DNA of 64,000 bases from a virus. Shown piece by piece: positions 1 to 64,000 of the stretch (position 1 is its first letter; each line of letters starts with the position of its first letter). The stretch lies in IMG/VR virus record IMGVR_UViG_3300011116_000922, positions 1 to 64,000 of that record, one strand, 5' to 3'. A program made the position numbers and the translations under genes. Under the pieces are notes generated by a model that was not told the DNA's origin, did no database searches, and saw nothing but the letters and a program-made list of their open reading frames with translations.

Positions 1-1266
1 CTGTGTTGCCCCTATGGATTCACCGGGAATCGGTGGCTGTGTTGCCACGGTAGATCCACCGGGAATCGGTGGCTGTGTTGCCCCTATGGATTCACCGGGA
101 ATCGGTGGCTGTGTTGCCACGGTAGATACACCGGGAATCGGTGGCTGTGTTGCCGCTATGGATCCACCACCGGGAATCGGTGGCTGTGTTGCCACGGTAG
201 ATCCACCGGGAATCGGTGGCTGTGTTGCCACGGTAGATCCACCGGGAATCGGTGGCTCTGCTGTGACTGTTATTGTTGCCACGGTAGATCCACCGGGAAT
301 CGGTGGCTGTGTTGCCGCTATGGATCCACCACCGGGAATCGGTGGCTGTGTTGTCGTCGTGACTGTTATTGTTGTCACGGTAGATCCACCGGGAATCGGT
401 GGCTGTGTTGCCACGGTAGATCCACCGGGAATCGGCGGTTCCATTTCTCCTATTCCTGATGGTGTTGACCCAATAGATCCGCCTCCACTCTTTCCGTACA
501 GGCTGGTTCTTCCTGCGCGAGAAATGTCTTCTGTCAATGAAGACAGGGCAGCAGCCTCTTCTTCTTTGCCTTCTCGTCTGCGTTGCAACGAGCGGCTTAT
601 CATGCCGCCCACCAGTGGGATTTTCGCTGCCATTTTTTCGGGCAGTTCTTTCATGTAATCGCTGATTTTTTCTTTAGCCGCAGCCCTCATGCCTGTTTCG
701 CGTACAAGCGGCTCTTCAATCTTGCTAATCATATCCATCAATTTACTGGCAATCTCGCCTTGCTTTCCACCACCCTTAAACACATTCTGTGCCACCTTCT
801 TGAAGGTGCGTAGGCGTTGCAGGATTTTTCGCTTTTGATCTACCGTTCTAGCCTTTGCTGCCTGTTCGCCCAAACTAACAACAGCATCAAATATTTCATA
901 TGCAGCCGACTGATCTACAGTTTTTTCGGATCTGGATCCAAATATTTCCTGATTTTTTGTTACCAGTTCCTCTGCGGTTTTACGCAAACCGTCTAGAACC
1001 GCATCTTGAATTTCAGATTCCGTTCCCTCCAAGTCTCGCATGGTTTGGAGCAGGGCTTTTCGGAACCCCGATATTTCTTCTTTCACTTGTTCCGGTGTCA
1101 CGGTCGGGCCAATGGGAACCGCTGTTGCTGTGGGTGCAGCCGCAGTAACCGTGGTTGTAGTGGTAGTGGCACTAGTGGTCTTGGTTTTCAGAAAACGACC
1201 AGTTGCGGGATCAATTGGTGCCCCGCGTCGTCCTCTTCCTGACCCTTTTTTCTTGCCTCTTGCCAT
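1..1266 (-). CDS. Virion structural protein with collagen-like repeats, tape-measure candidate (partial, runs off left edge)
   Basis: The reading frame is open on the minus strand from ATG at 1266 to base 1 (422 codons, no stop), so the C-terminus lies outside the window. The start follows the TAA of the upstream 60-codon ORF with no gap. The product begins with a very basic Gly/Arg/Lys-rich stretch (MARGKKKGSGRGRRGAP), then a Thr/Ala-rich linker (about 30-55), then a predicted helical region (about 55-270) with charged heptad-like segments and a short hydrophobic patch (KIPLVGGMI). From about residue 277 it becomes tandem PPIPGG-type units of mostly 12 residues. I do not recognise the family. 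A gene directly after a gp26-plus-small-ORF pair is where many tailed phages place the tape measure, so this is a candidate tape-measure or hub protein. That role is inferred from position only. Confidence 0.75.
   Translation of the reverse strand, partial: MARGKKKGSGRGRRGAPIDPATGRFLKTKTTSATTTTTTVTAAAPTATAVPIGPTVTPEQVKEEISGFRKALLQTMRDLEGTESEIQDAVLDGLRKTAEELVTKNQEIFGSRSEKTVDQSAAYEIFDAVVSLGEQAAKARTVDQKRKILQRLRTFKKVAQNVFKGGGKQGEIASKLMDMISKIEEPLVRETGMRAAAKEKISDYMKELPEKMAAKIPLVGGMISRSLQRRREGKEEEAAALSSLTEDISRAGRTSLYGKSGGGSIGSTPSGIGEMEPPIPGGSTVATQPPIPGGSTVTTITVTTTTQPPIPGGGSIAATQPPIPGGSTVATITVTAEPPIPGGSTVATQPPIPGGSTVATQPPIPGGGSIAATQPPIPGVSTVATQPPIPGESIGATQPPIPGGSTVATQPPIPGESIGATQ
23..440 (-). repeat. 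Tandem PPIPGG-coding repeat array, 11 copies
   Basis: On the plus strand ccgggaatcgg occurs 11 times starting at 23, 59, 95, 131, 170, 206, 242, 293, 332, 389 and (as a ccgggaatcggc variant) 425. The spacings are 36, 36, 36, 39, 36, 36, 51, 39, 57 and 36 bases, all multiples of three, so the frame of the minus-strand gene is kept. Units read as PPIPGGSTVATQ with variants such as PPIPGGGSIAATQ and PPIPGESIGATQ. Two longer spacers encode extra Thr/Val-rich segments. The array probably continues beyond the left edge. Confidence 0.9.
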
Positions 1267-1449
1267 TTACGCCCTTTTCTTGTTTTTTGCTTTGTCTCGT
1301 TCTTCTTTCAAATAAGATATTAGCAAATTTATGTATACCTCGCGCTCCCAAGGTATCAGCGATTCCACCTCCTCAAGTGAGTACTTGTGGTGCTGAACAA
1401 GCGAAAAATTGGTCTTATAGAACGCTGACAGATCCGTATGTGTCAGCAT
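1267..1449 (-). CDS. Small tail-assembly protein, gp51/chaperone-like, in -1 frame of gp26
   Basis: This 60-residue product has the core KYSLEEVESLIPWEREVY, a pattern I associate with small proteins encoded after gp26 in T4-like phages and with tail-assembly chaperone C-terminal parts. Its ATG (1449) shares one base with the gp26 stop (TGATG), so it could be expressed by coupled reinitiation. It also sits in the -1 frame relative to gp26 behind a T_TTT_TTT run, so it could instead be the C-terminal extension of a frameshifted gp26. The reading frame is open upstream of the ATG to the slippery site. The next gene begins immediately at its stop codon. The gene is probably real; the gp51 or GT-like label is tentative. 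Confidence 0.7.
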   Translation of the reverse strand: MLTHTDLSAFYKTNFSLVQHHKYSLEEVESLIPWEREVYINLLISYLKEERDKAKNKKRA

Positions 1450-2156
1450 CAGAGAAAAAAATCAGTGATGTTCTCCATTGCCACATTCATCTTGTTTTGG
1501 CAGGCTGGACATGTAAACCCAAATTCGTACTTTACTGATGGTGCAGACTTTAGATATTCCGTGATTTCCTTGAATTGTTCGGGAAGCATATTCTCTACAA
1601 ACAGGTTGATGTCGTCTTCGTATACATTTCCACGCTCATACACATCATCCTTGTACAGCACTTTGTCTATGCATGAGTAAGTCATTTCAAATATCATGGA
1701 TGCCTCGTCCTTGGTGGCATCCAAATCGTGAATGTTTGGGTATCGCATTACCAGCGTGATGTCGTCATTGATCTTGATGTTTGGATTTCTGTCATCAACA
1801 ATGGTCTGTGTTTGCAGTTTGTCGATGTTGATTTTCACCGGGGTTTTGCCCTCGCACTTGGGGCACTTCACGGTTGGCTTTAGTTCTTCTCCCACAGACT
1901 TTGCGCGAATCTGCAACATGGCATGATTTGCGTCTGCTGCGGGAATCTTCTTTGTGTCCAGTTTGTTTTCCGTGCAGGCAAGGATCATGTTGCGAATAGC
2001 ATCAATTACCTGATTGGGATTGCCGCTTTGGAGCGCGATCAGCAGCACCTTTTCTTCTTTCACCAAGAACGGGCGATACTTCACCACAAGTTTCGATATG
2101 GGTAGGGTCATGGTATAGTACGGTACTGTAGACGGAGCAAGTCTCAATTTTTCCAT
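1449..2156 (-). CDS. 26: Baseplate hub subunit gp26-like (T4_baseplate family), possible tail-assembly chaperone
   Basis: The 235-residue product (T4 gp26 is 208) opens with LPISKLVVKYRPFLVKEEK, characteristic of the T4 gp26 family, followed by a helical segment and a four-cysteine zinc-type site made of CPKC (98-101) and CPAC (216-219). In T4, gp26 acts in assembly of the baseplate hub. The C-terminus reads through seven T residues on the coding strand immediately before TGA, and the downstream ORF begins in the -1 frame. This is the arrangement of gpG/gpGT tail-assembly chaperones in other tailed phages. The family call is strong; the chaperone role is inferred. Confidence 0.82.
   Translation of the reverse strand: MEKLRLAPSTVPYYTMTLPISKLVVKYRPFLVKEEKVLLIALQSGNPNQVIDAIRNMILACTENKLDTKKIPAADANHAMLQIRAKSVGEELKPTVKCPKCEGKTPVKINIDKLQTQTIVDDRNPNIKINDDITLVMRYPNIHDLDATKDEASMIFEMTYSCIDKVLYKDDVYERGNVYEDDINLFVENMLPEQFKEITEYLKSAPSVKYEFGFTCPACQNKMNVAMENITDFFL
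1455..1461 (-). other. Candidate -1 ribosomal frameshift site T_TTT_TTT
   Basis: On the coding strand the gp26 frame reads GAT TTT TTT CTC TGA, which contains an X_XXY_YYZ heptamer (T TTT TTT) phased to the zero frame. A one-base backward slip gives TCT CTG ATG and enters the downstream 60-codon frame without a stop. The fusion would be 296 residues. The phasing is seen directly; use by ribosomes is inferred. Confidence 0.5.
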
Positions 2157-2194
2157 TGTGTGTCCTTTTCAGATATAGAGTTCAGCGCGTATCT

Positions 2195-2202
2195 TATTTA
2201 TG
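2195..2202 (-). promoter_or_regulatory. Candidate T4-type late promoter (CATAAATA)
   Basis: The minus strand reads CATAAATA, one base from the T4 late consensus TATAAATA. It lies about 40 bases upstream of the gp26 ATG and overlaps the stop codon of the preceding tube-fold gene. An AAAGGA ribosome-binding site follows shortly before the gp26 ATG. The window encodes the late sigma factor gp55, which makes such sites meaningful. Confidence 0.5.
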
Positions 2203-2908
2203 CCTTCTTGGGCGAGAAAATGCTGCCAATGCCATTCATCACATTTGATGCGCCTTCACCGATTCCTTGGAATAGTGCAGCAATTCCCAGACCACTACCG
2301 TTGTTCTTCGGCACATTAGGTGGAGGAAATTCTCCACCGTTGTATTCGGGGAACTGTCTGACATAGAATGCGGATGTGTATTTTCTGAAAGAAAAGGTCA
2401 CTTCTTGAGTCAGGTATTCGTTTTCGCGGTCGTTGGCAAAACTCAAGTCTCCAATCATTTTTGGATACAATTCTTCCACCAACGACACATATGACACCTG
2501 ATCGCTTTTGTCCAGTACATGAACTGCAAGCGTTCCCACATAATCATCGTAGTAGCCCAGTTTGTAGTCGTTGTTGTTGACCACATTACTCATCCATTTT
2601 TCAAAGAACCTGCGTTCCGTCATGTCGCGGGACAGGATGTATGTGAGTGAAATTTCTCCACCGTACAGAATTTCATACGGCATCTGACGAGCAGGGCCGT
2701 AGACGCGATATCCTGTGGTGGAAATGTTTCTGCCCGGAATGGTCACACTCATGCAGCGAATCATCATGTTCGGCATGGTTGGGTTTTCATCTACCATTAC
2801 TTTAGGCAAACGAAACTCTGCAACATATCGGTTGGTGGTCAGAAAACTGTTATCCAGTATGTTGGATATGATATTTTCTACTTTGGATGTGCCTTCGAAT
2901 TGTGTCAT
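2198..2908 (-). CDS. Tail-tube-fold protein (gp19/gp54 superfamily)
   Basis: This 236-residue protein has the pattern of T4-like tube proteins: NRYVAEFRLP near the N-terminus, a CMSVTIPGRNI strand, YGPARQMPYEI, a FFEKWM helix and then GYYDDYVGTL. A glycine-rich tail ending in SIFSPKKA follows. Proteins of this superfamily form the gp19 tube or its initiator gp54. A canonical gp19 exists elsewhere in the window (34068-34682), so this copy is more likely a tube initiator or cap-proximal subunit. It overlaps the upstream gene by ATGA at 2905-2908 and precedes gp26. T4 gp54 is longer (320), so the orthology is uncertain. Confidence 0.65.
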   Translation of the reverse strand: MTQFEGTSKVENIISNILDNSFLTTNRYVAEFRLPKVMVDENPTMPNMMIRCMSVTIPGRNISTTGYRVYGPARQMPYEILYGGEISLTYILSRDMTERRFFEKWMSNVVNNNDYKLGYYDDYVGTLAVHVLDKSDQVSYVSLVEELYPKMIGDLSFANDRENEYLTQEVTFSFRKYTSAFYVRQFPEYNGGEFPPPNVPKNNGSGLGIAALFQGIGEGASNVMNGIGSIFSPKKA

Positions 2909-3510
2909 GGGTTGTTCTCTGTTTTAATGGCTTGATTGTAAGCGTTGCGGCGAATGGTTACTTTTCTTCCTTGCACAAACAGGGCAAGGTCAACATCAAC
3001 AAGCACATCCCTAAATTCAGCCGGAATCAGTATGGGGCGTTTCCGAAATCCACTTTTTACATATCTGCGATAGCAAGGCTTGAAGAATTTGAATTTTCTA
3101 AGAGACAGCATCCGTTCGTAACTTGCCCCTAGACGCACAAACGATGGATCGCCACTACGCTTCTGTGGCAAGAATTTCACGATAGCATCAAAGAGTTGCC
3201 GCCGCCATTTTGCACTCAAGAAATGCAAATTAATGCCTTCAAACCCATCGGTGTGTACATCAGTGATGATTACCAGCGGGAACATATCGTATGGAGAATA
3301 CGAGTTCAGGAATTTTTCGGTTTGTGGTTTATATTTAAAAAATACGATTTGACCGGGCAGAAACACATTGGGTGTGTGTAGAACCTTTTCGTGAGCAAGG
3401 TACTTCAGTAGTTGTATGTATGATTGGTTGCTGCCGCCCAGTCCTGTTACCGTTTCCTCAAGCAGCATCTTTAGTTCATCTGCTTTTTGTTGTGGGTTGG
3501 GTATGGTCAT
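2905..3510 (-). CDS. Conserved T4-like virus protein of unknown function, next to gp4
   Basis: I chose the ATG at 3510 (201 residues), which overlaps the gp4 stop as ATGA, rather than the 3558 start buried in gp4. The product contains LPGQIVFFKYKP, then YDMFPLVIITDV and FEGINLHFLSAKWRRQL, a β-rich signature seen in a conserved protein of many T4-like phages. The C-terminal half is basic, with many Lys/Arg (for example RKFKFFKPCYRRYVKSGFRK), compatible with nucleic-acid contact. In T4 the neighbour of gene 4 is gene 2 (DNA-end protector), so a gp2-like role is possible by synteny only. Confidence 0.7.
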   Translation of the reverse strand: MTIPNPQQKADELKMLLEETVTGLGGSNQSYIQLLKYLAHEKVLHTPNVFLPGQIVFFKYKPQTEKFLNSYSPYDMFPLVIITDVHTDGFEGINLHFLSAKWRRQLFDAIVKFLPQKRSGDPSFVRLGASYERMLSLRKFKFFKPCYRRYVKSGFRKRPILIPAEFRDVLVDVDLALFVQGRKVTIRRNAYNQAIKTENNP

Positions 3511-3950
3511 GGTTTGCGTCCAAACAGATCGTCTTCGGTGAGTACTTTGAATTCCCAACCACGGCTAGACGCTGCTTCTGTGGCTGCTTTCCATTTTGCG
3601 CTGTTGGTTATCCAAGTCTGCATTTCATACAGGTAGTTCCGGGATTTGCGCTTGGGCTTCTTTGGTTCGCAGCACTGCTTCTTGGGCTTTACCTCAATCA
3701 GCATGGTTTTAACCGCGCCTTGAGTGGTACGCATCTCCACAATGAAATCCACATAGTAGCGGTGTGGCTTTTTGTCCAGTGGACTGATGTACGGGATCAC
3801 CACTTCTTCAGACCCCCAACGAACCACCGTTTGGTTTAAATCGCAGAATTTCATAAATCGCCGCTCCCACATGGATCGGTACACTATCTGTGTGGGGTTA
3901 CCCATGTACTTGGATGGGTTCGTGGGCGAAAAATATCCTTTGTAGGGCAT
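3507..3950 (-). CDS. 4: Head completion protein gp4
   Basis: The 147 residues match the T4 gp4 length (150). Key segments are RSMWERRFMKFCD (about 25-37), WGSEEVVIPY, DKKPHRYYVDF and MLIEVKPKKQ. The E...D...ExK spacing is that of a restriction-like/TnsA-type nuclease core, which this family is known to resemble. gp4 acts at the packaged head before tail joining. It is the first gene of the minus-strand set and stands back-to-back with gp48, with only 37 bases between them. The identification is secure; nuclease activity is inferred from the motif. Confidence 0.92.
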   Translation of the reverse strand: MPYKGYFSPTNPSKYMGNPTQIVYRSMWERRFMKFCDLNQTVVRWGSEEVVIPYISPLDKKPHRYYVDFIVEMRTTQGAVKTMLIEVKPKKQCCEPKKPKRKSRNYLYEMQTWITNSAKWKAATEAASSRGWEFKVLTEDDLFGRKP

Positions 3951-3987
3951 ATAGATATGTAGAATACTCCACCGAGGAAATACTTAA

Positions 3988-5460
3988 ATGGCATTACCCC
4001 CGATTGTAAACCGATCCGTAAAGAGTCTAGCAACTAGTCCACCCGATGATGGGTGTTTTGCTACCAATGCCCCGCGAACGGGGGCAGTCGTGGCACGGGA
4101 ACTGTCGGCACGGCGTGGTGATGATGAAACGGTACAGAAACTAGAGTCATTCAAAGAAAATATTCGAGGATCTCGGGTTCAGCCCCCGATCATGCGGTAT
4201 CCCGTTGATATTGGGAGTGCAAAAAGCGAAATTCCCCACATCATGCAGTTCAAGATTTATTGGCGGTGGGAAAATCCTGAATTTGCCAAGGAAGCACAGA
4301 AACTCAAGATGGAGGCAGAATCCACCTTGAAAGAAATGGAAAGCGCACAGTGGCTGTTGGAAGAGTCCAACTACAACATGGATGAACTGATGCGTTGGGG
4401 TGGTGTTGCTCCTACTTCTGAAATTGGTAACGCTATGGGGATGTTGCTTGATCCTTCATATGTGAATCCGCAAGACCCTTCTCAAAACAAAAATCTAGAC
4501 GAATTGTTGAGCAATCCCGAAACCCGAGAAGAGGGTCGCCGGATCATGGAGCGCAATTTGCGAAACGCAAATGATCGCGTGAACAGTATTGGTTCGGAAT
4601 TTGGTACTAATGCTTTGGGAGAGACAAACTTCGGTGCCACGCCCGTAACCCAAGACAGTAATGTTTTGAGCGGTCGGTTCAACAAGTTGTTGGCTCAGGC
4701 TACTCCTGAAGGCTTGCAGAAGGGCTTGGATTATCTTGGTCTGAAGCAGCGCGATCCCCAGTACGATCAGATGGTTTCCATCTATCTGCCTGTATGCACC
4801 CGGATCAACAACGAAGACGCATTTGCGTATAATGACGCTGACATGAAACTTGCATCGGGAGCAATGGCTGCTCTTGGAACTTTGCAAAGCGGAACTAGTC
4901 TTGTTCAGCAAATCGGTCAGTTGTCAAAGGAAGCAGCAGCAGGACTAGCAACATCTCTTGCGTCAAATACTGCTTTGGCAGGAGTTATTCCTTCTGTTAC
5001 AGGTATGGTGCTTAATCCCCGTGTGGAAAAAATGTTCCAACAGAAGGATATTCGTCAGTTCACATTCTCTTGGGATTTCTATCCACGCAACGAAGTAGAA
5101 GTCAAGAACATCAAAGACATCATCGACACCTTCCGTTACCATTCACATCCGGCTCGTTCTAAAGTGAATGATGTGACCGGAAAGGATCTTGGCACCGATC
5201 CCCAAATCATGCTTCGTGTTCCCGCAGAATTCACGGTAAAGTTCCTGTCATCAGAGTCGGGTGGTTCGGGAAACGGATTTGTGGAAAACGAATACATTCC
5301 AAAACTCTCTCGGTGTGTGGTCACAAACATTTCCGTTGATTACGCTCCCAATGGAGTGTTCTCTACACTGAAAGACAATTCGCCTTCCGCGTACACACTC
5401 TCAATCACAGTCTCTGAAATTGCTCAACTCACCCGCGAGGATGTGGAGGCTGGCTTCTAA
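3988..5460 (+). CDS. 48: Baseplate tail-tube cap gp48-like
   Basis: This 490-residue protein (T4 gp48 is 364) shows RYPVDIGS near residue 70, the middle segment VSIYLPVC, and a C-terminal tube-fold region with LNPRVEKMFQQKDIRQFTF, FRYHSHPA, RCVVTNISVDYAPNG and a TREDVEAGF ending. These are hallmarks of gp48, which caps the baseplate and seeds the tail tube. The extra length is a helical insertion at about 100-260, including an AQKLKMEAESTLKEME stretch. A GAGGAA ribosome-binding site precedes ATG 3988. It is the first plus-strand gene and overlaps gp53 by one base (TAATG). Confidence 0.88.
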   Translation: MALPPIVNRSVKSLATSPPDDGCFATNAPRTGAVVARELSARRGDDETVQKLESFKENIRGSRVQPPIMRYPVDIGSAKSEIPHIMQFKIYWRWENPEFAKEAQKLKMEAESTLKEMESAQWLLEESNYNMDELMRWGGVAPTSEIGNAMGMLLDPSYVNPQDPSQNKNLDELLSNPETREEGRRIMERNLRNANDRVNSIGSEFGTNALGETNFGATPVTQDSNVLSGRFNKLLAQATPEGLQKGLDYLGLKQRDPQYDQMVSIYLPVCTRINNEDAFAYNDADMKLASGAMAALGTLQSGTSLVQQIGQLSKEAAAGLATSLASNTALAGVIPSVTGMVLNPRVEKMFQQKDIRQFTFSWDFYPRNEVEVKNIKDIIDTFRYHSHPARSKVNDVTGKDLGTDPQIMLRVPAEFTVKFLSSESGGSGNGFVENEYIPKLSRCVVTNISVDYAPNGVFSTLKDNSPSAYTLSITVSEIAQLTREDVEAGF

Positions 5461-6356
5461 TGTACTTCAAAGAATTTCCTGTTGTCCCGTATCCGTATTA
5501 TATTGGCGACCAACGCCTGTACGCAATTGCGCGAAATGTGCTGCGTAGGGTTGCGCTCACTAGCGTGATTAATGGTCAGGTTGCCTTTATTGAATACAAT
5601 GTCAAGGACGGTGAAAAGCCGGAACATATTGCAAATCGTTTGTACGGAAATTCTGCGTATCACTGGCTGGTGTTGCTGTGCAACAACATTGTTGATCCGT
5701 ATTACGGGTGGTATATGTCGCAGTCCAGTTTGGAGCAGTACACCCAAAAGCGGTATTCGGGAATGGTTGCGTATTTCAGCGATGGCTTGGGTGGATTCAC
5801 ATACAACACCGAATTTGCTCAAGGCTGCACACTGAATCAAAACGGTCAGTCGGTGAGCATCAAAAATTACCGCGATACTTTCTGCGAACTAGCCGTTGAA
5901 ACGCCGTCTGTGAGGGTTGGCAGTGCCACGGTTTCCACTCCCAGTGGTTCCACGGCTAACATCTACATTGAAAAGGTGCTTCCGTACATTTACGGGGTAC
6001 ACAACTTCCAACTGGAAAGACCCACCGGAAGTGCGGAGGGAGCCTGTGGCGCACAAGAGTTTCCGGTAGCCGATCCGCTTTCGCGGCAGACCGCAGATTA
6101 CGAAGAGTACACTCCCGTATTGGGCAATCAATATCCTGCTTTGGGTATTGGTGGAGCAGCAGGAGCAACGGTTCAATTTTGGGAAACCTATATTGGCAAG
6201 TACATGGGAATTTCCGGCGATGAAATCAACACCTATGCCGTAAGCAACTATATCTACGAGCAAAACACCAATGACACCAAGCGAACCATCCGCATATTGA
6301 ACCCTGCCTTTTTGGATCAAGCCATGAAGGAACTCAAAGCGGCAATGGGAGTTTAA
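5460..6356 (+). CDS. 53: Baseplate wedge subunit gp53-like, enlarged
   Basis: The N-terminus carries the gp53 pattern: ANRLYGNSAYHWLVLL and NNIVDPYYGWYMS, preceded by a short β-strand segment with FIEYNVKDGEKPEHIA. gp53 is a small wedge component that completes the wedge before hub attachment. At 298 residues it is about 100 longer than T4 gp53 (196). The extra sequence lies between about 105 and 230, and the usual C-terminal part resumes with GDEINTYAVSNY and RTIRILNPAFLDQAMKEL. The start overlaps the gp48 stop (TAATG). The call is firm; the insert has no recognised function. Confidence 0.88.
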   Translation: MYFKEFPVVPYPYYIGDQRLYAIARNVLRRVALTSVINGQVAFIEYNVKDGEKPEHIANRLYGNSAYHWLVLLCNNIVDPYYGWYMSQSSLEQYTQKRYSGMVAYFSDGLGGFTYNTEFAQGCTLNQNGQSVSIKNYRDTFCELAVETPSVRVGSATVSTPSGSTANIYIEKVLPYIYGVHNFQLERPTGSAEGACGAQEFPVADPLSRQTADYEEYTPVLGNQYPALGIGGAAGATVQFWETYIGKYMGISGDEINTYAVSNYIYEQNTNDTKRTIRILNPAFLDQAMKELKAAMGV

Positions 6357-6359
6357 AGT

Positions 6360-7703
6360 ATGCCAAACACGAACGGCAGTGACATCACAAAAGCAGGCGA
6401 CTACAAGATCAAGAAAATGGTCTTGCGGTCAGGCTTGAACGAAGACTATGTGGACATTCGTGCCCTGTACACCACCTTTGAGGTGTTTGAGGACATGTTC
6501 TCCCCGTACATGACCGCAAAAATCTACATGGTGGATTCGTTGAATCTGCCCGAGAAATTGCCCATCCGTGGTCAGGAAACCCTTGAATTGGAATTCGTCA
6601 CGGACTTTCCAAACATGGAAACCGTCAAAAAGATATTCAAGGTGTACAAGATAGACAGGCAAAAGATCGACCCAAACGGTCGTGGTCAGCAATATGTGCT
6701 GCATCTAATCAGTGAAGGTGGGTATTTCAATTACACCGAACGCTGTGGCTATTCCGTGAAGGGAAAAGTTTCGGACATGGTGAAAGCCGTTTTCAAGAAG
6801 CACTTTCCCGAATATCTGTGGAAAGACACCTTGGAGATACAACCCACAGCGGACAACTTCTCGTATGTTCTTCCGCAGTCGTACAGCCCATTCAAGGCAA
6901 TCACTTGGTTGGCGCGTAGAGCGGTGAGCGGTGTAAAAACAGACTACTCTCCGTATTTCTTCTACGAGTCGATGGACGGCTATCGCTTTCAGAGCCTGTC
7001 CAAGATCATAGAACTGGGAGAGCAGTTCAAGGACAAGTACTATTTCATCAAAAGCAATGTGAATCGCAACCCCGAAACCAACGAAGGTTCAGGAATCAAG
7101 GTGGGTGGCGTTTCCAAATTGCCAAGCATATACCACCGGATTCAGACCCTTCAGGAAGAGATGCGATTCGACATGGTGGAGAATATTGGATCCGGTGTAG
7201 TTGCGTCCCGCATGAGCGTTCACGACATCATGCGTAAGGAGCGGCGCGACTACACTTTTAAGGAAGCCGACATATTCAAGGACATGAAAAAGATCGGCAA
7301 GAATCCCCATTTTATTCAGGCAAACAGCAAGGAAAGCAACGAGTTCTTTGAGAAAAGCAATTCTGCGTACTTCTTTGTTCCGTATGCGCCATTCACCGTG
7401 TACACAAAAGACAACAAGATCCAAGACAATTCTCGCGTGGAAGAGTACTTCTTACAAAGAAAGTATTTGGTGAACACCATGCTGACACAGAAGATCAGCA
7501 TTGAAATCTACGGAGACAGCAGCAAGCGGGTGGGGCAACTCATGGACATCTTTGTACCAAAGATTGCTGCGGACGGGCATCTTCAGAACGAACCCCAAGA
7601 CAAGAATTTGAGCGGTGATTATATGATTACATCCATCTGCCATAAGTTTGGCACGAAGTATGCGTGTGTAATGGAACTTTCTCGTAATTGCATGGGAGTA
7701 TGA
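6360..7703 (+). CDS. 27: Baseplate hub subunit, gp27-like
   Basis: This 447-residue protein sits immediately before the gp5-type spike, as hub proteins do. Early β-strands with FEVFEDMFSPYMTAKIYMVD resemble the first tube-like domain of T4 gp27 and the late-control protein D fold. QSYSPFKAITWLARRAVS and SPYFFYESMDGYRFQSL are typical of the phage hub domain that loads the sample peptide. The C-terminus has IEIYGDSSKRVGQLMDIFVP, then DYMITSICHKF. T4 gp27 is 391 residues. The function is structural: a trimer linking the tube to the spike. Fold assignment is by pattern and position. Confidence 0.78.
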   Translation: MPNTNGSDITKAGDYKIKKMVLRSGLNEDYVDIRALYTTFEVFEDMFSPYMTAKIYMVDSLNLPEKLPIRGQETLELEFVTDFPNMETVKKIFKVYKIDRQKIDPNGRGQQYVLHLISEGGYFNYTERCGYSVKGKVSDMVKAVFKKHFPEYLWKDTLEIQPTADNFSYVLPQSYSPFKAITWLARRAVSGVKTDYSPYFFYESMDGYRFQSLSKIIELGEQFKDKYYFIKSNVNRNPETNEGSGIKVGGVSKLPSIYHRIQTLQEEMRFDMVENIGSGVVASRMSVHDIMRKERRDYTFKEADIFKDMKKIGKNPHFIQANSKESNEFFEKSNSAYFFVPYAPFTVYTKDNKIQDNSRVEEYFLQRKYLVNTMLTQKISIEIYGDSSKRVGQLMDIFVPKIAADGHLQNEPQDKNLSGDYMITSICHKFGTKYACVMELSRNCMGV

Positions 7704-7704
7704 A

Positions 7705-8781
7705 ATGAAACAATTTGCAGGGCAAGAAGGATTCTACTGGTGGCACGGTGTGGTTGAGGATATTGATGATCCTCTAATGCTTGGGCGTTGTCGCGTTCGT
7801 GTGTTTGGATACCACACCGAGGACTTGGTTGAACTGCCAACAACGGATCTTCCGTGGGCATATCCCATGCAGCCCATCACCAGTGCTGCTTTGTCTGGCA
7901 TCGGTACTTCTCCCACAGGTCTTTTACGGGGATCTCATGTTTTTGGTTTTTTCCGTGATGATGAAGAGGGGCAAGATCCAGTTATATTAGGATCTTTCGG
8001 GGGAATACCGCAAACCAAACCAAATAAAAACAAGGGATACAATGATCCTGAAGGCATATATCCTCGGTCTGATGTGACCATTCCTGTTGGAATTTCGGTT
8101 GTCGGTGAAATAGACACCAATCGGTTGGTTAGAAATGATGAAAAAATTGAATCAACTATAGTCAACTACAAGAAAAAAACCGTAGTGTCAGATGTTTCTA
8201 GTACACCCGACATGACTGCCAAGTACACATGGAACGAACCATCAAGTCCATATGCAGCAAAGTATCCCAAAAATCATGTTCGTTTTACTGAAAGTGGTCA
8301 TGTAGAAGAATATGATGATACTCCCGGAGCAGAGCGGGTACATGTATTTCATAAGTCTGGGACATTCACAGAAGTTGCGAATGGATGGAAAGATGATCCA
8401 GACGGAACCCGTGTGCAGAGAGTGATTGGTCACGATTACGAAATTGTTCACGGAAACAAAAAAGTTTATATCCGAGGCAAAGCGGGTCTTGATCTTGTCG
8501 TAGACGGATCCGTAAACATTACGATAAATAATGGTGGAAATATTCAGATAAACGGAGACACGAATATTCTTGCCAATAATGATGTTAATCTTCAGATTGA
8601 AGGATCCCTTAAAGCGTCAGCAAAAGATATGCAGTTCTTTTCTCAAGAAGATGTTGCATTTTCTGGAAAAAGCGTATCGTTCATAACGGATAGCGGAGTA
8701 ATGGTAATAACACAGAACGGTCGCGTGGAAATAAATTCCGGCGATCCAGTAGTACGACCCGAAAAGGTAAACCTCAAATAA
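7705..8781 (+). CDS. 5: Baseplate hub/central spike protein gp5-like (OB fold plus β-helix, no lysozyme)
   Basis: The N-terminal OB-fold reads FYWWHGVVEDIDDPLMLGR, CRVRVFGYH, LPWAYPMQP and HVFGFFRDDEEGQDPVILG, as in gp5 and VgrG proteins. A linker follows, then the β-helical stem from about 250 with repeating strands (VDGSVNITINNGGNIQING, TNILANNDVNLQIEGS). At 358 residues there is no room for, and no trace of, the lysozyme domain that T4 gp5 carries between the OB fold and the stem. It is followed 9 bases later by the PAAR tip gene. A cell-puncturing role without peptidoglycan cleavage is inferred. Confidence 0.87.
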   Translation: MKQFAGQEGFYWWHGVVEDIDDPLMLGRCRVRVFGYHTEDLVELPTTDLPWAYPMQPITSAALSGIGTSPTGLLRGSHVFGFFRDDEEGQDPVILGSFGGIPQTKPNKNKGYNDPEGIYPRSDVTIPVGISVVGEIDTNRLVRNDEKIESTIVNYKKKTVVSDVSSTPDMTAKYTWNEPSSPYAAKYPKNHVRFTESGHVEEYDDTPGAERVHVFHKSGTFTEVANGWKDDPDGTRVQRVIGHDYEIVHGNKKVYIRGKAGLDLVVDGSVNITINNGGNIQINGDTNILANNDVNLQIEGSLKASAKDMQFFSQEDVAFSGKSVSFITDSGVMVITQNGRVEINSGDPVVRPEKVNLK

Positions 8782-8790
8782 GGGGCAGTC

Positions 8791-9051
8791 ATGGGAAGAG
8801 TATGCCGAGCAAACATAGATAAAGCAGGAGGCATCATATTAGAAGGCAGCAAGACTGTCTTGATTGATGGATTTCCGGTGGCACTAGAAGGAAACCGGGT
8901 ACAGGCTCATGGCACACATAGAGATCCTGTCATGGTGAATGGAAGTCAGAAATTCATTATAGACGGTATTCCGGTGATTATTGAAGGCACTAGCAAGGCA
9001 TCGTGCGATCATCCGGCAATATCAGCATCTTCTACCGTAACAGCAATTTAA
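8791..9051 (+). CDS. 5.4: PAAR-domain spike tip protein (gp5.4-like)
   Basis: The 86-residue protein is a single PAAR cone: two repeats of an IDG-containing strand pair (LIDGFPVALEG and IIDGIPVIIEG) with H40, H43, C72 and H74. Three histidines and one cysteine is the set known to bind the tip metal in PAAR proteins. It sharpens the gp5 spike. It sits directly between the gp5 gene and a structural gene, with an AAGGGGC ribosome-binding site. Complete and unambiguous. Confidence 0.93.
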   Translation: MGRVCRANIDKAGGIILEGSKTVLIDGFPVALEGNRVQAHGTHRDPVMVNGSQKFIIDGIPVIIEGTSKASCDHPAISASSTVTAI

Positions 9052-9061
9052 GGAACACATA

Positions 9062-10147
9062 ATGCCTTATGGAGAATATCCAAACTGGAAAGTTCCACCC
9101 GAAGCGGACATTGTTAAGCGTAAAGAGCAAGACGGTAAGGTTTTGCTTTTTACCAAAAAAGAGAGTTTCTTTGAAACTGGTGAGCCAACGTACTTCGATC
9201 TAACAACCTCAAAGTACAAAGGCATAAACTCCATAATTGAAAAGAGAATAAATCCGGCATCCACGCCAGAGGCTCCTCCACCGTCCCCCGATCCGGCACC
9301 ACCTCCACCGCCTCCTGCTACTCCTGCTCCTGTTGTGGTACAACCACAACAAACCGATGCTCCCCCTGAGTGCCCCTGTGGAGCAAAACTTTCCGAAGAG
9401 GAAAAAAACGCTGTCAACTGGGGTCGTAGCAATCCAGTATTTCAGAACCCCATGTTGGATCGCATCAGCAATGCCCAAGGCAAGTTTGCTGACGCAAAAG
9501 CAAAAGCCGATGGTGCGATTGGAATTCTTGGTGCGCTTGGTGGAAACACTAGCCAATTATCAACCCTGTCCAACCGAATTGGAAACATGCAGGGCATATT
9601 GTCCAATTACCAAAACGAATCCAATCGGCTTTCGGGCTTGCCGTTCATTGGAGATGGTCCTGATCTGCTGTCTCTTGTCAGCACTGTGGGAGCAGCGGTA
9701 AATTTTCAGTGTGCGCTAGGAATTGAGGGTTTGGATGTGGGACTTGGTATTGGATTGATGATGGAGGATGGAAAACTCAAACTCAATGTAGCCGTGAATG
9801 TTCACGCAAAACTAGACAAGATCCTGAGCGGACTAGGTGGAACCGATCCAACCATGTTGGACAACTTGCTAGGAGAGATAAACAAAATAACAAATGAACT
9901 GGACGCGATTGCGGGAGAAATCAATGGTGCGTTGGATGCGGTGAGCAAACTGTACGATGACGCACTAAACTTCCTAGCGCAGTTCACGAACATCAATTTT
10001 GCAATCAATTTCTCAAACGATCCCTGCACCAAGTTTGGAATCCAATTCCAACAGGGCATTCTGAATCCCGCGTTTGTGGATCAGGCTCGGGCAGCCAATC
10101 CACTTAACCGAGCAGCAAACCCCGGATTTGGGAGTTCATTCCGATGA
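9062..10147 (+). CDS. Putative virion protein with proline-rich linker, unknown function
   Basis: The 361 residues divide into a short N-terminal domain (about 1-62, MPYGEYPNWKVPPEAD), a Pro/Ala-rich linker (about 65-100), a CPCG motif near 105, and a long predicted helical region with amphipathic segments (AQGKFADAKAKADGAIGIL; DKILSGLGGTDPTMLDNLL). A middle part is Gly/Leu rich (GLDVGLGIGLMMEDGKL). I recognise no family. Its place between the PAAR tip and gp25 suggests a baseplate or injected protein. It overlaps the next gene by ATGA. Confidence 0.6.
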   Translation: MPYGEYPNWKVPPEADIVKRKEQDGKVLLFTKKESFFETGEPTYFDLTTSKYKGINSIIEKRINPASTPEAPPPSPDPAPPPPPPATPAPVVVQPQQTDAPPECPCGAKLSEEEKNAVNWGRSNPVFQNPMLDRISNAQGKFADAKAKADGAIGILGALGGNTSQLSTLSNRIGNMQGILSNYQNESNRLSGLPFIGDGPDLLSLVSTVGAAVNFQCALGIEGLDVGLGIGLMMEDGKLKLNVAVNVHAKLDKILSGLGGTDPTMLDNLLGEINKITNELDAIAGEINGALDAVSKLYDDALNFLAQFTNINFAINFSNDPCTKFGIQFQQGILNPAFVDQARAANPLNRAANPGFGSSFR

Positions 10148-10821
10148 TGCTAGGAGAAGCGGGAAGTATGACTTCAAACTTGTCGGTTCTCAAGGACGCT
10201 ATATTTCATTTTGGCGAATTTGCAGGCGTGCTAGTATTCGGAATGGGGCTTGGAATCATTTCTATAATTAGAAAAAATAAAGTTTCTCTGAAGTGGGATC
10301 CCAAGAAAGAATCGTCCCAACTGCAAGCGCATTCGCGTGTGCATGAAACCCTGACTGAATTGCGAGTAACGGTACGCGCATCACGGGCACTAATATTTCA
10401 ATATCACAACGGTGGCAAGTTTTCTGATGGCACTTCCATCAAGCGATTCTCCATTACCCACGAATCGTGTGCCAACGGCGTAATCGGTATGATGTTGGAG
10501 TCGCAAGATGTGTTGCTTACCCGATATATCGAACTCATCGGAATAATCGAAGATCGCCCAAACGAAATCATCAGGGTATCGACTTTGCCGGAATGTACGC
10601 TCCGTTCGGTATTGGAGATAAATAATGTAGTATATTTTTCCATTGGAGCGGTGAAGTGTGTGGACTCCTTGACCCCGATGGGGTTTGTTTGCTGCCACTG
10701 GTGCGATGTTGGCGAACTGGATGAACTTCACGAAGAAGGATTTGATGACGGCTCGTTGTCGGATGTAATCAAGAACAGCATTTACACAATCAACAACCAA
10801 CTGATTCACGCCCAAAAGTAA
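10144..10821 (+). CDS. Membrane-anchored protein with GAF-like cytoplasmic domain, unknown function
   Basis: The product (225 residues from ATG 10144; an alternative ATG at 10168 has a GGAG upstream) has one hydrophobic segment at about 22-42 (EFAGVLVFGMGLGIISII) followed by basic RKNK, so the bulk should be cytoplasmic (positive-inside rule). The soluble part contains VHETLTELRVTVRASRAL, FQYHNGG and an ITHESCANGV stretch, then further β-strands (VVYFSIGAVKC, GFVCCHWC). This order resembles GAF/PAS-like sensor domains. The assignment is by pattern only. A membrane protein between baseplate genes is unusual; a role in host signalling, exclusion or assembly at the membrane cannot be chosen from sequence. 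Confidence 0.6.
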   Translation: MMLGEAGSMTSNLSVLKDAIFHFGEFAGVLVFGMGLGIISIIRKNKVSLKWDPKKESSQLQAHSRVHETLTELRVTVRASRALIFQYHNGGKFSDGTSIKRFSITHESCANGVIGMMLESQDVLLTRYIELIGIIEDRPNEIIRVSTLPECTLRSVLEINNVVYFSIGAVKCVDSLTPMGFVCCHWCDVGELDELHEEGFDDGSLSDVIKNSIYTINNQLIHAQK

Positions 10822-10822
10822 A

Positions 10823-11248
10823 ATGGCATACTACCTTAATTCAAATCAGCCCAACAAAACTACTCAAGACCCATCGTATGTGGATCTTGACGCGGACATG
10901 ATTTTGAATCCCAAGACCAATGATTTGTTGACAACACAGAACACCCGAGCAGTTCGCCGTTCCATAATGAACCTGCTGTCTACCGCATACGGCGAACGCT
11001 TGTTTCAACCAAACATTGGCGCGTCCCTTCGGGCACTGTTGTTTGAACCAATTGATCCTGTTAGTACATTTGAAATGAAGGATCGCATCATTAACACCCT
11101 TCGAAACCACGAACCCCGAATCAGCAGTTTGCGGGTTGATGTGTTTGCGAAGCCTGATGAAAATTCGTATGTCGTGAACATAGAGTTTGCATTGCGTGCC
11201 ACCGGAGAAAAAGACAAGGTAACTACCGTACTAGAGAGGATTCGCTGA
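10823..11248 (+). CDS. 25: Baseplate wedge subunit gp25
   Basis: The 141 residues (T4 gp25 is 132) contain NTRAVRRSIMNLLSTAYGER, FQPNIGASLRALLFEP and the conserved HEPRI motif (E97-P98-R99) that defines the gp25 family of contractile-tail wedges. gp25 forms the sheath-initiating core of the wedge with gp6. It is directly coupled to gp6 (TGATG). Confidence 0.95.
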   Translation: MAYYLNSNQPNKTTQDPSYVDLDADMILNPKTNDLLTTQNTRAVRRSIMNLLSTAYGERLFQPNIGASLRALLFEPIDPVSTFEMKDRIINTLRNHEPRISSLRVDVFAKPDENSYVVNIEFALRATGEKDKVTTVLERIR

Positions 11249-13113
11249 TGGCACAGAACAATGCCGTAAATGTGGTTGGTCTAGACTTTGAGGACATTAA
11301 AGCCTCGCTGAAGACCTATCTTCAGTCCCAATCCACACTCAAGGACTACAACTTTGATGGGTCGGTTCTCAACACCATTTTGGATGTGTTGGCATACAAC
11401 ACGCACTACCAAGCGTTTTATTCCAACATGGTTGCGAACGAAATGTTCTTGGACAGTTCGTTGCTGCGCCCATCGGTTGTTTCTCATGCCAAGCAGTTGA
11501 ATTATGTTCCGTCTTCCACTACCTGTTCCAAGGCAGTGGTTGATGTTGTGTTGACCTCGCCTGCTTCCTCGGACACTTACCTGTCTCGCGGCACGGAATT
11601 CAGCGGAACAAATCCCGCAGGAACTCGGTACAAGTTTGTCAATCTAGAAACCGTGTACGCAAACGCGGGTGCTACTGCATTCAATTCGGTGACGCTTTGC
11701 GAAGGCACACTTCGCCGCATTACCTACATCTACAACCGCGATACCCGGATTGGTTCGTATTTGATTGTTCCCAACAACAAAGCGGACATGGGAACCCTCA
11801 TGGTTCGTGTGTATAAGTCGGTGACCGACACAAGCGGAATCACCGATGTGTGGACTAATGGCGAAGACTATTTGACCGTTGACTCCACTTCGCAGGTGTA
11901 TTTCCTGCAAGAAAAAGATGCTGGCATCTACGAACTGTATTTCGGTGACGGCATCTTGGGCGCACAGCCCGAATCGGGCAATGTTGTGATGATTGAGTAT
12001 TTGGAAACCAATGGTTCGGATGCGAATGGCGTTAATGCATTCACCAAAAGCGATCCCGCAATCAATTACATCCAGTTCCACAATGATGCAGATACAACAA
12101 ATTCGGTTTCCTATGGCGGATCGGATTTGGAAGACATTACGCAGATCAAGTATCACGCTCCCAAGTTCTATCAAACCGGAAACCGAGCAGTCACCGAAAA
12201 CGACTATGCCGCACTGGTTTTCAAGAAGTATCCCAATGTATCATCGGTAAATGTGTACGGCGGCGAAACCGTGGTTCCCCCGCAATACGGCACGGTGTTT
12301 ATTGCGGTGAAGCCAAAGTCTGGTGGTGTGCTGACCAACAGCGAAAAGGTTTCGCTGGAACAGGACATTCGCAAGAACAATTCCGTGATTACTATTACGC
12401 CAAAGGTTGTGGATCCCGAGTACACAGACCTTATTTTCGACACCACCGTGACATACAATCCCAACGCTCTTTCTGTGAGTTCGGGAGTACTACAGACACT
12501 GGTGATTTCCTACCTGTTTGCGTACTCACGCACCAAACTAGAGCAGTTTGGGCAGGACTTCTACTATTCGCAAATGCTTCAGGGCTTGAACGGAATCCAC
12601 AAATCCATTCTTGGTGTGTACAGCAAAATCAAGATGCGTAAGATCGTGGATGCTGCGATTGTTCTCAAGAACAAGAGCCACGAATTTGATTTCAAGAATC
12701 CGTTCTACCATCCCCACGACGGACACTCTTCCGTAATCGCTTCCAACATATTTTCCCATTTGGACTCCGTGGGTGTTCTCCGCACCGACTGCACCCTGCA
12801 AGACGATGGATCGGGAACAGTTAATATTGTTCGCCCCGATCCCAACTCCGCAGGGGACTATCTAACGGTATATCCCTCTGTTGGAACCGTGGATTACACA
12901 AACGGAATTGTTCGGTTGAATTCCAAGTTTGTACCGGATACCACAACCACCGGAACCAGTGCATTCCCCATAATCATTACGGTTGAACCGGATATCACCA
13001 ACATCTACGCGAACGAATATCAAATCCTGCGTATCAATCCCATATACACCGATTCTGTGGCAGTCACGATGCGAACCGAGACATCAGCCGCAGCAATGAA
13101 CTCACTAAAGTAA
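11248..13113 (+). CDS. 6: Baseplate wedge subunit gp6
   Basis: At 621 residues it is close to T4 gp6 (660). N-terminal markers are DFEDIKASLKTYLQSQ, DYNFDGSVLNTILDVLAYNT and the helix NMVANEMFLDSSLLRPSVV. The central KYHAPKFYQTGNRAVTENDY is the baseplate-J-like core, followed by PPQYGTVFIAVKPKSGG. gp6 dimers join the wedges into the ring. It follows gp25 by a one-base overlap and precedes a gp7-like protein by three bases. Confidence 0.93.
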   Translation: MAQNNAVNVVGLDFEDIKASLKTYLQSQSTLKDYNFDGSVLNTILDVLAYNTHYQAFYSNMVANEMFLDSSLLRPSVVSHAKQLNYVPSSTTCSKAVVDVVLTSPASSDTYLSRGTEFSGTNPAGTRYKFVNLETVYANAGATAFNSVTLCEGTLRRITYIYNRDTRIGSYLIVPNNKADMGTLMVRVYKSVTDTSGITDVWTNGEDYLTVDSTSQVYFLQEKDAGIYELYFGDGILGAQPESGNVVMIEYLETNGSDANGVNAFTKSDPAINYIQFHNDADTTNSVSYGGSDLEDITQIKYHAPKFYQTGNRAVTENDYAALVFKKYPNVSSVNVYGGETVVPPQYGTVFIAVKPKSGGVLTNSEKVSLEQDIRKNNSVITITPKVVDPEYTDLIFDTTVTYNPNALSVSSGVLQTLVISYLFAYSRTKLEQFGQDFYYSQMLQGLNGIHKSILGVYSKIKMRKIVDAAIVLKNKSHEFDFKNPFYHPHDGHSSVIASNIFSHLDSVGVLRTDCTLQDDGSGTVNIVRPDPNSAGDYLTVYPSVGTVDYTNGIVRLNSKFVPDTTTTGTSAFPIIITVEPDITNIYANEYQILRINPIYTDSVAVTMRTETSAAAMNSLK

Positions 13114-13116
13114 AAA

Positions 13117-16100
13117 ATGCCCGACATCAAGTCTATAGTACTCGGCACCCCCGCAGAAGCACTGGAAGATGTTCTTTCGCCCTTTATCGAAGAGCAGTTT
13201 CCGTCCTTTATGCGTAGTGATTACAGAAAACTCATTCTGTTTATCAAGGCATATTACGAGTGGGCGGAAACACAGAACAATCCCAGTTTCGTAAACCAAA
13301 AAGTCGGTAGCATTCGGGATGTGGACAACAGCCTTGAGCAGTTCTACACCCATTTCAAGAATATGTACTTGGACGGTTTTCCTGAGCAATTGGCAATCAA
13401 TATTGACGGAAATCAGCCCAACAAGCGCACCCTCATAAAGAAGATCAAGAACTTCTACGGAAACAAGGGCACGGAAAGCGCGTATCGTTTCTTGTTCCGT
13501 GTGCTGTTTGACAGTGATGTTGAATTCTACATTCCCAAGAATTTCATTCTACGAGCATCTGATGGGCAGTGGGTGGAAGAGATTTCCGTCAAGATTACTA
13601 GGAACAACGAGGACAAGCACCAGTATCTTTTGGGCGGAACCGTTGAACAATATAATGGATTGACCCTGCTTGGAGCAGCAAACATTGATCGTGTGTTCAA
13701 ATACTATCAAGACGGTGTTCCTGTAACCGAATTGTTCCTGACCAATCTGGTAGGAAACTTTATTCCCAATGCCATACTCATTCTTAATCCACAAGAAGAC
13801 AGCGGACAGGATTCGTTTACCGAAACCGCGTTTAGCGTTCTTGGCGAATTCTTTGTGCAGACACCGGGTGAAAACTACCGCGTTGGCGATACTGTATATG
13901 TCACCACGGGTGGTGTTGGATTCTCTGCCAAGGTTGAGCAGACAGGTTTGGCAGGAGCAGTAAAGCGCATCAGAATTGAAAACTCGGGTGTAAACTATTT
14001 CAGCAGTGTTACTGCTGTGGTTGTGAGTCCAAACGGAAGCAACAACACCGCGAAAATTCTGCTTACCCCGAGCGCGATTACGCGATATCCCGGTTACTAC
14101 AAGGGAAACCGTGGTAAAGTATCGTCCACTCAAAAACTATACGATGGTGACCTGTATCAAGAGTTTTCGTATCAGTTGAAGTCCGCAGTAAGCATTGACA
14201 AGTATTATTCTGTGCTGCGCCACTTGATTCATCCGGCAGGCATGAAGATGTTTGGCTCTATCCTGTTGGAAAATACTGTTGAGTCTCCTTCAAGTGGCTC
14301 ATCTCAACTTACCCGTGTTGGTATTCCTGTTCTTGGGAACTATACCCCGTATACACTAGGAACCACTTTCGATCTTCGTGCAAATGGTGTCACTGCTGCG
14401 GGTTCTTGGGTGTTTCAAGAGTACGGAATCACATACGGAACAACGGGCGATCTGTATCCGTTGGGATACAATCCGTATATTGAATCTGCGGGGTTCACTG
14501 GGCCAAACGGAAGAACTGCTCCGATTGGAACCTTGTTCAGACAGGGAGGAAGCGGTGGCGGAAATACTGGTTTGGGATACACATATTGCTATGTGCCCGA
14601 AAGCGGAAAAACCGCTCACCGTCCATTGGGCGCACCACTGGGCGGATTCACTGCTTGGTCTTTGTGGTACGAATCAAAACTTACACCTGATATGGTGGGA
14701 TATTCACCCGTGGGTATTGTTGGCTTGACTCTTTGGCTAAAGCCCGAAAACATTGGCGTGTGCGGCGGAACCATGATAACAGGTCGAAGCATGGACATTT
14801 GGCGCGATGCTTCGGGTTCCGGCAACCACGCTTTGCCGCCCAAGTGGGATATGTGGAATGCCACTTATGCGGGAATCACTGTTGACAAACTGCGACCCAC
14901 CCTGATTGTGCGAGATCGCGGTGTGACAGGCTGCACAGGCATTCAATTTAATGGTGGCGTGATTTATGGTCCGCACACCGTTTGGCTGCAAGCGGGAACA
15001 TGCGGTGGATATGCCACCGGAAAAACCCTTGGCGCAATATCTTCGGTTATTCCTTTTGCTCCGGGAAATACCGGAGAAAAGATTCTGTCCGGTCAGTTTT
15101 TCTCGTTGACCAATGGACTCACTCTCACCAAAGACATGACAGCGTTCATTGTTTTCCGCGCAGGAGTTACTGCCACAGGAAGCACAGCAGCGGGATACAC
15201 GGGTTCTAACTACGGACTAGGCTTAGTTTCATCCGCAAAGAAGTTCTTGGATTTCAGTCCCGCAACAGGAACAGGATTCACTTTCACGGGAACCGAAACC
15301 GATCACGCATTCTATCACCGTTCGTATTACGATGTGGATATTGACGCAACCAAGCAAACCACATCCTATTATTTTGCAAATGCAACCTCAACAGAATCCC
15401 TGTATCCATACGATACGGGATTGGTGGGGTTCCGTAGCAATGTTGGTAGCACAGGTGCGCTACGCATGGCATACGATCCGTATACATCGACCCTGACGGG
15501 AATTACTGCTGAAAATATCTCTATCGGGGAATGGCGACGCGAAACCGATTCGCGCATTCGCACATTCTATTCGGGCGACGAATCCAAGAATCTGTCCATT
15601 ATCACTGCTCGTAGAATTGCCCGTGCCACAAGTCCGGGCGGATCAAGTATCAACAATATTGCGGCATCGGAATCCGCTTATAATTCGGAAACCATTTCCC
15701 TTGGACGATTTGGTGCGTACTGCTTGCCTGTTCTTGATTGCCCGTATGGTGTAACCCACGCCAATTTTGTGAACTACGCACTTGCAAATCCATCGTATTC
15801 TTTCAAGGGCGTTATTTACGAAGTGGTGGTATATGACCGAGTGCTGACTGAAAGTGAGCGGCAAACGGTATACGGCTACCTGTCCAGAAAATACAATTTG
15901 GATCCTGTGATGCCGTTGAGTTACGCAACTTCGCACCCTAGCGCAACGCTTTTGGGTTATTCGTACTGGGATATTTCCAAACATCCCAGTACGGCGGGAA
16001 GTGCAAAGATACTTGCAGGCACATCATTTGGAAACATTACCATTAAGGATTTCTTGAGCCTATACGGTGTTATTTACAGATCAGCAGGCACTCGTCTATC

Positions 16101-16149
16101 TGACGGAACTGTATTGACCCAAGATACATATACGGTACTGGGAGAATAA
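13117..16149 (+). CDS. Baseplate wedge protein (gp7 position) with ConA/LamG-like domain
   Basis: This 1010-residue protein has an N-terminal domain typical of a T4-like wedge/structural protein: FIKAYYEWAE, GSIRDVDNSLEQFYTHFKN, IKNFYGNKGTESAYRFLFR and FILRASDGQWVEEI. It occupies the gp7 slot between gp6 and gp8, and T4 gp7 is 1032 residues. From about 530 to 930 it carries a lectin-like jelly-roll signature: LTLWLKPENI, IWRDASGSGNHALPP and the closing EVVVYDRVLTESERQTVYGY. Such domains bind carbohydrate in many secreted proteins, so surface glycan binding is inferred. Orthology to gp7 rests on position. Confidence 0.8.
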   Translation: MPDIKSIVLGTPAEALEDVLSPFIEEQFPSFMRSDYRKLILFIKAYYEWAETQNNPSFVNQKVGSIRDVDNSLEQFYTHFKNMYLDGFPEQLAINIDGNQPNKRTLIKKIKNFYGNKGTESAYRFLFRVLFDSDVEFYIPKNFILRASDGQWVEEISVKITRNNEDKHQYLLGGTVEQYNGLTLLGAANIDRVFKYYQDGVPVTELFLTNLVGNFIPNAILILNPQEDSGQDSFTETAFSVLGEFFVQTPGENYRVGDTVYVTTGGVGFSAKVEQTGLAGAVKRIRIENSGVNYFSSVTAVVVSPNGSNNTAKILLTPSAITRYPGYYKGNRGKVSSTQKLYDGDLYQEFSYQLKSAVSIDKYYSVLRHLIHPAGMKMFGSILLENTVESPSSGSSQLTRVGIPVLGNYTPYTLGTTFDLRANGVTAAGSWVFQEYGITYGTTGDLYPLGYNPYIESAGFTGPNGRTAPIGTLFRQGGSGGGNTGLGYTYCYVPESGKTAHRPLGAPLGGFTAWSLWYESKLTPDMVGYSPVGIVGLTLWLKPENIGVCGGTMITGRSMDIWRDASGSGNHALPPKWDMWNATYAGITVDKLRPTLIVRDRGVTGCTGIQFNGGVIYGPHTVWLQAGTCGGYATGKTLGAISSVIPFAPGNTGEKILSGQFFSLTNGLTLTKDMTAFIVFRAGVTATGSTAAGYTGSNYGLGLVSSAKKFLDFSPATGTGFTFTGTETDHAFYHRSYYDVDIDATKQTTSYYFANATSTESLYPYDTGLVGFRSNVGSTGALRMAYDPYTSTLTGITAENISIGEWRRETDSRIRTFYSGDESKNLSIITARRIARATSPGGSSINNIAASESAYNSETISLGRFGAYCLPVLDCPYGVTHANFVNYALANPSYSFKGVIYEVVVYDRVLTESERQTVYGYLSRKYNLDPVMPLSYATSHPSATLLGYSYWDISKHPSTAGSAKILAGTSFGNITIKDFLSLYGVIYRSAGTRLSDGTVLTQDTYTVLGE

Positions 16150-16154
16150 GGCAA

Positions 16155-18578
16155 ATGCCACTACTACTAAAAACGTCCATCAAGAGAACATACGCAGAAA
16201 ATCTGCTTAACGATGTTGCGTTGAATCGTGGTCAGTATTTCTTGTTTGTGGCAAAATCCACGCCTTGGGATGCCACAGCAGGCGTGAGTGCCGATATTAT
16301 TCCGGTGACTCCTCCAGATACGGTTGAGGAAGAATACAACATCATGCGTAGTGTGATCGGGTACAAAAAACTGGATCCAAGCAAGATCGTGTTTGCTCTA
16401 CCGCGAGTTCCTTGGGAAATTACCACTTACGATGCCTACGAAGACGATCAAGCCCTTTTTGATGTTGATGCACCCAAGAATTTCTATGTGGTGTCTTCTG
16501 CCAACAACATCTACAAGTGCTTGAAGGCGGGAAGCGGAAACTCAACCATTGAGCCTTCTCACACAAGCACAACGGCACTGGAATACAATGACGGGTATAC
16601 ATGGAAGTATCTTGCAACCGTAAAGGAGTCCCTGCTCCCGTATGAACTCACGGATTATGTTCCGGTAACATACGCGTTAGTTCAGCAGGATACGCTTGGA
16701 ACAGACAGCGAATCCACCACCCAATTCAACGCTCAAAAGTCGGCAGTTAACGGGCAAATCAGTCGTCTTGATCTAACCGATACAGGCGGTGTTTCGGCTG
16801 CAACCTATTACGGCAGCGAATACGGGGCGCGATTTGCTGTTGGTGCAACCGGAAGCACCGCTGCTACCAATGTATCTTTTGGAGTGGGTGATTATTTCAC
16901 CATTACTTCAAGTACAAACACTAATGCTTTCAGTTTGCCCGTAAGTGATATTTCGAATTATGTGGGTTATGTGCTGCGTGTTGTTGGTGTTTCCGGCGGA
17001 AATCCATCGGATGTCAACAACTACGGAATTATCCACGGCGTAACTGCTAATTCCAATCAGTACACATTCACTGTTCGTGGAGAACACGAACCGTTTACTT
17101 TCACCTTTACTGGTGGAGCGAATTCTGTGTATTACGACATTATCCCATATGCCCGAATCAGTGGTGATGGCAGTGGGGCATATGGCTTCGTCACTACAGG
17201 CAAAACCGGGGCATCCGATTGGCGCAAGATTAACGGCATCAATCTGATTGACGGCGGTATGGACTACAGCCAAGCATCGGTTCAGGTTGTGAGTGCAAAA
17301 GCAGACGGCACATCTGGAAATACCGTGCATCCAACAATGAAAGCAGTGATTTCTCCAAAAGGTGGACACGCTTCCAACATCCTGAAAGAATTGAATGTTC
17401 AGGATGTGATTATGGTTGCCACCATTGACAGCAACGACGAAGCCATTATTTCCACGGGTGGAAGTTATCGTAAGTTTGGAATAATCCGCAACCCCATCGT
17501 GAACGACAACAGCGATGTGGTGGCAGGATCTCAATCTCCATACTACCGAGACTTGGTGCTTCAGTATTTGGGAGCCAGTTACAACAGCCTAGTAGGATTT
17601 CAAAACGCATATTTTGATGGCAGCGCAAGCAATTTCATTGTGGGCAAGGAATCGTATGCCACATTCCCGGTGGTTGCTGCAACGGTGTACAACACCACCA
17701 CAGCAGGGGAAAAGCGCGTACAGGTTCAGGTCAAGAATTCTGCTTCCCAACCCATCACATGGCTTGACCGCTTGCAGTACTACGACCTGTCGCTGTCTCC
17801 GTCAAAGAGCGGATTCCTGACAGGCGAAAAGGTGACACAAAATATTCCTGCCGGAATTTCCATTGGCGCACTAGGTGGAATCACCTATGCCTTCGGAATT
17901 AGTGCTGAAGGCACTATTGTAAGCGCAACCAATTCACTGTTGAGTGTTCGTGTCACAAAGAACGCATTTGTGAGCGGAACATCAAACACTTTGCAGATCA
18001 CCGGATACAACAGCGGAGTCACGGCTACTGTTGCGGGTGTCAGCCTGTCGTATGGGGAAAAGGTATATGTGAATCGTGGCTTTTCGTTGGCAACAGAAGC
18101 AGGACAGACACGGGAATTCTTCAAAATCATTAGCGCAAGCGTTCCGTACTTTGCTGCCGCAACAGTTCCGTCTTACAGCGGATTGACCGTTCTTCGAATG
18201 ACCAAACCAACCGGACTTGCGAATTTTACCGACACCACATGGCAAAACGGCGATTTTGTGCAACAGGGAGTCAGCGGATCGTATCTTTACGATTACGCTT
18301 CCGGCACGGTTTACAAGTGGTCACGAATAGATTTGTCCAATGGTTTGTTGTACATAAGTGAACCATTTGCAAATTTCAAATATGTTGCTGTAAATGGTGC
18401 GACTCTATCACGATTGAACACTGCGGGAGGAGTAGTGAATCAAGGCTACTCTGTGGCAGGCATTTCGGCTCCGGGCATCGACATTCATTCCGGGGAAATC
18501 ATATACATAAACAGTATCCAACCCATTCAGCGGTTGCCCAACCAAAGTGAAGAATTTAGATTACGAGTAGGATTCTAA
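16155..18578 (+). CDS. 8: Baseplate wedge subunit gp8-like, enlarged
   Basis: The N-terminal part matches the gp8 family: RVPWEITTYDAYEDD, FYVVSSANNIYKCLK, EYNDGYTWKYLATV and LPYELTDYVPV. gp8 forms dimers on the periphery of the wedge. At 807 residues the protein is more than twice T4 gp8 (334). The remainder (about 250-800) is a series of β-rich, Ser/Thr/Gly-rich segments without recognised family, in keeping with extended peripheral domains in aquatic T4 relatives. It ends 9 bases before the next giant structural gene. Confidence 0.82.
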   Translation: MPLLLKTSIKRTYAENLLNDVALNRGQYFLFVAKSTPWDATAGVSADIIPVTPPDTVEEEYNIMRSVIGYKKLDPSKIVFALPRVPWEITTYDAYEDDQALFDVDAPKNFYVVSSANNIYKCLKAGSGNSTIEPSHTSTTALEYNDGYTWKYLATVKESLLPYELTDYVPVTYALVQQDTLGTDSESTTQFNAQKSAVNGQISRLDLTDTGGVSAATYYGSEYGARFAVGATGSTAATNVSFGVGDYFTITSSTNTNAFSLPVSDISNYVGYVLRVVGVSGGNPSDVNNYGIIHGVTANSNQYTFTVRGEHEPFTFTFTGGANSVYYDIIPYARISGDGSGAYGFVTTGKTGASDWRKINGINLIDGGMDYSQASVQVVSAKADGTSGNTVHPTMKAVISPKGGHASNILKELNVQDVIMVATIDSNDEAIISTGGSYRKFGIIRNPIVNDNSDVVAGSQSPYYRDLVLQYLGASYNSLVGFQNAYFDGSASNFIVGKESYATFPVVAATVYNTTTAGEKRVQVQVKNSASQPITWLDRLQYYDLSLSPSKSGFLTGEKVTQNIPAGISIGALGGITYAFGISAEGTIVSATNSLLSVRVTKNAFVSGTSNTLQITGYNSGVTATVAGVSLSYGEKVYVNRGFSLATEAGQTREFFKIISASVPYFAAATVPSYSGLTVLRMTKPTGLANFTDTTWQNGDFVQQGVSGSYLYDYASGTVYKWSRIDLSNGLLYISEPFANFKYVAVNGATLSRLNTAGGVVNQGYSVAGISAPGIDIHSGEIIYINSIQPIQRLPNQSEEFRLRVGF

Positions 18579-18587
18579 GAGGTAAAA

Positions 18588-21500
18588 ATGGCTTACGACC
18601 CTAGCATCTTTAATATCTCGCCGTATTACGACGATTTTGATCCGAACAACAAGTTTCTGCGGATGTTGTTCAAGCCGGGGTACGCTGTTCAAGCCCGTGA
18701 ATTGACTCAATTACAGACGGTTCTTCAGAATCAAATCTCAAAAATTGGCGATCACCTGTTCAAAGACGGATCCCGGATTGTCGCGGCTCCCATCAGTGTT
18801 CGCAATGCCAATTTCTTGGGTCTAAACACCGGAACGGGAACGCCGTTTGCTGCGTTTAGTTCCGCTAACTGGTCGTCCCTTGTGGGCGGAACGGTGTATT
18901 GGGGTGCTACCGCAAGCGCAAATATTTCTCATGTGCTGCCACCCCAAACCGATGACAAACTGTTTGTGGTGGTGGACTACACCAGTGGTTACAGCACTCA
19001 AATTCCCATTACTGGTGTCACGGTTGGAATCACAGCGGGCGATGGCTCTGCGTATTCTCCGTTTGTTACCGCGGGAGCAACCTACAACGGTCTATGCAAA
19101 CTCGTCACCATTGGTGACGGTATTTTCTATGTTGACGGCGCATTTGTAGTCAACGATCAGCAGACCTTTACCCCATATTCGGTGAGCGGCAGTCAGCGCA
19201 ACTTGAGCGGAACTGTTGGCGGTGTCACCTTTGCAGGAATCGACAAAAAGGTTGGTTTCACCATTACCCGTGATACGGTCACCTCGGCAGAAGACGATAC
19301 TCTGCTAGACCCTTCGTTTGGTTCTCCCAACTACAATGCACCGGGAGCGGATCGGTATGTGATTAACCTGACACTGGATCAGGTTGACACAACCGAGACT
19401 CCTGATGATTTTATTGAACTGGTTCGTTTTGAAGACGGAAAAATCACCAAGAAGGTGGACAAGGTTGTTTACGGTGATATTTCTAAATTGCTGTCCACGC
19501 GAACCTATGATGAGTCCGGTTCTTATGTGGTGAATCCATTTGAAATCAGTGTGCGAGAGTCTTCCACCGCATCGGAAAATCTAGATGTTGTGATTGGTCC
19601 GGGTAAGGCATATGTCTACGGCGTTGAGGTTGAAACCAAGTATCCGACCATTCTTGGCATTTCCAAGGGTCGGCAGACATACACCGAAACATCAAATTTC
19701 TCATTCAATGTAGGAAATGTAATTGGTGTGTGCTTGGACAGATCCACAAGTGGAGCAGGTGGAATAACCGCATACAACTATCTGACAAATATGAATGCGG
19801 GTGGTTCGGTTGTGCGTTTCCGAAACTCCAGTAACGCGGTTATCGGTGAAGCAAAGGTTCACGGATTTATTCCTGTTAGTGGATTTAGCGGGTGGGCAGG
19901 ATTCACGAACACAGCAAGCAATGTTGGCGCAACTGCGGGTTCGCAGTACTCTCTGTATTTCTATGGAGTTTGTGCGGGTTCGGTTATTTCCGGCGCAGCA
20001 AATGCGATTGTTTACGGGCAGATTGGAAATACCGCAGGAATCACTTTCGCGGTGCTGTATCCCCGTAGTGGAACTACTTTTGGCCCAATCGGTGGCAGTG
20101 CGTCATCCGACACTAGCCTTGTTTACGAAATCACACCATCCCAAGGCATCAGTGCATTCACCGAAGTGGTTTTCTACGGCAAGGCAGTAACCACATCATC
20201 CACAGGTTGGGGTGGCGGTGCGGCTGCAACATGGGCAGCAGGCAATGGATTGACGGGTGCTACATTTACATTTAGCCGTGCCGAACTTGATCTGCCAACC
20301 AATAACAACATCAGTCTTATTTGGTCGGATTCCATTACTACAACTCCAACCACTGATAACAATCTTCTGAACAAATATCAACTCATCAGCGGAAGTGGAG
20401 TCACTGCGGGATTGGTTGTGTCTCCCGCAGATCGTGATGGCGTAATCTCAAATGCAACCATCTATAAGTCAGGAGAATACATCAAACTGGCAGTTTCCGG
20501 TTTCCATCCGGGATTCACCGCACCAGTAAAGATTATTGCTCCGTACAAGTACACTATCAATACTGCTAGTTTGGCAACGCCGTCTACATGCATCCGCACC
20601 AAGACGGTTACCAATTACAGCATGACCGGAACCACGGTCACCCCCACTCTATCGCTCATCAACGGTCGGGTTGGTTTCACCTTGCCACATTGGGATGTGT
20701 ACTCTGTGTCCGGTATTTGGAGACAGGGCATTAGTATCCTTACGGACTTTGAATTGGATGACGGTCAACGCGAAGGATTCTACGATTACGCTGCTCTTGT
20801 GGTCAAGAAGTCCAAAGAAGCGGCAACTATGGTCGGAACGCCTGCTGCCTCATATGCTGTTGGTCAGGCTCCAAGCGGAATTTCTTACGCATACAGATAC
20901 TATCAGCACGGTGGAGTGTCGTTTGCTCCATTCCTTGGAAAGCACTCATATGTGGGCGTAACCTACAGCGAAATTCCGCTGTTCACCAATCCACGAACCG
21001 GAAGAACCGTATCACTGGCTAACTGCATGGATTTCCGTCACAGTGGTCCAACCTTTGACGCGGTTGTAGCCAAGCCCTACGGCTCATATGAAGGCTTCAC
21101 GGTATACACAGGCGCAACATGGAGCAACTTCATGCCCCGTATTGATCGCTTGAGTGTAAAGATCAATCCTTCGGATATGTCCACTTCGTTTGCCGTTGAC
21201 ACTGGAGATGTGGGTGATTTGTCTCCCGCTTCCCCGCCGGAAACCGAAAATTCCATGACTCTTGCCACATTGGTTGTTCCTGCGTATACACAGAGCGCAA
21301 CTGATGTTGTGGTAAACAAGAACGATGTTCGCCGCTACACAATGTCGGACATTCACAATGTGGAAAAACGAATTGACGATGTGGAATCGTTTACGAAACT
21401 GTCCCTGTCTGAAGGAGAGATGGACATGGTGTCCATCAAGACAGATATTGATTCGTATATCACTCTCGGTGGAACAACCGGAACATCCACGAACATCTAC

Positions 21501-23828
21501 TCTGTGACCACCGAACCAGTAAAGACCTCCATCTTTACAGACGATTTCTTTGGTCATGCGGGTGGAGATGTTTCTGATGTGAATCACCGTTGCTCCGTGG
21601 ACTACGAGTACGGCGAGATGCGTTCGCTGTTCTTGCACAAACCGCTTACTAGCCCACTCACAATTGCTGGAACTACATCTTCCGCAATGGTTTCTCCCGA
21701 TGGTCTGATTACGATGAGTTACACCGCCACTCCGTACATTACGAGTGATGGGTACAACAAGACCGTAAAGATCAATCCAACAGGAACCGTGAACTGGCTT
21801 GGATTTATTGACATCTCCAAGCAGTACGAACCCCAGTTTGAAACCGCTGTTCGTCCGGTTGTGTACACCAACAACCTGTTGGAAAACGACAACTGGATTG
21901 GTTCCAATGCTAACGACACTCGCGGATTCGGAACCCAGTGGAATGATTGGGAATACCTGTGGACGGGTACACAGATTCGTGCCGATCAAAAGGACGATGT
22001 TCAGAAGAGAATACTGGAAACTCCCCGAGTCAATTCCACCTCTTCTATTCCAACTGTAAATTCGGGCAATGAAAAGACATCCGTTAGCCGTCACGCACCC
22101 TCTGTAGAGCAGAAGGTGGGCAATCTAGTCACCGCAAGTCGCTTGATCGGCAGAAGCCGCTACAAGACGCAGGACAATCGGATTGTGGATCGAACCGTTG
22201 TTCCGTACATTCCCGCTTCGTCTTCGAATATCGGAGTCACGGCTTACGGAATGCGCCCCAATTCTAATGGACTCGCTTTGTATGTGGACGGCGTACTGGT
22301 AAAGAGCGGACTAACGACAAATGCCAACGGCACGGTCGGAGTCACCTTTGCGTTCTCTTCAGGCGGAAACCTGTCGGGCGAGAAGTCCATCCGCATCAGC
22401 GACAATGCAACCACACAGAACGCAACCCAAGCCGCAGACAAGGTGTTCTACTGCAAGGGAACCGTTAATCAGCGGGTTGACGGTGTGTACTCCACCCGCA
22501 ATCCCGAGTATCGCCGTCAGACTGTTACGAGCGAAGGCATCATCAAGGATCCCTTTAACCGTGAAGTGTCATACGACAATATTCAGGAAACACTCCAAAA
22601 CAACAGTTGGATTGATCCGCTGTGCCAGACCTTTGTTGTGGACAAGAAGGCATATCCCGAAGGCGTGTTTGCCAAGAGCGTAGACTTGTACTTCTCTGCG
22701 AAGGACAGCACTCTTCCGGTCACCGTGCAGTTGCGCCCAACGGTAAACGGCTATCCGTCACCATCGGTATCGTTCCCGTTCACCACAGTTACCCTGTTGC
22801 CGTCTTCAGTCAGCACGGGAACCTCGGGAACCAACAACGATCCGGTTGCCACCACATTCAACTTCAGCAGCCCCGTGTATCTTGAGCCGGGTGAATACGC
22901 AATTGCCGTAATCACCAACAGCAAGAACTACGAACTGTACGCAAACGATTCGGGAATCAATCTCACGAATACGGGTCGCAGCAACAGTCCGTTTGTGGGA
23001 ATCTTGTATCAGCCACAGAGCATTGGTGCAGCAGTGCAAGACCTGTCCACCGACATTGCTTTCGGTGTGAATATCTGCTCGTTCACCACTGCAACCAGTG
23101 GAACAGCAAACTTTACTGGAACACTATTCCTACCAGTTTCGGATTGTCAGGTTATCAAGATCAGTGTGCCAACGATTGTTCCCACCGGATGCTCGTATCA
23201 GATGAAGATTGATCCATCGGGAACTCCGTTGAATATTTACAATAATCAGAATGCATATCTGACTTCTGTATACGGGGCAAACAAGGAATTTGGATTCTCC
23301 CTCACCAAGCCGTCCAAGACTTACATCTCGCCTGCGGTTGATGCAGGAGTGTTCTTCGGAATGGGTGCCAAGATGATTGCCACATCGGCAACCAATCCCA
23401 ACACTGTCACCACCGAACCAAGTTCGTCCTATGTGTCCAAGGCAATCACTCTTCCCGATGAGTTGGCTTCCAATGCCATCTTTGCCACGGCAGAAGTATG
23501 CTGCCCATATGGATCAGAAGTTCGTGCCTATGTGCGGTGGTCGGATCGTGGTGAAAGCGACCTGTTCGGCAAGCAGTGGACACAGATGACTGCTGTCAGC
23601 GGATTGGGAAGCCCCAAGTTCCCGTTCACGGCAAACTCCAATCTGTCCAAGAACGAGTACGATTTCCGTCCCACTCGTTGGGCGTGGTTTGGTTCAAACA
23701 CCACCCCAACCGTCCGTGCGTATCAGGTTCTCCTGATGTACACAACCACACTATCGGGTTCCGGCAAGGTTTACTCCAAGTTGCCTGCCACACGCAATTT
23801 CCGAATGAGCAGTTTCCGTAGTATATGA
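18588..23828 (+). CDS. Giant virion structural protein (DUF4815-type N-terminus), fibre/baseplate periphery
   Basis: The 1746-residue product starts with ISPYYDDFDPNNKFLRMLF, then PGYAVQARELTQLQTVLQNQ and a SKIGDHLFKDGS segment, the N-terminal signature of a large structural protein common in aquatic T4-like phages (DUF4815). The C-terminal third has SVDLYFSAKDSTLPVTVQLR and SSPVYLEPGEYAIAVITNSK, a repeated β-sandwich type found in the same proteins. The middle is Gly/Ser/Thr rich. It probably forms a peripheral baseplate or proximal fibre element. Its stop overlaps the start of a 58-residue gene (ATGA). Confidence 0.78.
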   Translation: MAYDPSIFNISPYYDDFDPNNKFLRMLFKPGYAVQARELTQLQTVLQNQISKIGDHLFKDGSRIVAAPISVRNANFLGLNTGTGTPFAAFSSANWSSLVGGTVYWGATASANISHVLPPQTDDKLFVVVDYTSGYSTQIPITGVTVGITAGDGSAYSPFVTAGATYNGLCKLVTIGDGIFYVDGAFVVNDQQTFTPYSVSGSQRNLSGTVGGVTFAGIDKKVGFTITRDTVTSAEDDTLLDPSFGSPNYNAPGADRYVINLTLDQVDTTETPDDFIELVRFEDGKITKKVDKVVYGDISKLLSTRTYDESGSYVVNPFEISVRESSTASENLDVVIGPGKAYVYGVEVETKYPTILGISKGRQTYTETSNFSFNVGNVIGVCLDRSTSGAGGITAYNYLTNMNAGGSVVRFRNSSNAVIGEAKVHGFIPVSGFSGWAGFTNTASNVGATAGSQYSLYFYGVCAGSVISGAANAIVYGQIGNTAGITFAVLYPRSGTTFGPIGGSASSDTSLVYEITPSQGISAFTEVVFYGKAVTTSSTGWGGGAAATWAAGNGLTGATFTFSRAELDLPTNNNISLIWSDSITTTPTTDNNLLNKYQLISGSGVTAGLVVSPADRDGVISNATIYKSGEYIKLAVSGFHPGFTAPVKIIAPYKYTINTASLATPSTCIRTKTVTNYSMTGTTVTPTLSLINGRVGFTLPHWDVYSVSGIWRQGISILTDFELDDGQREGFYDYAALVVKKSKEAATMVGTPAASYAVGQAPSGISYAYRYYQHGGVSFAPFLGKHSYVGVTYSEIPLFTNPRTGRTVSLANCMDFRHSGPTFDAVVAKPYGSYEGFTVYTGATWSNFMPRIDRLSVKINPSDMSTSFAVDTGDVGDLSPASPPETENSMTLATLVVPAYTQSATDVVVNKNDVRRYTMSDIHNVEKRIDDVESFTKLSLSEGEMDMVSIKTDIDSYITLGGTTGTSTNIYSVTTEPVKTSIFTDDFFGHAGGDVSDVNHRCSVDYEYGEMRSLFLHKPLTSPLTIAGTTSSAMVSPDGLITMSYTATPYITSDGYNKTVKINPTGTVNWLGFIDISKQYEPQFETAVRPVVYTNNLLENDNWIGSNANDTRGFGTQWNDWEYLWTGTQIRADQKDDVQKRILETPRVNSTSSIPTVNSGNEKTSVSRHAPSVEQKVGNLVTASRLIGRSRYKTQDNRIVDRTVVPYIPASSSNIGVTAYGMRPNSNGLALYVDGVLVKSGLTTNANGTVGVTFAFSSGGNLSGEKSIRISDNATTQNATQAADKVFYCKGTVNQRVDGVYSTRNPEYRRQTVTSEGIIKDPFNREVSYDNIQETLQNNSWIDPLCQTFVVDKKAYPEGVFAKSVDLYFSAKDSTLPVTVQLRPTVNGYPSPSVSFPFTTVTLLPSSVSTGTSGTNNDPVATTFNFSSPVYLEPGEYAIAVITNSKNYELYANDSGINLTNTGRSNSPFVGILYQPQSIGAAVQDLSTDIAFGVNICSFTTATSGTANFTGTLFLPVSDCQVIKISVPTIVPTGCSYQMKIDPSGTPLNIYNNQNAYLTSVYGANKEFGFSLTKPSKTYISPAVDAGVFFGMGAKMIATSATNPNTVTTEPSSSYVSKAITLPDELASNAIFATAEVCCPYGSEVRAYVRWSDRGESDLFGKQWTQMTAVSGLGSPKFPFTANSNLSKNEYDFRPTRWAWFGSNTTPTVRAYQVLLMYTTTLSGSGKVYSKLPATRNFRMSSFRSI

Positions 23829-24001
23829 GTGTAAAATATGTGAAAAATTCTAGTGGTCGGGGGCTACTGTTGGGCGACACCAAAGCCTTGGCAGTGCTTT
23901 CCGAAAAAGAAGCGGTACAGCAAACACTAATAGCCTTGCAAACGCAGATAGATAATCTACAGGAACGGATTGCCCGTTTGGAAAACGATAAAAAGGACTA
24001 A
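23825..24001 (+). CDS. Small coiled-coil protein between structural protein and tail fibre
   Basis: This is a 58-residue ORF whose ATG overlaps the stop of the giant structural gene (ATGA). It reads MSVKYVKNSSGRGLLLGD at the N-terminus and ends in a clear heptad coiled coil (ALQTQIDNLQERIARLEND). It fills the only otherwise empty space between the two structural genes and ends 3 bases before the fibre ATG. Its size and coiled coil fit a small fibre-attachment or trimerisation cofactor, which is inference. The ORF itself is well supported by its spacing. Confidence 0.75.
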   Translation: MSVKYVKNSSGRGLLLGDTKALAVLSEKEAVQQTLIALQTQIDNLQERIARLENDKKD

Positions 24002-24004
24002 CAG

Positions 24005-26500
24005 ATGCCGGGAAGCACAGGGCCAGACCTAAACACATACATCATCCCCGAAGTCCAATTGGGCGACACCTTCAACTATTGGAGGGACAGCACCAATACG
24101 GCTATCTACAAACTCAACAAACTAAAGATATACGATGCCGTTACCAGTGCATCTATTGGTGCCACTTACGGAACCACTGGTGCGTGGCAGGCAGTTCTTC
24201 AGCCCACCATCACAAGCGGTCACACCTTTAGTGCGTTCATCACTCTGCCCGGTGGAATCACCACCACATTCCTGTTTGCAAGCAGTGGTGTCACTCTGTG
24301 GAGCAATCTGTATGTGAATGGAGGAGCAACCTTTGCTTCCACCACAAGCCATATAGGCGTGGCAACCTTTGCTACTGGTGTCACGGTAGCCGGAACACTA
24401 GATGTTAGTAGTGTTGCCAAGTTTGGTGCGGGAGCCACTGTAGCCGGAACACTAGATGTTGGTAGTGTTGCCAAGTTTGGCGCAGGAGTCACTGTAGCCG
24501 GAACACTAGATGTTACTGGTGTTAGCAGATTCAATTCCGGTGTGACTTTTGCGTCTATCACCAATCACACGGGTGTTGCAAATTTTGCAGGTGTTGCAAC
24601 CTTTGCTACTGGTGTCACGGTAGCCGGAACACTAGATGTTGGTAGTGTTGCCAAGTTTGGCGCAGGAGTCACTGTAGCCGGAACCCTTGATGTTACTGGT
24701 GTTAGCAGATTCAATTCCGGTGTGACTTTTGCGTCTATCACCAATCACACGGGTGTTGCAACCTTTGCTACTGGTATCACGGTAGCCGGAACTTTTGATG
24801 CGGGTGGTGTTGCCAAGTTTGGCGCAGGAGTCACGGTAGCCGGAACTTTTGATGCGGGTGGTGTTGCCAAGTTTGGCGCAGGAGTCACGGTAGCCGGAAC
24901 TTTTGATGCGGGTGGTGTTGCCAAGTTCCAATCGGGTGTCACGGTGGGCGGAAGTCTTGATGTTACTGGTGTTAGCAGATTCAATTCCGGTGTGAATTTT
25001 GCGTCCACCACCAATCACACGGGTGTTGCAACCTTTGCTACTGGTATCACTGTAGCCACACTAGATGTTACTGGTGTTAGCAGATTGAATTCTGGTGTGA
25101 ATTTTGCGTCCACCACCAATCACACGGGTGTTGCAACCTTTGCTACTGGTGTCACGGTGGGCGGAAGTCTTGATGTTACTGGTGTTAGCAGATTCAATTC
25201 CGGTGTGACTTTAGCCGGAACACTAGATGTTACTGGTGTTAGCAGATTCAATTCCGGTGTGACTTTTGCAGGTGTTGCAACCTTTGCTACTGGTGTCACT
25301 GTAGCCGGAACCCTTGATGTTACTGGTGTTAGCAGATTCAATTCCGGTGTGACTTTAGCCGGAACCCTTGATGTTACTGGTGTTAGCAGATTCAATTCGG
25401 GGCTAACGCTATCTGCTGTTACTGTTAATGGTATTTCACGATTCAATGGTTCAAATGTTTCAATTGGAACTGCTGCGCCGGGTGCGTCCCTTGATGTGTC
25501 TGGACAAATCAGAGTCAGGCAGGGAGGATCATATACAGATCCATCAAGCGAAGGTGCTGGTATTATTGCGTATGACAGTACTGGTGGTGATCTGACTATT
25601 TCTGCAAGATCGTCAAGCGGAACCACACAAATTGCACTTCGGACTTCCAACAGTGGTGCAGGTGCTGAACGGATGCGGATTTCCGGCACAGGTAATGTGG
25701 GAATCGGAACTTCTAGCCCACAGCAAAAGTTTGTTGTGTCTAATGGTAATCAAGAAGGAATTGAATTTGTTCCCGCAAACAGTCCAAATCTAAACATTAT
25801 TCAGTCGTACAATCGAACTTCTTCCACATATAACACTCTTGATTTGCGGGCAAGCGATTACAAATTTCGCATCTCTGGCACCGAACTAATCACGATTAAT
25901 AGTTCGGGTGATGTAAATATTGCTTCTACTACTTCATCTACTTCTAGCCCAACAGGTGCGCTCACGGTTGCTGGCGGTGTGGGTGTTGCGGGTGCGCTGA
26001 ACGTAGGGGGAACAAGTGCATCTACTTCTAGCCTAACAGGTGCGCTCACGGTTGCTGGCGGTGTGGGTGTTGCGGGTGCGCTGAACGTAGGGGGAAGAGT
26101 CAGCGCGAATGCCATCACGACATCAACCGGAATTAGTTTTGGCAGCAGTACTCTATCTACTCCAGCCGGAACTGCTCCTATGTTTGCGGTGCGGGCATGG
26201 GCGATTTGCACATGGAACGGAGCCACGATGACTCTTCAAAACTCTGGAAATATTCAAAGCGTTTCTGCTGACCCTTCTACTAGACTCGTACAATTCAATT
26301 TCATTACTAATATGCCAAGTTCAAACTATGCGGTATACGCTAATGGAGCGCGGAATCAAGGCAACGCACATGCAGTGGCAAATATCACTGCAAGTGCGCA
26401 GAGTTATGTTCAATTCCAGATTGAGGGTTTAGATGGATCGCAAATACTTGACAGCAATTCTGACAGACTAATAGAGGTGTATCTAATAGTAGTTTGCTAA
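24005..26500 (+). CDS. Repeat-rich tail fibre protein
   Basis: The 831-residue protein has an attachment-type N-terminus (PEVQLGDTFNYWRDSTNTAI), typical of T4-like fibres that dock on the baseplate, then a shaft of about 14 copies of an 18-residue repeat (TVAGTLDVTGVSRFNSGV and variants) interleaved with ASITNHTGVATFA units. A GNVGIGTSSPQQKF collar follows, and then a C-terminal head beginning FAVRAWAICTWNGATM and ending DRLIEVYLIVVC. The head type is common at the receptor-binding tip of marine phage fibres. No S74-type intramolecular chaperone triad was seen. It probably determines host attachment. Confidence 0.85.
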   Translation: MPGSTGPDLNTYIIPEVQLGDTFNYWRDSTNTAIYKLNKLKIYDAVTSASIGATYGTTGAWQAVLQPTITSGHTFSAFITLPGGITTTFLFASSGVTLWSNLYVNGGATFASTTSHIGVATFATGVTVAGTLDVSSVAKFGAGATVAGTLDVGSVAKFGAGVTVAGTLDVTGVSRFNSGVTFASITNHTGVANFAGVATFATGVTVAGTLDVGSVAKFGAGVTVAGTLDVTGVSRFNSGVTFASITNHTGVATFATGITVAGTFDAGGVAKFGAGVTVAGTFDAGGVAKFGAGVTVAGTFDAGGVAKFQSGVTVGGSLDVTGVSRFNSGVNFASTTNHTGVATFATGITVATLDVTGVSRLNSGVNFASTTNHTGVATFATGVTVGGSLDVTGVSRFNSGVTLAGTLDVTGVSRFNSGVTFAGVATFATGVTVAGTLDVTGVSRFNSGVTLAGTLDVTGVSRFNSGLTLSAVTVNGISRFNGSNVSIGTAAPGASLDVSGQIRVRQGGSYTDPSSEGAGIIAYDSTGGDLTISARSSSGTTQIALRTSNSGAGAERMRISGTGNVGIGTSSPQQKFVVSNGNQEGIEFVPANSPNLNIIQSYNRTSSTYNTLDLRASDYKFRISGTELITINSSGDVNIASTTSSTSSPTGALTVAGGVGVAGALNVGGTSASTSSLTGALTVAGGVGVAGALNVGGRVSANAITTSTGISFGSSTLSTPAGTAPMFAVRAWAICTWNGATMTLQNSGNIQSVSADPSTRLVQFNFITNMPSSNYAVYANGARNQGNAHAVANITASAQSYVQFQIEGLDGSQILDSNSDRLIEVYLIVVC
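24371..25400 (+). repeat. Tandem 54-nt-type repeats in the fibre shaft
   Basis: Near-identical blocks encoding TVAGTLDV(TG/GS/SS)V(S/A)(R/K)F recur about 14 times, three of them as exact-looking VAGTFDAGGVAKFGAG copies at about 24780-24920. They alternate with longer blocks encoding TNHTGVATFATG. One copy (about 25050) lacks a codon, reading TVATLDV. Similarity at the DNA level, not only the protein level, suggests recent duplication or gene conversion. Confidence 0.88.
25937..26095 (+). repeat. 84-nt direct duplication in the distal fibre
   Basis: The block starting tctacttctagc at 25937 is repeated at 26021. It encodes TGALTVAGGVGVAGALNVGG twice. The copies differ by one visible base (agccca versus agccta) over their shared length, so the duplication is recent or maintained by recombination. 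Confidence 0.85.
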
Positions 26501-26571
26501 TTGGTAAACCGATGCGGTTGAATCCGTAAAGCGGCTCCTGCAATAGTCTAAATACTTGAAAAGGAGACTGC
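26501..26571 (+). promoter_or_regulatory. Late-gene leader before gp13, with candidate late promoter TCTAAATA (26547-26554)
   Basis: The 71-base gap between fibre and neck genes holds a short inverted repeat AACCG-ATG-CGGTT just after the fibre stop, then TCTAAATA, one base from the T4 late consensus, then AAAAGGAG before the gp13 ATG. The same TCTAAATA octamer occurs before gp22. There is no T-run, so the inverted repeat is not a good terminator. Confidence 0.45.
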
Positions 26572-27327
26572 ATGGCTCGTCCACACTCACGCCAAGAACT
26601 CAAAGACTACTGCCTCCGCGCACTGGGTCAGCCTGTTATTGAAGTCAATGTTGAAGACTCACAGGTGGAAGACCGTATTGATGAAGCACTGGAGTACTTT
26701 GCGAATTTCCACCATGACGGTGGAAAAAAGATGTACTACACCTACCAGTTGACTGCCACAGACATTTCTCGTAAGTGGATCAACACCGATCCCATCGACC
26801 CATCCATCCTGACCATTAATCGTATATTTCAGATGGGTTTCAACATTACCACAAACAACATCTTCAATATTCGCTACCAGTTGGCACTGAATGACTTCTA
26901 CGGGTTGCGTACAGGTCAAACCAATCTGAACTACTATGTGTCCACCATGCAGTACATCGAAATGTTGCAGCAACTGCTTGATCCCGAAAAACAGATCCGC
27001 TTCAACCGCACAGACAACAAACTGTACATTGATGCAGGCAGCACCGACATGGTTGCAGGTACATTCCTAATGATCGAAGCGTACTCCGCTGTTGATCCTG
27101 AAGTGGCTACATCCATCTACGACGATATCTTCCTCAAGAAGTATGCTACCGCGCTCATCAAGCGGCAGTGGGGCATCAACTTGTCCAAGTACGAGGGAAT
27201 GCCCCTGCCCGGTAATGTCACATTTAATGGCACAAAGATTTACGAAGAAGCACAGGAAACCATTTCCAAACTTGAAGAAGAAGTGGAACTCCGTTACCAG
27301 TTGCCACCGGACTTCATCACAGGATAA
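26572..27327 (+). CDS. 13: Neck protein gp13
   Basis: The 251-residue product (T4 gp13 is 309) shows SRQELKDYCLRALGQPVIEV, QVEDRIDEALEYFANFHHDG and a later IKRQWGINLSKYEGMPLPGN segment, all characteristic of gp13. gp13 and gp14 form the neck that closes the filled head and receives the tail. It is the first gene after the fibre leader, three bases ahead of gp14. Confidence 0.95.
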   Translation: MARPHSRQELKDYCLRALGQPVIEVNVEDSQVEDRIDEALEYFANFHHDGGKKMYYTYQLTATDISRKWINTDPIDPSILTINRIFQMGFNITTNNIFNIRYQLALNDFYGLRTGQTNLNYYVSTMQYIEMLQQLLDPEKQIRFNRTDNKLYIDAGSTDMVAGTFLMIEAYSAVDPEVATSIYDDIFLKKYATALIKRQWGINLSKYEGMPLPGNVTFNGTKIYEEAQETISKLEEEVELRYQLPPDFITG

Positions 27328-27330
27328 CAC

Positions 27331-28218
27331 ATGGGAGTAAACCCATATTTTCGTCGGAATGTATCAGGAGAGCAGAATCTCCTAGAATCATTGACCACCG
27401 AAGCCATCAGGATTCACGGTCACGAAATGGTGTACATTCCCCGAGAAGCAGTCACGAACGACAAGATTCTTGGCGAAGAGGTGTCCAAGTTCAAGGACGC
27501 TAATCGCATAGAAATGTACATGGAGAACTCCGAGGGGTTCGATGGCGAAAGTGACATGACCCGCTTTGGTTTGGACATTCGCGCAAACTGCACATTCAGT
27601 GTTTCCAAGCGGCGTTTCTTGGAAGTCATGGGACACAATGAAACCATTCGTGATCTTGGTCGCCCCCGCGAAGGCGATCTGATTTACTTTGATTATCCGT
27701 TTGCCATTTTTGAAATCAAGTATGTGGAACACGACAACCCGTTCTACCCACTGGGTCAGCGATACGCATTCAAATTGTACTGCGAAGTATTCAAGTACAC
27801 ACAAGAACAAATCGACACAGGCGAAAGCGACATGGACGCAATTGTTTCGGCTATTGCCACATTCTCAAAGAAACTCGTACTCAACAGTTCTTCGCAGTTT
27901 ACTGTTGGTGAAGAAGTGTACGCGGGCAATTCTGCCACGCCACACGCCGTTGGATATGTGGACAAATGGGTTGCAACCAACGACAATCCGTCTGTTTACT
28001 ACATCACGGTGAATGTCTCCAAAGGTAACTTTGAAGTGGGCGACACCGTGATTGGCAGAACCAGTGGTGCGTCTTCAGTGATTACGGCAGTCACCGATAC
28101 GAACATCCGCGTCACCAATGCCAACATTCAGGACAACGAAGCCCTTGATCTTGAAGCCAACCGCGATGCCATCTTTGACTTCACCGAAAATGATCCGTTT
28201 AGTGAGGGGCAGTACTGA
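27331..28218 (+). CDS. 14: Neck protein gp14
   Basis: The 295 residues contain NPYFRRNVSGEQNLLESLT, GHEMVYIPREAV, RPREGDLIYFDYPFAIFEI and NPFYPLGQRYAFKLYCEVF, a clear gp14 signature (T4 gp14 is 256). It partners gp13 in the neck. The C-terminal 70 residues, including NVSKGNFEVGDTVIGRTSG, form a β-rich extension common to aquatic T4 relatives. The stop is shared with the gp15 start (TGATG). Confidence 0.94.
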   Translation: MGVNPYFRRNVSGEQNLLESLTTEAIRIHGHEMVYIPREAVTNDKILGEEVSKFKDANRIEMYMENSEGFDGESDMTRFGLDIRANCTFSVSKRRFLEVMGHNETIRDLGRPREGDLIYFDYPFAIFEIKYVEHDNPFYPLGQRYAFKLYCEVFKYTQEQIDTGESDMDAIVSAIATFSKKLVLNSSSQFTVGEEVYAGNSATPHAVGYVDKWVATNDNPSVYYITVNVSKGNFEVGDTVIGRTSGASSVITAVTDTNIRVTNANIQDNEALDLEANRDAIFDFTENDPFSEGQY

Positions 28219-29090
28219 TGTTCTCCCAGTTCTACAACGGCTCTATCCGCAAGATGGTGGTTGGATTTGGTTCCATATTCAACCAAATCGTTATTTCTCG
28301 CCAAGAGGAAAGCGGCACCAAGTACATTGAAGTGCCTATTGCGTATGCGCCCAAGGAAAAGTACAAGGTTCGTCTAGCAGGAGATCCGTATTTCCAAAAC
28401 CCCATGCAGATTACTCTGCCCCGTCTTGCGTTTGAGATCACGGGGTTTGCGTATGATCCTGCTCGTAAGCGCAACAGTCTGCAAAAGAACATTATCCGAG
28501 ACACAGCATCAACAGGAATCAACTACAGTTATTCCGAGGTTCCGTACAACATTGACTTTGGGCTGTATGTGTACACCCGGAACATGGATGACGGTCTGCA
28601 AATCATTGAGCAGATCCTGCCGTACTTTGCTCCCGAATTCGTCACCAGTATGAATTTCGATGCGGTGAACCGCAAGGTGGATGTGCCCATCTACCTGAAT
28701 TCCGTGACTTCCGAAGAAGACTATGAAGGCGATTTTCAAAATCGTCGTTCCATTATCTTCACGCTGAACTTCACGATGAAGACCTATCTGTTTGGCCCAG
28801 TTCGTTCGTACAACGAGATCCGCAAGATTACTCCCCGTCTACTGAACATGGACTACTACGACAACGGGTACTCTGCCGGATACACGGGCGCAGGCTCCAC
28901 TGCTGCTGATCTGTTCAAGGTGTTTGTGGGCATTTCCGGTCCAAGCGGAGCAAGTTCAGACAAGTACAACTACACTCCGTATGCCAAAGTATACGAGTAT
29001 CAGAGCGGCATAAGTCTCGCGCAGGGCGTGACAGTGAACTGGTTCAGCACTCCGGGTGCAACACAAGGCATGGGATCATTCTATGGCTGA
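28218..29090 (+). CDS. 15: Tail terminator (tail completion) protein gp15
   Basis: The 290-residue protein begins FSQFYNGSIRKMVVGFGSIF and has YAPKEKYKVRLAGDP, QITLPRLAFEITGFAYDP and a VPIYLNSVTSEEDYEGDF segment, as in T4 gp15 (272). The hexameric gp15 ring caps the finished tube and sheath and joins the neck. It starts on the gp14 stop and its last eight bases overlap the gp16 start. Confidence 0.94.
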   Translation: MFSQFYNGSIRKMVVGFGSIFNQIVISRQEESGTKYIEVPIAYAPKEKYKVRLAGDPYFQNPMQITLPRLAFEITGFAYDPARKRNSLQKNIIRDTASTGINYSYSEVPYNIDFGLYVYTRNMDDGLQIIEQILPYFAPEFVTSMNFDAVNRKVDVPIYLNSVTSEEDYEGDFQNRRSIIFTLNFTMKTYLFGPVRSYNEIRKITPRLLNMDYYDNGYSAGYTGAGSTAADLFKVFVGISGPSGASSDKYNYTPYAKVYEYQSGISLAQGVTVNWFSTPGATQGMGSFYG

Positions 29091-29583
29091 TGGATTTTCA
29101 CATATTGAGTCTGCGTTGGGGATTGGGACAACAGGCGACAGCGAACCGCAAGCACAAGAACTTGTGCAGCCGCCGCAGCGTATGCCTATTGTGAAGATTC
29201 CCTCTGTGCCTCTCACCGATGAGGGCTTGGCAAAAGACCTGAAGCACGATTACGAAACCGTCCGCAACAATCTGCGCGAACTGGTTGATGCAGGAAAAAA
29301 CGCACTGGACGGTGTTATGGCAGTTGCACAGGAAGGGGATCAGCCCCGTGCCTATGAGGTTGTAGCCCAACTCATCAAGACCCTATCTGAAACCAACCGT
29401 GATCTGCTTGAAATGCATGACCGGGTGAAAAGCATTCGCAAGACCGAAAACAACAACACCACGAACAACACCACAAATAATGCCATCTATGTGGGTTCCA
29501 CCCGTGAACTACAGGATATTATTAATAGTGCCCGATCAACTAAAAAAGCATTCGTTGAGGCACCCACAGAAGACGCTCCATAA
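29083..29583 (+). CDS. 16: Terminase small subunit gp16
   Basis: I use ATG 29083 (166 residues; T4 gp16 is 164), which overlaps gp15 by 8 bases. Recognisable parts are SVPLTDEGLAKDLKHDYETV, NALDGVMAVAQ and ETNRDLLEMHDRVKSIRKTE, the central coiled-coil core of small terminases, followed by an Asn/Thr-rich linker. gp16 recognises DNA and stimulates the gp17 motor. Two small genes separate it from gp17 here. Confidence 0.93.
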   Translation: MADGFSHIESALGIGTTGDSEPQAQELVQPPQRMPIVKIPSVPLTDEGLAKDLKHDYETVRNNLRELVDAGKNALDGVMAVAQEGDQPRAYEVVAQLIKTLSETNRDLLEMHDRVKSIRKTENNNTTNNTTNNAIYVGSTRELQDIINSARSTKKAFVEAPTEDAP

Positions 29584-29586
29584 ATA
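29579..29586 (+). promoter_or_regulatory. Candidate late promoter (CATAAATA)
   Basis: CATAAATA overlaps the gp16 stop codon and lies 18 bases before the GTG of the small membrane gene. A strong GGAGGTGA ribosome-binding site follows. It could serve the membrane gene, the 105-codon gene and terminase gp17. Confidence 0.45.
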
Positions 29587-29603
29587 CAAGATGGAGGTGA
29601 CCT

Positions 29604-29960
29604 GTGTATACAGCATTTGCAATATATTGGACGGCATTTGCCTTGTGGATTGGATTCAAGACTTCTGCCGTGTACGAATACCTTCGGATTCTGCCGTTCT
29701 GTGAATGGCTCACCCACACGAAGGAGTACAGCCAATTCCGAAAGAGTGATCCTGATCTCCGCTACGGCGACTTTATGTCCGTGCGGCACAGTTCGTTTAT
29801 TGTTCGGATGTGTTCGTGTCCCTCATGCGTTGGCGTGTGGATGGCATTTGCCGCGTGTTGGGTGTTTGCGTGCTTTCCCCAACTCCCCGCAGTGTACGGT
29901 GGTGGTCTGATCCTGTACTTGCTTTTCAGTTGGCTCATTAAGAGACTTATCAATGCCTGA
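29604..29960 (+). CDS. Small membrane protein with CPxC motif, unknown function
   Basis: The 118-residue product starts at GTG 29604 with GGAGGTGA five to eleven bases upstream. Hydrophobic segments are visible at about 3-20 (AFAIYWTAFALWIGF), 70-90 and 95-113 (GGLILYLLFSWLI). Between them lies CSCPSCVGVWMAF, like the CPxCxGxW motif of small DUF1360-type membrane proteins. Comparable small membrane proteins occur beside the terminase in aquatic T4-like phages. It overlaps the next ORF by 8 bases. No function is assigned. Confidence 0.7.
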   Translation: MYTAFAIYWTAFALWIGFKTSAVYEYLRILPFCEWLTHTKEYSQFRKSDPDLRYGDFMSVRHSSFIVRMCSCPSCVGVWMAFAACWVFACFPQLPAVYGGGLILYLLFSWLIKRLINA

Positions 29961-30270
29961 ATACACTTTTGAATCTCCTGTTGAACTGCTGCGCCACCTG
30001 TATGCGGGTGAAGATTCGCCCACAGGAATATGCCGCGCACCAAGCACTCTGTTTGGGTGGTATAGCCGCGCAAAAAAGGTATACGATTCTTCTCTGTGTG
30101 AACCGTGCAAACAGGGCATTACCCGTGAGGATATGGAACGGGAATATGCGGCTATATTGCAGTACACACCGGAAGAGCAGACCAATGCGGTGCTTGCTGT
30201 TGGCGGAAACTTTATATTGAAACTGAATGGTGTGGTTCTAGGAAAGGTGGAATGGCGTGAACAAGAGTGA
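29953..30270 (+). CDS. Hypothetical protein between membrane protein and terminase
   Basis: The 105-residue, soluble, acidic product shows no family I recognise. A CEPCKQGI segment near residue 50 and ITREDMEREYAAI after it are visible, and the C-terminus is β-rich (GGNFILKLNGVVLGKVEW). It overlaps the preceding gene by 8 bases and the GTG of gp17 by 14, so it belongs to the terminase transcription unit. Confidence 0.65.
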   Translation: MPEYTFESPVELLRHLYAGEDSPTGICRAPSTLFGWYSRAKKVYDSSLCEPCKQGITREDMEREYAAILQYTPEEQTNAVLAVGGNFILKLNGVVLGKVEWREQE

Positions 30271-31903
30271 AAAGTATTTGGGCAACTCCAACCTGAAAGC
30301 CGCAGGAGTCAATGTCAACTTCTCGGAAAAGCAGATTGCGGAGTATGTGAAATGCTCCCAAGACCCGCTGTATTTCATCAAGAACTATGTAAAGATCGTG
30401 TCGCTTGACAAGGGCTTGGTTCCCTTTGAGCCATACGATTTCCAAGAAGAAATTGTTCGCAAGGTACACAACAACCGTTTCGTGATTGCTAAACTGCCCC
30501 GACAGAGCGGCAAGTCCACCACCGTTGTTGCGTCACTGCTCCACTACATCCTGTTCAATCAGAACATGAGCGTAGCCATCCTTGCCAACAAACTGGCTAC
30601 AGCCCGCGAACTGCTTGGTCGCCTGAAACTGGCTTACGAGTATCTGCCCCTGTGGTTGCAGCAGGGCGTGGTGGAGTGGAACAAGGGATCCATCGTACTG
30701 GAAAACGGTTCCAAGGTGCTTGCTGCGGCAACATCGTCATCCGCTGTGCGCGGTGGATCGTTCAACTGCATCATGTTGGACGAGTTTGCGTATGTACCGC
30801 AGAATGTAGCCGAAGAGTTCTTCTCGTCCGTGTACCCCACCATTACAAGCGGTAAGGAAACCAAGGTAATCATTGTGTCAACGCCCAAGGGCTTGAACAT
30901 GTTTTACCGTCTGTGGGTGAATGCCAACAAGCGACCGGGTGAAGAAGGCAAGAACGAGTATGTACCCATTGAGGTGCATTGGAGCGATGTGCCCGGTCGT
31001 GATGACGAGTGGAAACGGCAAACCATTTCCAACACCAGTGAAGAGCAGTTCCGAACTGAATTCGAATGCGAATTCTTGGGTTCAGTACATACCCTTGTGC
31101 ATCCCGAAAAACTCAAGTGCATGGCATACCGCACTCCCGAGTATTCAAATACAGAAGGCTTGCGGGTGTATGCCCGTCCACTGCCTGACCACAAATATGT
31201 GATTGTGGTGGACACCTCTCGCGGTGTGGGACAGGACTACCATGCGTTTTCGGTGGTTGATGTCACGGGCATTCCGTATCGGGTAGCAGCCACTTTCCGA
31301 AACAACGAATTGGCTCCCATGTTGTACCCTAATGCCATCTACCCGGTAGCACGGCAGTACAACAATGCCTTTGTACTGGTTGAGATCAATGATATTGGGC
31401 AGCAAGTAGCAGACATCCTGCACGATGACTTGGAATACGACAATATCATCTATGTGCAGATGCAGGGGCGCAAGGGACAGGTGGTGAACGGTGGATTCGG
31501 CAAGGGCGGCTCGGCAATGAAGGGGGTAAAAACCTCCACTGCTGTGAAGCGTATTGGGTGTGCGATTCTCAAAAATTTGTTGGAAGACACCAAACTGATT
31601 GTTGAAGACTTTAATGTGGTGGACGAGTTGTGTACTTTTGTTGCCCGCGGTGACTCGTTTGAAGCAGAAGAAAACCACAATGATGATTTGGTAATGACTC
31701 TTGTCCTGTTTTCGTGGCTTACCACCCAAGCGTACTTCAAGGACATCACCGGAAGCGATATTCGGCGGGATCTGTATGAAGACCAAATGAAAAATTTGGA
31801 AGAAGAAATGACCCCTTTTGGCTTTGTGGATGACGGTCAGGACTCTCAAATGTACACCGACAACAGCGGAACGGCATGGAATTGGGGCGAGGATCCAATG
31901 TGA
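30257..31903 (+). CDS. 17: Terminase large subunit gp17
   Basis: The 548-residue motor protein starts at GTG 30257, preceded by AGGTGG; no earlier or nearby ATG fits. Walker A is PRQSGKST (81-88) and Walker B is CIMLDE (171-176). The C-terminal RNase H-like nuclease shows YVIVVDTSRGVGQDYHAF, ALVEIND-like VLVEINDIG and a closing HNDDLVMTL acidic motif. It cuts concatemers and pumps DNA into the head through the gp20 portal. T4 gp17 is 610 residues; the C-terminus is somewhat shorter here. All key catalytic motifs are present. Confidence 0.96.
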   Translation: MNKSEKYLGNSNLKAAGVNVNFSEKQIAEYVKCSQDPLYFIKNYVKIVSLDKGLVPFEPYDFQEEIVRKVHNNRFVIAKLPRQSGKSTTVVASLLHYILFNQNMSVAILANKLATARELLGRLKLAYEYLPLWLQQGVVEWNKGSIVLENGSKVLAAATSSSAVRGGSFNCIMLDEFAYVPQNVAEEFFSSVYPTITSGKETKVIIVSTPKGLNMFYRLWVNANKRPGEEGKNEYVPIEVHWSDVPGRDDEWKRQTISNTSEEQFRTEFECEFLGSVHTLVHPEKLKCMAYRTPEYSNTEGLRVYARPLPDHKYVIVVDTSRGVGQDYHAFSVVDVTGIPYRVAATFRNNELAPMLYPNAIYPVARQYNNAFVLVEINDIGQQVADILHDDLEYDNIIYVQMQGRKGQVVNGGFGKGGSAMKGVKTSTAVKRIGCAILKNLLEDTKLIVEDFNVVDELCTFVARGDSFEAEENHNDDLVMTLVLFSWLTTQAYFKDITGSDIRRDLYEDQMKNLEEEMTPFGFVDDGQDSQMYTDNSGTAWNWGEDPM

Positions 31904-31995
31904 TAATACTGCTCCACAGAAAAAATCGAAATAATACATACAAGTAGAAGTAACGACACCATACCCCGTGCTTCACAGACGAAGGAGACACCACA
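31904..31995. other. Leader region before gp18, no gene
   Basis: The 92 bases between gp17 and gp18 contain no ORF and no clear hairpin. AATAATAC at about 31930 is only a poor match to the late octamer. GAAGGAG lies before the gp18 ATG. Confidence 0.5.
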
Positions 31996-34029
31996 ATGGG
32001 ATTTAGAGTTAGCCCCGGCGTAAGCATTAAAGAAATCGACCTGACCACAATCGTTCCTGCGGTTGCCACCACCCCCGGCGGTTATGCCGGATATTTTTAT
32101 TGGGGCCCCTGCAACAAGATCATCACGATTGCAAGCGAGACTGAACTTGCCAATACCTTTGGCAAGCCTGACTCCACCAATTATGTGGATTTCTTCACCC
32201 CCGCGAACTTCCTACAGTACGGCAACAGTATGCAGGTTGTGCGTGTTGTTGGTGCTTCTGCTACCAATGCTGCTGCTGCAATCACCGGAACCACTGGCGC
32301 ACTGGACATCAACAACGAAGACGAGTACGATGCGCCTTCGGCTGCTGTAACCAGTGCTGCTGCTGCCAAGACCGTGTTTGCAGCACGCTATCCCGGTGCC
32401 CTCGGCAACAGCCTCAAGGTTGTTGTTGTCAGCGGCGCAGGCATCACCACATACGGTGGCGCAACTCTTGCAAGCCCCCTTTCGTTCGGTGACACCGGAC
32501 TCACATTCTGTGTTGCCAACAACACCCGGCAGTACCACTTTGCGGTGGGAGATGAGATCCGATTTGCAGACGGAACCGCTGTACGGGTTGCCTCTGTTGC
32601 CAAAAACTTGGTTGGAAACACATCAGTGTTTGTTGATGTCCCCGCTGTAAGCAACGAATTCCAAGGCGTTACTTCGGAGAATAACGGATTCATCAAACTT
32701 ACTTTCCAGAACCCCATTCCCGCTGCACAGAACGCAGGCTCAACCTTCCAAGTCAAGAGTGTGTACACCAACTATGTAAACACTGTTGCAACCACCACCA
32801 ACTACGCTGCTACCGTTGGTGGATCCGGTGACATGGTTAGCGTACTGGTGTTTGACTCAGACGGCAAGTGGACAGGCACAAAGGACACACTGATTGAGAA
32901 GTTTGAAGCCGTGTCTCGCGCAACCGATGCCCGCAACACTGATGGCTCGGGCAACTACTATAAGGATGTGATCCGCGAGAAGTCGCAGTACATCTACGCA
33001 CTGCAAGCCAACTTCTCAGACAACAGCGGATACCTTTCCACCAAGACCGATTGGCCCTTGCTGAACAACATCAGCGGTGCCCGTCTTGTCAACGACAACA
33101 TTGTGTCGATGATTCTTGGAAACGGTGCAAACGCAACGCCCACCGATTCGGAGCGTTGGCAGTACGGATGGAGTCAGTTTGCTGATCCCACCGCAATTGA
33201 TGTGTCTCTGCTGCCGCTTGGAAACGCTTCTGCCAACCTAGCCAAACTCGTAATCAATAATGTTTGCGAACAGCGTCTAGACTGCATGGCATTCGCGTCC
33301 CCCGCGTCTTCCGATGTTGTGTCTGCTCTGCCGTACCAAGCCTTGAACAATATCAAGACTTTCCGCGAAAGCACTCTCAACATCAACTCGTCCTACGCTG
33401 TGCTTGACAGCGGTTGGAAGTATCAACTTGATACCTACAACAATGTGGTTCGTACCATGCCACTAAACGCAGACATTGCAGGTCTGGTGGCGCGTACCGA
33501 ATTCACAGACGAGGCTTGGTTCTCGCCCGCAGGCTTCAACCGGGGTCAGATCAAGAACGTGGTCAAGTTGGCATACAACCCAACTTCCGAGGCTCACCGC
33601 AACGAACTGTACACCCGGCAGGTCAACCCTGTCGTGTCGTTCCCCGGTGAGGGCGTAATCCTGTACGGAGACAAGACCGCTCAGAGCAAGCCATCGGCAT
33701 TCGACCGCATTAATGTCCGCCGTCTGTTCATCGTGCTTGAGAAGGCAATCGCAACGGCATCCAAGTTCTTCCTGTTCGAACAGAACGATTCGTTCACCCG
33801 CGCACAGTTCAAGAACCTGATTGTCCCCTTCCTCAAGACCGTACAACAGCGGCGTGGTATCACCGACTTCAAGGTGGTCTGCGACGACACCAACAACACG
33901 GGCGAGGTCATCGACCGCAACGAGTTTGTAGCCGATATCTTCATCAAGCCGACTCGCAGCATCAACTTCATCCAGTTGAACTTTATTGCCACCAAGACAG
34001 GCGTGAATTTCAGCGAAGTTGGCGGCTAA
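31996..34029 (+). CDS. 18: Tail sheath protein gp18
   Basis: The 677 residues match T4 gp18 (659). The N-terminus RVSPGVSIKEIDLTTIVPAV and GYAGYFYWGPCNK, the central KSQYIYALQANF and WYGWSQF-like QYGWSQFADP, and the C-terminal LIVPFLKTVQQRRGI and DIFIKPTRSINFIQLNFIA identify the contractile sheath. It assembles around the gp19 tube and contracts at infection. It has its own leader and is followed by gp19 after 38 bases. Confidence 0.96.
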   Translation: MGFRVSPGVSIKEIDLTTIVPAVATTPGGYAGYFYWGPCNKIITIASETELANTFGKPDSTNYVDFFTPANFLQYGNSMQVVRVVGASATNAAAAITGTTGALDINNEDEYDAPSAAVTSAAAAKTVFAARYPGALGNSLKVVVVSGAGITTYGGATLASPLSFGDTGLTFCVANNTRQYHFAVGDEIRFADGTAVRVASVAKNLVGNTSVFVDVPAVSNEFQGVTSENNGFIKLTFQNPIPAAQNAGSTFQVKSVYTNYVNTVATTTNYAATVGGSGDMVSVLVFDSDGKWTGTKDTLIEKFEAVSRATDARNTDGSGNYYKDVIREKSQYIYALQANFSDNSGYLSTKTDWPLLNNISGARLVNDNIVSMILGNGANATPTDSERWQYGWSQFADPTAIDVSLLPLGNASANLAKLVINNVCEQRLDCMAFASPASSDVVSALPYQALNNIKTFRESTLNINSSYAVLDSGWKYQLDTYNNVVRTMPLNADIAGLVARTEFTDEAWFSPAGFNRGQIKNVVKLAYNPTSEAHRNELYTRQVNPVVSFPGEGVILYGDKTAQSKPSAFDRINVRRLFIVLEKAIATASKFFLFEQNDSFTRAQFKNLIVPFLKTVQQRRGITDFKVVCDDTNNTGEVIDRNEFVADIFIKPTRSINFIQLNFIATKTGVNFSEVGG

Positions 34030-34032
34030 TCG

Positions 34033-34040
34033 TATAGATA
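34033..34040 (+). promoter_or_regulatory. Candidate late promoter (TATAGATA)
   Basis: TATAGATA, one mismatch from TATAAATA, begins 4 bases after the gp18 stop and lies 28 bases before the gp19 ATG, with AAAAGGAG between them. gp19 is needed in large amounts, which makes a separate late start plausible. Confidence 0.35.
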
Positions 34041-34067
34041 TTAGGGCTAACAAAAGGAGCAAATAAA

Positions 34068-34682
34068 ATGCCAGTAGATCCAAGCAACAACATTTCAGGA
34101 TTTGTGAATGCCTTTGCAGGCGGTGGTGTACGCACAAACCTGTTCGTGGTCAATGGCACAATTCCGGGATACTCAAATAACCGAGCCATCTCGTTCTTGT
34201 GCAAGGCTGCTCAGATTCCTGCATCATCCCTCGGAACCATTGAAGTTCCATATCGTGGTCGCCGCATCAAACTACCGGGCGACCGTACCTTTCAAGATTG
34301 GTCGCTCACCGTCATCTCCGATGCCAACCTTGCATTGCGTTCGGCATTTGAGAACTGGAGCGCAATCTTCAATTCGCACACCTCCAATGTTGCTCCCCGC
34401 AACTTCATGGAGTTCATGCCTACTTGGTCGGTAACGCAACTCCACCGCGATGGCACCGCTCTCCGTAGTTACAGTTTCGTTGGCTGCTTCCCTGCGGAAG
34501 TGGGAACCATCGACCTGTCCTACGAGAACAACGACTCCATCGCTGAATTCCCGGTGACTCTGAACTATTCGTGGTGGGAGGCTGCTGCGGGTGCTGCTGT
34601 TCCTGCTGTTGGAAGCGGCACAGGTATCAACCTGAACGGGCTTCTACAGAACTTGGGCATCAACATCGGTATTGGCTTCTAA
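34068..34682 (+). CDS. 19: Tail tube protein gp19
   Basis: At 204 residues it is close to T4 gp19 (163) and to the usual size in aquatic relatives. Signature segments are AFAGGGVRTNLFVVNG, KAAQIPASSLGTIEVPYRGR, LPGDRTFQDWSLTVISD and VGTIDLSYENNDSIAEFPV. It forms the hexameric rings of the inner tube, built from gp48/gp54 at the baseplate. Its position between sheath and portal is the canonical T4 order. Confidence 0.95.
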   Translation: MPVDPSNNISGFVNAFAGGGVRTNLFVVNGTIPGYSNNRAISFLCKAAQIPASSLGTIEVPYRGRRIKLPGDRTFQDWSLTVISDANLALRSAFENWSAIFNSHTSNVAPRNFMEFMPTWSVTQLHRDGTALRSYSFVGCFPAEVGTIDLSYENNDSIAEFPVTLNYSWWEAAAGAAVPAVGSGTGINLNGLLQNLGINIGIGF

Positions 34683-34707
34683 CTCTTTCTGAAAGGGTAT
34701 TTACATT

Positions 34708-36393
34708 ATGGCTATCAACCTGTTTGGTTTTAGTATTGGCAAAAAGGACGGTCGGGAAGGGGCTTCTGCGGAGGAAATCCTCAAGAAGCCCGTTTCCTTT
34801 GTGGCACCTGATTACGATGACGGTGCTACCCCTATTGAGGTTGGTGGTTATTTCGGAGCCTATGTTGACTTTGACGGTTCTGTAAAGTCAGATATCGAAC
34901 TCATCTACAAGTACCGCGAAATGGCACTTCACCCCGAATGTGAAAGTGCCATCGCGGATATTTGCAATGAGAGCATCGTGTACAACGATACCCTTGATGC
35001 CGTAAAGATTGATGTGTCTGCGGTAAAGCAGACGAAAGCCATCAAGGACAAGATTGAAGACGAATTCCATGAAGTTCTGCAACTACTGGAATTTACTCGC
35101 CGTGGATACGAAGTGTTCCGCAAGTGGTATGTGGACAGCCGCATCTACTACCACATCATTATTGATGAAGCCAACAAGAAGAAGGGCATCTTGGAGTTGC
35201 GCCCTATTGATCCCACAAAGATCCGCAAGGTTCGCAAGATCAAGAAGAAGCCCGTCACCAACGCAAACACCGGAATGGGCAAGAGCGCAACTGCTCCCCT
35301 TGGCGTGAATCTTGTTTCCGAAATCGAAGAGTTCTACATCTACAGCGAACAGGATCAGGCTTCGTCCACGCTTACGCTTGACGGACTCAAGATCAGTCCT
35401 GATGCCATCTGCTTTGTCCACAGCGGTCTGTTTGATTCGCGGCGCAAGAAGATTCTTGGATATCTGCACAAAGCAATCAAAGCACTGAACCAGTTGCGAA
35501 TGATTGAAGACGCGGTAGTCATTTACCGTCTAGCCCGTGCGCCTGAACGCCGCATCTTCTATGTGGATGTGGGAAATCTGCCCAAGCAGAAGGCTGAAGA
35601 GTATGTGCGTGGACTCATGCAGCGGTATCGCAACAAACTCATGTACGATCCCGTTACAGGAGAGATGAGCGATCAGCGCAAGCACATGTCCATGCTTGAA
35701 GACTTTTGGATGCCTCGCCGTGAAGGCGGCAAGGGCACGGAAGTCAGCACCCTGCAAGGCGGTCAGAACCTTGGCGAAATGGAAGATGTCAACTACTTCC
35801 AAAAGAAACTGTATCAGTCGCTGAATGTGCCCGCATCACGATTGGAAGCAGCCACGGGGTTCAACCTTGGTCGCGCTTCAGAAATTAGCCGCGATGAAGT
35901 AAAGTTCTTCAAGTTCGTGGAACGCCTCCGCATGAAGTTCTCTGAAGTATTTTTGAATCTGCTAAAGGTTCAACTGGTACTCAAGGGAGTCATCAAGGAG
36001 AACGAGTGGAAGGACATTGAGCCGAAGATTGCCTTCAAGTTCAACATGGATTCCCACTTCAGCGAACTCAAGGAGAGTGAAGTGCTTAAGGATCGTCTAC
36101 AGAGTGCCCGTGATGCTGAAGACTTTGTTGGCAAATATTACTCCCGCGACTTTGTGCGCCGCCATATTTTGAAACAGACAGCGGAAGACATTGAAGAAAT
36201 TGACAATGCCATCAAGGCAGAAATGGCAGAAGGCAAGATCCTGCCGCCCGAAGGGCAGCAAGTCCCGGCTGAACAGATGGGTGCCCCTGCACCGGAGGGA
36301 GCAGCGGCTCCCGAAGACGGTACAGAATCACCTGCCTCCAGTGTAACCATCGGAGAAATCGTCCCGCCCGAAGAAGAAGGACTAAACGACTGA
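34708..36393 (+). CDS. 20: Portal vertex protein gp20
   Basis: The 561-residue product has the T4 portal signature: SDIELIYKYREMALHPECES, AIADICNESIVYND, RRKKILGYLHKAIKALNQL, EDAVVIYRLARAPERRIFYV and NVPASRLEAATGFNLGRASE. The dodecameric portal is the packaging channel and head-assembly initiator. A Pro/Ala/Glu-rich tail follows at about 510-560. AAAGGG precedes the start. T4 gp20 is 524 residues. Confidence 0.96.
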   Translation: MAINLFGFSIGKKDGREGASAEEILKKPVSFVAPDYDDGATPIEVGGYFGAYVDFDGSVKSDIELIYKYREMALHPECESAIADICNESIVYNDTLDAVKIDVSAVKQTKAIKDKIEDEFHEVLQLLEFTRRGYEVFRKWYVDSRIYYHIIIDEANKKKGILELRPIDPTKIRKVRKIKKKPVTNANTGMGKSATAPLGVNLVSEIEEFYIYSEQDQASSTLTLDGLKISPDAICFVHSGLFDSRRKKILGYLHKAIKALNQLRMIEDAVVIYRLARAPERRIFYVDVGNLPKQKAEEYVRGLMQRYRNKLMYDPVTGEMSDQRKHMSMLEDFWMPRREGGKGTEVSTLQGGQNLGEMEDVNYFQKKLYQSLNVPASRLEAATGFNLGRASEISRDEVKFFKFVERLRMKFSEVFLNLLKVQLVLKGVIKENEWKDIEPKIAFKFNMDSHFSELKESEVLKDRLQSARDAEDFVGKYYSRDFVRRHILKQTAEDIEEIDNAIKAEMAEGKILPPEGQQVPAEQMGAPAPEGAAAPEDGTESPASSVTIGEIVPPEEEGLND

Positions 36394-36430
36394 TTCTGCG
36401 GCAATATTCTCGGGAAATATAGGAATACTA

Positions 36431-36438
36431 AATAAATA
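36431..36438 (+). promoter_or_regulatory. Candidate late promoter (AATAAATA)
   Basis: AATAAATA lies 21 bases before the prohead core gene start at 36459, with AAGGAGA in between. It fits the NATAAATA form of late promoters reported for T4-like cyanophages. Confidence 0.45.
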
Positions 36439-36458
36439 AGGTCTGACAAGGAGAACCA

Positions 36459-36791
36459 ATGGACAACAACAAGAAGATTGTAAAAGCCCTGCTAGAGAAG
36501 AACTATGTGGACGCTAAGGAAAGCGTTTTCAAGTCCCTGTACGCCAAGGCTTCCCTCCTGATGGACGAAGAGCGCGTTCAGATTGCTTCTGCTCTGTTTG
36601 GAGAAGCCACGGGCGAAACCGAGGTTGAAGAAACCAACGAAGCCAAGACCGCTCCCGATACTGGCGTTCCCGCAGGTGCAAGCGAGGACAAGTTTACCGC
36701 TGCTCGGGCTACCATCAAGAAGGCAGGCTACAAGGCTAAACTGGGCAAGGGCGTTCCCGCAGGAGCCGTGAAAAAGGCTGGACAGTACTGA
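36459..36791 (+). CDS. Prohead core protein (gp67/gp68-like)
   Basis: The 110-residue protein lies between portal and prohead protease, the slot of T4 genes 67 and 68. The N-terminal half is helical (KKIVKALLEKNYVDAKESVF, then DEERVQIASALFG), the middle is acidic (ETEVEETNEAK), and the end is basic (KKAGYKAKLGKG). Small core proteins of this kind fill the prohead and are later degraded by gp21. Choosing between gp67 and gp68 is not possible from the sequence. The stop overlaps gp21 by one base. Confidence 0.75.
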   Translation: MDNNKKIVKALLEKNYVDAKESVFKSLYAKASLLMDEERVQIASALFGEATGETEVEETNEAKTAPDTGVPAGASEDKFTAARATIKKAGYKAKLGKGVPAGAVKKAGQY

Positions 36792-37432
36792 TGAAACTAA
36801 TCACCGAAACAGTTCAAGACATCAACATTCTGACCGAAACCAAAGACGGTCAGAAGCACTACTTCATTGAAGGCGTGTTCATGCAGGCTGAAGCGAAGAA
36901 TCGCAACGGTCGCGTGTACCCCATGCCTGTCATGGAGAAGGAACTGAAGCGGTACACCACCGAGTATGTAAAGAGCAACCGCGCTATGGGCGAACTTGGG
37001 CACCCCGAAGGCCCAACCGTGAACCTAGAGCGCGTTTCTCATATCATCAAGGATCTGCGCCTTGAAGGCAACGATGTCTACGGCAAAGCCAAGATTCTTG
37101 ACACCCCATACGGCAAGATTGTTCGCAATCTGATTGACGAGGGCGTGAAACTGGGCGTTTCTTCCCGTGGTATGGGAAGCCTGAAGGAACAGGATGGGGT
37201 CAATGTTGTGCAGGAAGACTTCATGCTTGCAGCAGTGGATGTGGTGGCTGATCCCTCCGCTCCCAATGCATTTGTGAACGGCATCATGGAAGGACGGGAA
37301 TGGATTTGGGACAACGGGGTTCTCAAGCCAGTGGTCATTGAGCAGTACAAGAAGACCATCGAAAACACCTCATCACGCAACCTAGAAGAACAAGCCATTC
37401 GGCTGTTCAAAGACTTCATCTCAAGACTCTGA
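36791..37432 (+). CDS. 21: Prohead maturation protease gp21
   Basis: The 213 residues match T4 gp21 (212). The catalytic region contains GELGHPEGPTVNLERVSHII (H71 and H84) and LGVSSRGMGS (around S124-S125), the His/Ser arrangement of herpes/T4-type head proteases. ADPSAPNAFVNGI follows. The enzyme sits inside the prohead, cuts scaffold and capsid after (L/I)-x-E, and then destroys itself. It is coupled to the core gene (TGATG). Confidence 0.95.
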   Translation: MKLITETVQDINILTETKDGQKHYFIEGVFMQAEAKNRNGRVYPMPVMEKELKRYTTEYVKSNRAMGELGHPEGPTVNLERVSHIIKDLRLEGNDVYGKAKILDTPYGKIVRNLIDEGVKLGVSSRGMGSLKEQDGVNVVQEDFMLAAVDVVADPSAPNAFVNGIMEGREWIWDNGVLKPVVIEQYKKTIENTSSRNLEEQAIRLFKDFISRL

Positions 37433-37436
37433 AGCG

Positions 37437-37444
37437 TCTAAATA
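37437..37444 (+). promoter_or_regulatory. Candidate late promoter (TCTAAATA)
   Basis: TCTAAATA begins a few bases after the gp21 stop and ends 23 bases before the gp22 ATG, followed by AAAGGAGAA. It is identical to the octamer before gp13. Confidence 0.42.
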
Positions 37445-37467
37445 TATTCTAAAGGAGAACTCCAGTC

Positions 37468-38682
37468 ATGGCTAACGAAAAGATCGAAGATGTCATCAAG
37501 AAAGTAATCCTCGGTGAGAACTTCCTCGCTGAGAACTCGGACACCGAAGAGGTGGAAGAGGTTGAAGAACTAGAGGAAGCAAAGAAGGACGCAGAGGAGT
37601 CGGAGGACGAAGAGTCCGAAGACGAAGGCGATGAATCTTCCGAAGACGAAGACGATGCCGAAGAGGAAGACAACAAGCCTGCTTTCCTCAAGGGCAAGTT
37701 TGGCAAGAAGGGCGTGAAGGAAGGCGCAGAAATCAACGCGCTCAGCATGACCGACCTCAAGGGCAAGAAGTACACCACAAAGGATGACGCTTACTCTGAT
37801 CCCAAACTGTACAAGACCGCTGACGGCAAGACTGCCAACATTGGCAATGCCGTTGATCTTGACCACAGCGGCAAGGCAATCAGCGATGACAAGTACAACC
37901 GCAACACCATCAAGCCCAAGGCAAGTGCTGCCAACGGCAAGGTGGAGAAGCCCAAGGCTTCCGTCAAGGAAAGCGTTGAAGCCCTGTTTGCAGGCAAGGA
38001 ACTCAGCGAAGAGTTTATGAGCGAAGCCGAGACTCTGTTTGAGGCTCATCTTGCTGTTCGCACCGAGGAGATCGAAGAAGAACTTCAGGGCAAGTATGCC
38101 ACTCTGCTAGAGGAACACACCCTAGCCGTGACCGAAGAAATGGTTGAGCGCATTGATGAATACCTCAACTATGTGGTCGAAGAGTGGATGCAGGAGAACC
38201 GCCTTGCTGTGAACAACGGTCTTCGCACCGAGATCACCGAAGGCTTCATTGAACGGCTCAAGGGCGTGTTTGCCGAGTCGTACATCGAAATCCCCGAAGA
38301 GAAACTTGATCTCTTTGAGTCTACCGTTGAGGACTTTGAAACCCTCAAGGGCGAACTGGACGAGCAGGTTTCCAAGAACATGGAGATCAACGAAGAGAAC
38401 GAACAACTCCGTTGCGAACTCCTGTTCCGCGAACTCGCAGAAGGTCTAACCGACACCGAGACTCAGAAACTGCGCAATCTCGCTGAGAGCGTGGAATTTG
38501 ATTCCGTGGAGCAGTTCGCAGAGAAACTTGCTGTTCTCCGCGAGAACATCGAAAACATCGGCACCGTTGCCGTTACCGAAACAACCAAGGAAGACTCCCT
38601 TGAAGAGTCCTACGAGGAAGGGTCTGATGCTTCACCACTCATGGAAGCGTACATCCGCTCCATGAGCAAGAGCAAGGACTGA
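37468..38682 (+). CDS. 22: Prohead core scaffold protein gp22
   Basis: The 404-residue protein lies between protease and major capsid protein, the gp22 position (T4 gp22 is 269). It is strongly acidic, with an early Glu/Asp run (about 30-70), an AGKELSEEFMSEAETLFEAH segment characteristic of gp22, and long helices such as VERIDEYLNYVVEEWMQENR. It forms the internal scaffold and is cleaved away after assembly. The extra N-terminal length is the acidic low-complexity part plus a KKYTTKDDAYSDPKL region. Confidence 0.93.
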   Translation: MANEKIEDVIKKVILGENFLAENSDTEEVEEVEELEEAKKDAEESEDEESEDEGDESSEDEDDAEEEDNKPAFLKGKFGKKGVKEGAEINALSMTDLKGKKYTTKDDAYSDPKLYKTADGKTANIGNAVDLDHSGKAISDDKYNRNTIKPKASAANGKVEKPKASVKESVEALFAGKELSEEFMSEAETLFEAHLAVRTEEIEEELQGKYATLLEEHTLAVTEEMVERIDEYLNYVVEEWMQENRLAVNNGLRTEITEGFIERLKGVFAESYIEIPEEKLDLFESTVEDFETLKGELDEQVSKNMEINEENEQLRCELLFRELAEGLTDTETQKLRNLAESVEFDSVEQFAEKLAVLRENIENIGTVAVTETTKEDSLEESYEEGSDASPLMEAYIRSMSKSKD

Positions 38683-38700
38683 ATTTACTTTCACACATTC

Positions 38701-38717
38701 CAGTCAAGCGTTGACTG
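38701..38717 (+). other. Perfect hairpin in the gp23 leader
   Basis: CAGTCAA-GCG-TTGACTG is a perfect 7-bp inverted repeat with a three-base loop, 26 bases upstream of the gp23 ATG. No T-run follows, so it is not a terminator. A 5' mRNA-stability or processing element for the most abundant late message is possible. Confidence 0.5.
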
Positions 38718-38742
38718 ATTAAACCTAAAGGAGATACTACAA

Positions 38743-40209
38743 ATGGCGATCAATAACGATCTACTCACCGAACAGGCTATCCGTAAGTGGAAGCCCGTTC
38801 TGGACCATAGCGATATGGCTCCAATCACAGACCCACACCGCCGCGCAATCACGGCTACCCTCTTGGAGAACCAAGAGCGCGCCATCAAGGAGCAGATGCT
38901 TGTTGAGGCTCCCGGAGCCGCCAACATCATCGGTGGCGGTGCATCCCCCACTGTTGGTAGCGAAGGCGGCATCAAGGGCTACGATCCAATTCTCATCCAG
39001 TTGGTTCGTCGCGCCATGCCCAACCTCATGGCTTACGACATCTGCGGCGTTCAGGCTATGTCGGCTCCGACAGGCTTGATCTTCGCAATGCGTAGCCGTT
39101 ACAGCAATCAGAGCGGCACCGAAGCCCTGTACAACGAACCACAGGCAACCTTCTCGGGTGCAGGTGCTACTGCCAGCCCCGGCGCACTCGGTACTGTTGC
39201 AGGTAGCACAGGCCCAACCGGAACGCTTGCTTTTGATGCTTCTAACGCAGGTGTTGATCCGTTCTTTGGCTACGCTGGTAGCAGAGATCCGGGATCGGCT
39301 AGCGGTCTAACCTCTGGCTCCGGTCTTGCTACTGCTTACGGCGAAGCCAACGCTCCTGCCGAAATGGCATTCAGCATTGAGCGCGTTGCTGTACAGGCTG
39401 CAACCCGTATGCTTGCTGCATCCTACTCGGTGGAACTGGCTCAAGACCTTAAGGCTGTTCACGGTCTTGACGCTGAAACCGAACTCGCCAACATTCTCAG
39501 CACGGAAATCCTTGCTGAAATCAACCGCGAAGTCGTTCGTACCGTTTACCGCACTGCTAAACTCGGAGCGCAGCAGACCGATCTGTACTACAAGACGGTC
39601 TACGGCGGTCTGACCACTCAGGCTAGCGGCACCAACTACGGTGGCGTGTACGATCTCATTCAGGACTCGGACGGTCGTTGGAGCGCGGAAAAGTTCCGTG
39701 GTCTGATGTTCCAGATTGAGCGCGAAGCCAACAAGATTGCCAAGGATACCCGTCGCGGCAAGGGCAACTTCATCATCTGCTCGGCAGATGTTGCCAGTGC
39801 CCTCGCAATGGGTGGCTTCCTGAACATCAGCCCCGCGCTGAATGTCAACCTTGATGTTGATGACACTGGCAACACCTTTGCCGGAACCCTCAACGGTAAG
39901 ATCAAGGTTTACATCGACCCGTATCAGGATGTCAGCAGCGGTACGAACACCAACTTTGTCTGCGTTGGATATAAGGGATCTAGCCCTTACGATGCAGGCG
40001 TGTTCTACTGCCCCTATGTCCCGCTACAGATGATGCGTGCAGTTGATACCACGACCTTCCAGCCCAAGATCGCGTTCAAGACGCGCTACGGCATGGTAGC
40101 GAACCCCTTCGCTGAAGGTGCTTCGCAGGGTCTTGGTCGCCTGACCGACCGCAGCAACCTCTATTACCGTATCTTCCGCGTGGACAACCTCCACGGCGTG
40201 GCTTCGTAA
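38743..40209 (+). CDS. 23: Major capsid protein gp23
   Basis: The 488-residue protein (T4 gp23 is 521) contains IKGYDPILIQLVRRAMPNLM, AYDICGVQAMSAPTGLIFAM, QDLKAVHGLDAETELANILS and RGKGNFIICSADVASAL, all gp23 signatures. Mature hexons build the capsid. A probable gp21 cleavage site is QMLVE|APGAAN after E55, matching (L/I)-x-E. CTAAAGGAG precedes the start, a hairpin lies in the leader, and a strong intrinsic terminator follows. Confidence 0.97.
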   Translation: MAINNDLLTEQAIRKWKPVLDHSDMAPITDPHRRAITATLLENQERAIKEQMLVEAPGAANIIGGGASPTVGSEGGIKGYDPILIQLVRRAMPNLMAYDICGVQAMSAPTGLIFAMRSRYSNQSGTEALYNEPQATFSGAGATASPGALGTVAGSTGPTGTLAFDASNAGVDPFFGYAGSRDPGSASGLTSGSGLATAYGEANAPAEMAFSIERVAVQAATRMLAASYSVELAQDLKAVHGLDAETELANILSTEILAEINREVVRTVYRTAKLGAQQTDLYYKTVYGGLTTQASGTNYGGVYDLIQDSDGRWSAEKFRGLMFQIEREANKIAKDTRRGKGNFIICSADVASALAMGGFLNISPALNVNLDVDDTGNTFAGTLNGKIKVYIDPYQDVSSGTNTNFVCVGYKGSSPYDAGVFYCPYVPLQMMRAVDTTTFQPKIAFKTRYGMVANPFAEGASQGLGRLTDRSNLYYRIFRVDNLHGVAS

Positions 40210-40233
40210 TAGAAAGCACTAACCTTACGGATC

Positions 40234-40266
40234 GGGGGAGAGGGAAACCTCTCCCCCTTTTCGTTT
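40234..40266 (+). terminator. Strong intrinsic terminator after gp23
   Basis: A perfect 10-bp stem (GGGGGAGAGG with CCTCTCCCCC) and a GAAA tetraloop occupy 40234-40257, followed by TTTTCGTTT. It lies 25 bases after the gp23 stop and ends the capsid transcript. Confidence 0.93.
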
Positions 40267-40270
40267 GGCG

Positions 40271-40278
40271 TATAAATA
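40271..40278 (+). promoter_or_regulatory. Perfect T4 late promoter TATAAATA
   Basis: An exact TATAAATA lies directly behind the gp23 terminator and 7 bases before the ATG of the tube-fold gene at 40286. With T4 geometry transcription would begin about at the start codon. Confidence 0.6.
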
Positions 40279-40285
40279 CTTACAC

Positions 40286-40813
40286 ATGTCTATTCCCTAC
40301 AACTTCACCGATATCGAACAGGGCATCCTAGACCGATACCCCCAGTACTTGAATCCGTTGCTGCCGACCTACTATCGGTTCAGCATTGCGCGGCTTCCCA
40401 AGGTATCGTTCTTCTGCCAAAGCGCATCACTGCCCACCATTACCATGAGTGAAGTGATAATGCCCACGCCCTTTGTTCAAATATCCCGTCCGTCCAAGAT
40501 GGAATTTGATGAATTGAGCATTAGTTTCGTGGTGGATGAGAACATGGGCAACTGGTTGGAAATATACAACTGGATGCGGTCGGTCACCAATGTGGAAAAC
40601 TATGACGAGTTCCGTCCCACGAACACCCATGTGTCCACCGCAAACCTGATTATTTTGAATTCCAAAAAGAACCCAAAGTTGAATGTCACCTTCAACGACA
40701 TCTATCCGCGAAGCCTGACATCCATCGACTTTAGTTCTTCCGTGATTGATCCCGAGCCGTTCGTAGCCACCTGCACTTTCAAATACCGCAGTTACGAAAT
40801 AGAAGTTCTTTAA
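40286..40813 (+). CDS. Tail-tube-fold protein (gp19/gp54 superfamily), second plus-strand copy
   Basis: I use ATG 40286 (175 residues); the earlier in-frame TTG at 40265 would place the late promoter inside the gene. The protein has TYYRFSIARLPKVSFFCQSA, LPTITMSEVIMPTPF, DELSISFVVDENMGNWLEIY and NWMRSVTNVENYDEF, then a closing ATCTFKYRSYEIEVL. This is the β-barrel strand order of T4-like tube proteins. No ribosome-binding site is visible. It may be a tube-initiator or tail-completion subunit; its exact T4 counterpart is uncertain. It is the last structural gene of the cluster. Confidence 0.75.
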   Translation: MSIPYNFTDIEQGILDRYPQYLNPLLPTYYRFSIARLPKVSFFCQSASLPTITMSEVIMPTPFVQISRPSKMEFDELSISFVVDENMGNWLEIYNWMRSVTNVENYDEFRPTNTHVSTANLIILNSKKNPKLNVTFNDIYPRSLTSIDFSSSVIDPEPFVATCTFKYRSYEIEVL

Positions 40814-40825
40814 GCGAACTTGCCC

Positions 40826-40853
40826 TTGACAACTTGCCGATGTAGTGTATACT
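40826..40853 (+). promoter_or_regulatory. Sigma70-like promoter before uvsY
   Basis: TTGACA (40826-40831), a 16-base spacer and TATACT (40848-40853) precede the uvsY ATG by 20 bases. The -35 is perfect and the -10 has one mismatch. It would open an early or middle transcript for uvsY, the deaminase, uvsW and the Sm-like gene. Confidence 0.75.
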
Positions 40854-40873
40854 CCTCCAACGGAGATTTTGCT

Positions 40874-41308
40874 ATGACCCTAGATGACATCCGCAAAGAA
40901 ATACAACGAGACATGGTATTGGACGAATCGGCTCTTGATATAGAGTCGCTGAAGATTCCCCAATTGCACGGCAAGTACCTGAACTATCTCATGGACGAAC
41001 GGCTTGCAATGCGGAAAGCCGAATTCGAATACAATGCCATGATGAAGACCAAGTGGGAATACTACACAGGCAAGATGCCCCAAGAAGAACTGACTGCGCG
41101 TGGATGGGAGCCGTTTCCTCTAAAGATTCTGCGAAACGATCTTGACTTGTACCTGAACTCCGATGAAGACCTGTCCCGACTATCGCAGAAGTTCCTCTTT
41201 CAAAAAGAAAAGGTGTCTCTGCTTGAGGAAGTCATCAAGGAACTAAACACCCGACATTGGAAGATTCGTAACGCAATTGAATGGAGGCGATTCACTAATG
41301 GTCAATGA
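40874..41308 (+). CDS. uvsY: Recombination mediator UvsY
   Basis: From ATG 40874 (GGAG upstream; longer in-frame starts would lie on the promoter) the product has 144 residues (T4 UvsY is 137). It begins MTLDDIRKEIQRDM and contains HGKYLNYLMDERLAMRKAE, KWEYYTGK and a C-terminal TRHWKIRNAIEWRRFTNGQ. UvsY loads the UvsX recombinase on gp32-coated single strands. It is followed by the deaminase with an 11-base overlap and then uvsW, so the recombination genes share an operon. Confidence 0.95.
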   Translation: MTLDDIRKEIQRDMVLDESALDIESLKIPQLHGKYLNYLMDERLAMRKAEFEYNAMMKTKWEYYTGKMPQEELTARGWEPFPLKILRNDLDLYLNSDEDLSRLSQKFLFQKEKVSLLEEVIKELNTRHWKIRNAIEWRRFTNGQ

Positions 41309-41849
41309 GTGGGATTCCCTAATGGAAGACGATCCTGAAAACGAGGATCGTGACGGCGTGTACCTGACCGATATTTGGAACATGGCATCGCAACACAGCG
41401 CGGATCTAAACACCCAAGTGGCATCGGCTATTGTGTCGTGGAGCGGAGGCATTATTCTTGCAGGATGGAACGAGGTTCCCCCACAACTGGCATCCAAGGG
41501 CTACCCCAAGTGCCACGAAACCAAGAATTTCTGCACCGAACACGCAGAACGCCGTGTGCTGTACAAGGCAGTGGAAAATCGAATAACTACTGATAGGCTG
41601 CAATTGTACACCACATGGGCAGCGTGTTCTGAATGTGCCCGAGCCATCATTCAGTTTGGAATCAAGCGGGTGGTTACTTTCCGCCGATTGGTATATCGCA
41701 CTTCACCCAGTTGGGAACAGTCCATCCGTGAAGGGCTGACCATGATGCGGGACGCAGGAATACAGGTAGTGGGGTGGAACGGTGAAATGCACACGCATCG
41801 CAGCATATGGTTCAACGGAGAACTACTGGACAAAACGGCAGTACGCTGA
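41298..41849 (+). CDS. dCMP/cytidine deaminase-like protein
   Basis: From ATG 41298 (GGAGG at 41283-41287) the product has 183 residues. The zinc/catalytic motif is FCTEHAERRVLYKA (H82, E84) and the second zinc motif is AACSEC (C110, C113), where most relatives have PC-x-x-C. IILAGWNEVPP precedes them as in dCMP deaminases. T4 Cd makes dUMP from dCMP for dTMP synthesis; the same role is likely but the substrate is not fixed by sequence. It lies between uvsY and uvsW, an unusual place for a nucleotide enzyme, and its stop is shared with the uvsW start. Confidence 0.85.
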   Translation: MVNEWDSLMEDDPENEDRDGVYLTDIWNMASQHSADLNTQVASAIVSWSGGIILAGWNEVPPQLASKGYPKCHETKNFCTEHAERRVLYKAVENRITTDRLQLYTTWAACSECARAIIQFGIKRVVTFRRLVYRTSPSWEQSIREGLTMMRDAGIQVVGWNGEMHTHRSIWFNGELLDKTAVR

Positions 41850-43354
41850 TGGTAGACCTTGATGTAAACATAGTCGATTCTGTTTGGCTTCGCGTTCAGT
41901 GTGAGCGCGGCATTGCCAAGGAGTTGTCTGATTACTTTACATTCAAGGTTCCCGGTTACAAGTTCATGCCAGCGTATCGCTCCCGGATGTGGAACGGCGA
42001 GATTTGCCTGTACAACATCCACACGCAACAGATTTACGGTGGTCTTGCGGAGTACATCGTGAAGTTTGCGGAGGAGCGTGGTTACAGCATAACCATGCCT
42101 GCAAAGAATGATTTCAAGATCACGCCCGAAGGCGTACAGCAGTTCATTGAGGAATTCCTGAAGGTTTGCGTGGGCGGCAAACGCGCAAAAGCACACACTC
42201 ATCAGATCAACGCAGTGCATCACGCAATGGAGAAGGAGCGGTGCTTGCTGCTGTCTCCAACGGGTTCGGGAAAGAGCCTAATCATCTACTCGCTGCTGCG
42301 GTACTACTTGGACAAGATTCCCAAGAACAAAAAGGTGCTTATCATTGTTCCCACCGTTTCACTGGTAGAACAGATGTTTTCTGATTTCGCGGATTACTCC
42401 GGTGAGAACGGATGGGATGTGGGCAAGAACTGCCACAAGATTATGAGCGGAGCGTCCAAGATCACAGACAAGCGCGTAGTCATTTCCACATGGCAGAGCG
42501 TGTTCAAGCAGACCGAAAAGTACTTTGAGCAGTTCGGTGCAGTGATTGGTGATGAAGCCCACTTGTTCAAAGCCAAGTCCCTGACTTCCATTATGACCAA
42601 ACTCAAGACCTGTCCGTTCCGTGTTGGAACCACGGGAACGCTTGACGGCACACAGACGCACCGCCTTGTGCTTGAGGGGCTGTTTGGTCGTGCCTACGAA
42701 GTCACCAAGACCAAGGAACTCATGGAGCAGAAGATCCTGAGTGATCTGAAGATTGACTGCATCGTGTTGCAGTATCCACGCGAAGACCGCGAAATGGCAA
42801 AACGCGCCAAGTATCAGGACGAGATCAAGTGGATCATTGGGTCAAATCGCAGGAATGCGTTTATTGCAGATATGTGTGAAAAATTGAAAGGCAACACGCT
42901 AGTACTATTTCAATTTGTCGAAGGACACGGTGCAGAACTACATAAGTTAGTGGAGGAGCGCGTAGGCTCTACTCGTAAGGTTTTCTTTGTACACGGAGGA
43001 ACTGAAGCGGGAGAGCGAGAAGACATCCGCAAGATTGTTGAACAGGAAGAGAATGCAGTCATTATTGCTTCCTACGGAACATTCAGCACGGGCATCTCAA
43101 TTCGCCGCCTCAACAACATCCTGTTTGCCTCGCCATCCAAATCCCGTATTCGGGTGCTGCAAAGCATCGGTAGGCAGTTGCGAGTATCCGAACACAAATC
43201 AGTGGCAAGGCTTTTCGATATTGGTGATGATCTGTCTTGGAGGTCTTGGACTAATCACACAATGCGACACATGAACGAGCGTTTAAAAATATACGAATCA
43301 GAAGGATTCTCTTACAAGGTAGTCAAGGTAGATATAGGAGACAAGAAGACATGA
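41849..43354 (+). CDS. uvsW: DNA/RNA helicase UvsW
   Basis: I start at ATG 41849, overlapping the deaminase stop (TGATG); the 501-residue length equals T4 UvsW (503). The N-terminal domain shows FKVPGYKFMPAYRSRMWNGE. Helicase motifs are SPTGSGKS (about 136-143), GDEAHLF (about 234-240), GTTGTL, then SYGTFSTGISIRRLNN and QSIGRQLR. UvsW unwinds branched DNA and R-loops and helps switch from origin- to recombination-dependent replication. It overlaps the next gene by ATGA. Confidence 0.96.
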   Translation: MVDLDVNIVDSVWLRVQCERGIAKELSDYFTFKVPGYKFMPAYRSRMWNGEICLYNIHTQQIYGGLAEYIVKFAEERGYSITMPAKNDFKITPEGVQQFIEEFLKVCVGGKRAKAHTHQINAVHHAMEKERCLLLSPTGSGKSLIIYSLLRYYLDKIPKNKKVLIIVPTVSLVEQMFSDFADYSGENGWDVGKNCHKIMSGASKITDKRVVISTWQSVFKQTEKYFEQFGAVIGDEAHLFKAKSLTSIMTKLKTCPFRVGTTGTLDGTQTHRLVLEGLFGRAYEVTKTKELMEQKILSDLKIDCIVLQYPREDREMAKRAKYQDEIKWIIGSNRRNAFIADMCEKLKGNTLVLFQFVEGHGAELHKLVEERVGSTRKVFFVHGGTEAGEREDIRKIVEQEENAVIIASYGTFSTGISIRRLNNILFASPSKSRIRVLQSIGRQLRVSEHKSVARLFDIGDDLSWRSWTNHTMRHMNERLKIYESEGFSYKVVKVDIGDKKT

Positions 43355-44181
43355 GAGCCAAGAAGTCATCCCTCCGAGTCTTCAAACTGCGTAGCGGTGA
43401 AGAGATCATTGCCAAGATTGCGGGCAAGCCCCGTGGCAAGATCACCGTTGAGCGTCCCATGAAAATCAACTACTCTGTGGTTGCAGATCATTTCACTGGT
43501 CTGCGTAAGAGCGTGATCTACTTTACCGATTGGTTGGGTGGGGCTACGGAACTCACCGCAAGCATTCCAACAGATTTTATTCTCATGGATCTGACCCCGG
43601 ATCCTGACATGGAAAAACTGTACACCACACAGATGCAATCGCAAGACGAGTTCCGTGCTGCTGATTTGGCTCAACCAAAGTCTGATCCGGCTGATGATCT
43701 GGGCCCTGTGCCAACAGAAGAAGAATTAAAGAAACTGGATGCGCTCATGGAGGCATTTGGGTTGGCTAAAGACGAAGATCCGGTGGATCCAATGGAAAAG
43801 CCCAAGACCCCCAAGCCACCGTTCCCGTTTACGCCCATGTCTCCCATGCCCCCACAGCAGCGTGGCGTGGTGTTCAGCATCTCCATCCCCAATGAACTGA
43901 TGAACGAGTGGGTTCAGTCAGGCATAATGGATTATTTGAAGGACTGCATGGATGACTTTATGGAAAATGAGATGGCAGATTTTATGAAGCCACCTCCACA
44001 GCCAAAAAAGAAAAAGAAGGCATCGGCTAACAAGGAAAAGCAGTCCAAGGAATCGTGGAAGCCACCCACCGAAGAAGAAGCCAAGCACCCCGAGTTCGGC
44101 AACAAGTTTAATGATTGGTCGCCATTTCTCAAAGACTATATTTCAGGAGCCACCGGAGAAAAACCACCGGAAGGTTCTTGA
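43351..44181 (+). CDS. Conserved phage protein with Sm-like N-terminal barrel, unknown function
   Basis: The 276-residue product begins LRVFKLRSGEEIIAKIAG, then ITVERPMKINY and WLGGATELTASIPTDFILMD, the strand order of an Sm/SH3-like barrel found in similarly placed proteins of aquatic T4 relatives. The rest is low-complexity: an acidic linker, a Pro-rich part (PKPPFPFTPMSPMPPQQ), a helical NELMNEWVQSGIMDYLKDCM and a Lys-rich stretch (PKKKKKASANKEK). RNA binding is a guess from the fold. It overlaps uvsW by ATGA, and its end contains the gp55 promoter. Confidence 0.6.
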   Translation: MRAKKSSLRVFKLRSGEEIIAKIAGKPRGKITVERPMKINYSVVADHFTGLRKSVIYFTDWLGGATELTASIPTDFILMDLTPDPDMEKLYTTQMQSQDEFRAADLAQPKSDPADDLGPVPTEEELKKLDALMEAFGLAKDEDPVDPMEKPKTPKPPFPFTPMSPMPPQQRGVVFSISIPNELMNEWVQSGIMDYLKDCMDDFMENEMADFMKPPPQPKKKKKASANKEKQSKESWKPPTEEEAKHPEFGNKFNDWSPFLKDYISGATGEKPPEGS

Positions 44182-44206
44182 CAGAGCGTGTACCCCGTGA
44201 TACTAT
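44178..44206 (+). promoter_or_regulatory. Sigma70-like promoter before gp55
   Basis: TTGACA (44178-44183) overlaps the stop of the preceding gene. The -10 may be TACTAT at a 17-base spacing or GATACT at 15. The gp55 ATG follows 17 bases later. The perfect -35 resembles the uvsY promoter. Confidence 0.6.
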
Positions 44207-44222
44207 TCCATGAAAGAACACT

Positions 44223-44780
44223 ATGAGCAAGAAAAAGACCGATCACTACATTGACAATAAACGATTCTTCGAAGAGATGAAGGCATGGAAGGTGCTTGTG
44301 AATGCTGCCAACAAGGAAGGCAAGCGACACCCTCCCGTGACCGATTACATCGGGGAGTGTTTCATGGCTATTGCGGATCGTCTTTCGCGTAAGCCCAATT
44401 TCATAAACTATCCGTATCGTGACGAGATGATATCGGATGGAATTGAAAATTGTCTGCTGTACGCATACAACTTTGATCCCAAGAAGTCCACGAACCCGTT
44501 CTCGTACTTCACGCAGATCATCTATTACGCTTTCCTTCGCCGGATATCCAAGGAGAAGAAGCAAGCGTACATCAAACTGAAGAAGATTGAAAATTCAGAT
44601 ATCGACTCCACTCTGAAGAAGTGGTTCCGCGAGAATTATCTTGGCGGCGCGGACAACAAGCCATCGGTTCTCACCGAGTCAGACATCAACAACTTTGAAA
44701 AGAAGAATGAGCCGGAAGAAAAGCCAAAGGCAACGGCAAAGAAGTCCAAGACCAAGAAAAAGGTTAAAGGCAAGAAGTGA
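44223..44780 (+). CDS. 55: Late-transcription sigma factor gp55
   Basis: At 185 residues it has the length of T4 gp55. The core segment NYPYRDEMISDGIENCLLYA, then YNFDPKKSTNPFSYFTQII and YYAFLRRISKEKKQAY, is the sigma-region-2-like DNA-melting part of the family. A Lys-rich tail (AKKSKTKKKVKGKK) follows. gp55 directs host RNA polymerase to TATAAATA late promoters with gp33 and the gp45 clamp; gp45 is encoded at 49664. It overlaps gp47 by ATGA-type spacing. Confidence 0.95.
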   Translation: MSKKKTDHYIDNKRFFEEMKAWKVLVNAANKEGKRHPPVTDYIGECFMAIADRLSRKPNFINYPYRDEMISDGIENCLLYAYNFDPKKSTNPFSYFTQIIYYAFLRRISKEKKQAYIKLKKIENSDIDSTLKKWFRENYLGGADNKPSVLTESDINNFEKKNEPEEKPKATAKKSKTKKKVKGKK

Positions 44781-45838
44781 AAATCCCGATCATAACTGAT
44801 ACGCACTTTGGGGCACGGAACGACTCTCCCGTGTTCTTGGAGTATTTCATGCGGTTCTTTGACCGCGTGTTTTTCCCGTGGGTGGAAACGCATCAGCCCA
44901 AGTACATCCTGCATTTGGGTGACTTTCTTGATCGCCGGAAGTTCGTGAATTTCTCAACGCTGAATGCTGTCCGCGAGGGATTCGTCAAGCGATTGGAAGC
45001 GTCCGGTGCAGAGATGCACTGCATTCTTGGCAACCACGACATCTTCTACAAGAACACAAGCAATGTGAACTCCATGCGTGAACTGTTTTCGGACAAGTTC
45101 ATTGTGTACGAGAAGCCCACGATGGTTGATTTTGGTGGGCGGTCAATTGCTTTGCTGCCGTGGATCAACAAGGAAAACGAAGCCGAGGCACTGGAATTCG
45201 TTCGCACCGTTCCCGCAGACATTCTGTGTGGGCATCTAGAACTGCACGGATTCAATGTGCTGAAGAACACCCCGTTTGACGGTGGCATGAATGCCGATAT
45301 ATTTCAGCGGTTCTCTGCTGTCTATACGGGACACTTTCATTGCCGCCACAGCAGGGGCAATGTGCATTACTTGGGGTGCCCGTATCAGATCACCATGAAT
45401 GATTACGGCGACAAGAAGGGCTTCCATGTACTGGACACGGACACAGGCGAACTGGAGTTTGTTCCTAATCCGTACACCATATTCACCCAGTTGCGGTACA
45501 ACGATACCGAGGCTGATGCTGCCACGCCCATCACTGTGGACGAGGTTCGGGTCAAGGGCAAGTTTGTTCGTGTGATTGTTGAAGCCAAGACCAAGCCGTA
45601 TCTGTTTGAGAAATTCGTGGATTCGCTGTATGCCAATCAGCCGCAGTCGGTCACCATTATTGAAGACCTGAATCCTGAAACGGCAACGGAAGAGAATGTG
45701 GATCTCACGGAGGACACGATTACAATAATCAATCGTGAAATAGATTCTTTGCAGAATGTGGACGGTTCCCGCTTGAAAGCGTTGTTGCGGGAACTGTATA
45801 CTGAAACACAGGCACTTGAGAACACCAAACAGCAATGA
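44777..45838 (+). CDS. 47: Recombination endonuclease subunit gp47 (Mre11-like)
   Basis: The 353 residues (T4 gp47 is 339) carry all metallophosphoesterase motifs: ITDTHFGARND (D8, H10), HLGDFLDRR, LGNHDIF, CGHLELHG and YTGHFHCR. gp47 pairs with gp46 to resect double-strand ends for recombination-dependent replication. The start is GTG at 44777, overlapping the gp55 stop. The stop overlaps the gp46 ATG. Confidence 0.96.
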   Translation: MKIPIITDTHFGARNDSPVFLEYFMRFFDRVFFPWVETHQPKYILHLGDFLDRRKFVNFSTLNAVREGFVKRLEASGAEMHCILGNHDIFYKNTSNVNSMRELFSDKFIVYEKPTMVDFGGRSIALLPWINKENEAEALEFVRTVPADILCGHLELHGFNVLKNTPFDGGMNADIFQRFSAVYTGHFHCRHSRGNVHYLGCPYQITMNDYGDKKGFHVLDTDTGELEFVPNPYTIFTQLRYNDTEADAATPITVDEVRVKGKFVRVIVEAKTKPYLFEKFVDSLYANQPQSVTIIEDLNPETATEENVDLTEDTITIINREIDSLQNVDGSRLKALLRELYTETQALENTKQQ

Positions 45839-47553
45839 TCCAATTTACTAAAATTCGTTGGAAGAACCTGTTAAGCACAGGCAATACATTCACCGAGGTG
45901 CGGTTGGACAAGTCTCCAACCACTCTTGTGTGTGGCGAAAACGGTGCGGGTAAGACCACGCTGTTGGATGCCATCACATTCGTGCTGTACGGAAAGCCGT
46001 ACCGTGGGGTGAATCTACCGCAGTTGGTGAACTCCATCAACGGCAAGGACTGTCTTGTGGAGATTGAATTCTCTGCAAACGGCAATTCGTACAAGGTGAC
46101 CCGTGGTTTGGCTCCAAAGGTGTTTACAATGGAACTGAACGGCAAGCCCGTGGAACAGACGGCTAATGCCAAGGACTACCAAGCCATTCTTGAATCTCAA
46201 GTCCTGAAGATGAACTACAAGACTTTCTGTCAGGTAGTGATTCTTGGCTCAACGAACTACATTCCGTTCATGCGTTTAGCCGCAGCAGACCGCCGAAACA
46301 TTGTTGAGAACCTGTTGGACATTGATGTGTTCTCCAAGATGAACGATATGCTGAAGTCACGCCTACAGGACTCAAAGGAGTCGCTGCGCGGAATCGAAAA
46401 CGAGATCAGCACACTCAAACTAAAGAGTGAACACAAGCAGGATTTGATTTCAAAAATCGAACAGAAGTCCGACTCTCAACTGGAGTCGTACCGCAATTCT
46501 GAAGCGGAAGAGCAGAAGACATTGGATGCCCTGCTTGAAAAGAAAGCAGAACTGCAAAAGACCGTGGAAGAACTGGCAGCAAGTTCTGCCGCGCTTGAAG
46601 CCAAGCGGGATTCGCTGAACCAATTCAACACCCTGAAGAAGCAGATGAACAGCGGCATCAAGAAAGCCCAAGAGGAGCGGGACTTCTACGAGAAGAACGA
46701 AGACTGCCCCGTGTGCAAGCACGATCTACCGCAGACCTTCCGCGATGAAATGATGTCCAAAAAGCAGACCCGGCAAACCGAACTGGAGACTGCCCTTTCC
46801 AAACTGGAGGAAATGATCTCCAAGGAAAAACAGGCTTTGGACAAGTTGCGCGAAGACACCGAGGCTGCTAGCGAGAACAAGACCGACATGACACGGACGG
46901 AATCCGCTATTGCTGCATCCAAGAAGTACATCAAGCAGTTGCGGGATCTGCAAGCCAAGACCATTGCCGAGCGCGACAGCATTCAGGTGGAACGCCAAGC
47001 ACTCGCGGAAATTCATGCTGTACAAGAAGGCAAGGAAACCGAACGCCGAACCTCCGTGGAAGACATCCACACAATGGAGATTGCAACCGTGCTACTCAAG
47101 GACAGCGGCATCAAGCGCAAGATCATCAAGAAGTACATTCCCGCACTCAACAAGATTATTAACAAGTACTTGGTGACAATGGACTTCTTTGCCCAGTTCA
47201 CGCTGAACGAGGATTTCGTGGAGATCATCAAGAGTCGCCACCGTGACGAGTTCTCCTATGAGAACTTCAGCGAAGGCGAGAAACTGCGTATTGATGTGTC
47301 CCTCCTGTTGGCATGGCGGGATATTGCTAAAATGAAGAATTCGGCAAACACCAATTTGTTGATATTGGATGAAGTATTTGATTCTTCGCTTGACGCTGTT
47401 GGCACGGAAGAGATCATCAAGATCCTGCAAAATATGGGTGCAGCAAACAATGTATTCGTAATTAGCCACAAATCCGACCAACTCCTAGACAAGTTTGGTA
47501 ACATACTTACATTCAAGAAGGTGAACAACTTTAGCCGTCTATGCACACCATGA
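45835..47553 (+). CDS. 46: Recombination endonuclease subunit gp46 (Rad50-like)
   Basis: The 572-residue SMC-type ATPase has Walker A GENGAGKT (34-41), two coiled-coil arms around a zinc hook CPVC (291-294), the ABC signature FSEGEKLRIDVSL and Walker B NLLILDEVFDSSLDAVG. With gp47 it forms the end-processing complex. T4 gp46 is 560 residues. It starts by overlapping gp47 (ATGA) and its own stop overlaps the next gene the same way. Confidence 0.97.
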   Translation: MIQFTKIRWKNLLSTGNTFTEVRLDKSPTTLVCGENGAGKTTLLDAITFVLYGKPYRGVNLPQLVNSINGKDCLVEIEFSANGNSYKVTRGLAPKVFTMELNGKPVEQTANAKDYQAILESQVLKMNYKTFCQVVILGSTNYIPFMRLAAADRRNIVENLLDIDVFSKMNDMLKSRLQDSKESLRGIENEISTLKLKSEHKQDLISKIEQKSDSQLESYRNSEAEEQKTLDALLEKKAELQKTVEELAASSAALEAKRDSLNQFNTLKKQMNSGIKKAQEERDFYEKNEDCPVCKHDLPQTFRDEMMSKKQTRQTELETALSKLEEMISKEKQALDKLREDTEAASENKTDMTRTESAIAASKKYIKQLRDLQAKTIAERDSIQVERQALAEIHAVQEGKETERRTSVEDIHTMEIATVLLKDSGIKRKIIKKYIPALNKIINKYLVTMDFFAQFTLNEDFVEIIKSRHRDEFSYENFSEGEKLRIDVSLLLAWRDIAKMKNSANTNLLILDEVFDSSLDAVGTEEIIKILQNMGAANNVFVISHKSDQLLDKFGNILTFKKVNNFSRLCTP

Positions 47554-48656
47554 GCAAGAAACTATCCAAGGAACGAGTACAGCGCATCCTGAATGGCGGA
47601 TCAGAACCCGTGTTCTCCCCGGAGGACACGGCAACGGACGAAGCCAAGGATCTTGTCCTGAATCGCGGTCTGTATTTCTACAGGCAGTCGTTTTCCCAAA
47701 ACGATGCCAAGGAATGGATTGCTGATTGGCTAGAAGCCAAGGGGCGTGGCGAGGACGCTAAACTGGTGTCCCGTGCCTCCAAGAGCGATCTGCGGTTGGT
47801 GTCGCCGTACTGCCGCATGGAGTCCCGTGGATTCCCGTTTAATGCCGTTCAGCAAGCCATGATTCAAAAATACATGGATCAACTGCTTGCGGAAGCCCGA
47901 TCCAATGCACCCGCAGAGGATGCTGTTCCAAATATTCAGGAACGCCTTCGTGCCAAGGCAGACGAAACCCTATCGGAACTGGAACCACTACTGGATGAGA
48001 CATTCACCGGGGTGGCAGAGAAGCGGTATAAGCCCGTTATAGCCGCGTGGATTGCCTCCAAGGACATGACGCGCCCTACGGCTATCATTGTGCGTGATCG
48101 CCTAGAAATGGTTATAAACGAGGTTACGGCAGCGTACAGCAACAGCGACCCGGATCTAGCAGAGGGCTATTCATATTTGAAACGCCCTGCCCTGAAGCGG
48201 GTGGTTAAAATATTTGAAGAAGCCGTTGCTGCGTTAAATCAAAAAATCAGCGGCATGAAGTCTACCCGCAAGCCCCGTAAGCCACGCAAGGTGAATCCCG
48301 AAAAATTGGTCAAGGGGTTCAAGTATCTGCCAAAAGATACAAAGTTTGGCTTTACTTCACTGGATCCGCGTGGTATAGTTGGGGCACAAGGATTGATCGT
48401 GTTTAACACCAAGAACAACAAGGCAACCGTGTTCCTAGCCGCTGAACCCAAGGTGGGGTTGAGTGTCAAGGGATCCACCGTGATTGGATGGAACGCCGAG
48501 CGTTCGTATGAGAAGACTGTTCGCAAGCCTGAGCAATGGCTAAAGCAGTCCAGTGGTTTTGGTGGCATGAACAAGTCGCTTGAAGAAGTGAAAACCAAGT
48601 CCGCAACCCCAACAGGGAGGATCAACAAGCACTGCTTGTTGGTTAGAATCTTTTGA
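47550..48656 (+). CDS. Conserved T4-like virus protein of unknown function
   Basis: I start at ATG 47550, which overlaps the gp46 stop as ATGA (368 residues). The N-terminal half is helical and charged (RLRAKADETLSELEPLLDE). A basic linker KSTRKPRKPRKVNPEK near 245-260 leads to a β-rich C-terminal domain: LVKGFKYLPKDTKFGFTSL, IVGAQGLIVFNTKNNKATVF and GLSVKGSTVIGWN, followed by TVRKPEQWLKQSS. I know this C-terminal pattern as a recurring hypothetical protein in T4-like genomes but not its activity. Its place between gp46 and RNase H suggests DNA metabolism. Confidence 0.75.
   Translation: MSKKLSKERVQRILNGGSEPVFSPEDTATDEAKDLVLNRGLYFYRQSFSQNDAKEWIADWLEAKGRGEDAKLVSRASKSDLRLVSPYCRMESRGFPFNAVQQAMIQKYMDQLLAEARSNAPAEDAVPNIQERLRAKADETLSELEPLLDETFTGVAEKRYKPVIAAWIASKDMTRPTAIIVRDRLEMVINEVTAAYSNSDPDLAEGYSYLKRPALKRVVKIFEEAVAALNQKISGMKSTRKPRKPRKVNPEKLVKGFKYLPKDTKFGFTSLDPRGIVGAQGLIVFNTKNNKATVFLAAEPKVGLSVKGSTVIGWNAERSYEKTVRKPEQWLKQSSGFGGMNKSLEEVKTKSATPTGRINKHCLLVRIF
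48624..48640 (+). other. Hairpin between a ribosome-binding site and the RNase H start
   Basis: AACAAGC-ACT-GCTTGTT is a perfect 7-bp inverted repeat. AGGGAGG lies just upstream (48614-48620) and the TTG start of RNase H lies 12 bases downstream. Folding would shorten the distance between the two from 32 to about 15 bases, as known for T4 gene 25. Confidence 0.45.
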
Positions 48657-49507
48657 TCCTAGTAGACAACAGCCAAGTAATCATGTCGTCCTTGTTCGCA
48701 CAACGCAACTTGGACTACACCGATGAGTCCCTGATTCGTCACATGGTGCTGAACACCTACCGTATGTACCGAAAGCGTTTCGGCAAGGAATACGGTGAAC
48801 TGGTGCTGTGCCAAGAAGGTCGCGGCGGTGAGCATTCGTGGCGGCGCAAGTACTTTCCCCACTACAAGGCAGCACGGCGTGAGTCCCGCAAGGACAATCC
48901 TGATATGTGGAAGCGATTCTACGAGATCATGGATACCGTTCGCACGGAAGTCAAGGAAGTGTTTCCGTATCGTAACATTTCCATGACCGGATGCGAGGCA
49001 GATGATGTGATTGCTGTGCTTACTCGCAATCTGCACGGGCAGGAGCCTGTAATGATTTTGAGTGGCGACAAGGACTTTGGGCAACTGCAAATCTATCCCG
49101 GTGTCAAGCAGTATTCCCCCATGCAGAAGAAATTTGTAGTGGTAGACAATCCAAAGAGTTACCTGTTTGAACATATCGTGAAAGGTGATTCCTCTGATGG
49201 CGTTCCCAATGTGCTGTCGGATGACGATTGCTTTGTAACAGACTTCAAGAGACAGAAGCCTATTACCCGCAAGCGTCTAGAGGAATTGGAGAAGTCTTGG
49301 GCTGAAACGGGCAAGGTTCCTGATGCAGTTGCAGCCAACTGGAACAGAAACGAGACTCTGATCTCGCATCTGTGTATTCCTTCAGAGTACGAAACCCGTA
49401 TCATGGAGGAATGGAACAAACCATTCACCGCTAATCGTTCAAAGATTTTGAACTACATGATTAGCAAAGGCTTGAAGAACCTTATTTCCGATATAGGAGA
49501 CTTTTGA
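48653..49507 (+). CDS. rnh: RNase H (5'-3' FEN-type exonuclease)
   Basis: The 284-residue product (T4 Rnh is 305) begins at TTG 48653, overlapping the upstream stop (TTGA); the first residues ILVDNSQVIMSS already contain the catalytic first strand, so later ATGs would truncate the active site. Further acidic motifs are GGEHSWRRKYFPHYKAAR, TGCEADDVIAV, ILSGDKDFGQL and the KGDSSDGVPN loop. The enzyme removes RNA primers from Okazaki fragments. A hairpin lies between the nearest strong ribosome-binding site and TTG. Confidence 0.92.
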   Translation: MILVDNSQVIMSSLFAQRNLDYTDESLIRHMVLNTYRMYRKRFGKEYGELVLCQEGRGGEHSWRRKYFPHYKAARRESRKDNPDMWKRFYEIMDTVRTEVKEVFPYRNISMTGCEADDVIAVLTRNLHGQEPVMILSGDKDFGQLQIYPGVKQYSPMQKKFVVVDNPKSYLFEHIVKGDSSDGVPNVLSDDDCFVTDFKRQKPITRKRLEELEKSWAETGKVPDAVAANWNRNETLISHLCIPSEYETRIMEEWNKPFTANRSKILNYMISKGLKNLISDIGDF

Positions 49508-49686
49508 TGGAACAGCCAAGAAACTGGGACGATATGGATCGTGCCGCAAAGAAGGCTCGTAAGAGTGCTTCAGTAAAGAAGAAGCGTGGAAAGCGGCATC
49601 AAGACCGCCAAGATTTGCGTAGTTGGGTAGACGATCTAAATGCAGGAAGAAAGGGACGATTCGATGAGTACGGCGATGAAAACTGA
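49507..49686 (+). CDS. Small basic protein between RNase H and clamp
   Basis: The 59-residue product starts at ATG 49507 (TGATG overlap with RNase H, TAGGAG upstream). It is highly charged, with AAKKARKSASVKKKRGKRH followed by an acidic C-terminus, and has no recognised family. It overlaps the clamp gene by 23 bases in another frame. Small basic ORFs at this place occur in other T4-like phages. Confidence 0.65.
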   Translation: MEQPRNWDDMDRAAKKARKSASVKKKRGKRHQDRQDLRSWVDDLNAGRKGRFDEYGDEN

Positions 49687-50368
49687 AACCATGAAAATCA
49701 GCAAGCGCACCCTAGACATTCTTAAGAATTTCGCGGGTATCAATTCGGGCATTCTTGTGAACGAGGGCAATACAATCAGTACGCTCTCCAACACCAAGAG
49801 CATTTTTGCCGAAGCCAAGGTGGACGAGACTTTCGCACGGCAGTTTGCCCTGTGGGATCTCAACAAGTTCCTTGGCACGGTGAGTCTGTTCAAGGATCCC
49901 GAGTTCATCTTTGAACAGAACCATATCACGATCACAAACGGCAAGTCCAGTTTGAAGTATTACTACTGTGATCCCAAATTGGTGTTGTCCACCAACAAGA
50001 AGATCAATATGCCAAAGGCAGTGGTTTCCTTCACGCTGCTTGCCAAGGACTTCTCCGAACTGCTGAAGGCAGCATCGGTTCTGCAAGTGCAGCACCTGTG
50101 TGTTGAGCCTACGGAAGACGGAAAGAGTGTGCAGATTGTTGCCCGTGACAAGGACGACAGCACCTCCAATCAGTATTCGCTTATTGTGGGCGAGTACACC
50201 GGAGATGCGGACTTTGAGTTCATTTTCGATGTGGAGAATCTGAAGATTCTGCCCGGTGATTATCAGGTGGAGATTTCCGAGAAGGTGGTGAGCAAGTTCT
50301 CAAACAAGAACGAGCCGCTGTCTTACTGGATTGCTCTCCACGCGGATTCTACTTACAAGGCGGGATAA
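49664..50368 (+). CDS. 45: Sliding clamp gp45
   Basis: I use ATG 49664 with AAAGGGA upstream (234 residues; T4 gp45 is 228); ATGs at 49676 and 49691 are also possible. Recognisable parts are MKISKRTLDILKNFAGINSG, ALWDLNKFLGTVSLF, KVVSFTLLAKDF-like AVVSFTLLAKDFSELLKAAS and the C-terminal EPLSYWIALHADSTYKAG. The trimeric ring tethers the polymerase and in T4 also activates late transcription with gp55/gp33. It is loaded by gp44/gp62 encoded just downstream. Confidence 0.95.
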   Translation: MSTAMKTETMKISKRTLDILKNFAGINSGILVNEGNTISTLSNTKSIFAEAKVDETFARQFALWDLNKFLGTVSLFKDPEFIFEQNHITITNGKSSLKYYYCDPKLVLSTNKKINMPKAVVSFTLLAKDFSELLKAASVLQVQHLCVEPTEDGKSVQIVARDKDDSTSNQYSLIVGEYTGDADFEFIFDVENLKILPGDYQVEISEKVVSKFSNKNEPLSYWIALHADSTYKAG

Positions 50369-50429
50369 TTCGTTTTGGTCTGATCCTAAACCAAGGTAGT
50401 TAGTTGAAAACTATCGTTCCTCCTGTAAT
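50369..50429 (+). promoter_or_regulatory. Intergenic region before gp44 with weak promoter-like elements
   Basis: The 61 bases contain TTGAAA (50404-50409), a 16-base spacer and TAATAT (50426-50431) as a weak sigma70-like pair, and a weak inverted repeat TTGGT...ACCAA without T-run. TATACT overlaps the first codons of gp44. No good ribosome-binding site precedes either gp44 ATG. Confidence 0.3.
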
Positions 50430-51392
50430 ATGTATACTATGAAGATCAATACAAACATAATCGGACTTTGGACGGAAACATACAGACCACAGACCATAGA
50501 AGACTGCATCTTGCCACAGGACACACAGGATGCGTTTAACACAATGGTGCAGCGCAACGAACCGCAGAACTTGCTCCTGTCAGGTGGAGCGGGTTGCGGA
50601 AAGACTTCTGTGGCAAAGGCACTGTGCAACGATCTTGGTTGCGATTGGTTGATGGTTAACTGTTCTGAAGACGGAAACATCGACACCCTACGCACCAAGA
50701 TTCGTCAGTTTGCGTCCACGGTATCCCTCACCGAAGGCGTGAAGAAGGTGGTCATTCTAGACGAGTTTGACTATTCCAATGCACAGTCCACTCAACCTGC
50801 CCTTCGCGGTTTCATTGAGGAGTTCGCGGCTAACTGCCGATTCATTCTGACTTGCAACTTCAAGAACCGGGTGATTGAGCCGCTGCACTCCCGATGCACC
50901 TGCATCGACTTCAGAATTCCGCAGAAGGAAAAGGCTAAACTCGCGGTTCGCTTCCTGAAGCGGGCAGAAGAAATTCTGAAGCGCGAGGGCATTGAGTACG
51001 ATCAGAAGGTTGTGGCTCAACTGGTGGGCAAGCACTTCCCGGATTTCCGGCGTACCCTGAACGAGTTGCAGCGGTATTCCGCTAGCGGCAAGATTGATGT
51101 GGGCATCCTGAATTCCATTGCCGATGTGCAGATCAAGGAATTGGTCAAGTGCATGAAGGGCAAGGACTTTGCGGGTGTTCGCAAGTGGGTGGTGGAGAAC
51201 TTGGATAATGACTCCACCCGAGTGTTCCGTGCAGTCTATGACGGGCTGTACGAGAACTTGGAGGGCGGCTCCATTCCTCAAGCCATCCTGATTCTTGCGG
51301 ATTACCAGTACAAGGCAGCATTTGCTGCGGACGCAGAAATCAACCTGACCGCTTGCATGGCACAACTAATGATGGAGTGCAAGTTCAAGTGA
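50430..51392 (+). CDS. 44: Clamp loader large subunit gp44
   Basis: The 320-residue AAA+ ATPase (T4 gp44 is 319) has TETYRPQTIEDCILP, Walker A GGAGCGKTS (52-60), Walker B VVILDEFDYS, the LTCNFKNRVIEPLHSRC sensor/arginine-finger region and FPDFRRTLNELQRYS. Four copies with one gp62 open the gp45 ring. Two ATGs (50430 and 50439) are possible; neither has a clear ribosome-binding site. Its end overlaps the next gene (GTGA). Confidence 0.95.
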   Translation: MYTMKINTNIIGLWTETYRPQTIEDCILPQDTQDAFNTMVQRNEPQNLLLSGGAGCGKTSVAKALCNDLGCDWLMVNCSEDGNIDTLRTKIRQFASTVSLTEGVKKVVILDEFDYSNAQSTQPALRGFIEEFAANCRFILTCNFKNRVIEPLHSRCTCIDFRIPQKEKAKLAVRFLKRAEEILKREGIEYDQKVVAQLVGKHFPDFRRTLNELQRYSASGKIDVGILNSIADVQIKELVKCMKGKDFAGVRKWVVENLDNDSTRVFRAVYDGLYENLEGGSIPQAILILADYQYKAAFAADAEINLTACMAQLMMECKFK

Positions 51393-51649
51393 GCAAATTC
51401 ACGCCCAACAAGGGCATGGAATACGAGGATCTTCTGATGCGGAATCAGCAGTACGCAGCAGAGATTGAACGGCTTCACATCGCTCTAGGGAATGCTCTAC
51501 AGGAACGCAATCATCTGCAAACCGAATGTAATAAAGTAAAGCGAATGTATTGCAGAGTAGTTGCGTATCACGATATAACATACCGGACTCCCGAAGACCT
51601 TGCCAATGATAAAAATTGGGACTGCTTCAAGGAGGACACCAATGTCTGA
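51389..51649 (+). CDS. Small coiled-coil protein between gp44 and gp62
   Basis: I choose GTG 51389, overlapping the gp44 stop as GTGA (86 residues); ATG 51416 is an alternative. The middle is a coiled coil (NQQYAAEIERLHIALGNALQ, then ERNHLQTECNKVKRMY). The C-terminal RTPEDLANDKNWDCFKEDTN is acidic. No family is recognised. It ends 8 bases inside a micro-ORF that carries a strong ribosome-binding site. Confidence 0.6.
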   Translation: MSKFTPNKGMEYEDLLMRNQQYAAEIERLHIALGNALQERNHLQTECNKVKRMYCRVVAYHDITYRTPEDLANDKNWDCFKEDTNV

Positions 51650-51716
51650 CCCATCAGTTCCCAAAGAATACTTTGTGATGTTCTGCGTAACCCTGCCCAT
51701 CATTCTCAAGTATTAA
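51642..51716 (+). CDS. Micro-ORF, 24-residue hydrophobic peptide
   Basis: ATG 51642 is preceded by AGGAGG (51630-51635), one of the best ribosome-binding sites in the window. The peptide MSDPSVPKEYFVMFCVTL plus PIILKY has a hydrophobic second half that is short for a membrane span. It overlaps the upstream stop by 8 bases and ends 5 bases before gp62. It may be a real micropeptide or a leader whose translation feeds ribosomes to gp62. Confidence 0.45.
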   Translation: MSDPSVPKEYFVMFCVTLPIILKY

Positions 51717-51721
51717 TCCCA

Positions 51722-52108
51722 ATGAGCCATCAACTTTCTGATTATTTGAAAGCCATCAACGAAACCAAAGAGCCGTTGATGGACACCCCCGAGTGGGGCA
51801 AGCCGTCCTATCCTGCATTCGTGGTGGGTCGGTGTCTGTCGTATTTCCCCGATACCCTGTTCGCGGTAAACGAGATGAATACCCGTGCCCACATCGACCC
51901 CAAGATGCACTTTGACTTTCTGCGCGGTGCTGTGCGAAAGCGCAAGCGGTTCTCCAAGTGGCTTAAGCGGGAAAGCGATGAGCGAGTGCAAGCCCTGATT
52001 GAGTACTACGGGTTCTCTGCCAAGAAGGCACGGGAAGCCTTGCTTGTGCTGACCGAAGCACAAGTTTCTGAAATAATGGACGCTGTTTCGAAGGGTGGAA
52101 AGCCGTAG
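51722..52108 (+). CDS. 62: Clamp loader small subunit gp62
   Basis: The 128-residue product has FVVGRCLSYFPDTLFAVNEM, FDFLRGAVRKRKRFSKWLKR and YYGFSAKKAREALLVLTEAQ, the pattern of the short gp62 of aquatic T4-like phages (T4 gp62 itself is 187). It completes the gp44 clamp loader. It has no strong ribosome-binding site of its own, so coupling to the micro-ORF just upstream is plausible. Confidence 0.9.
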   Translation: MSHQLSDYLKAINETKEPLMDTPEWGKPSYPAFVVGRCLSYFPDTLFAVNEMNTRAHIDPKMHFDFLRGAVRKRKRFSKWLKRESDERVQALIEYYGFSAKKAREALLVLTEAQVSEIMDAVSKGGKP

Positions 52109-52111
52109 TGG

Positions 52112-52119
52112 ACTAAATA
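52112..52119 (+). promoter_or_regulatory. Weak late-promoter-like octamer (ACTAAATA) before regA
   Basis: ACTAAATA differs from TATAAATA at two positions and lies 36 bases upstream of regA. It resembles the TCTAAATA sites before gp13 and gp22, but here it precedes an early-type gene. Confidence 0.2.
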
Positions 52120-52155
52120 GTTCCGTGTCACATAATTTTAGAAAGTGGTATAGAC

Positions 52156-52596
52156 ATGGAACAACCCAACGAACGATACATTGATCTTGAACCCAAAGAC
52201 CTACTGGAAGTAACAATTGCAAAGCCTGATGACTTCCTGAAGGTGCGTGAAACCCTGACCCGAATCGGGGTATCTTCTCGTAAAGAAAAGAAACTGTGGC
52301 AGTCCTGCCATATCCTGCACAAGCGCGGCAAATACTATATTGTCCACTTCAAGGAAATGTTTGCACTGGATGATCTGCCCACCTCTATTGACTCCGAGGA
52401 CATTGGACGGCGCAACACCATTGCGTGTCTGCTTGAGGAGTGGGGGCTGCTAAAGATCGTGGACAAGAACAGGATTGCAGACAAGGTTCCCCTCAACAAA
52501 ATAAAGATCCTTCCCTATAAAGAAAAGGGAGAGTGGGAATTGTGTCCTAAATACCACATAGGACGCAGCAAGCCCGGTAGCAAATCAGAAGACTAA
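52156..52596 (+). CDS. regA: Translational repressor RegA
   Basis: The 146-residue protein contains the whole T4 RegA core (122 residues): LEVTIAKPDDFLKVRETLTR, KKLWQSCHILHKRGKYYIVH, FKEMFALDD and CLLEEWGLLKIVD, ending KGEWELCPKYHIGRSKPG. RegA binds the start regions of several early phage mRNAs and blocks translation; its own start has only a weak ribosome-binding site, as expected for autoregulation. About 15 extra residues lie at the N-terminus. It is the last T4 core gene before the glycan island. Confidence 0.96.
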   Translation: MEQPNERYIDLEPKDLLEVTIAKPDDFLKVRETLTRIGVSSRKEKKLWQSCHILHKRGKYYIVHFKEMFALDDLPTSIDSEDIGRRNTIACLLEEWGLLKIVDKNRIADKVPLNKIKILPYKEKGEWELCPKYHIGRSKPGSKSED

Positions 52597-52617
52597 ACTA
52601 AACAGGAGATATTCGTA

Positions 52618-53307
52618 ATGAGCCGACTAGTGATTAAGTTCCCAACGCGGAACCGCCCTGATAAATTCAAAGCCGTTTTCACCCGATACCAAACTTTCTT
52701 AAGCGGACAGCACGATGTTCGTTTCATCATCACGATGGACGAAGACGATGCCACCATGAACAACCCGGAAATGCACCAGTGGATTTCCACTCGCGCACGG
52801 AACGCACAGATTGAGTGCTTCTACGGGCAGTCCAAGAGCAAGATCGAAGCCTGTAATGCCAACCTAGAAGGCGTGGACGGCGATGTGCTGCTGCTTGCGT
52901 CTGATGACATGGTGCCCGTGCAGATGGGTTACGATGAGATTATCTTCAAGTGCTTTGAACACGCATTCCCTGATTTTGATGGTGCCATCAAGTTTTGGGA
53001 TGGGCTGCGCCCCAAGGAAGATCCCCTGATGACCTTGATGGTCATGGGGTTCCCCCTGTACAAGCGGTTTGGATATGTGTACAATCCTGAATACAAGTCC
53101 CTGTACTGCGACAACGAGCAGACACAGGTGTGTGCCGCGCTGAACAAGTTGCGCCGCTGCGACATGTGCATCGTGCAGCACCAGTGGAGTGGTGAGCCGT
53201 GGGACGAACTCCATGCAAGAAATGAGAACGCAGAAATGTACGGTGTGGACGGGGAGACATTCAAGAGGCGTGCTGCTAATAAATTTTACATGGAGAATGT
53301 AAAATGA
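52618..53307 (+). CDS. GT-A glycosyltransferase-like protein, first gene of glycan island
   Basis: The 229 residues begin SRLVIKFPTRNRPDKFKAVF, a GT2-type nucleotide-sugar start (FPTRNRP), with VRFIITMDEDDATMNNPEM after it and then GDVLLLASDDMVPVQMGYDE, where SDDM may stand for the DxD metal motif. The C-terminal part is rich in aromatic and Cys residues. The sugar and acceptor are unknown. CAGGAGA lies before the ATG. It overlaps the next gene by ATGA. Confidence 0.75.
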   Translation: MSRLVIKFPTRNRPDKFKAVFTRYQTFLSGQHDVRFIITMDEDDATMNNPEMHQWISTRARNAQIECFYGQSKSKIEACNANLEGVDGDVLLLASDDMVPVQMGYDEIIFKCFEHAFPDFDGAIKFWDGLRPKEDPLMTLMVMGFPLYKRFGYVYNPEYKSLYCDNEQTQVCAALNKLRRCDMCIVQHQWSGEPWDELHARNENAEMYGVDGETFKRRAANKFYMENVK

Positions 53308-53945
53308 AAACTATTAGACACTATTGCAACGAATCAATTTTTGAACAGCAACTGTTCACCTATCCAAATTTGTATAGAGCAATGGTTCAACATTTTGGAA
53401 CCGGAAGTCATTTCGTGGAAATTGGATGCTGGAAAGGACAATCTGCTTCTTTCATGGCAGTAGAAATACACAATTCAAGAAAAAAAATCAAGTTCGACTG
53501 TGTGGATCATTGGTCTGATGGAGAGGGATGTCCGAATCCAACATGGATGCCCACTGATAAAACACTGTTTGAGGTTTTTTTGAGTAATACGGAAAGGGTA
53601 AACCATATCATAACTCCAGTGCGGATGCGGTCTACGGATGCTGCAAACAAATATTGGGACAACTCTCTTGATTTTGTGTTTATTGATGGCGATCATTCCT
53701 ACGAAGCATGTAAGGAAGATATACTTGCATGGCTTCCAAAAATGAAAACCGGATCCATTTTGGCAGGACATGATTACGGATGGTGTCCTGAAGTCCAAAA
53801 TGCGGTTCACGATGTTTTGGGAGAAAGAATTGAAAAAATTGAAGACCAACACGGTGTTCGATACAAGTCCTATAGCGATCCGTGGGGAGAAGGCTGTTGG
53901 ATGGTTCAAGTAACTAGGAGCGAAAATGCCAGTACCAGCAAGTGA
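53304..53945 (+). CDS. Class I SAM-dependent methyltransferase
   Basis: The 213-residue product has motif I FVEIGCWKGQSASF (about 37-50), an acidic strand end FDCVDHW, and FVFIDGDHSYEACKEDILAW followed by GSILAGHDY, the pattern of the Methyltransf_24 family. The substrate is probably a sugar or glycan given its neighbours. Its codons look AT-richer than those of the preceding gene and the replication genes, which suggests separate acquisition. It overlaps the next gene by 20 bases. Confidence 0.85.
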   Translation: MKTIRHYCNESIFEQQLFTYPNLYRAMVQHFGTGSHFVEIGCWKGQSASFMAVEIHNSRKKIKFDCVDHWSDGEGCPNPTWMPTDKTLFEVFLSNTERVNHIITPVRMRSTDAANKYWDNSLDFVFIDGDHSYEACKEDILAWLPKMKTGSILAGHDYGWCPEVQNAVHDVLGERIEKIEDQHGVRYKSYSDPWGEGCWMVQVTRSENASTSK

Positions 53946-54567
53946 AATTCTTTTAAGCATTCTTATTCTGTCTATTCCGTCCCGAATTGAAAAAGCCTGT
54001 AATCTAATCAAGACACTTGAGGGGCAGTTGGGAGATCGGCGGTCGGTTGAGATCCTGATGTTCAACGACAACCGTTCGCAGACCATTTCCGAAAAGCGGA
54101 ATGTGCTGCTCCATGCTGCCCGTGGACAGTTCGTTTGCTTCTTGGACGATGATGATCGTGTATCAACGGATTACATCGACCAGTTGCTGACGGCAATTGC
54201 TTCGGCTCCAAAGGTGGACTGCATTTCATTTAATCAGTTCTGCTCCATTGACGGCGAACCCATGAATGTGGAATTTGGCATGGGAAATCCTCACGGAATT
54301 CTGTGGCGCGATCCCGAAAACGGTGGTATGTTGGGAGACATTAAGCGTCCTCCGTATCATATGTGCGTGTTCCGCCGTGAAATCGCACAGAGCGAGGACT
54401 TTAATCCCATGACCGGAAAGAACGGGCAGTCCCACGGAGAGGACTTTGATTGGCTTATGCGGCTGTATCCCAAGATTCAGACGGAGCATCACATTGATGC
54501 GCCTCTCCACAATTATGTTTACGATTCCAAGACAACCACTTCACTAGTACCACAGGGAAACACATGA
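53926..54567 (+). CDS. Glycosyltransferase family 2 protein
   Basis: The 213 residues show LSILILSIPSRIEKACNLI, then VEILMFNDN, SEKRNVLLHAARGQFVCFLD and a DDDD run (74-77) serving as the GT-A metal motif. GEDFDWLMRLYP near 170 supplies the usual ED-type acceptor-site acid. It transfers an unknown sugar. The end overlaps the next gene by ATGA. Confidence 0.87.
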   Translation: MPVPASEILLSILILSIPSRIEKACNLIKTLEGQLGDRRSVEILMFNDNRSQTISEKRNVLLHAARGQFVCFLDDDDRVSTDYIDQLLTAIASAPKVDCISFNQFCSIDGEPMNVEFGMGNPHGILWRDPENGGMLGDIKRPPYHMCVFRREIAQSEDFNPMTGKNGQSHGEDFDWLMRLYPKIQTEHHIDAPLHNYVYDSKTTTSLVPQGNT

Positions 54568-55277
54568 AGATTCTTCTAAATTATGCAAGCGGTGACAAGT
54601 TCAAGCACTCTCAAGTTCACAACAGCCAATCAGGGCTAGCAGCAGGATTCAATGTCATCTATCAGATGAGCGATGGCGACATTGACCGCAACTTCAAGAC
54701 CGAAAACCAAGGCATCCTGAAGGAGCGGCGCGGCGTGGGATACTGGCTGTGGAAGCCGTATTTCGTGGATCGTCTTATTTGGACAATGAGCGAAACCGAT
54801 GTACTGTTCTATGCGGATGCAGGATCGTATTTCGTGAAGCGCATGGATCCAATTTTTGAGGCTATTCAAAAGGACAGCAACGGCGTACTGGCATTCAATA
54901 TGTCCGGTGGGCACACCGAAAAGCACTGGACAAAGCGGGATGTGTTCCGTACCATTGGGGCAGAGACTCCCGACTACACCGATACTCCGCAGCGCATGGC
55001 AAGTTTCATGGTGTTCCGTGGAACTGCATTTGCAAAGGCACTGGTTCGTGAGTATTTGAATCTGTGCTGCAACCCCCATCTTGTAACGGATGATCCCAAT
55101 GTGGACGGATGGGTGGAACCGGGATTCCAAGACAACCGACACGATCAATCTATTTGGAGTGTCTTGACAAAGAAGCACCGGGTTGCTACACTACCTGACC
55201 CCACACAATGGGGGCTGCACCACAAGGAAACCACCGAAGCCGATGTGTTCATCAACCACACGCGAGATCCCCGATGA
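54564..55277 (+). CDS. Putative glycosyltransferase (YWLWKP family)
   Basis: The 237-residue protein contains ERRGVGYWLWKPYFVDRLIW and DVLFYADAGSYF, where DAG takes the place of the DxD motif. This pair marks a family of GT-A-like proteins seen in capsule and LPS loci and in large viruses. Later RHDQSIWSVLTKKH resembles the acceptor-side DQS motif. The reaction is not known. A TTGACA/TACACT pair lies inside its 3' end, and its stop overlaps the next ATG. Confidence 0.75.
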   Translation: MKILLNYASGDKFKHSQVHNSQSGLAAGFNVIYQMSDGDIDRNFKTENQGILKERRGVGYWLWKPYFVDRLIWTMSETDVLFYADAGSYFVKRMDPIFEAIQKDSNGVLAFNMSGGHTEKHWTKRDVFRTIGAETPDYTDTPQRMASFMVFRGTAFAKALVREYLNLCCNPHLVTDDPNVDGWVEPGFQDNRHDQSIWSVLTKKHRVATLPDPTQWGLHHKETTEADVFINHTRDPR

Positions 55278-56074
55278 AGATTGAAAAAGTCATTGTATCA
55301 ACGAATTCCAATCCGCTGTACTTTGACTTTTGGAAATCGTTTTCGTATGTGTGGAAGGAAAAGATGGGAGCCGATCCCGTCCTGATATACATCGACAAGG
55401 ATCCCCATGCTGCACAGATTGATGATCGGTGGGGTGAGGTAATCCGCGTAAAGACCGTGGATGGAGTTCCCGAATATCTGCAAACCCAGTGGTCGCGTTT
55501 TTTCTTTGCTCGTAATTTTCCTGATGCAGTCTGCATGACCAGTGATATTGATATGTACCCGCTGAACAAGCCTTACTTCATGGATGAGTTCAGTCTTGAC
55601 GGAAACTGGCATCTGCACTTGAACGGAAACGGAGTAACAGGAAAATACGATGATTGGATTACAGGAAAGTGCAATTTGACGGTTTGCTATCATGTGAATT
55701 ACGGAAAGCAGTTTCCTGCGATATTTGACATGGCAGACTCTTGGGAAGACGAGATCCGCAGACTCCATGCCATGAATCTAGGCAAGGATCAGTCACAGTG
55801 GGCAGAACACCTCAAGGGTATGGACAACTGGGGAGCAGAAGAAGACTACAGCACAGCAGTTCTTCGGAAAAAGGGTTCGGAGAATGCGCTCAAGGTGTAT
55901 GCCAAGGGGCTGTACGGACACCGATTTGATCGTTCATCGTGGGAGATATGCAGACAGGCAATGGACTCGCACAGGTTCGTTGACTGCCACTCTCTTCGTC
56001 CATTCGGGCAGAACCGAGATAAAATTCTAGAAGTGCTGTCCCACCATCACGGAGAACTAGATGATTCCATCTGA
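55274..56074 (+). CDS. Putative glycosyltransferase-like protein
   Basis: I use ATG 55274, overlapping the upstream stop (ATGA), giving 266 residues. The fold pattern is GT-A-like: KVIVSTNSNPLYFDFWKSF, DPVLIYIDKD, WSRFFFARNFPDAVCMTSDI and DMYPLNKPYF, where SDIDM could be the metal site. A long C-terminal region is rich in Trp, His and Asp. Similar proteins sit in surface-polysaccharide loci. The family assignment is tentative. It overlaps the next gene by 14 bases. Confidence 0.68.
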   Translation: MKIEKVIVSTNSNPLYFDFWKSFSYVWKEKMGADPVLIYIDKDPHAAQIDDRWGEVIRVKTVDGVPEYLQTQWSRFFFARNFPDAVCMTSDIDMYPLNKPYFMDEFSLDGNWHLHLNGNGVTGKYDDWITGKCNLTVCYHVNYGKQFPAIFDMADSWEDEIRRLHAMNLGKDQSQWAEHLKGMDNWGAEEDYSTAVLRKKGSENALKVYAKGLYGHRFDRSSWEICRQAMDSHRFVDCHSLRPFGQNRDKILEVLSHHHGELDDSI

Positions 56075-56879
56075 CCAAATAATCAGCGGACAGAATCTTG
56101 CTGCAAAGTGCGACTATGTGTTCGCGCAAATGTGGGACACCGGATCAGGAGCAGTTCCAATTTTTGCAAAGTATGCTCCTGCTTTCAAGGGTGGAGAATT
56201 AGTGTTTTGCAAGACGGACTACATTGTTGCCCTGCACGATGTAGTGAAGGAATGTGTTCCTAGAGATGTGCCGTTCACTGTTCTGACTCACGACAGCGAC
56301 TATCCCGTTACCCAAGACATGACACAACTGTTTGCAGACAGACCCGTGAAATGGTACGGCATGAACTGCTCCACGGAAACAGCGAATCCTGTGCCTATTG
56401 GAATTGCAAACACATACTGCAATCTCACCATGAAGGGCAAGGATTTCCAAGCAGCGTCCCCTTCTAGGCTTCTGTATGTAAACCACCGTACCGAAAACTT
56501 TCCGATGGAACGCGAGTGGCTGTATCCGTACTTTTCAGGAAAAACTTGGTGTACGGTGAAGCAGCCGTATCCCAAGGGAGAGATTGCACAATACAAGCAG
56601 GAACTATTGGATCACAAGTTTGTCTTGTGCCCCCGAGGAAACGGCGTGGATACGCATCGTCTTTGGGAAGCCTTGTATTGCGGGGTGATTCCGATAGTGA
56701 AACGCCACCGCACACATCGTCCACTGGAAGGCAATCTGCCTATCATGTTCGTGGATGATTACAAGGAAGTCACGGAAGACCTATTGACTCGCAAGTACGA
56801 TGAGTTTTCATCAACCGAATGGAAGCGAGATATGCTGACTGTATCGTGGTGGATAGACAACATGAAGAAAGGACTGTAA
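56061..56879 (+). CDS. Exostosin-like (GT47-type) glycosyltransferase
   Basis: The 272-residue protein has the GT-B donor-site signature HKFVLCPRGNGVDTHRLWEA followed by LYCGVIPIVKRH and LPIMFVDDY, the hallmark of exostosin-type domains. The N-terminal half (QMWDTGSGAVPIFAKYAPAF; FTVLTHDSDYPV) would be the acceptor-side Rossmann domain. The donor sugar is unknown. The stop codon is shared with the next start (TAATG). Confidence 0.83.
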   Translation: MIPSDQIISGQNLAAKCDYVFAQMWDTGSGAVPIFAKYAPAFKGGELVFCKTDYIVALHDVVKECVPRDVPFTVLTHDSDYPVTQDMTQLFADRPVKWYGMNCSTETANPVPIGIANTYCNLTMKGKDFQAASPSRLLYVNHRTENFPMEREWLYPYFSGKTWCTVKQPYPKGEIAQYKQELLDHKFVLCPRGNGVDTHRLWEALYCGVIPIVKRHRTHRPLEGNLPIMFVDDYKEVTEDLLTRKYDEFSSTEWKRDMLTVSWWIDNMKKGL

Positions 56880-57571
56880 TGCACCTTAATATACTGAACA
56901 ACCAATACATCGAAGAACTGTACACAGAATATGTGATAAAGGAGTCTTCATACTTCCAACGATTTGAAGACCTGAACGCAGTATTGAGTCCACAGGAACT
57001 CGCTGCTTACAGTCGTATGGATCCACCGCGAGTGGTTTCCATAATTGACTTTAAGGAGTGGGTAAAAAAGTACGGCATAGATCAGGGAGAAAATCTGCTG
57101 TCAACTTGCCCATCGGATCCCGAACTCAAGTACATCAAGTACAAGAATGTCACGGGGGTATACTACCCTCCCCATGATCTTCATACATTCGATGTCCCAA
57201 AGAAGGACAATGATTTTGCAATCTTCAATCAGACCATTGAGCATCTGCACACTCCGATTTTGGCAATCAATCGTATTCGTGAACACCTGAAGGACGGAGG
57301 GTATGTGTATACCACCGTGCCAACCATAAACATTCCACACCTGACACCCATTCACTTCAATGGGCTGACTCCAACTGGTCTTTGTGCCCTGATGGAGTCT
57401 TGCGGATTTGAGGTGTGTGAGTGCGGTTACTGGGGCAACAAGAAGTATATCGACTACATCTTTACGCATGGAGATTGGCCAAACTACAAACAAGTTCTTG
57501 ACGAGAGCGGAAAGTTGAAGTATGATCCGGTGTGTCAGGCACAAACATGGGTTCTAGCAAAGAAGGTATAA
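56879..57571 (+). CDS. SAM methyltransferase-like protein without a clear motif I
   Basis: From ATG 56879 (230 residues) the protein shows DFAIFNQTIEHLHTPILAIN, IREHLKDGGYVYTTVPTINI, NGLTPTGLCALMESCGFEVC and a GYWGNKKYIDYIF end, which are motifs II-IV and the C-terminal part of Methyltransf_11/23-type enzymes. The usual GxGxG motif I is absent: the corresponding region reads LSTCPSDPELKYIKYK. It may bind SAM differently or be inactive. It precedes the GT25 gene by one base. Confidence 0.7.
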   Translation: MHLNILNNQYIEELYTEYVIKESSYFQRFEDLNAVLSPQELAAYSRMDPPRVVSIIDFKEWVKKYGIDQGENLLSTCPSDPELKYIKYKNVTGVYYPPHDLHTFDVPKKDNDFAIFNQTIEHLHTPILAINRIREHLKDGGYVYTTVPTINIPHLTPIHFNGLTPTGLCALMESCGFEVCECGYWGNKKYIDYIFTHGDWPNYKQVLDESGKLKYDPVCQAQTWVLAKKV

Positions 57572-57572
57572 T

Positions 57573-58274
57573 ATGCCAGTAGACATAAAAACAACCATTC
57601 TCCATTACAAGCCCCTTGCAGATCGTAAGGAAAACATGATCCGGCAGATGGAAAGGCACGACTTTACGGACTATTCTTTCTATGAAGAGTTTGACGGAAA
57701 CGAACTAGACGAAACCGTAATCCGGGCACACTATTCCGATGTTCGTGAGTTTGGAGAAGAAACTCAACACAAGGCATCTGTTTATGAGCGTTTGATTCCC
57801 GGTAGTAGCAAAACCGTGAACCCGTTGACTATGGGAGAGATATCTATTGCTACGAAGTTCGGAAAAGTATTTGAAAAATTGAGTCTGTCGGATGGAGATT
57901 ACTTTTTGATATTTGAAGATGATGTCATCCTTTGTCAGAATTTTGAAACGAACTTGACAAATTTTCTAAACGCCACACCAAATGATTGGGATGCCATCTA
58001 TTTTGGTAGCGGGGCAAATATGAAGCCTAGATCCATCAAAGACGGATGTGTTGCTTATTTGACAGATCATCCTGCTTCGCGGTGTGCGGATTCCATACTG
58101 ATAAAAAAGTCCGCTATTACTGATTTGGCTAAAACATGGTTTCCGTTTCATCTGCCTGCTGATTGGGAACTGGGATATCAACATTTTTTGCATAATCATC
58201 GTGTGTATTGGTGGGAACCTAGCCTGACTCGTCAAGGTTCGGAATATGGAATTTTCAAGAGTTCTTTGAGGTAA
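57573..58274 (+). CDS. Glycosyltransferase family 25 (LPS-type)
   Basis: The 233-residue protein has ILHYKPLADRKENMIRQME, FDGNELDE, then LTMGEISIATKFGKVFEKL and YFLIFEDDVILC, the ordered motifs of GT25 (LgtB/Lex1 type), which add galactose or related sugars to lipooligosaccharide. The EDD acid cluster is intact. The base composition is visibly AT-richer than that of the replication genes. It lies 2 bases from the next gene. Confidence 0.88.
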   Translation: MPVDIKTTILHYKPLADRKENMIRQMERHDFTDYSFYEEFDGNELDETVIRAHYSDVREFGEETQHKASVYERLIPGSSKTVNPLTMGEISIATKFGKVFEKLSLSDGDYFLIFEDDVILCQNFETNLTNFLNATPNDWDAIYFGSGANMKPRSIKDGCVAYLTDHPASRCADSILIKKSAITDLAKTWFPFHLPADWELGYQHFLHNHRVYWWEPSLTRQGSEYGIFKSSLR

Positions 58275-58276
58275 GT

Positions 58277-59194
58277 ATGAGTAAGCCTAAAATCAAACTG
58301 TGGTTTTCTGACATGTGGGGATACGATGAGTTCCAGTTCAACCCAATGGACAATTATTTCACGGATCTATTTTCCGCGAAGTACGATGTGGTGCTAGACG
58401 AACATTCCCCCGATCTTCTTGTATACAGTTGTTTTTCTCGAAATCATCTTAAGTACAATGGTAGATGCAAGAAACTGTTTTATTCGGGAGAAAACATCAC
58501 CCCCGCAAGCGATCCCCATCGCAAGGTAAATCCTGATTTCAACGAGTGTGATCTTTTCATGGGAAAATTTCCAACGGATGATCGCTGCTACTACCACCCG
58601 CTTTGGGTTTTGTTTGTGAATTGGTTTAATAAGACGCAGCCAAGATCGTATCCTAGTAATCCCACCTTCCATGTTGAAGCGGATTCTCTTTTGGTGGAAC
58701 GACCCTATACACCAAAGAGCAAGTTCTGCTGCTTCATCAACAATAATCCAATAGAAGATCGGGTAAACCTATTCAATGGGTTGCATTCATATAAACATGT
58801 TGACAGTTACGGTTACCTGTATAACAATGTTGGATATGCATTACGGGGATCGGAAAAGGCAAAGATTGATGTTGTCAACCATTATAAATTCACCATTGCT
58901 TTTGAGAACAGTTTTTACCCCGGTTACATAACAGAAAAATTGGTTCAACCGTATTCGGTTGGTTCGATTCCTATCTACTCAGGTGGATTAGACGAAACCG
59001 TGTTCAACAAGAAGAGTATGGTGTATCGTGGAGACTACCAATCAATTCAAGATGTGATTGATGAAGTCAAGAAGATTGACCAAAACGATGATCTGTATCA
59101 GGAATACATGAGTGAGCCTTTGTTTAATGAAAACCGCATTCCCGATTGTTTCCGTCCCGAAAATGTATTGAAATGGATAGAGGAGAGACTATGA
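58277..59194 (+). CDS. GT10 family (alpha-1,3-fucosyltransferase-like)
   Basis: The 305-residue product has KLFYSGENITP, FCCFINNNPIEDRVNLFNGL, VDSYGYLYNN and the GT10 donor signature FTIAFENSFYPGYITEKLVQ, then SIPIYSGG. GT10 enzymes transfer L-fucose from GDP-fucose. GDP-L-fucose synthase is encoded 2.5 kb downstream, so donor synthesis and transfer are linked. Complete, overlapping the next gene by ATGA. Confidence 0.9.
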   Translation: MSKPKIKLWFSDMWGYDEFQFNPMDNYFTDLFSAKYDVVLDEHSPDLLVYSCFSRNHLKYNGRCKKLFYSGENITPASDPHRKVNPDFNECDLFMGKFPTDDRCYYHPLWVLFVNWFNKTQPRSYPSNPTFHVEADSLLVERPYTPKSKFCCFINNNPIEDRVNLFNGLHSYKHVDSYGYLYNNVGYALRGSEKAKIDVVNHYKFTIAFENSFYPGYITEKLVQPYSVGSIPIYSGGLDETVFNKKSMVYRGDYQSIQDVIDEVKKIDQNDDLYQEYMSEPLFNENRIPDCFRPENVLKWIEERL

Positions 59195-59982
59195 AAATTT
59201 GTTTGATAAATCAGCCTGCCGGATTGGGAGACATTTTTTACACTCAAAGAATTGGACAGCACTTCCGTTCTTTGGGTTACGAGATAGTGTGGCCCGTAAT
59301 CAAAGCATACGATTGGCTATCCAATTACATGACTAGTGAGGGGACACATTTCTTTACGGAAGACTTGCCTTTTGTTGGCATGGAACTGTATCACGGCAGA
59401 AGCCGGGAGTTGATCTTGACCGACTCCTTCTGTTACATACCACTGCGTTTTGCTAGTTTTCATCCCAACGCAGCAGGCTTGGAAATACTGGAAGCCAAAT
59501 ACGGTATGCTTAATATGCTTCCCGAAGCAAGTCGATGGGAGGAATCGTTCACATTCAAGAGGAATAGCGAAAAGGAAAAGAGCCTGTTCTATAATGTGCT
59601 TGGCTTGAAAGACGGAGAAGATTTCATCTTCAGCAACAGTTGGATTGGTTCTCCCGATGGTTTGAATATGCAGAGATTGGGACATGTCAATTTTGACAAC
59701 AAGGGAATCCGAGTAGTTGAGCATGATGCATTTATTGGTGGTGGAATAGGAACATATACGATATTTGATTGGTCTTTGGTTCTTGAACGAGCCAAGCAGA
59801 TACACACGCCAAATACCGGAATGTGCTTTCTCATAGACAGACTTGACACGCAGGCTGATAAAGAACACAAGTTCATGTATCACCGCGACAAGAACAACAG
59901 TCAGGGAAACAGCATAAACGATAATTGGAACTACACAAAGAACAGTTTGAACCCATCCAAGTGGACTTACATGGATAACTAA
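59191..59982 (+). CDS. GT9/heptosyltransferase-like protein
   Basis: From ATG 59191 (263 residues) it begins KICLINQPAGLGDIFYTQRI, the GxGD start typical of ADP-heptose-type GT-B transferases, continuing GQHFRSLGYEIVWPVIKAYD. The middle carries FIFSNSWIGSPDGLNMQRLG and the C-terminal part contains DWSLVLERAKQIHTPNTGM, which resembles the donor-site region. Assignment rests mainly on the N-terminus. It ends one base before a short ORF of doubtful status. Confidence 0.65.
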   Translation: MKICLINQPAGLGDIFYTQRIGQHFRSLGYEIVWPVIKAYDWLSNYMTSEGTHFFTEDLPFVGMELYHGRSRELILTDSFCYIPLRFASFHPNAAGLEILEAKYGMLNMLPEASRWEESFTFKRNSEKEKSLFYNVLGLKDGEDFIFSNSWIGSPDGLNMQRLGHVNFDNKGIRVVEHDAFIGGGIGTYTIFDWSLVLERAKQIHTPNTGMCFLIDRLDTQADKEHKFMYHRDKNNSQGNSINDNWNYTKNSLNPSKWTYMDN

Positions 59983-59983
59983 A

Positions 59984-60193
59984 ATGAATCATCTAGACAT
60001 AAACAACGAGTTGGGAACCATCAGAATCATAAACAGCAGCATCAATGAAGATGTCTGTATATGGAAGCATCGGGCATTTGAAAAATCAAAGGGATCCCAT
60101 ACTATATTTGTGGAAATCCGAAATCGAATCTATCATAAAGCAAATCAATCCCGACTACATAATCTCATACGAACCTACTCCTCATCACCCTGA
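59984..60193 (+). CDS. Short ORF of doubtful status, possibly frameshifted gene (N-terminal part)
   Basis: The 69-residue ORF begins one base after the upstream stop with INNELGTIRIINSSINEDV, which reads like a real protein start, but its second half (RNRIYHKANQSRLHNLIRTY) is unlike a folded domain. A second frame from ATG 60045 to 60221 overlaps it and is more protein-like towards the end. A single base change in the A5 run at about 60083 would join them into one product of about 79 residues. No family is recognised. Confidence 0.4.
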   Translation: MNHLDINNELGTIRIINSSINEDVCIWKHRAFEKSKGSHTIFVEIRNRIYHKANQSRLHNLIRTYSSSP

Positions 60194-60221
60194 AGAGATA
60201 CTGGTCGCAAAGATTCCTTGA
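60045..60221 (+). CDS. Overlapping short ORF, possible C-terminal part of the same gene
   Basis: This 58-residue frame (+1 relative to the preceding ORF) reads DPILYLWKSEIESIIKQINP, then DYIISYEPTPHHPEEILVAK, which looks like coding sequence. It ends in a TGA overlapping an in-frame TTG of the next gene. It may be an independent gene, the true end of a frameshifted gene, or part of a decayed one. Confidence 0.35.
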   Translation: MKMSVYGSIGHLKNQRDPILYLWKSEIESIIKQINPDYIISYEPTPHHPEEILVAKIP

Positions 60222-60241
60222 ACTCTAGTGAGGTTTTAACC

Positions 60242-61465
60242 ATGAAAGAATTGTTTAGTCTTGGAAACTTGTATGTCTCTGATTTTCTTAAAGACACCGA
60301 GTCTCCCCGTGGAGAAAGAACAGAACTCAAGTTGATGCTTGAGCCGGAAACGGGTGCTGTCCGATTAGAACAGGCAGCACCACTAGATGTGATGTACGGA
60401 AAGTATTGGTATCGTTCCGGTATAAATTCTTCAATGAGAAACGAATTGAAGTCCATCGTTGACTCCATTCTTCCTCTTATGAATTTCAAGGAGAACAATC
60501 TGTGGCTAGACATAGCATCTAACGATGGAACTCTGTTGAGTTATGTCCCGAAGACTTTTATCAGGATGGGAATAGATCCGGTTGAAGACACATTCGTGAC
60601 GGAAGCCAAGCAACATGCAGATGACATTGTTCAGGACTACTTTACCGAAGCAGCATTCCGGTCATCTAGATTTGGAAATCTGAAGGCAAAGGTAGTTACA
60701 TCTATTGCGATGTTTTATGATTTGGAAAATCCCAAGTCATTCATTTCTGATGTGATGAATGTGATGGACGACAACGGAATTTGGGTTCTTCAGTTGTCGT
60801 ATACTCCACTTATGATTAAGCAACTGGCTTTCGATAACATCTGCCATGAACACATCTATTACTACTCGCTGTTCAACATCAAGAAGATGTTTGAAGAGAT
60901 GGGTCTTAAGATAATGGATGTTCAACTGAATGACACCAATGGAGGATCGTTCAGAATCTATGCCATGAAGCAGAAGGCTGATTCGGGTGTATTCTCCACG
61001 CAACCATATCGTGATGTGTGTGAATTCAGAATCAACTCTCTGCTAGAATACGAGAAGAGTTTGAACCTAGATTCCGTAGAGACATGGAATGGGTTCTATG
61101 AGCGCATCAATTCTCTGAAGGAATCGTTGGTCGGATTTATCAAGCAAGAGAAGAGCAAGGGAAAGAAGATATGGGGCTACGGTGCGTCCACGAAGGGAAA
61201 CACCCTGCTCCAATATTTTGGCTTGGATCACACCCTTGTTGATGGTATTGCGGAGAGAAGCGTTTATAAGTTTGGACTTAAGACCGTAGGAACAAATATA
61301 CCGATTTACTCCGAAGATGAGATGAGAGCGGCAAAGCCGGACTATCTACTTGTGCTGCCTTGGCACTTCATCAACGAATTTATTTCAAGGGAAGATGAGT
61401 ACCTCAAGTCCGGTGGAAAGTTGATTGTTCCCTGCCCGGAATTCAAAGTGATCTCTTTGTATTGA
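60242..61465 (+). CDS. Sugar C-methyltransferase-like protein (Methyltransf_13/14 type)
   Basis: From ATG 60242 (GTGAGG upstream) the product has 407 residues, the usual size of NDP-sugar C-methyltransferases. It shows YGKYWYRSGINSSMRNELKS, motif I NLWLDIASNDGTLLSYVP, DNICHEHIYYYSLFNIKKMF and the C-terminal KKIWGYGASTKGNTLLQYFG, with LLVLPWHFINEF near the end. The N-terminal zinc-type cysteines usual in this family are missing. The substrate is probably an NDP-sugar or the glycan. A 10-base gap separates it from the next gene. Confidence 0.83.
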   Translation: MKELFSLGNLYVSDFLKDTESPRGERTELKLMLEPETGAVRLEQAAPLDVMYGKYWYRSGINSSMRNELKSIVDSILPLMNFKENNLWLDIASNDGTLLSYVPKTFIRMGIDPVEDTFVTEAKQHADDIVQDYFTEAAFRSSRFGNLKAKVVTSIAMFYDLENPKSFISDVMNVMDDNGIWVLQLSYTPLMIKQLAFDNICHEHIYYYSLFNIKKMFEEMGLKIMDVQLNDTNGGSFRIYAMKQKADSGVFSTQPYRDVCEFRINSLLEYEKSLNLDSVETWNGFYERINSLKESLVGFIKQEKSKGKKIWGYGASTKGNTLLQYFGLDHTLVDGIAERSVYKFGLKTVGTNIPIYSEDEMRAAKPDYLLVLPWHFINEFISREDEYLKSGGKLIVPCPEFKVISLY

Positions 61466-61474
61466 AAGGACTAT

Positions 61475-61726
61475 ATGGAAACCATTGGAAATCTTGTAGA
61501 CAAGTTGAGTATCGTGAACATCCGTGTTTGGATGGAAGAAAACAAGAAGAGAGACAAGACCGCAACAGACAAGCAAATTGCAGATGCTACCCGTGTCACC
61601 AACATCTGCAATCAGCAGCGGAACGATCTGATTCAGCAGATTGATGAAACCATCAATCATCTGTTGCAGACCGGAAAACTTCAAAAGTTGTACGGTCAGG
61701 GTTCAACCAAAAACTACGAGGGCTAA
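61475..61726 (+). CDS. Small helical protein, DUF4254-like
   Basis: The 83 residues start ETIGNLVDKLSIVNIRVWM and continue as one charged helix (NICNQQRNDLIQQIDETINH). Small proteins with this IGNLVDKLSI start accompany sugar-modifying enzymes in surface-polysaccharide loci. Their activity is not known to me. It sits between the C-methyltransferase and GDP-fucose synthase. Confidence 0.65.
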   Translation: METIGNLVDKLSIVNIRVWMEENKKRDKTATDKQIADATRVTNICNQQRNDLIQQIDETINHLLQTGKLQKLYGQGSTKNYEG

Positions 61727-61729
61727 ATC

Positions 61730-62644
61730 ATGGCTACACTCATAACAGGAGGAAGTGGTCTACTGGGATCTCACTTTTCTTGGGGGCTTAAGCCAACTAG
61801 AAAAGAGTTGGATCTGTTGGATTACGCTTCATTGGCTGATTACATCAAGAAAAACGATGTCACCAAGATAATACACTCTGCGGCTATAGTTGGTGGTGTT
61901 CATGCAAATACCAGTTTGATTTGTGATTTCTTTTTGGGAAATCTTGAAATGAATTCCAATGTGCTAAAGGCTTGCCGGGAATTCAAGTTGAATAACAGTG
62001 TGTTTATACTGTCAACATGTGTGTTTCCATCAGAGGCTGTTCTGCCTATCAGAGAATCGGTGATTCACGATGGAGAACCCCATCACACAAACTATGGATA
62101 TGCATACGCAAAGAGGATGCTTGAGGTCGGATCTAGAGTGTTGAAGCAGCAATACGGAGTCAATACCACTTGCTTGATACCAACAAATCTGTACGGAGAA
62201 AACGACAACCACGATCTTATGAACGGGCATCTCATTCCTAGCCTAATCCACAAGTGCTATTTGGCAAAGAAAAACAATACCGATTTTATAATTTGGGGTG
62301 ATGGAACTCCTCTTCGTGAAATAATCTATGCGGGAGATGTTGTCAGAATAATAGAACACATCAGCGAAGGACAAAATCGTGGAGTGGAATATCCGCGCAT
62401 GATTATTGTTTCTTCTTCGGTTGAGCATTCCACTAGGCAGGTAGCCGAACTCATAGCCAAGAAGATGGGATTTACTGGAAATATAGTTTTCGACACCACT
62501 CGCCCTAACGGTGCCCACAAAAAGACTTCAGACAATAGCGTACTGAGGCAGCACTTCCCGGAATTCACATGGACGGAATTGGAAAAGGGTATAGAGTTGT
62601 CCATAAACCACTTCATAAACAACTATCCGAATGTTAGAAAATGA
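61730..62644 (+). CDS. fcl: GDP-L-fucose synthase
   Basis: The 304-residue SDR enzyme has LITGGSGLLGSH at the NAD(P) site (5-15), HSAAIVGGVHAN, the STCVFP segment (95-100) with catalytic Ser, and YAYAK (Y124, K128). It converts GDP-4-keto-6-deoxymannose to GDP-L-fucose by epimerisation and reduction. The preceding dehydratase (Gmd) is not in the window and may be supplied by the host or lie further right. It feeds the GT10 enzyme at 58277. The stop overlaps the next ATG (ATGA). Confidence 0.92.
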   Translation: MATLITGGSGLLGSHFSWGLKPTRKELDLLDYASLADYIKKNDVTKIIHSAAIVGGVHANTSLICDFFLGNLEMNSNVLKACREFKLNNSVFILSTCVFPSEAVLPIRESVIHDGEPHHTNYGYAYAKRMLEVGSRVLKQQYGVNTTCLIPTNLYGENDNHDLMNGHLIPSLIHKCYLAKKNNTDFIIWGDGTPLREIIYAGDVVRIIEHISEGQNRGVEYPRMIIVSSSVEHSTRQVAELIAKKMGFTGNIVFDTTRPNGAHKKTSDNSVLRQHFPEFTWTELEKGIELSINHFINNYPNVRK

Positions 62645-63492
62645 AATCAGTAGTAATACCAACTAGAAATGATAACTATGGTTATTTTTTGACAGAAAGA
62701 ACCATTCAGTGCTTGAACAATATGGTGTCGAATTTCGATGAGGTGATAGTTGTTGATTGGAATTCGCCTGATGGTGTTCCTGCTATACGGCAAGCCATAA
62801 ACTCCATTCAGAAAACCGGGAAAATTCGGTGTATTGTTGTTCCAAAAGAAGTAGTGGAAAAACATATTCCGCATGATACAAATCCGTGTTGTGATGTGAT
62901 TGCACGGAATGTGGGAATACAGCGGGCAAGAAGCGACTGGATTCTGTCTTCAAATATTGATATATTGTGTTCGCCTTTTGACGAACGCTCTTTGTCTTCC
63001 GACACCATGTATACATCTGCGAAATATACAGTTCCCGAACATGTACATCTGCTTCACACTCTTCCTATGAGTAATGATGACAAGATGATGTTTTTGAAAA
63101 ATAACAAACAACATTTTCCGAGGATGGAACTGTGTGCAAATAGTATTCACCATAGGGATGATGTGTATTCCTTATGCACGGGATGTGGGGATTTTCAACT
63201 TGCACACCGTGATCTTTGGAATGCCATTCGTGGATATGAAGAAGCACTGCATAAGAGAGATTATGCTGACACCAATGTTCAGGTTAAGGCAGCAAACCAT
63301 CCATCTAAAAAAATCAGTCTTTTGGATGTTGATATTTTCCACATGAATCACGACACGAAGTGCCCATATTTAACAAAAGGCTCTTCTTTGGCAATGAACA
63401 AAAAGGAAGACGCTTTCGTCACCTATGCCACAACAGCCAACTCTGAAACATGGGGATTGGCTGACCACACCTTTGAGGAGATAGTGATCTGA
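62641..63492 (+). CDS. Glycosyltransferase family 2-like protein
   Basis: The 283-residue product begins KSVVIPTRNDNYGYFLTERT, then FDEVIVVDWNSPDGVPAI and CDVIARNVGIQRARSDWILS with NIDIL as a DxD-like metal site. The C-terminal part has LCTGCGDFQLAHRDLWNAIR and ADTNVQVKA, the acceptor region of GT2 enzymes. The sugar is unknown. The DNA is AT-rich compared with the core genes. It is followed one base later by the last gene. Confidence 0.83.
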   Translation: MKSVVIPTRNDNYGYFLTERTIQCLNNMVSNFDEVIVVDWNSPDGVPAIRQAINSIQKTGKIRCIVVPKEVVEKHIPHDTNPCCDVIARNVGIQRARSDWILSSNIDILCSPFDERSLSSDTMYTSAKYTVPEHVHLLHTLPMSNDDKMMFLKNNKQHFPRMELCANSIHHRDDVYSLCTGCGDFQLAHRDLWNAIRGYEEALHKRDYADTNVQVKAANHPSKKISLLDVDIFHMNHDTKCPYLTKGSSLAMNKKEDAFVTYATTANSETWGLADHTFEEIVI

Positions 63493-63493
63493 C

Positions 63494-64000
63494 ATGAACA
63501 AGTATATTGTTACAACCACAATTCATCCCCCGACAGAAGCACTTATTCGTTTTTCAAAAATGAATGATTGGAAACTGATTGTGGTGGGAGACATGAAGAC
63601 TCCACACGAATCATACAGGGATGTGAATTGTTCGTATCTGCACCCGGAGTATCAGAGCGAAAGATACAAGAAATTGAGTGATGTTTTAGGATGGAATACT
63701 ATCACTCGTAGGAATATTGGATTTGTCGAAGCGTACAATTGTGGAGCAGACATCATAGCAACTGTAGATGACGACAACATTCCATACGATTTTTGGGGAA
63801 CCAATGTTGTTGTTGGAAAAGAAGTTTTGCTTGATGTGTACGATGCATCATCGGTTGGTGTGTTTGATGCTTTGAGTGTAACAAATCATTCTAATCTATG
63901 GCACCGAGGATTCCCTACCCAAAGACTAGAAGTCAAGAACAATGTAAAATATCTTGGCAAGCATATGGTAAAGATTGATGTTCAGGCAGACCTATGGGAC
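63494..64000 (+). CDS. DUF288/STELLO-like glycosyltransferase (partial, runs off right edge)
   Basis: ATG 63494 opens a frame of 169 codons without stop to the window end. It reads MNKYIVTTTIHPPTEALIRF, DWKLIVVGDMKTP, TRRNIGFVEAYNCGADIIAT and VDDDNIPYDFWG. This order matches DUF288/STELLO-type GT-A proteins, with DDD as metal site. The family is known from plants, nematodes and surface-glycan loci. The C-terminal half lies outside the window. Confidence 0.8.
   Translation, partial: MNKYIVTTTIHPPTEALIRFSKMNDWKLIVVGDMKTPHESYRDVNCSYLHPEYQSERYKKLSDVLGWNTITRRNIGFVEAYNCGADIIATVDDDNIPYDFWGTNVVVGKEVLLDVYDASSVGVFDALSVTNHSNLWHRGFPTQRLEVKNNVKYLGKHMVKIDVQADLWD

Follow-up and report, generated by a model that had tools for sequence, protein, structure and literature searches.

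The gp26 locus and its neighbours

The window analysed here covers the first 64 kb of a virus contig of 147,410 bases from a T4-type myovirus. Its gp26 site is adjoined by genes for a gp19-like tube protein, a DNA end protector, a head closure protein, a tube cap and a gp53-like wedge (Table 1). The gp26 product scores 186.5 bits against PF12322, above the curated cut-off of 24.5, and belongs to the T4 gp26 family, for which 762 phage records were matched at E ≤ 0.01. A nucleotide search of phage records returned nothing near, and a sequence search of the PDB returned no relative. Two CxxC pairs in the protein, CPKC and CPAC, match zinc ribbons weakly and may bind a metal.

Table 1 Features of the gp26 locus, with positions in the window.
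Feature	Position	Strand	Basis
gp26, short form (TAC-N-like), 235 aa, zero frame	1449..2156	-	PF12322 T4_baseplate E = 7e-55; phrog_150 E = 1e-53
gp19-like tail-tube protein, directly upstream of gp26	2198..2908	-	phrog_45 tail tube E = 1e-31
Internal Shine–Dalgarno-like GGAG, 11 nt before the heptamer	1473..1476	-	sequence and population test
Slippery heptamer T_TTT_TTT, phased X_XXY_YYZ	1455..1461	-	in-phase T_TTT_TTN in 202 of 215 distinct junctions
Predicted downstream hairpin, 7-bp perfect core GCTGACA/TGTCAGC (1447–1441 with 1430–1424)	1421..1450	-	RNA folding, −12.5 kcal/mol
−1 frame tail of the predicted fusion (TAC-NC C-terminal part; called gp51 in cyanophages)	1267..1455	-	phrog_634 E = 2e-25; coding substitution pattern starts just past the slip site
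60-codon ORF starting at an ATG that overlaps the gp26 stop (TGATG); candidate product of reinitiation	1267..1449	-	sequence; no suitably spaced Shine–Dalgarno sequence before the ATG
Start of tape-measure-like gene, 12-residue PPIPGG repeats, ends at the contig edge	1..1266	-	position and features

At its 3′ end, the gp26 frame reads GAT TTT TTT CTC TGA on the minus strand. Re-reading of T1455 after a −1 slip gives ...D F F / S L M L T H..., a frame that stays open up to the stop at 1269–1267 and extends gp26 into a predicted fusion of 296 residues. Beyond the gp26 stop, the −1 frame is open for 60 codons and the +1 frame for only 11. The initial annotation had predicted this slip from the phase of the heptamer (1461 to 1455) and the fusion without a stop that follows, and both are confirmed in the sequence. 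The 60-codon ORF has profile matches to columns 59–117 of the 121 in phrog_634 (‘baseplate hub assembly catalyst’) and to the C-terminal part of phrog_150, the gp26 family, so that phrog_150 already includes proteins bearing the tail. The A of its ATG, at 1449, is the last base of the gp26 TGA, and no Shine–Dalgarno sequence was found at a suitable spacing 5′ of this ATG.

This pair of reading frames lies between the tail-tube gene upstream and the tape-measure-like gene downstream, as in gpG/gpGT-type pairs. The latter gene matched no profile, and a putative tape measure occupies the equivalent place in HTVC008M and phiM12. Inside it, a 36-bp tandem repeat (12-residue PPIPGGSTVATQ-type units) is found at both contig ends, at 1–426 of the window and at 6015–7409 of L288, where an ORF combines the same 12-residue repeats with a hydrophobic stretch. 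The contig break is probably an assembly break within this repeat.

Other in-phase heptamers occur near the ends of ORFs in the window, and none of those inspected opens a comparable conserved tail. One of them, a G_GGA_AAC that lies ten bases upstream of the stop codon in a glycosyltransferase-like gene (53926–54567), was rejected as a frameshift site: its −1 frame is that of an ordinary overlapping next gene, and its occurrence is probably due to chance.

The slip site and the −1 frame are conserved

By combining IMG/VR scans with annotated records of cultured phages, we collected 286 gp26-bearing sequences with 215 distinct junctions, which thin to 147 representatives at less than 85% identity. 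An in-phase T_TTT_TTN is found in 202 of the 215 junctions, with C as the last base in 166, T in 34, and A and G in one each. The remaining 13 junctions all come from Ackermannviridae, as assigned by their closeness to annotated Kuttervirus and Taipeivirus records, and read (A/G)_ATT_TTC with the tail still open in the −1 frame. This motif resembles the T7 gene 10 type of slip site. Among these phages (L270–L287, L093 and L098), neither of the two records viewed annotates the gp51-like tail.

In 214 of the 215 junctions, no stop interrupts the −1 frame for 45 codons or more, the exception being one truncated sequence; the +1 frame is open that long in none. From arbitrary positions within gp26, the −1 frame is open over that length in only 25 of 8,400 trials (0.3%), and thus its openness at the real junctions is not a matter of chance. 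The constraint extends to individual wobble bases. The codon preceding TTT ends in T in all 147 representatives while the residue it encodes varies (Ser, Asp, Asn, His, Ala, Gly, Thr or Phe), and the first Phe codon is TTT in all 147, compared to a TTT:TTC ratio of 956:421 in the gene bodies. At the protein level, Phe233 is nearly invariant and Phe234 invariant. Substitutions in the tail, read in the −1 frame, fall on the three codon positions in proportions of 26/12/61%, similar to the 24/14/62% of gp26, and those in its first ten codons in proportions of 35/16/49%, as expected if these bases serve in a hairpin as well.

Among cultured phages, the signal is found in Kyanoviridae, a Methylophilales phage, Sinorhizobium phage phiM12, Rhizobium and Agrobacterium phages, Pseudomonas phages Astolliot and pf16, Stenotrophomonas phage Yut2, Vibrio phages VH7D and K575, and Aeromonas phage phiAS5; a scan with the gp26 of Vibrio phage K575 as the query found no loci. 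Overall, relatives with as little as about 20–35% identity retain both the slippery run and the −1 phase, and the prediction thus withstands the comparison that the initial annotation had set as its check. The same phase turns up in independent contigs and in cultured phages, which rules out a sequencing error in the T run, a possibility named in the initial annotation, as a general explanation.

Two candidate stimulators flank the slip site

Two further elements, both absent from the initial annotation, accompany the heptamer. A Shine–Dalgarno-like tetramer is present in 129 of the 147 representatives, nearly always beginning 12–15 nt upstream of the heptamer. The predicted pairing with the anti-Shine–Dalgarno sequence averages −6.25 kcal/mol at this element, compared to +0.6 to −3.1 in the other windows of the gene that were tested, and exceeds that of synonymous shuffles (mean z = −0.89, t = −8.5, inflated, as are the significance figures for the hairpin, by counting related sequences as independent). 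Where Glu-Gly is encoded at this place, the Glu codon is GAG in 76 of 102 cases, against 32% GAG across the gene.

On the 3′ side, the stability of the RNA relative to synonymous shuffles peaks immediately after the slip site (mean z = −1.84, with 46% of values below −2 and a similarly inflated t = −12.9), and the excess is gone within roughly 16 codons. The window itself has a strand fold z of −1.86; three weaker pairs can extend the core of its hairpin, which is also present in L002. A 5-bp stem shared by 58 cyanophage-type sequences has double changes at all five pairs, with a covariation score of 0.333 compared to 0.227 for shuffled alignments, a value reached by 0 of 500 shuffles (again with related sequences counted as independent). 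A single consensus hairpin for all lineages was considered and rejected, as the registers differ and the best diagonal of a pooled scan is modest; the clade-wise and synonymous-shuffle tests are positive. Controls that preserve kinship, namely a slid register for covariation and neighbouring windows for the Shine–Dalgarno-like element and RNA stability, gave clearly lower values. By these comparisons, the internal Shine–Dalgarno-like element and the downstream hairpin are under selection.

The same three parts, an internal Shine–Dalgarno sequence upstream, a slippery heptamer and a stem-loop downstream, make up the signal of Escherichia coli dnaX (PMC5600365). Compared with a dnaX-type spacing of about 10 nt for the upstream element and a few nucleotides for the stem-loop, the window has its GGAG 11 nt upstream and its 7-bp stem 7 nt downstream of the heptamer, although the slippery sequence is A_AAA_AAG in dnaX and T_TTT_TTT here, and the functions of the two genes are unrelated.

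T4 makes the long form from a separate gene

In T4, gp26 corresponds to the short form, but the two forms come from separate genes, gp26 and gp51, on opposite strands. The T4 gp26 gene ends GAG TTC TTT GAG, so that the Phe pair is kept whereas the slippery run is gone, and its −1 frame runs into gene 25. T4 gp51 (249 aa) consists of a PF12322 domain (residues 1–201) followed by the tail, is colinear with positions 23–281 of the 296-residue fusion profile and matches phrog_150 over its length; as judged from this colinearity, it amounts to the complete fusion encoded as a free-standing gene. Aeromonas phage 60AhydR15PP is arranged like T4 and likewise has no slip site. The slip site thus accompanies a tail in the −1 frame and, in the two genomes checked, is missing when a separate gene encodes the long form. 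As a correction to the initial annotation, the arrangement is absent from T4 itself; it is present in most of the T4-like phages examined.

Cyanophages have the same gene pair as the window, gp26 and a short ‘gp51’. Sullivan et al. (2010) described gp51 in cyanophages and marine vibriophage as being without the first roughly 200 residues of T4 gp51, and do not mention a frameshift (PMC3037559). The N-terminal part missing from cyanophage gp51 is the one that gp26 would supply through the slip.

A predicted −1 frameshift and its alternatives

We consider it very probable, on the combined sequence evidence, that gp26 and the 60-codon ORF form one tail-assembly-chaperone gene that yields two proteins by a −1 frameshift. 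Sequence comparison shows the slip site, its phase, the coding tail, the Shine–Dalgarno-like element and the hairpin; slipping itself and its rate we infer. Most ribosomes would stop at the TGA and release the 235-residue short form, while a fraction would pause at T_TTT_TTT, held by pairing of the Shine–Dalgarno-like element with 16S rRNA behind and by the hairpin ahead. As the heptamer is decoded by tRNA-Phe, the P-site and A-site tRNA-Phe could both re-pair on UUU one base back, and translation would go on into the −1 tail to give the 296-residue long form.

The tail could instead be made by termination and reinitiation, with gp26 finished at the TGA and a separate 60-residue gp51 restarted at the overlapping ATG. 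The TGATG of the window makes restarting possible there, so that some tail could arise in this way, an in-frame ATG lies at or before +24 in 91 of the 147 representatives, and cyanophage database records list a separate short gp51. Yet in 74 of the 202 junctions the −1 frame contains no start codon (ATG, GTG or TTG) ahead of tail codon 9, and in some the first one comes no earlier than codon 33; reinitiation cannot make the tail in these. Even so, H6, L9 and Y12 of the tail are conserved, which, together with the missing early starts and the substitution pattern of −1 codons, indicates that the tail is read from the slip site. Moreover, only 27 of the 147 representatives have a Shine–Dalgarno-like triplet near an early start, and reinitiation leaves the conservation of the heptamer, the wobble T, the Shine–Dalgarno spacing and the hairpin unexplained. 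We regard it as improbable as an account of the tail; the suggestion that both modes may coexist stands for the window, with its ATG at 1449, but reinitiation is not the conserved mode.

Slippage could also occur during transcription, as the polymerases of phages and bacteria are able to slip on homopolymers, and the seven consecutive T of the window would then yield mixed mRNAs with the tail in frame in some. However, 166 of the 215 junctions have only T6C, which is short for polymerase slippage, and the strict codon phase, the anti-Shine–Dalgarno pairing and the spaced hairpin are signals for ribosomes, leaving this explanation with a slimmer chance still. The slimmest of all falls to the proposal that the FF motif and the tail are conserved as protein features only, and that Phe-Phe and A+T-rich codon use produce the T run incidentally. 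Phe233 and Phe234 are indeed conserved, and T4 gp26 has FF without a slip site; but NNT TTT TTN is kept in all 202 non-Ackermannviridae junctions, which have a −1 tail, T4 has GAG TTC TTT and no −1 tail, and wobble conservation is far above codon usage.

Relation to other tail chaperones

Under the favoured reading, a −1 frameshift within a single gene, the locus resembles lambda gpG/gpGT, with short and −1 extended forms, a tape-measure-like gene just downstream and a tail-tube-like gene upstream, and the likeness to gpG/gpGT drawn in the initial annotation fits. The likeness is one of layout; the slip sequence of lambda is G_GGA_AAG, whereas here it is T_TTT_TTY with an internal Shine–Dalgarno-like element and a hairpin. 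We infer the chaperone role of the gp26 forms from their position and architecture, which are like those of the short and long tail chaperones of other phages. By analogy with lambda, the tape measure would be coated by many copies of the short form and few of the long form, the tail of which would recruit tube subunits. The predicted structure of gp26 has a pLDDT of 90; in Foldseek, 53 viral models matched at E ≤ 0.001, those named being mostly baseplate hub or gp26 proteins, and the HK97 tail chaperone 2ob9 had the highest probability among the PDB matches shown (0.23–0.25, E = 1.4–3.8, not significant).

Frameshifting in gpG/gpGT-type tail chaperones has long been known (Xu, Hendrix and Duda 2004; reviewed in PMC5009743), and the 2016 review describes it as widely conserved ‘except T4’ (PMC5009743). 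Vladimirov, Gautam and Davidson (2022) reportedly identified T4-like tail chaperones, under a title that proposes a mechanism other than frameshifting, and a 2025 paper attributes to them the finding of poly-T slip signals in the chaperone genes of T4-like phages (PMC12846349). Going by that credit, the core idea has probably already been published. The initial annotation was not aware of a frameshift as the standard description for T4-type gp26. Databases do give gp51 a short gene of its own, but T4-like tail chaperones and poly-T slip sites are already under discussion in the literature (PMC12846349), and the frameshift is thus less unheard-of than was supposed. A conserved −1 slip on T-rich GTTTTT, in a tail chaperone gene 5′ of the tape measure, is described for Vandenendeviridae and Andersonviridae (PMC12846349), which are other families with another motif, alike in layout. 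The text of the PRFect paper names no gp26 or cyanophage case.

Tentatively, and with slightly less than even confidence, we propose that the ancestors of the T4 superfamily expressed their tail chaperone by a dnaX-type three-part −1 frameshift (internal Shine–Dalgarno sequence, T_TTT_TTY and a lineage-specific hairpin), and that in the T4 branch a duplication of the gene gave rise to gp26 and gp51, with later loss of the slip site, so that cyanophage gp51 would be no separate protein; within this proposal, the stimulators, the scale of conservation and the R_ATT_TTC of Ackermannviridae would be new to the literature. By the sequence record, the T4 exception is narrow: the slip appears to operate in nearly every known relative outside the T4 branch, most of the T4-like phages examined keep it, and T4 obtains the same two products by other means.

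For annotation, hundreds of cyanophage records contain a separate ‘gp51 baseplate hub assembly catalyst’ that probably represents the tail of a longer protein; in others the tail is missing. None of the gp26 regions viewed is annotated with a joined coding sequence, and in NC_021530, KJ019044, NC_019443, KJ019119 and other cyanophage records the gp51 tail is without any annotation. The more than 200 natural variants of one bacterial frameshift signal offer material for testing the contributions of the Shine–Dalgarno-like element, the heptamer and the hairpin.
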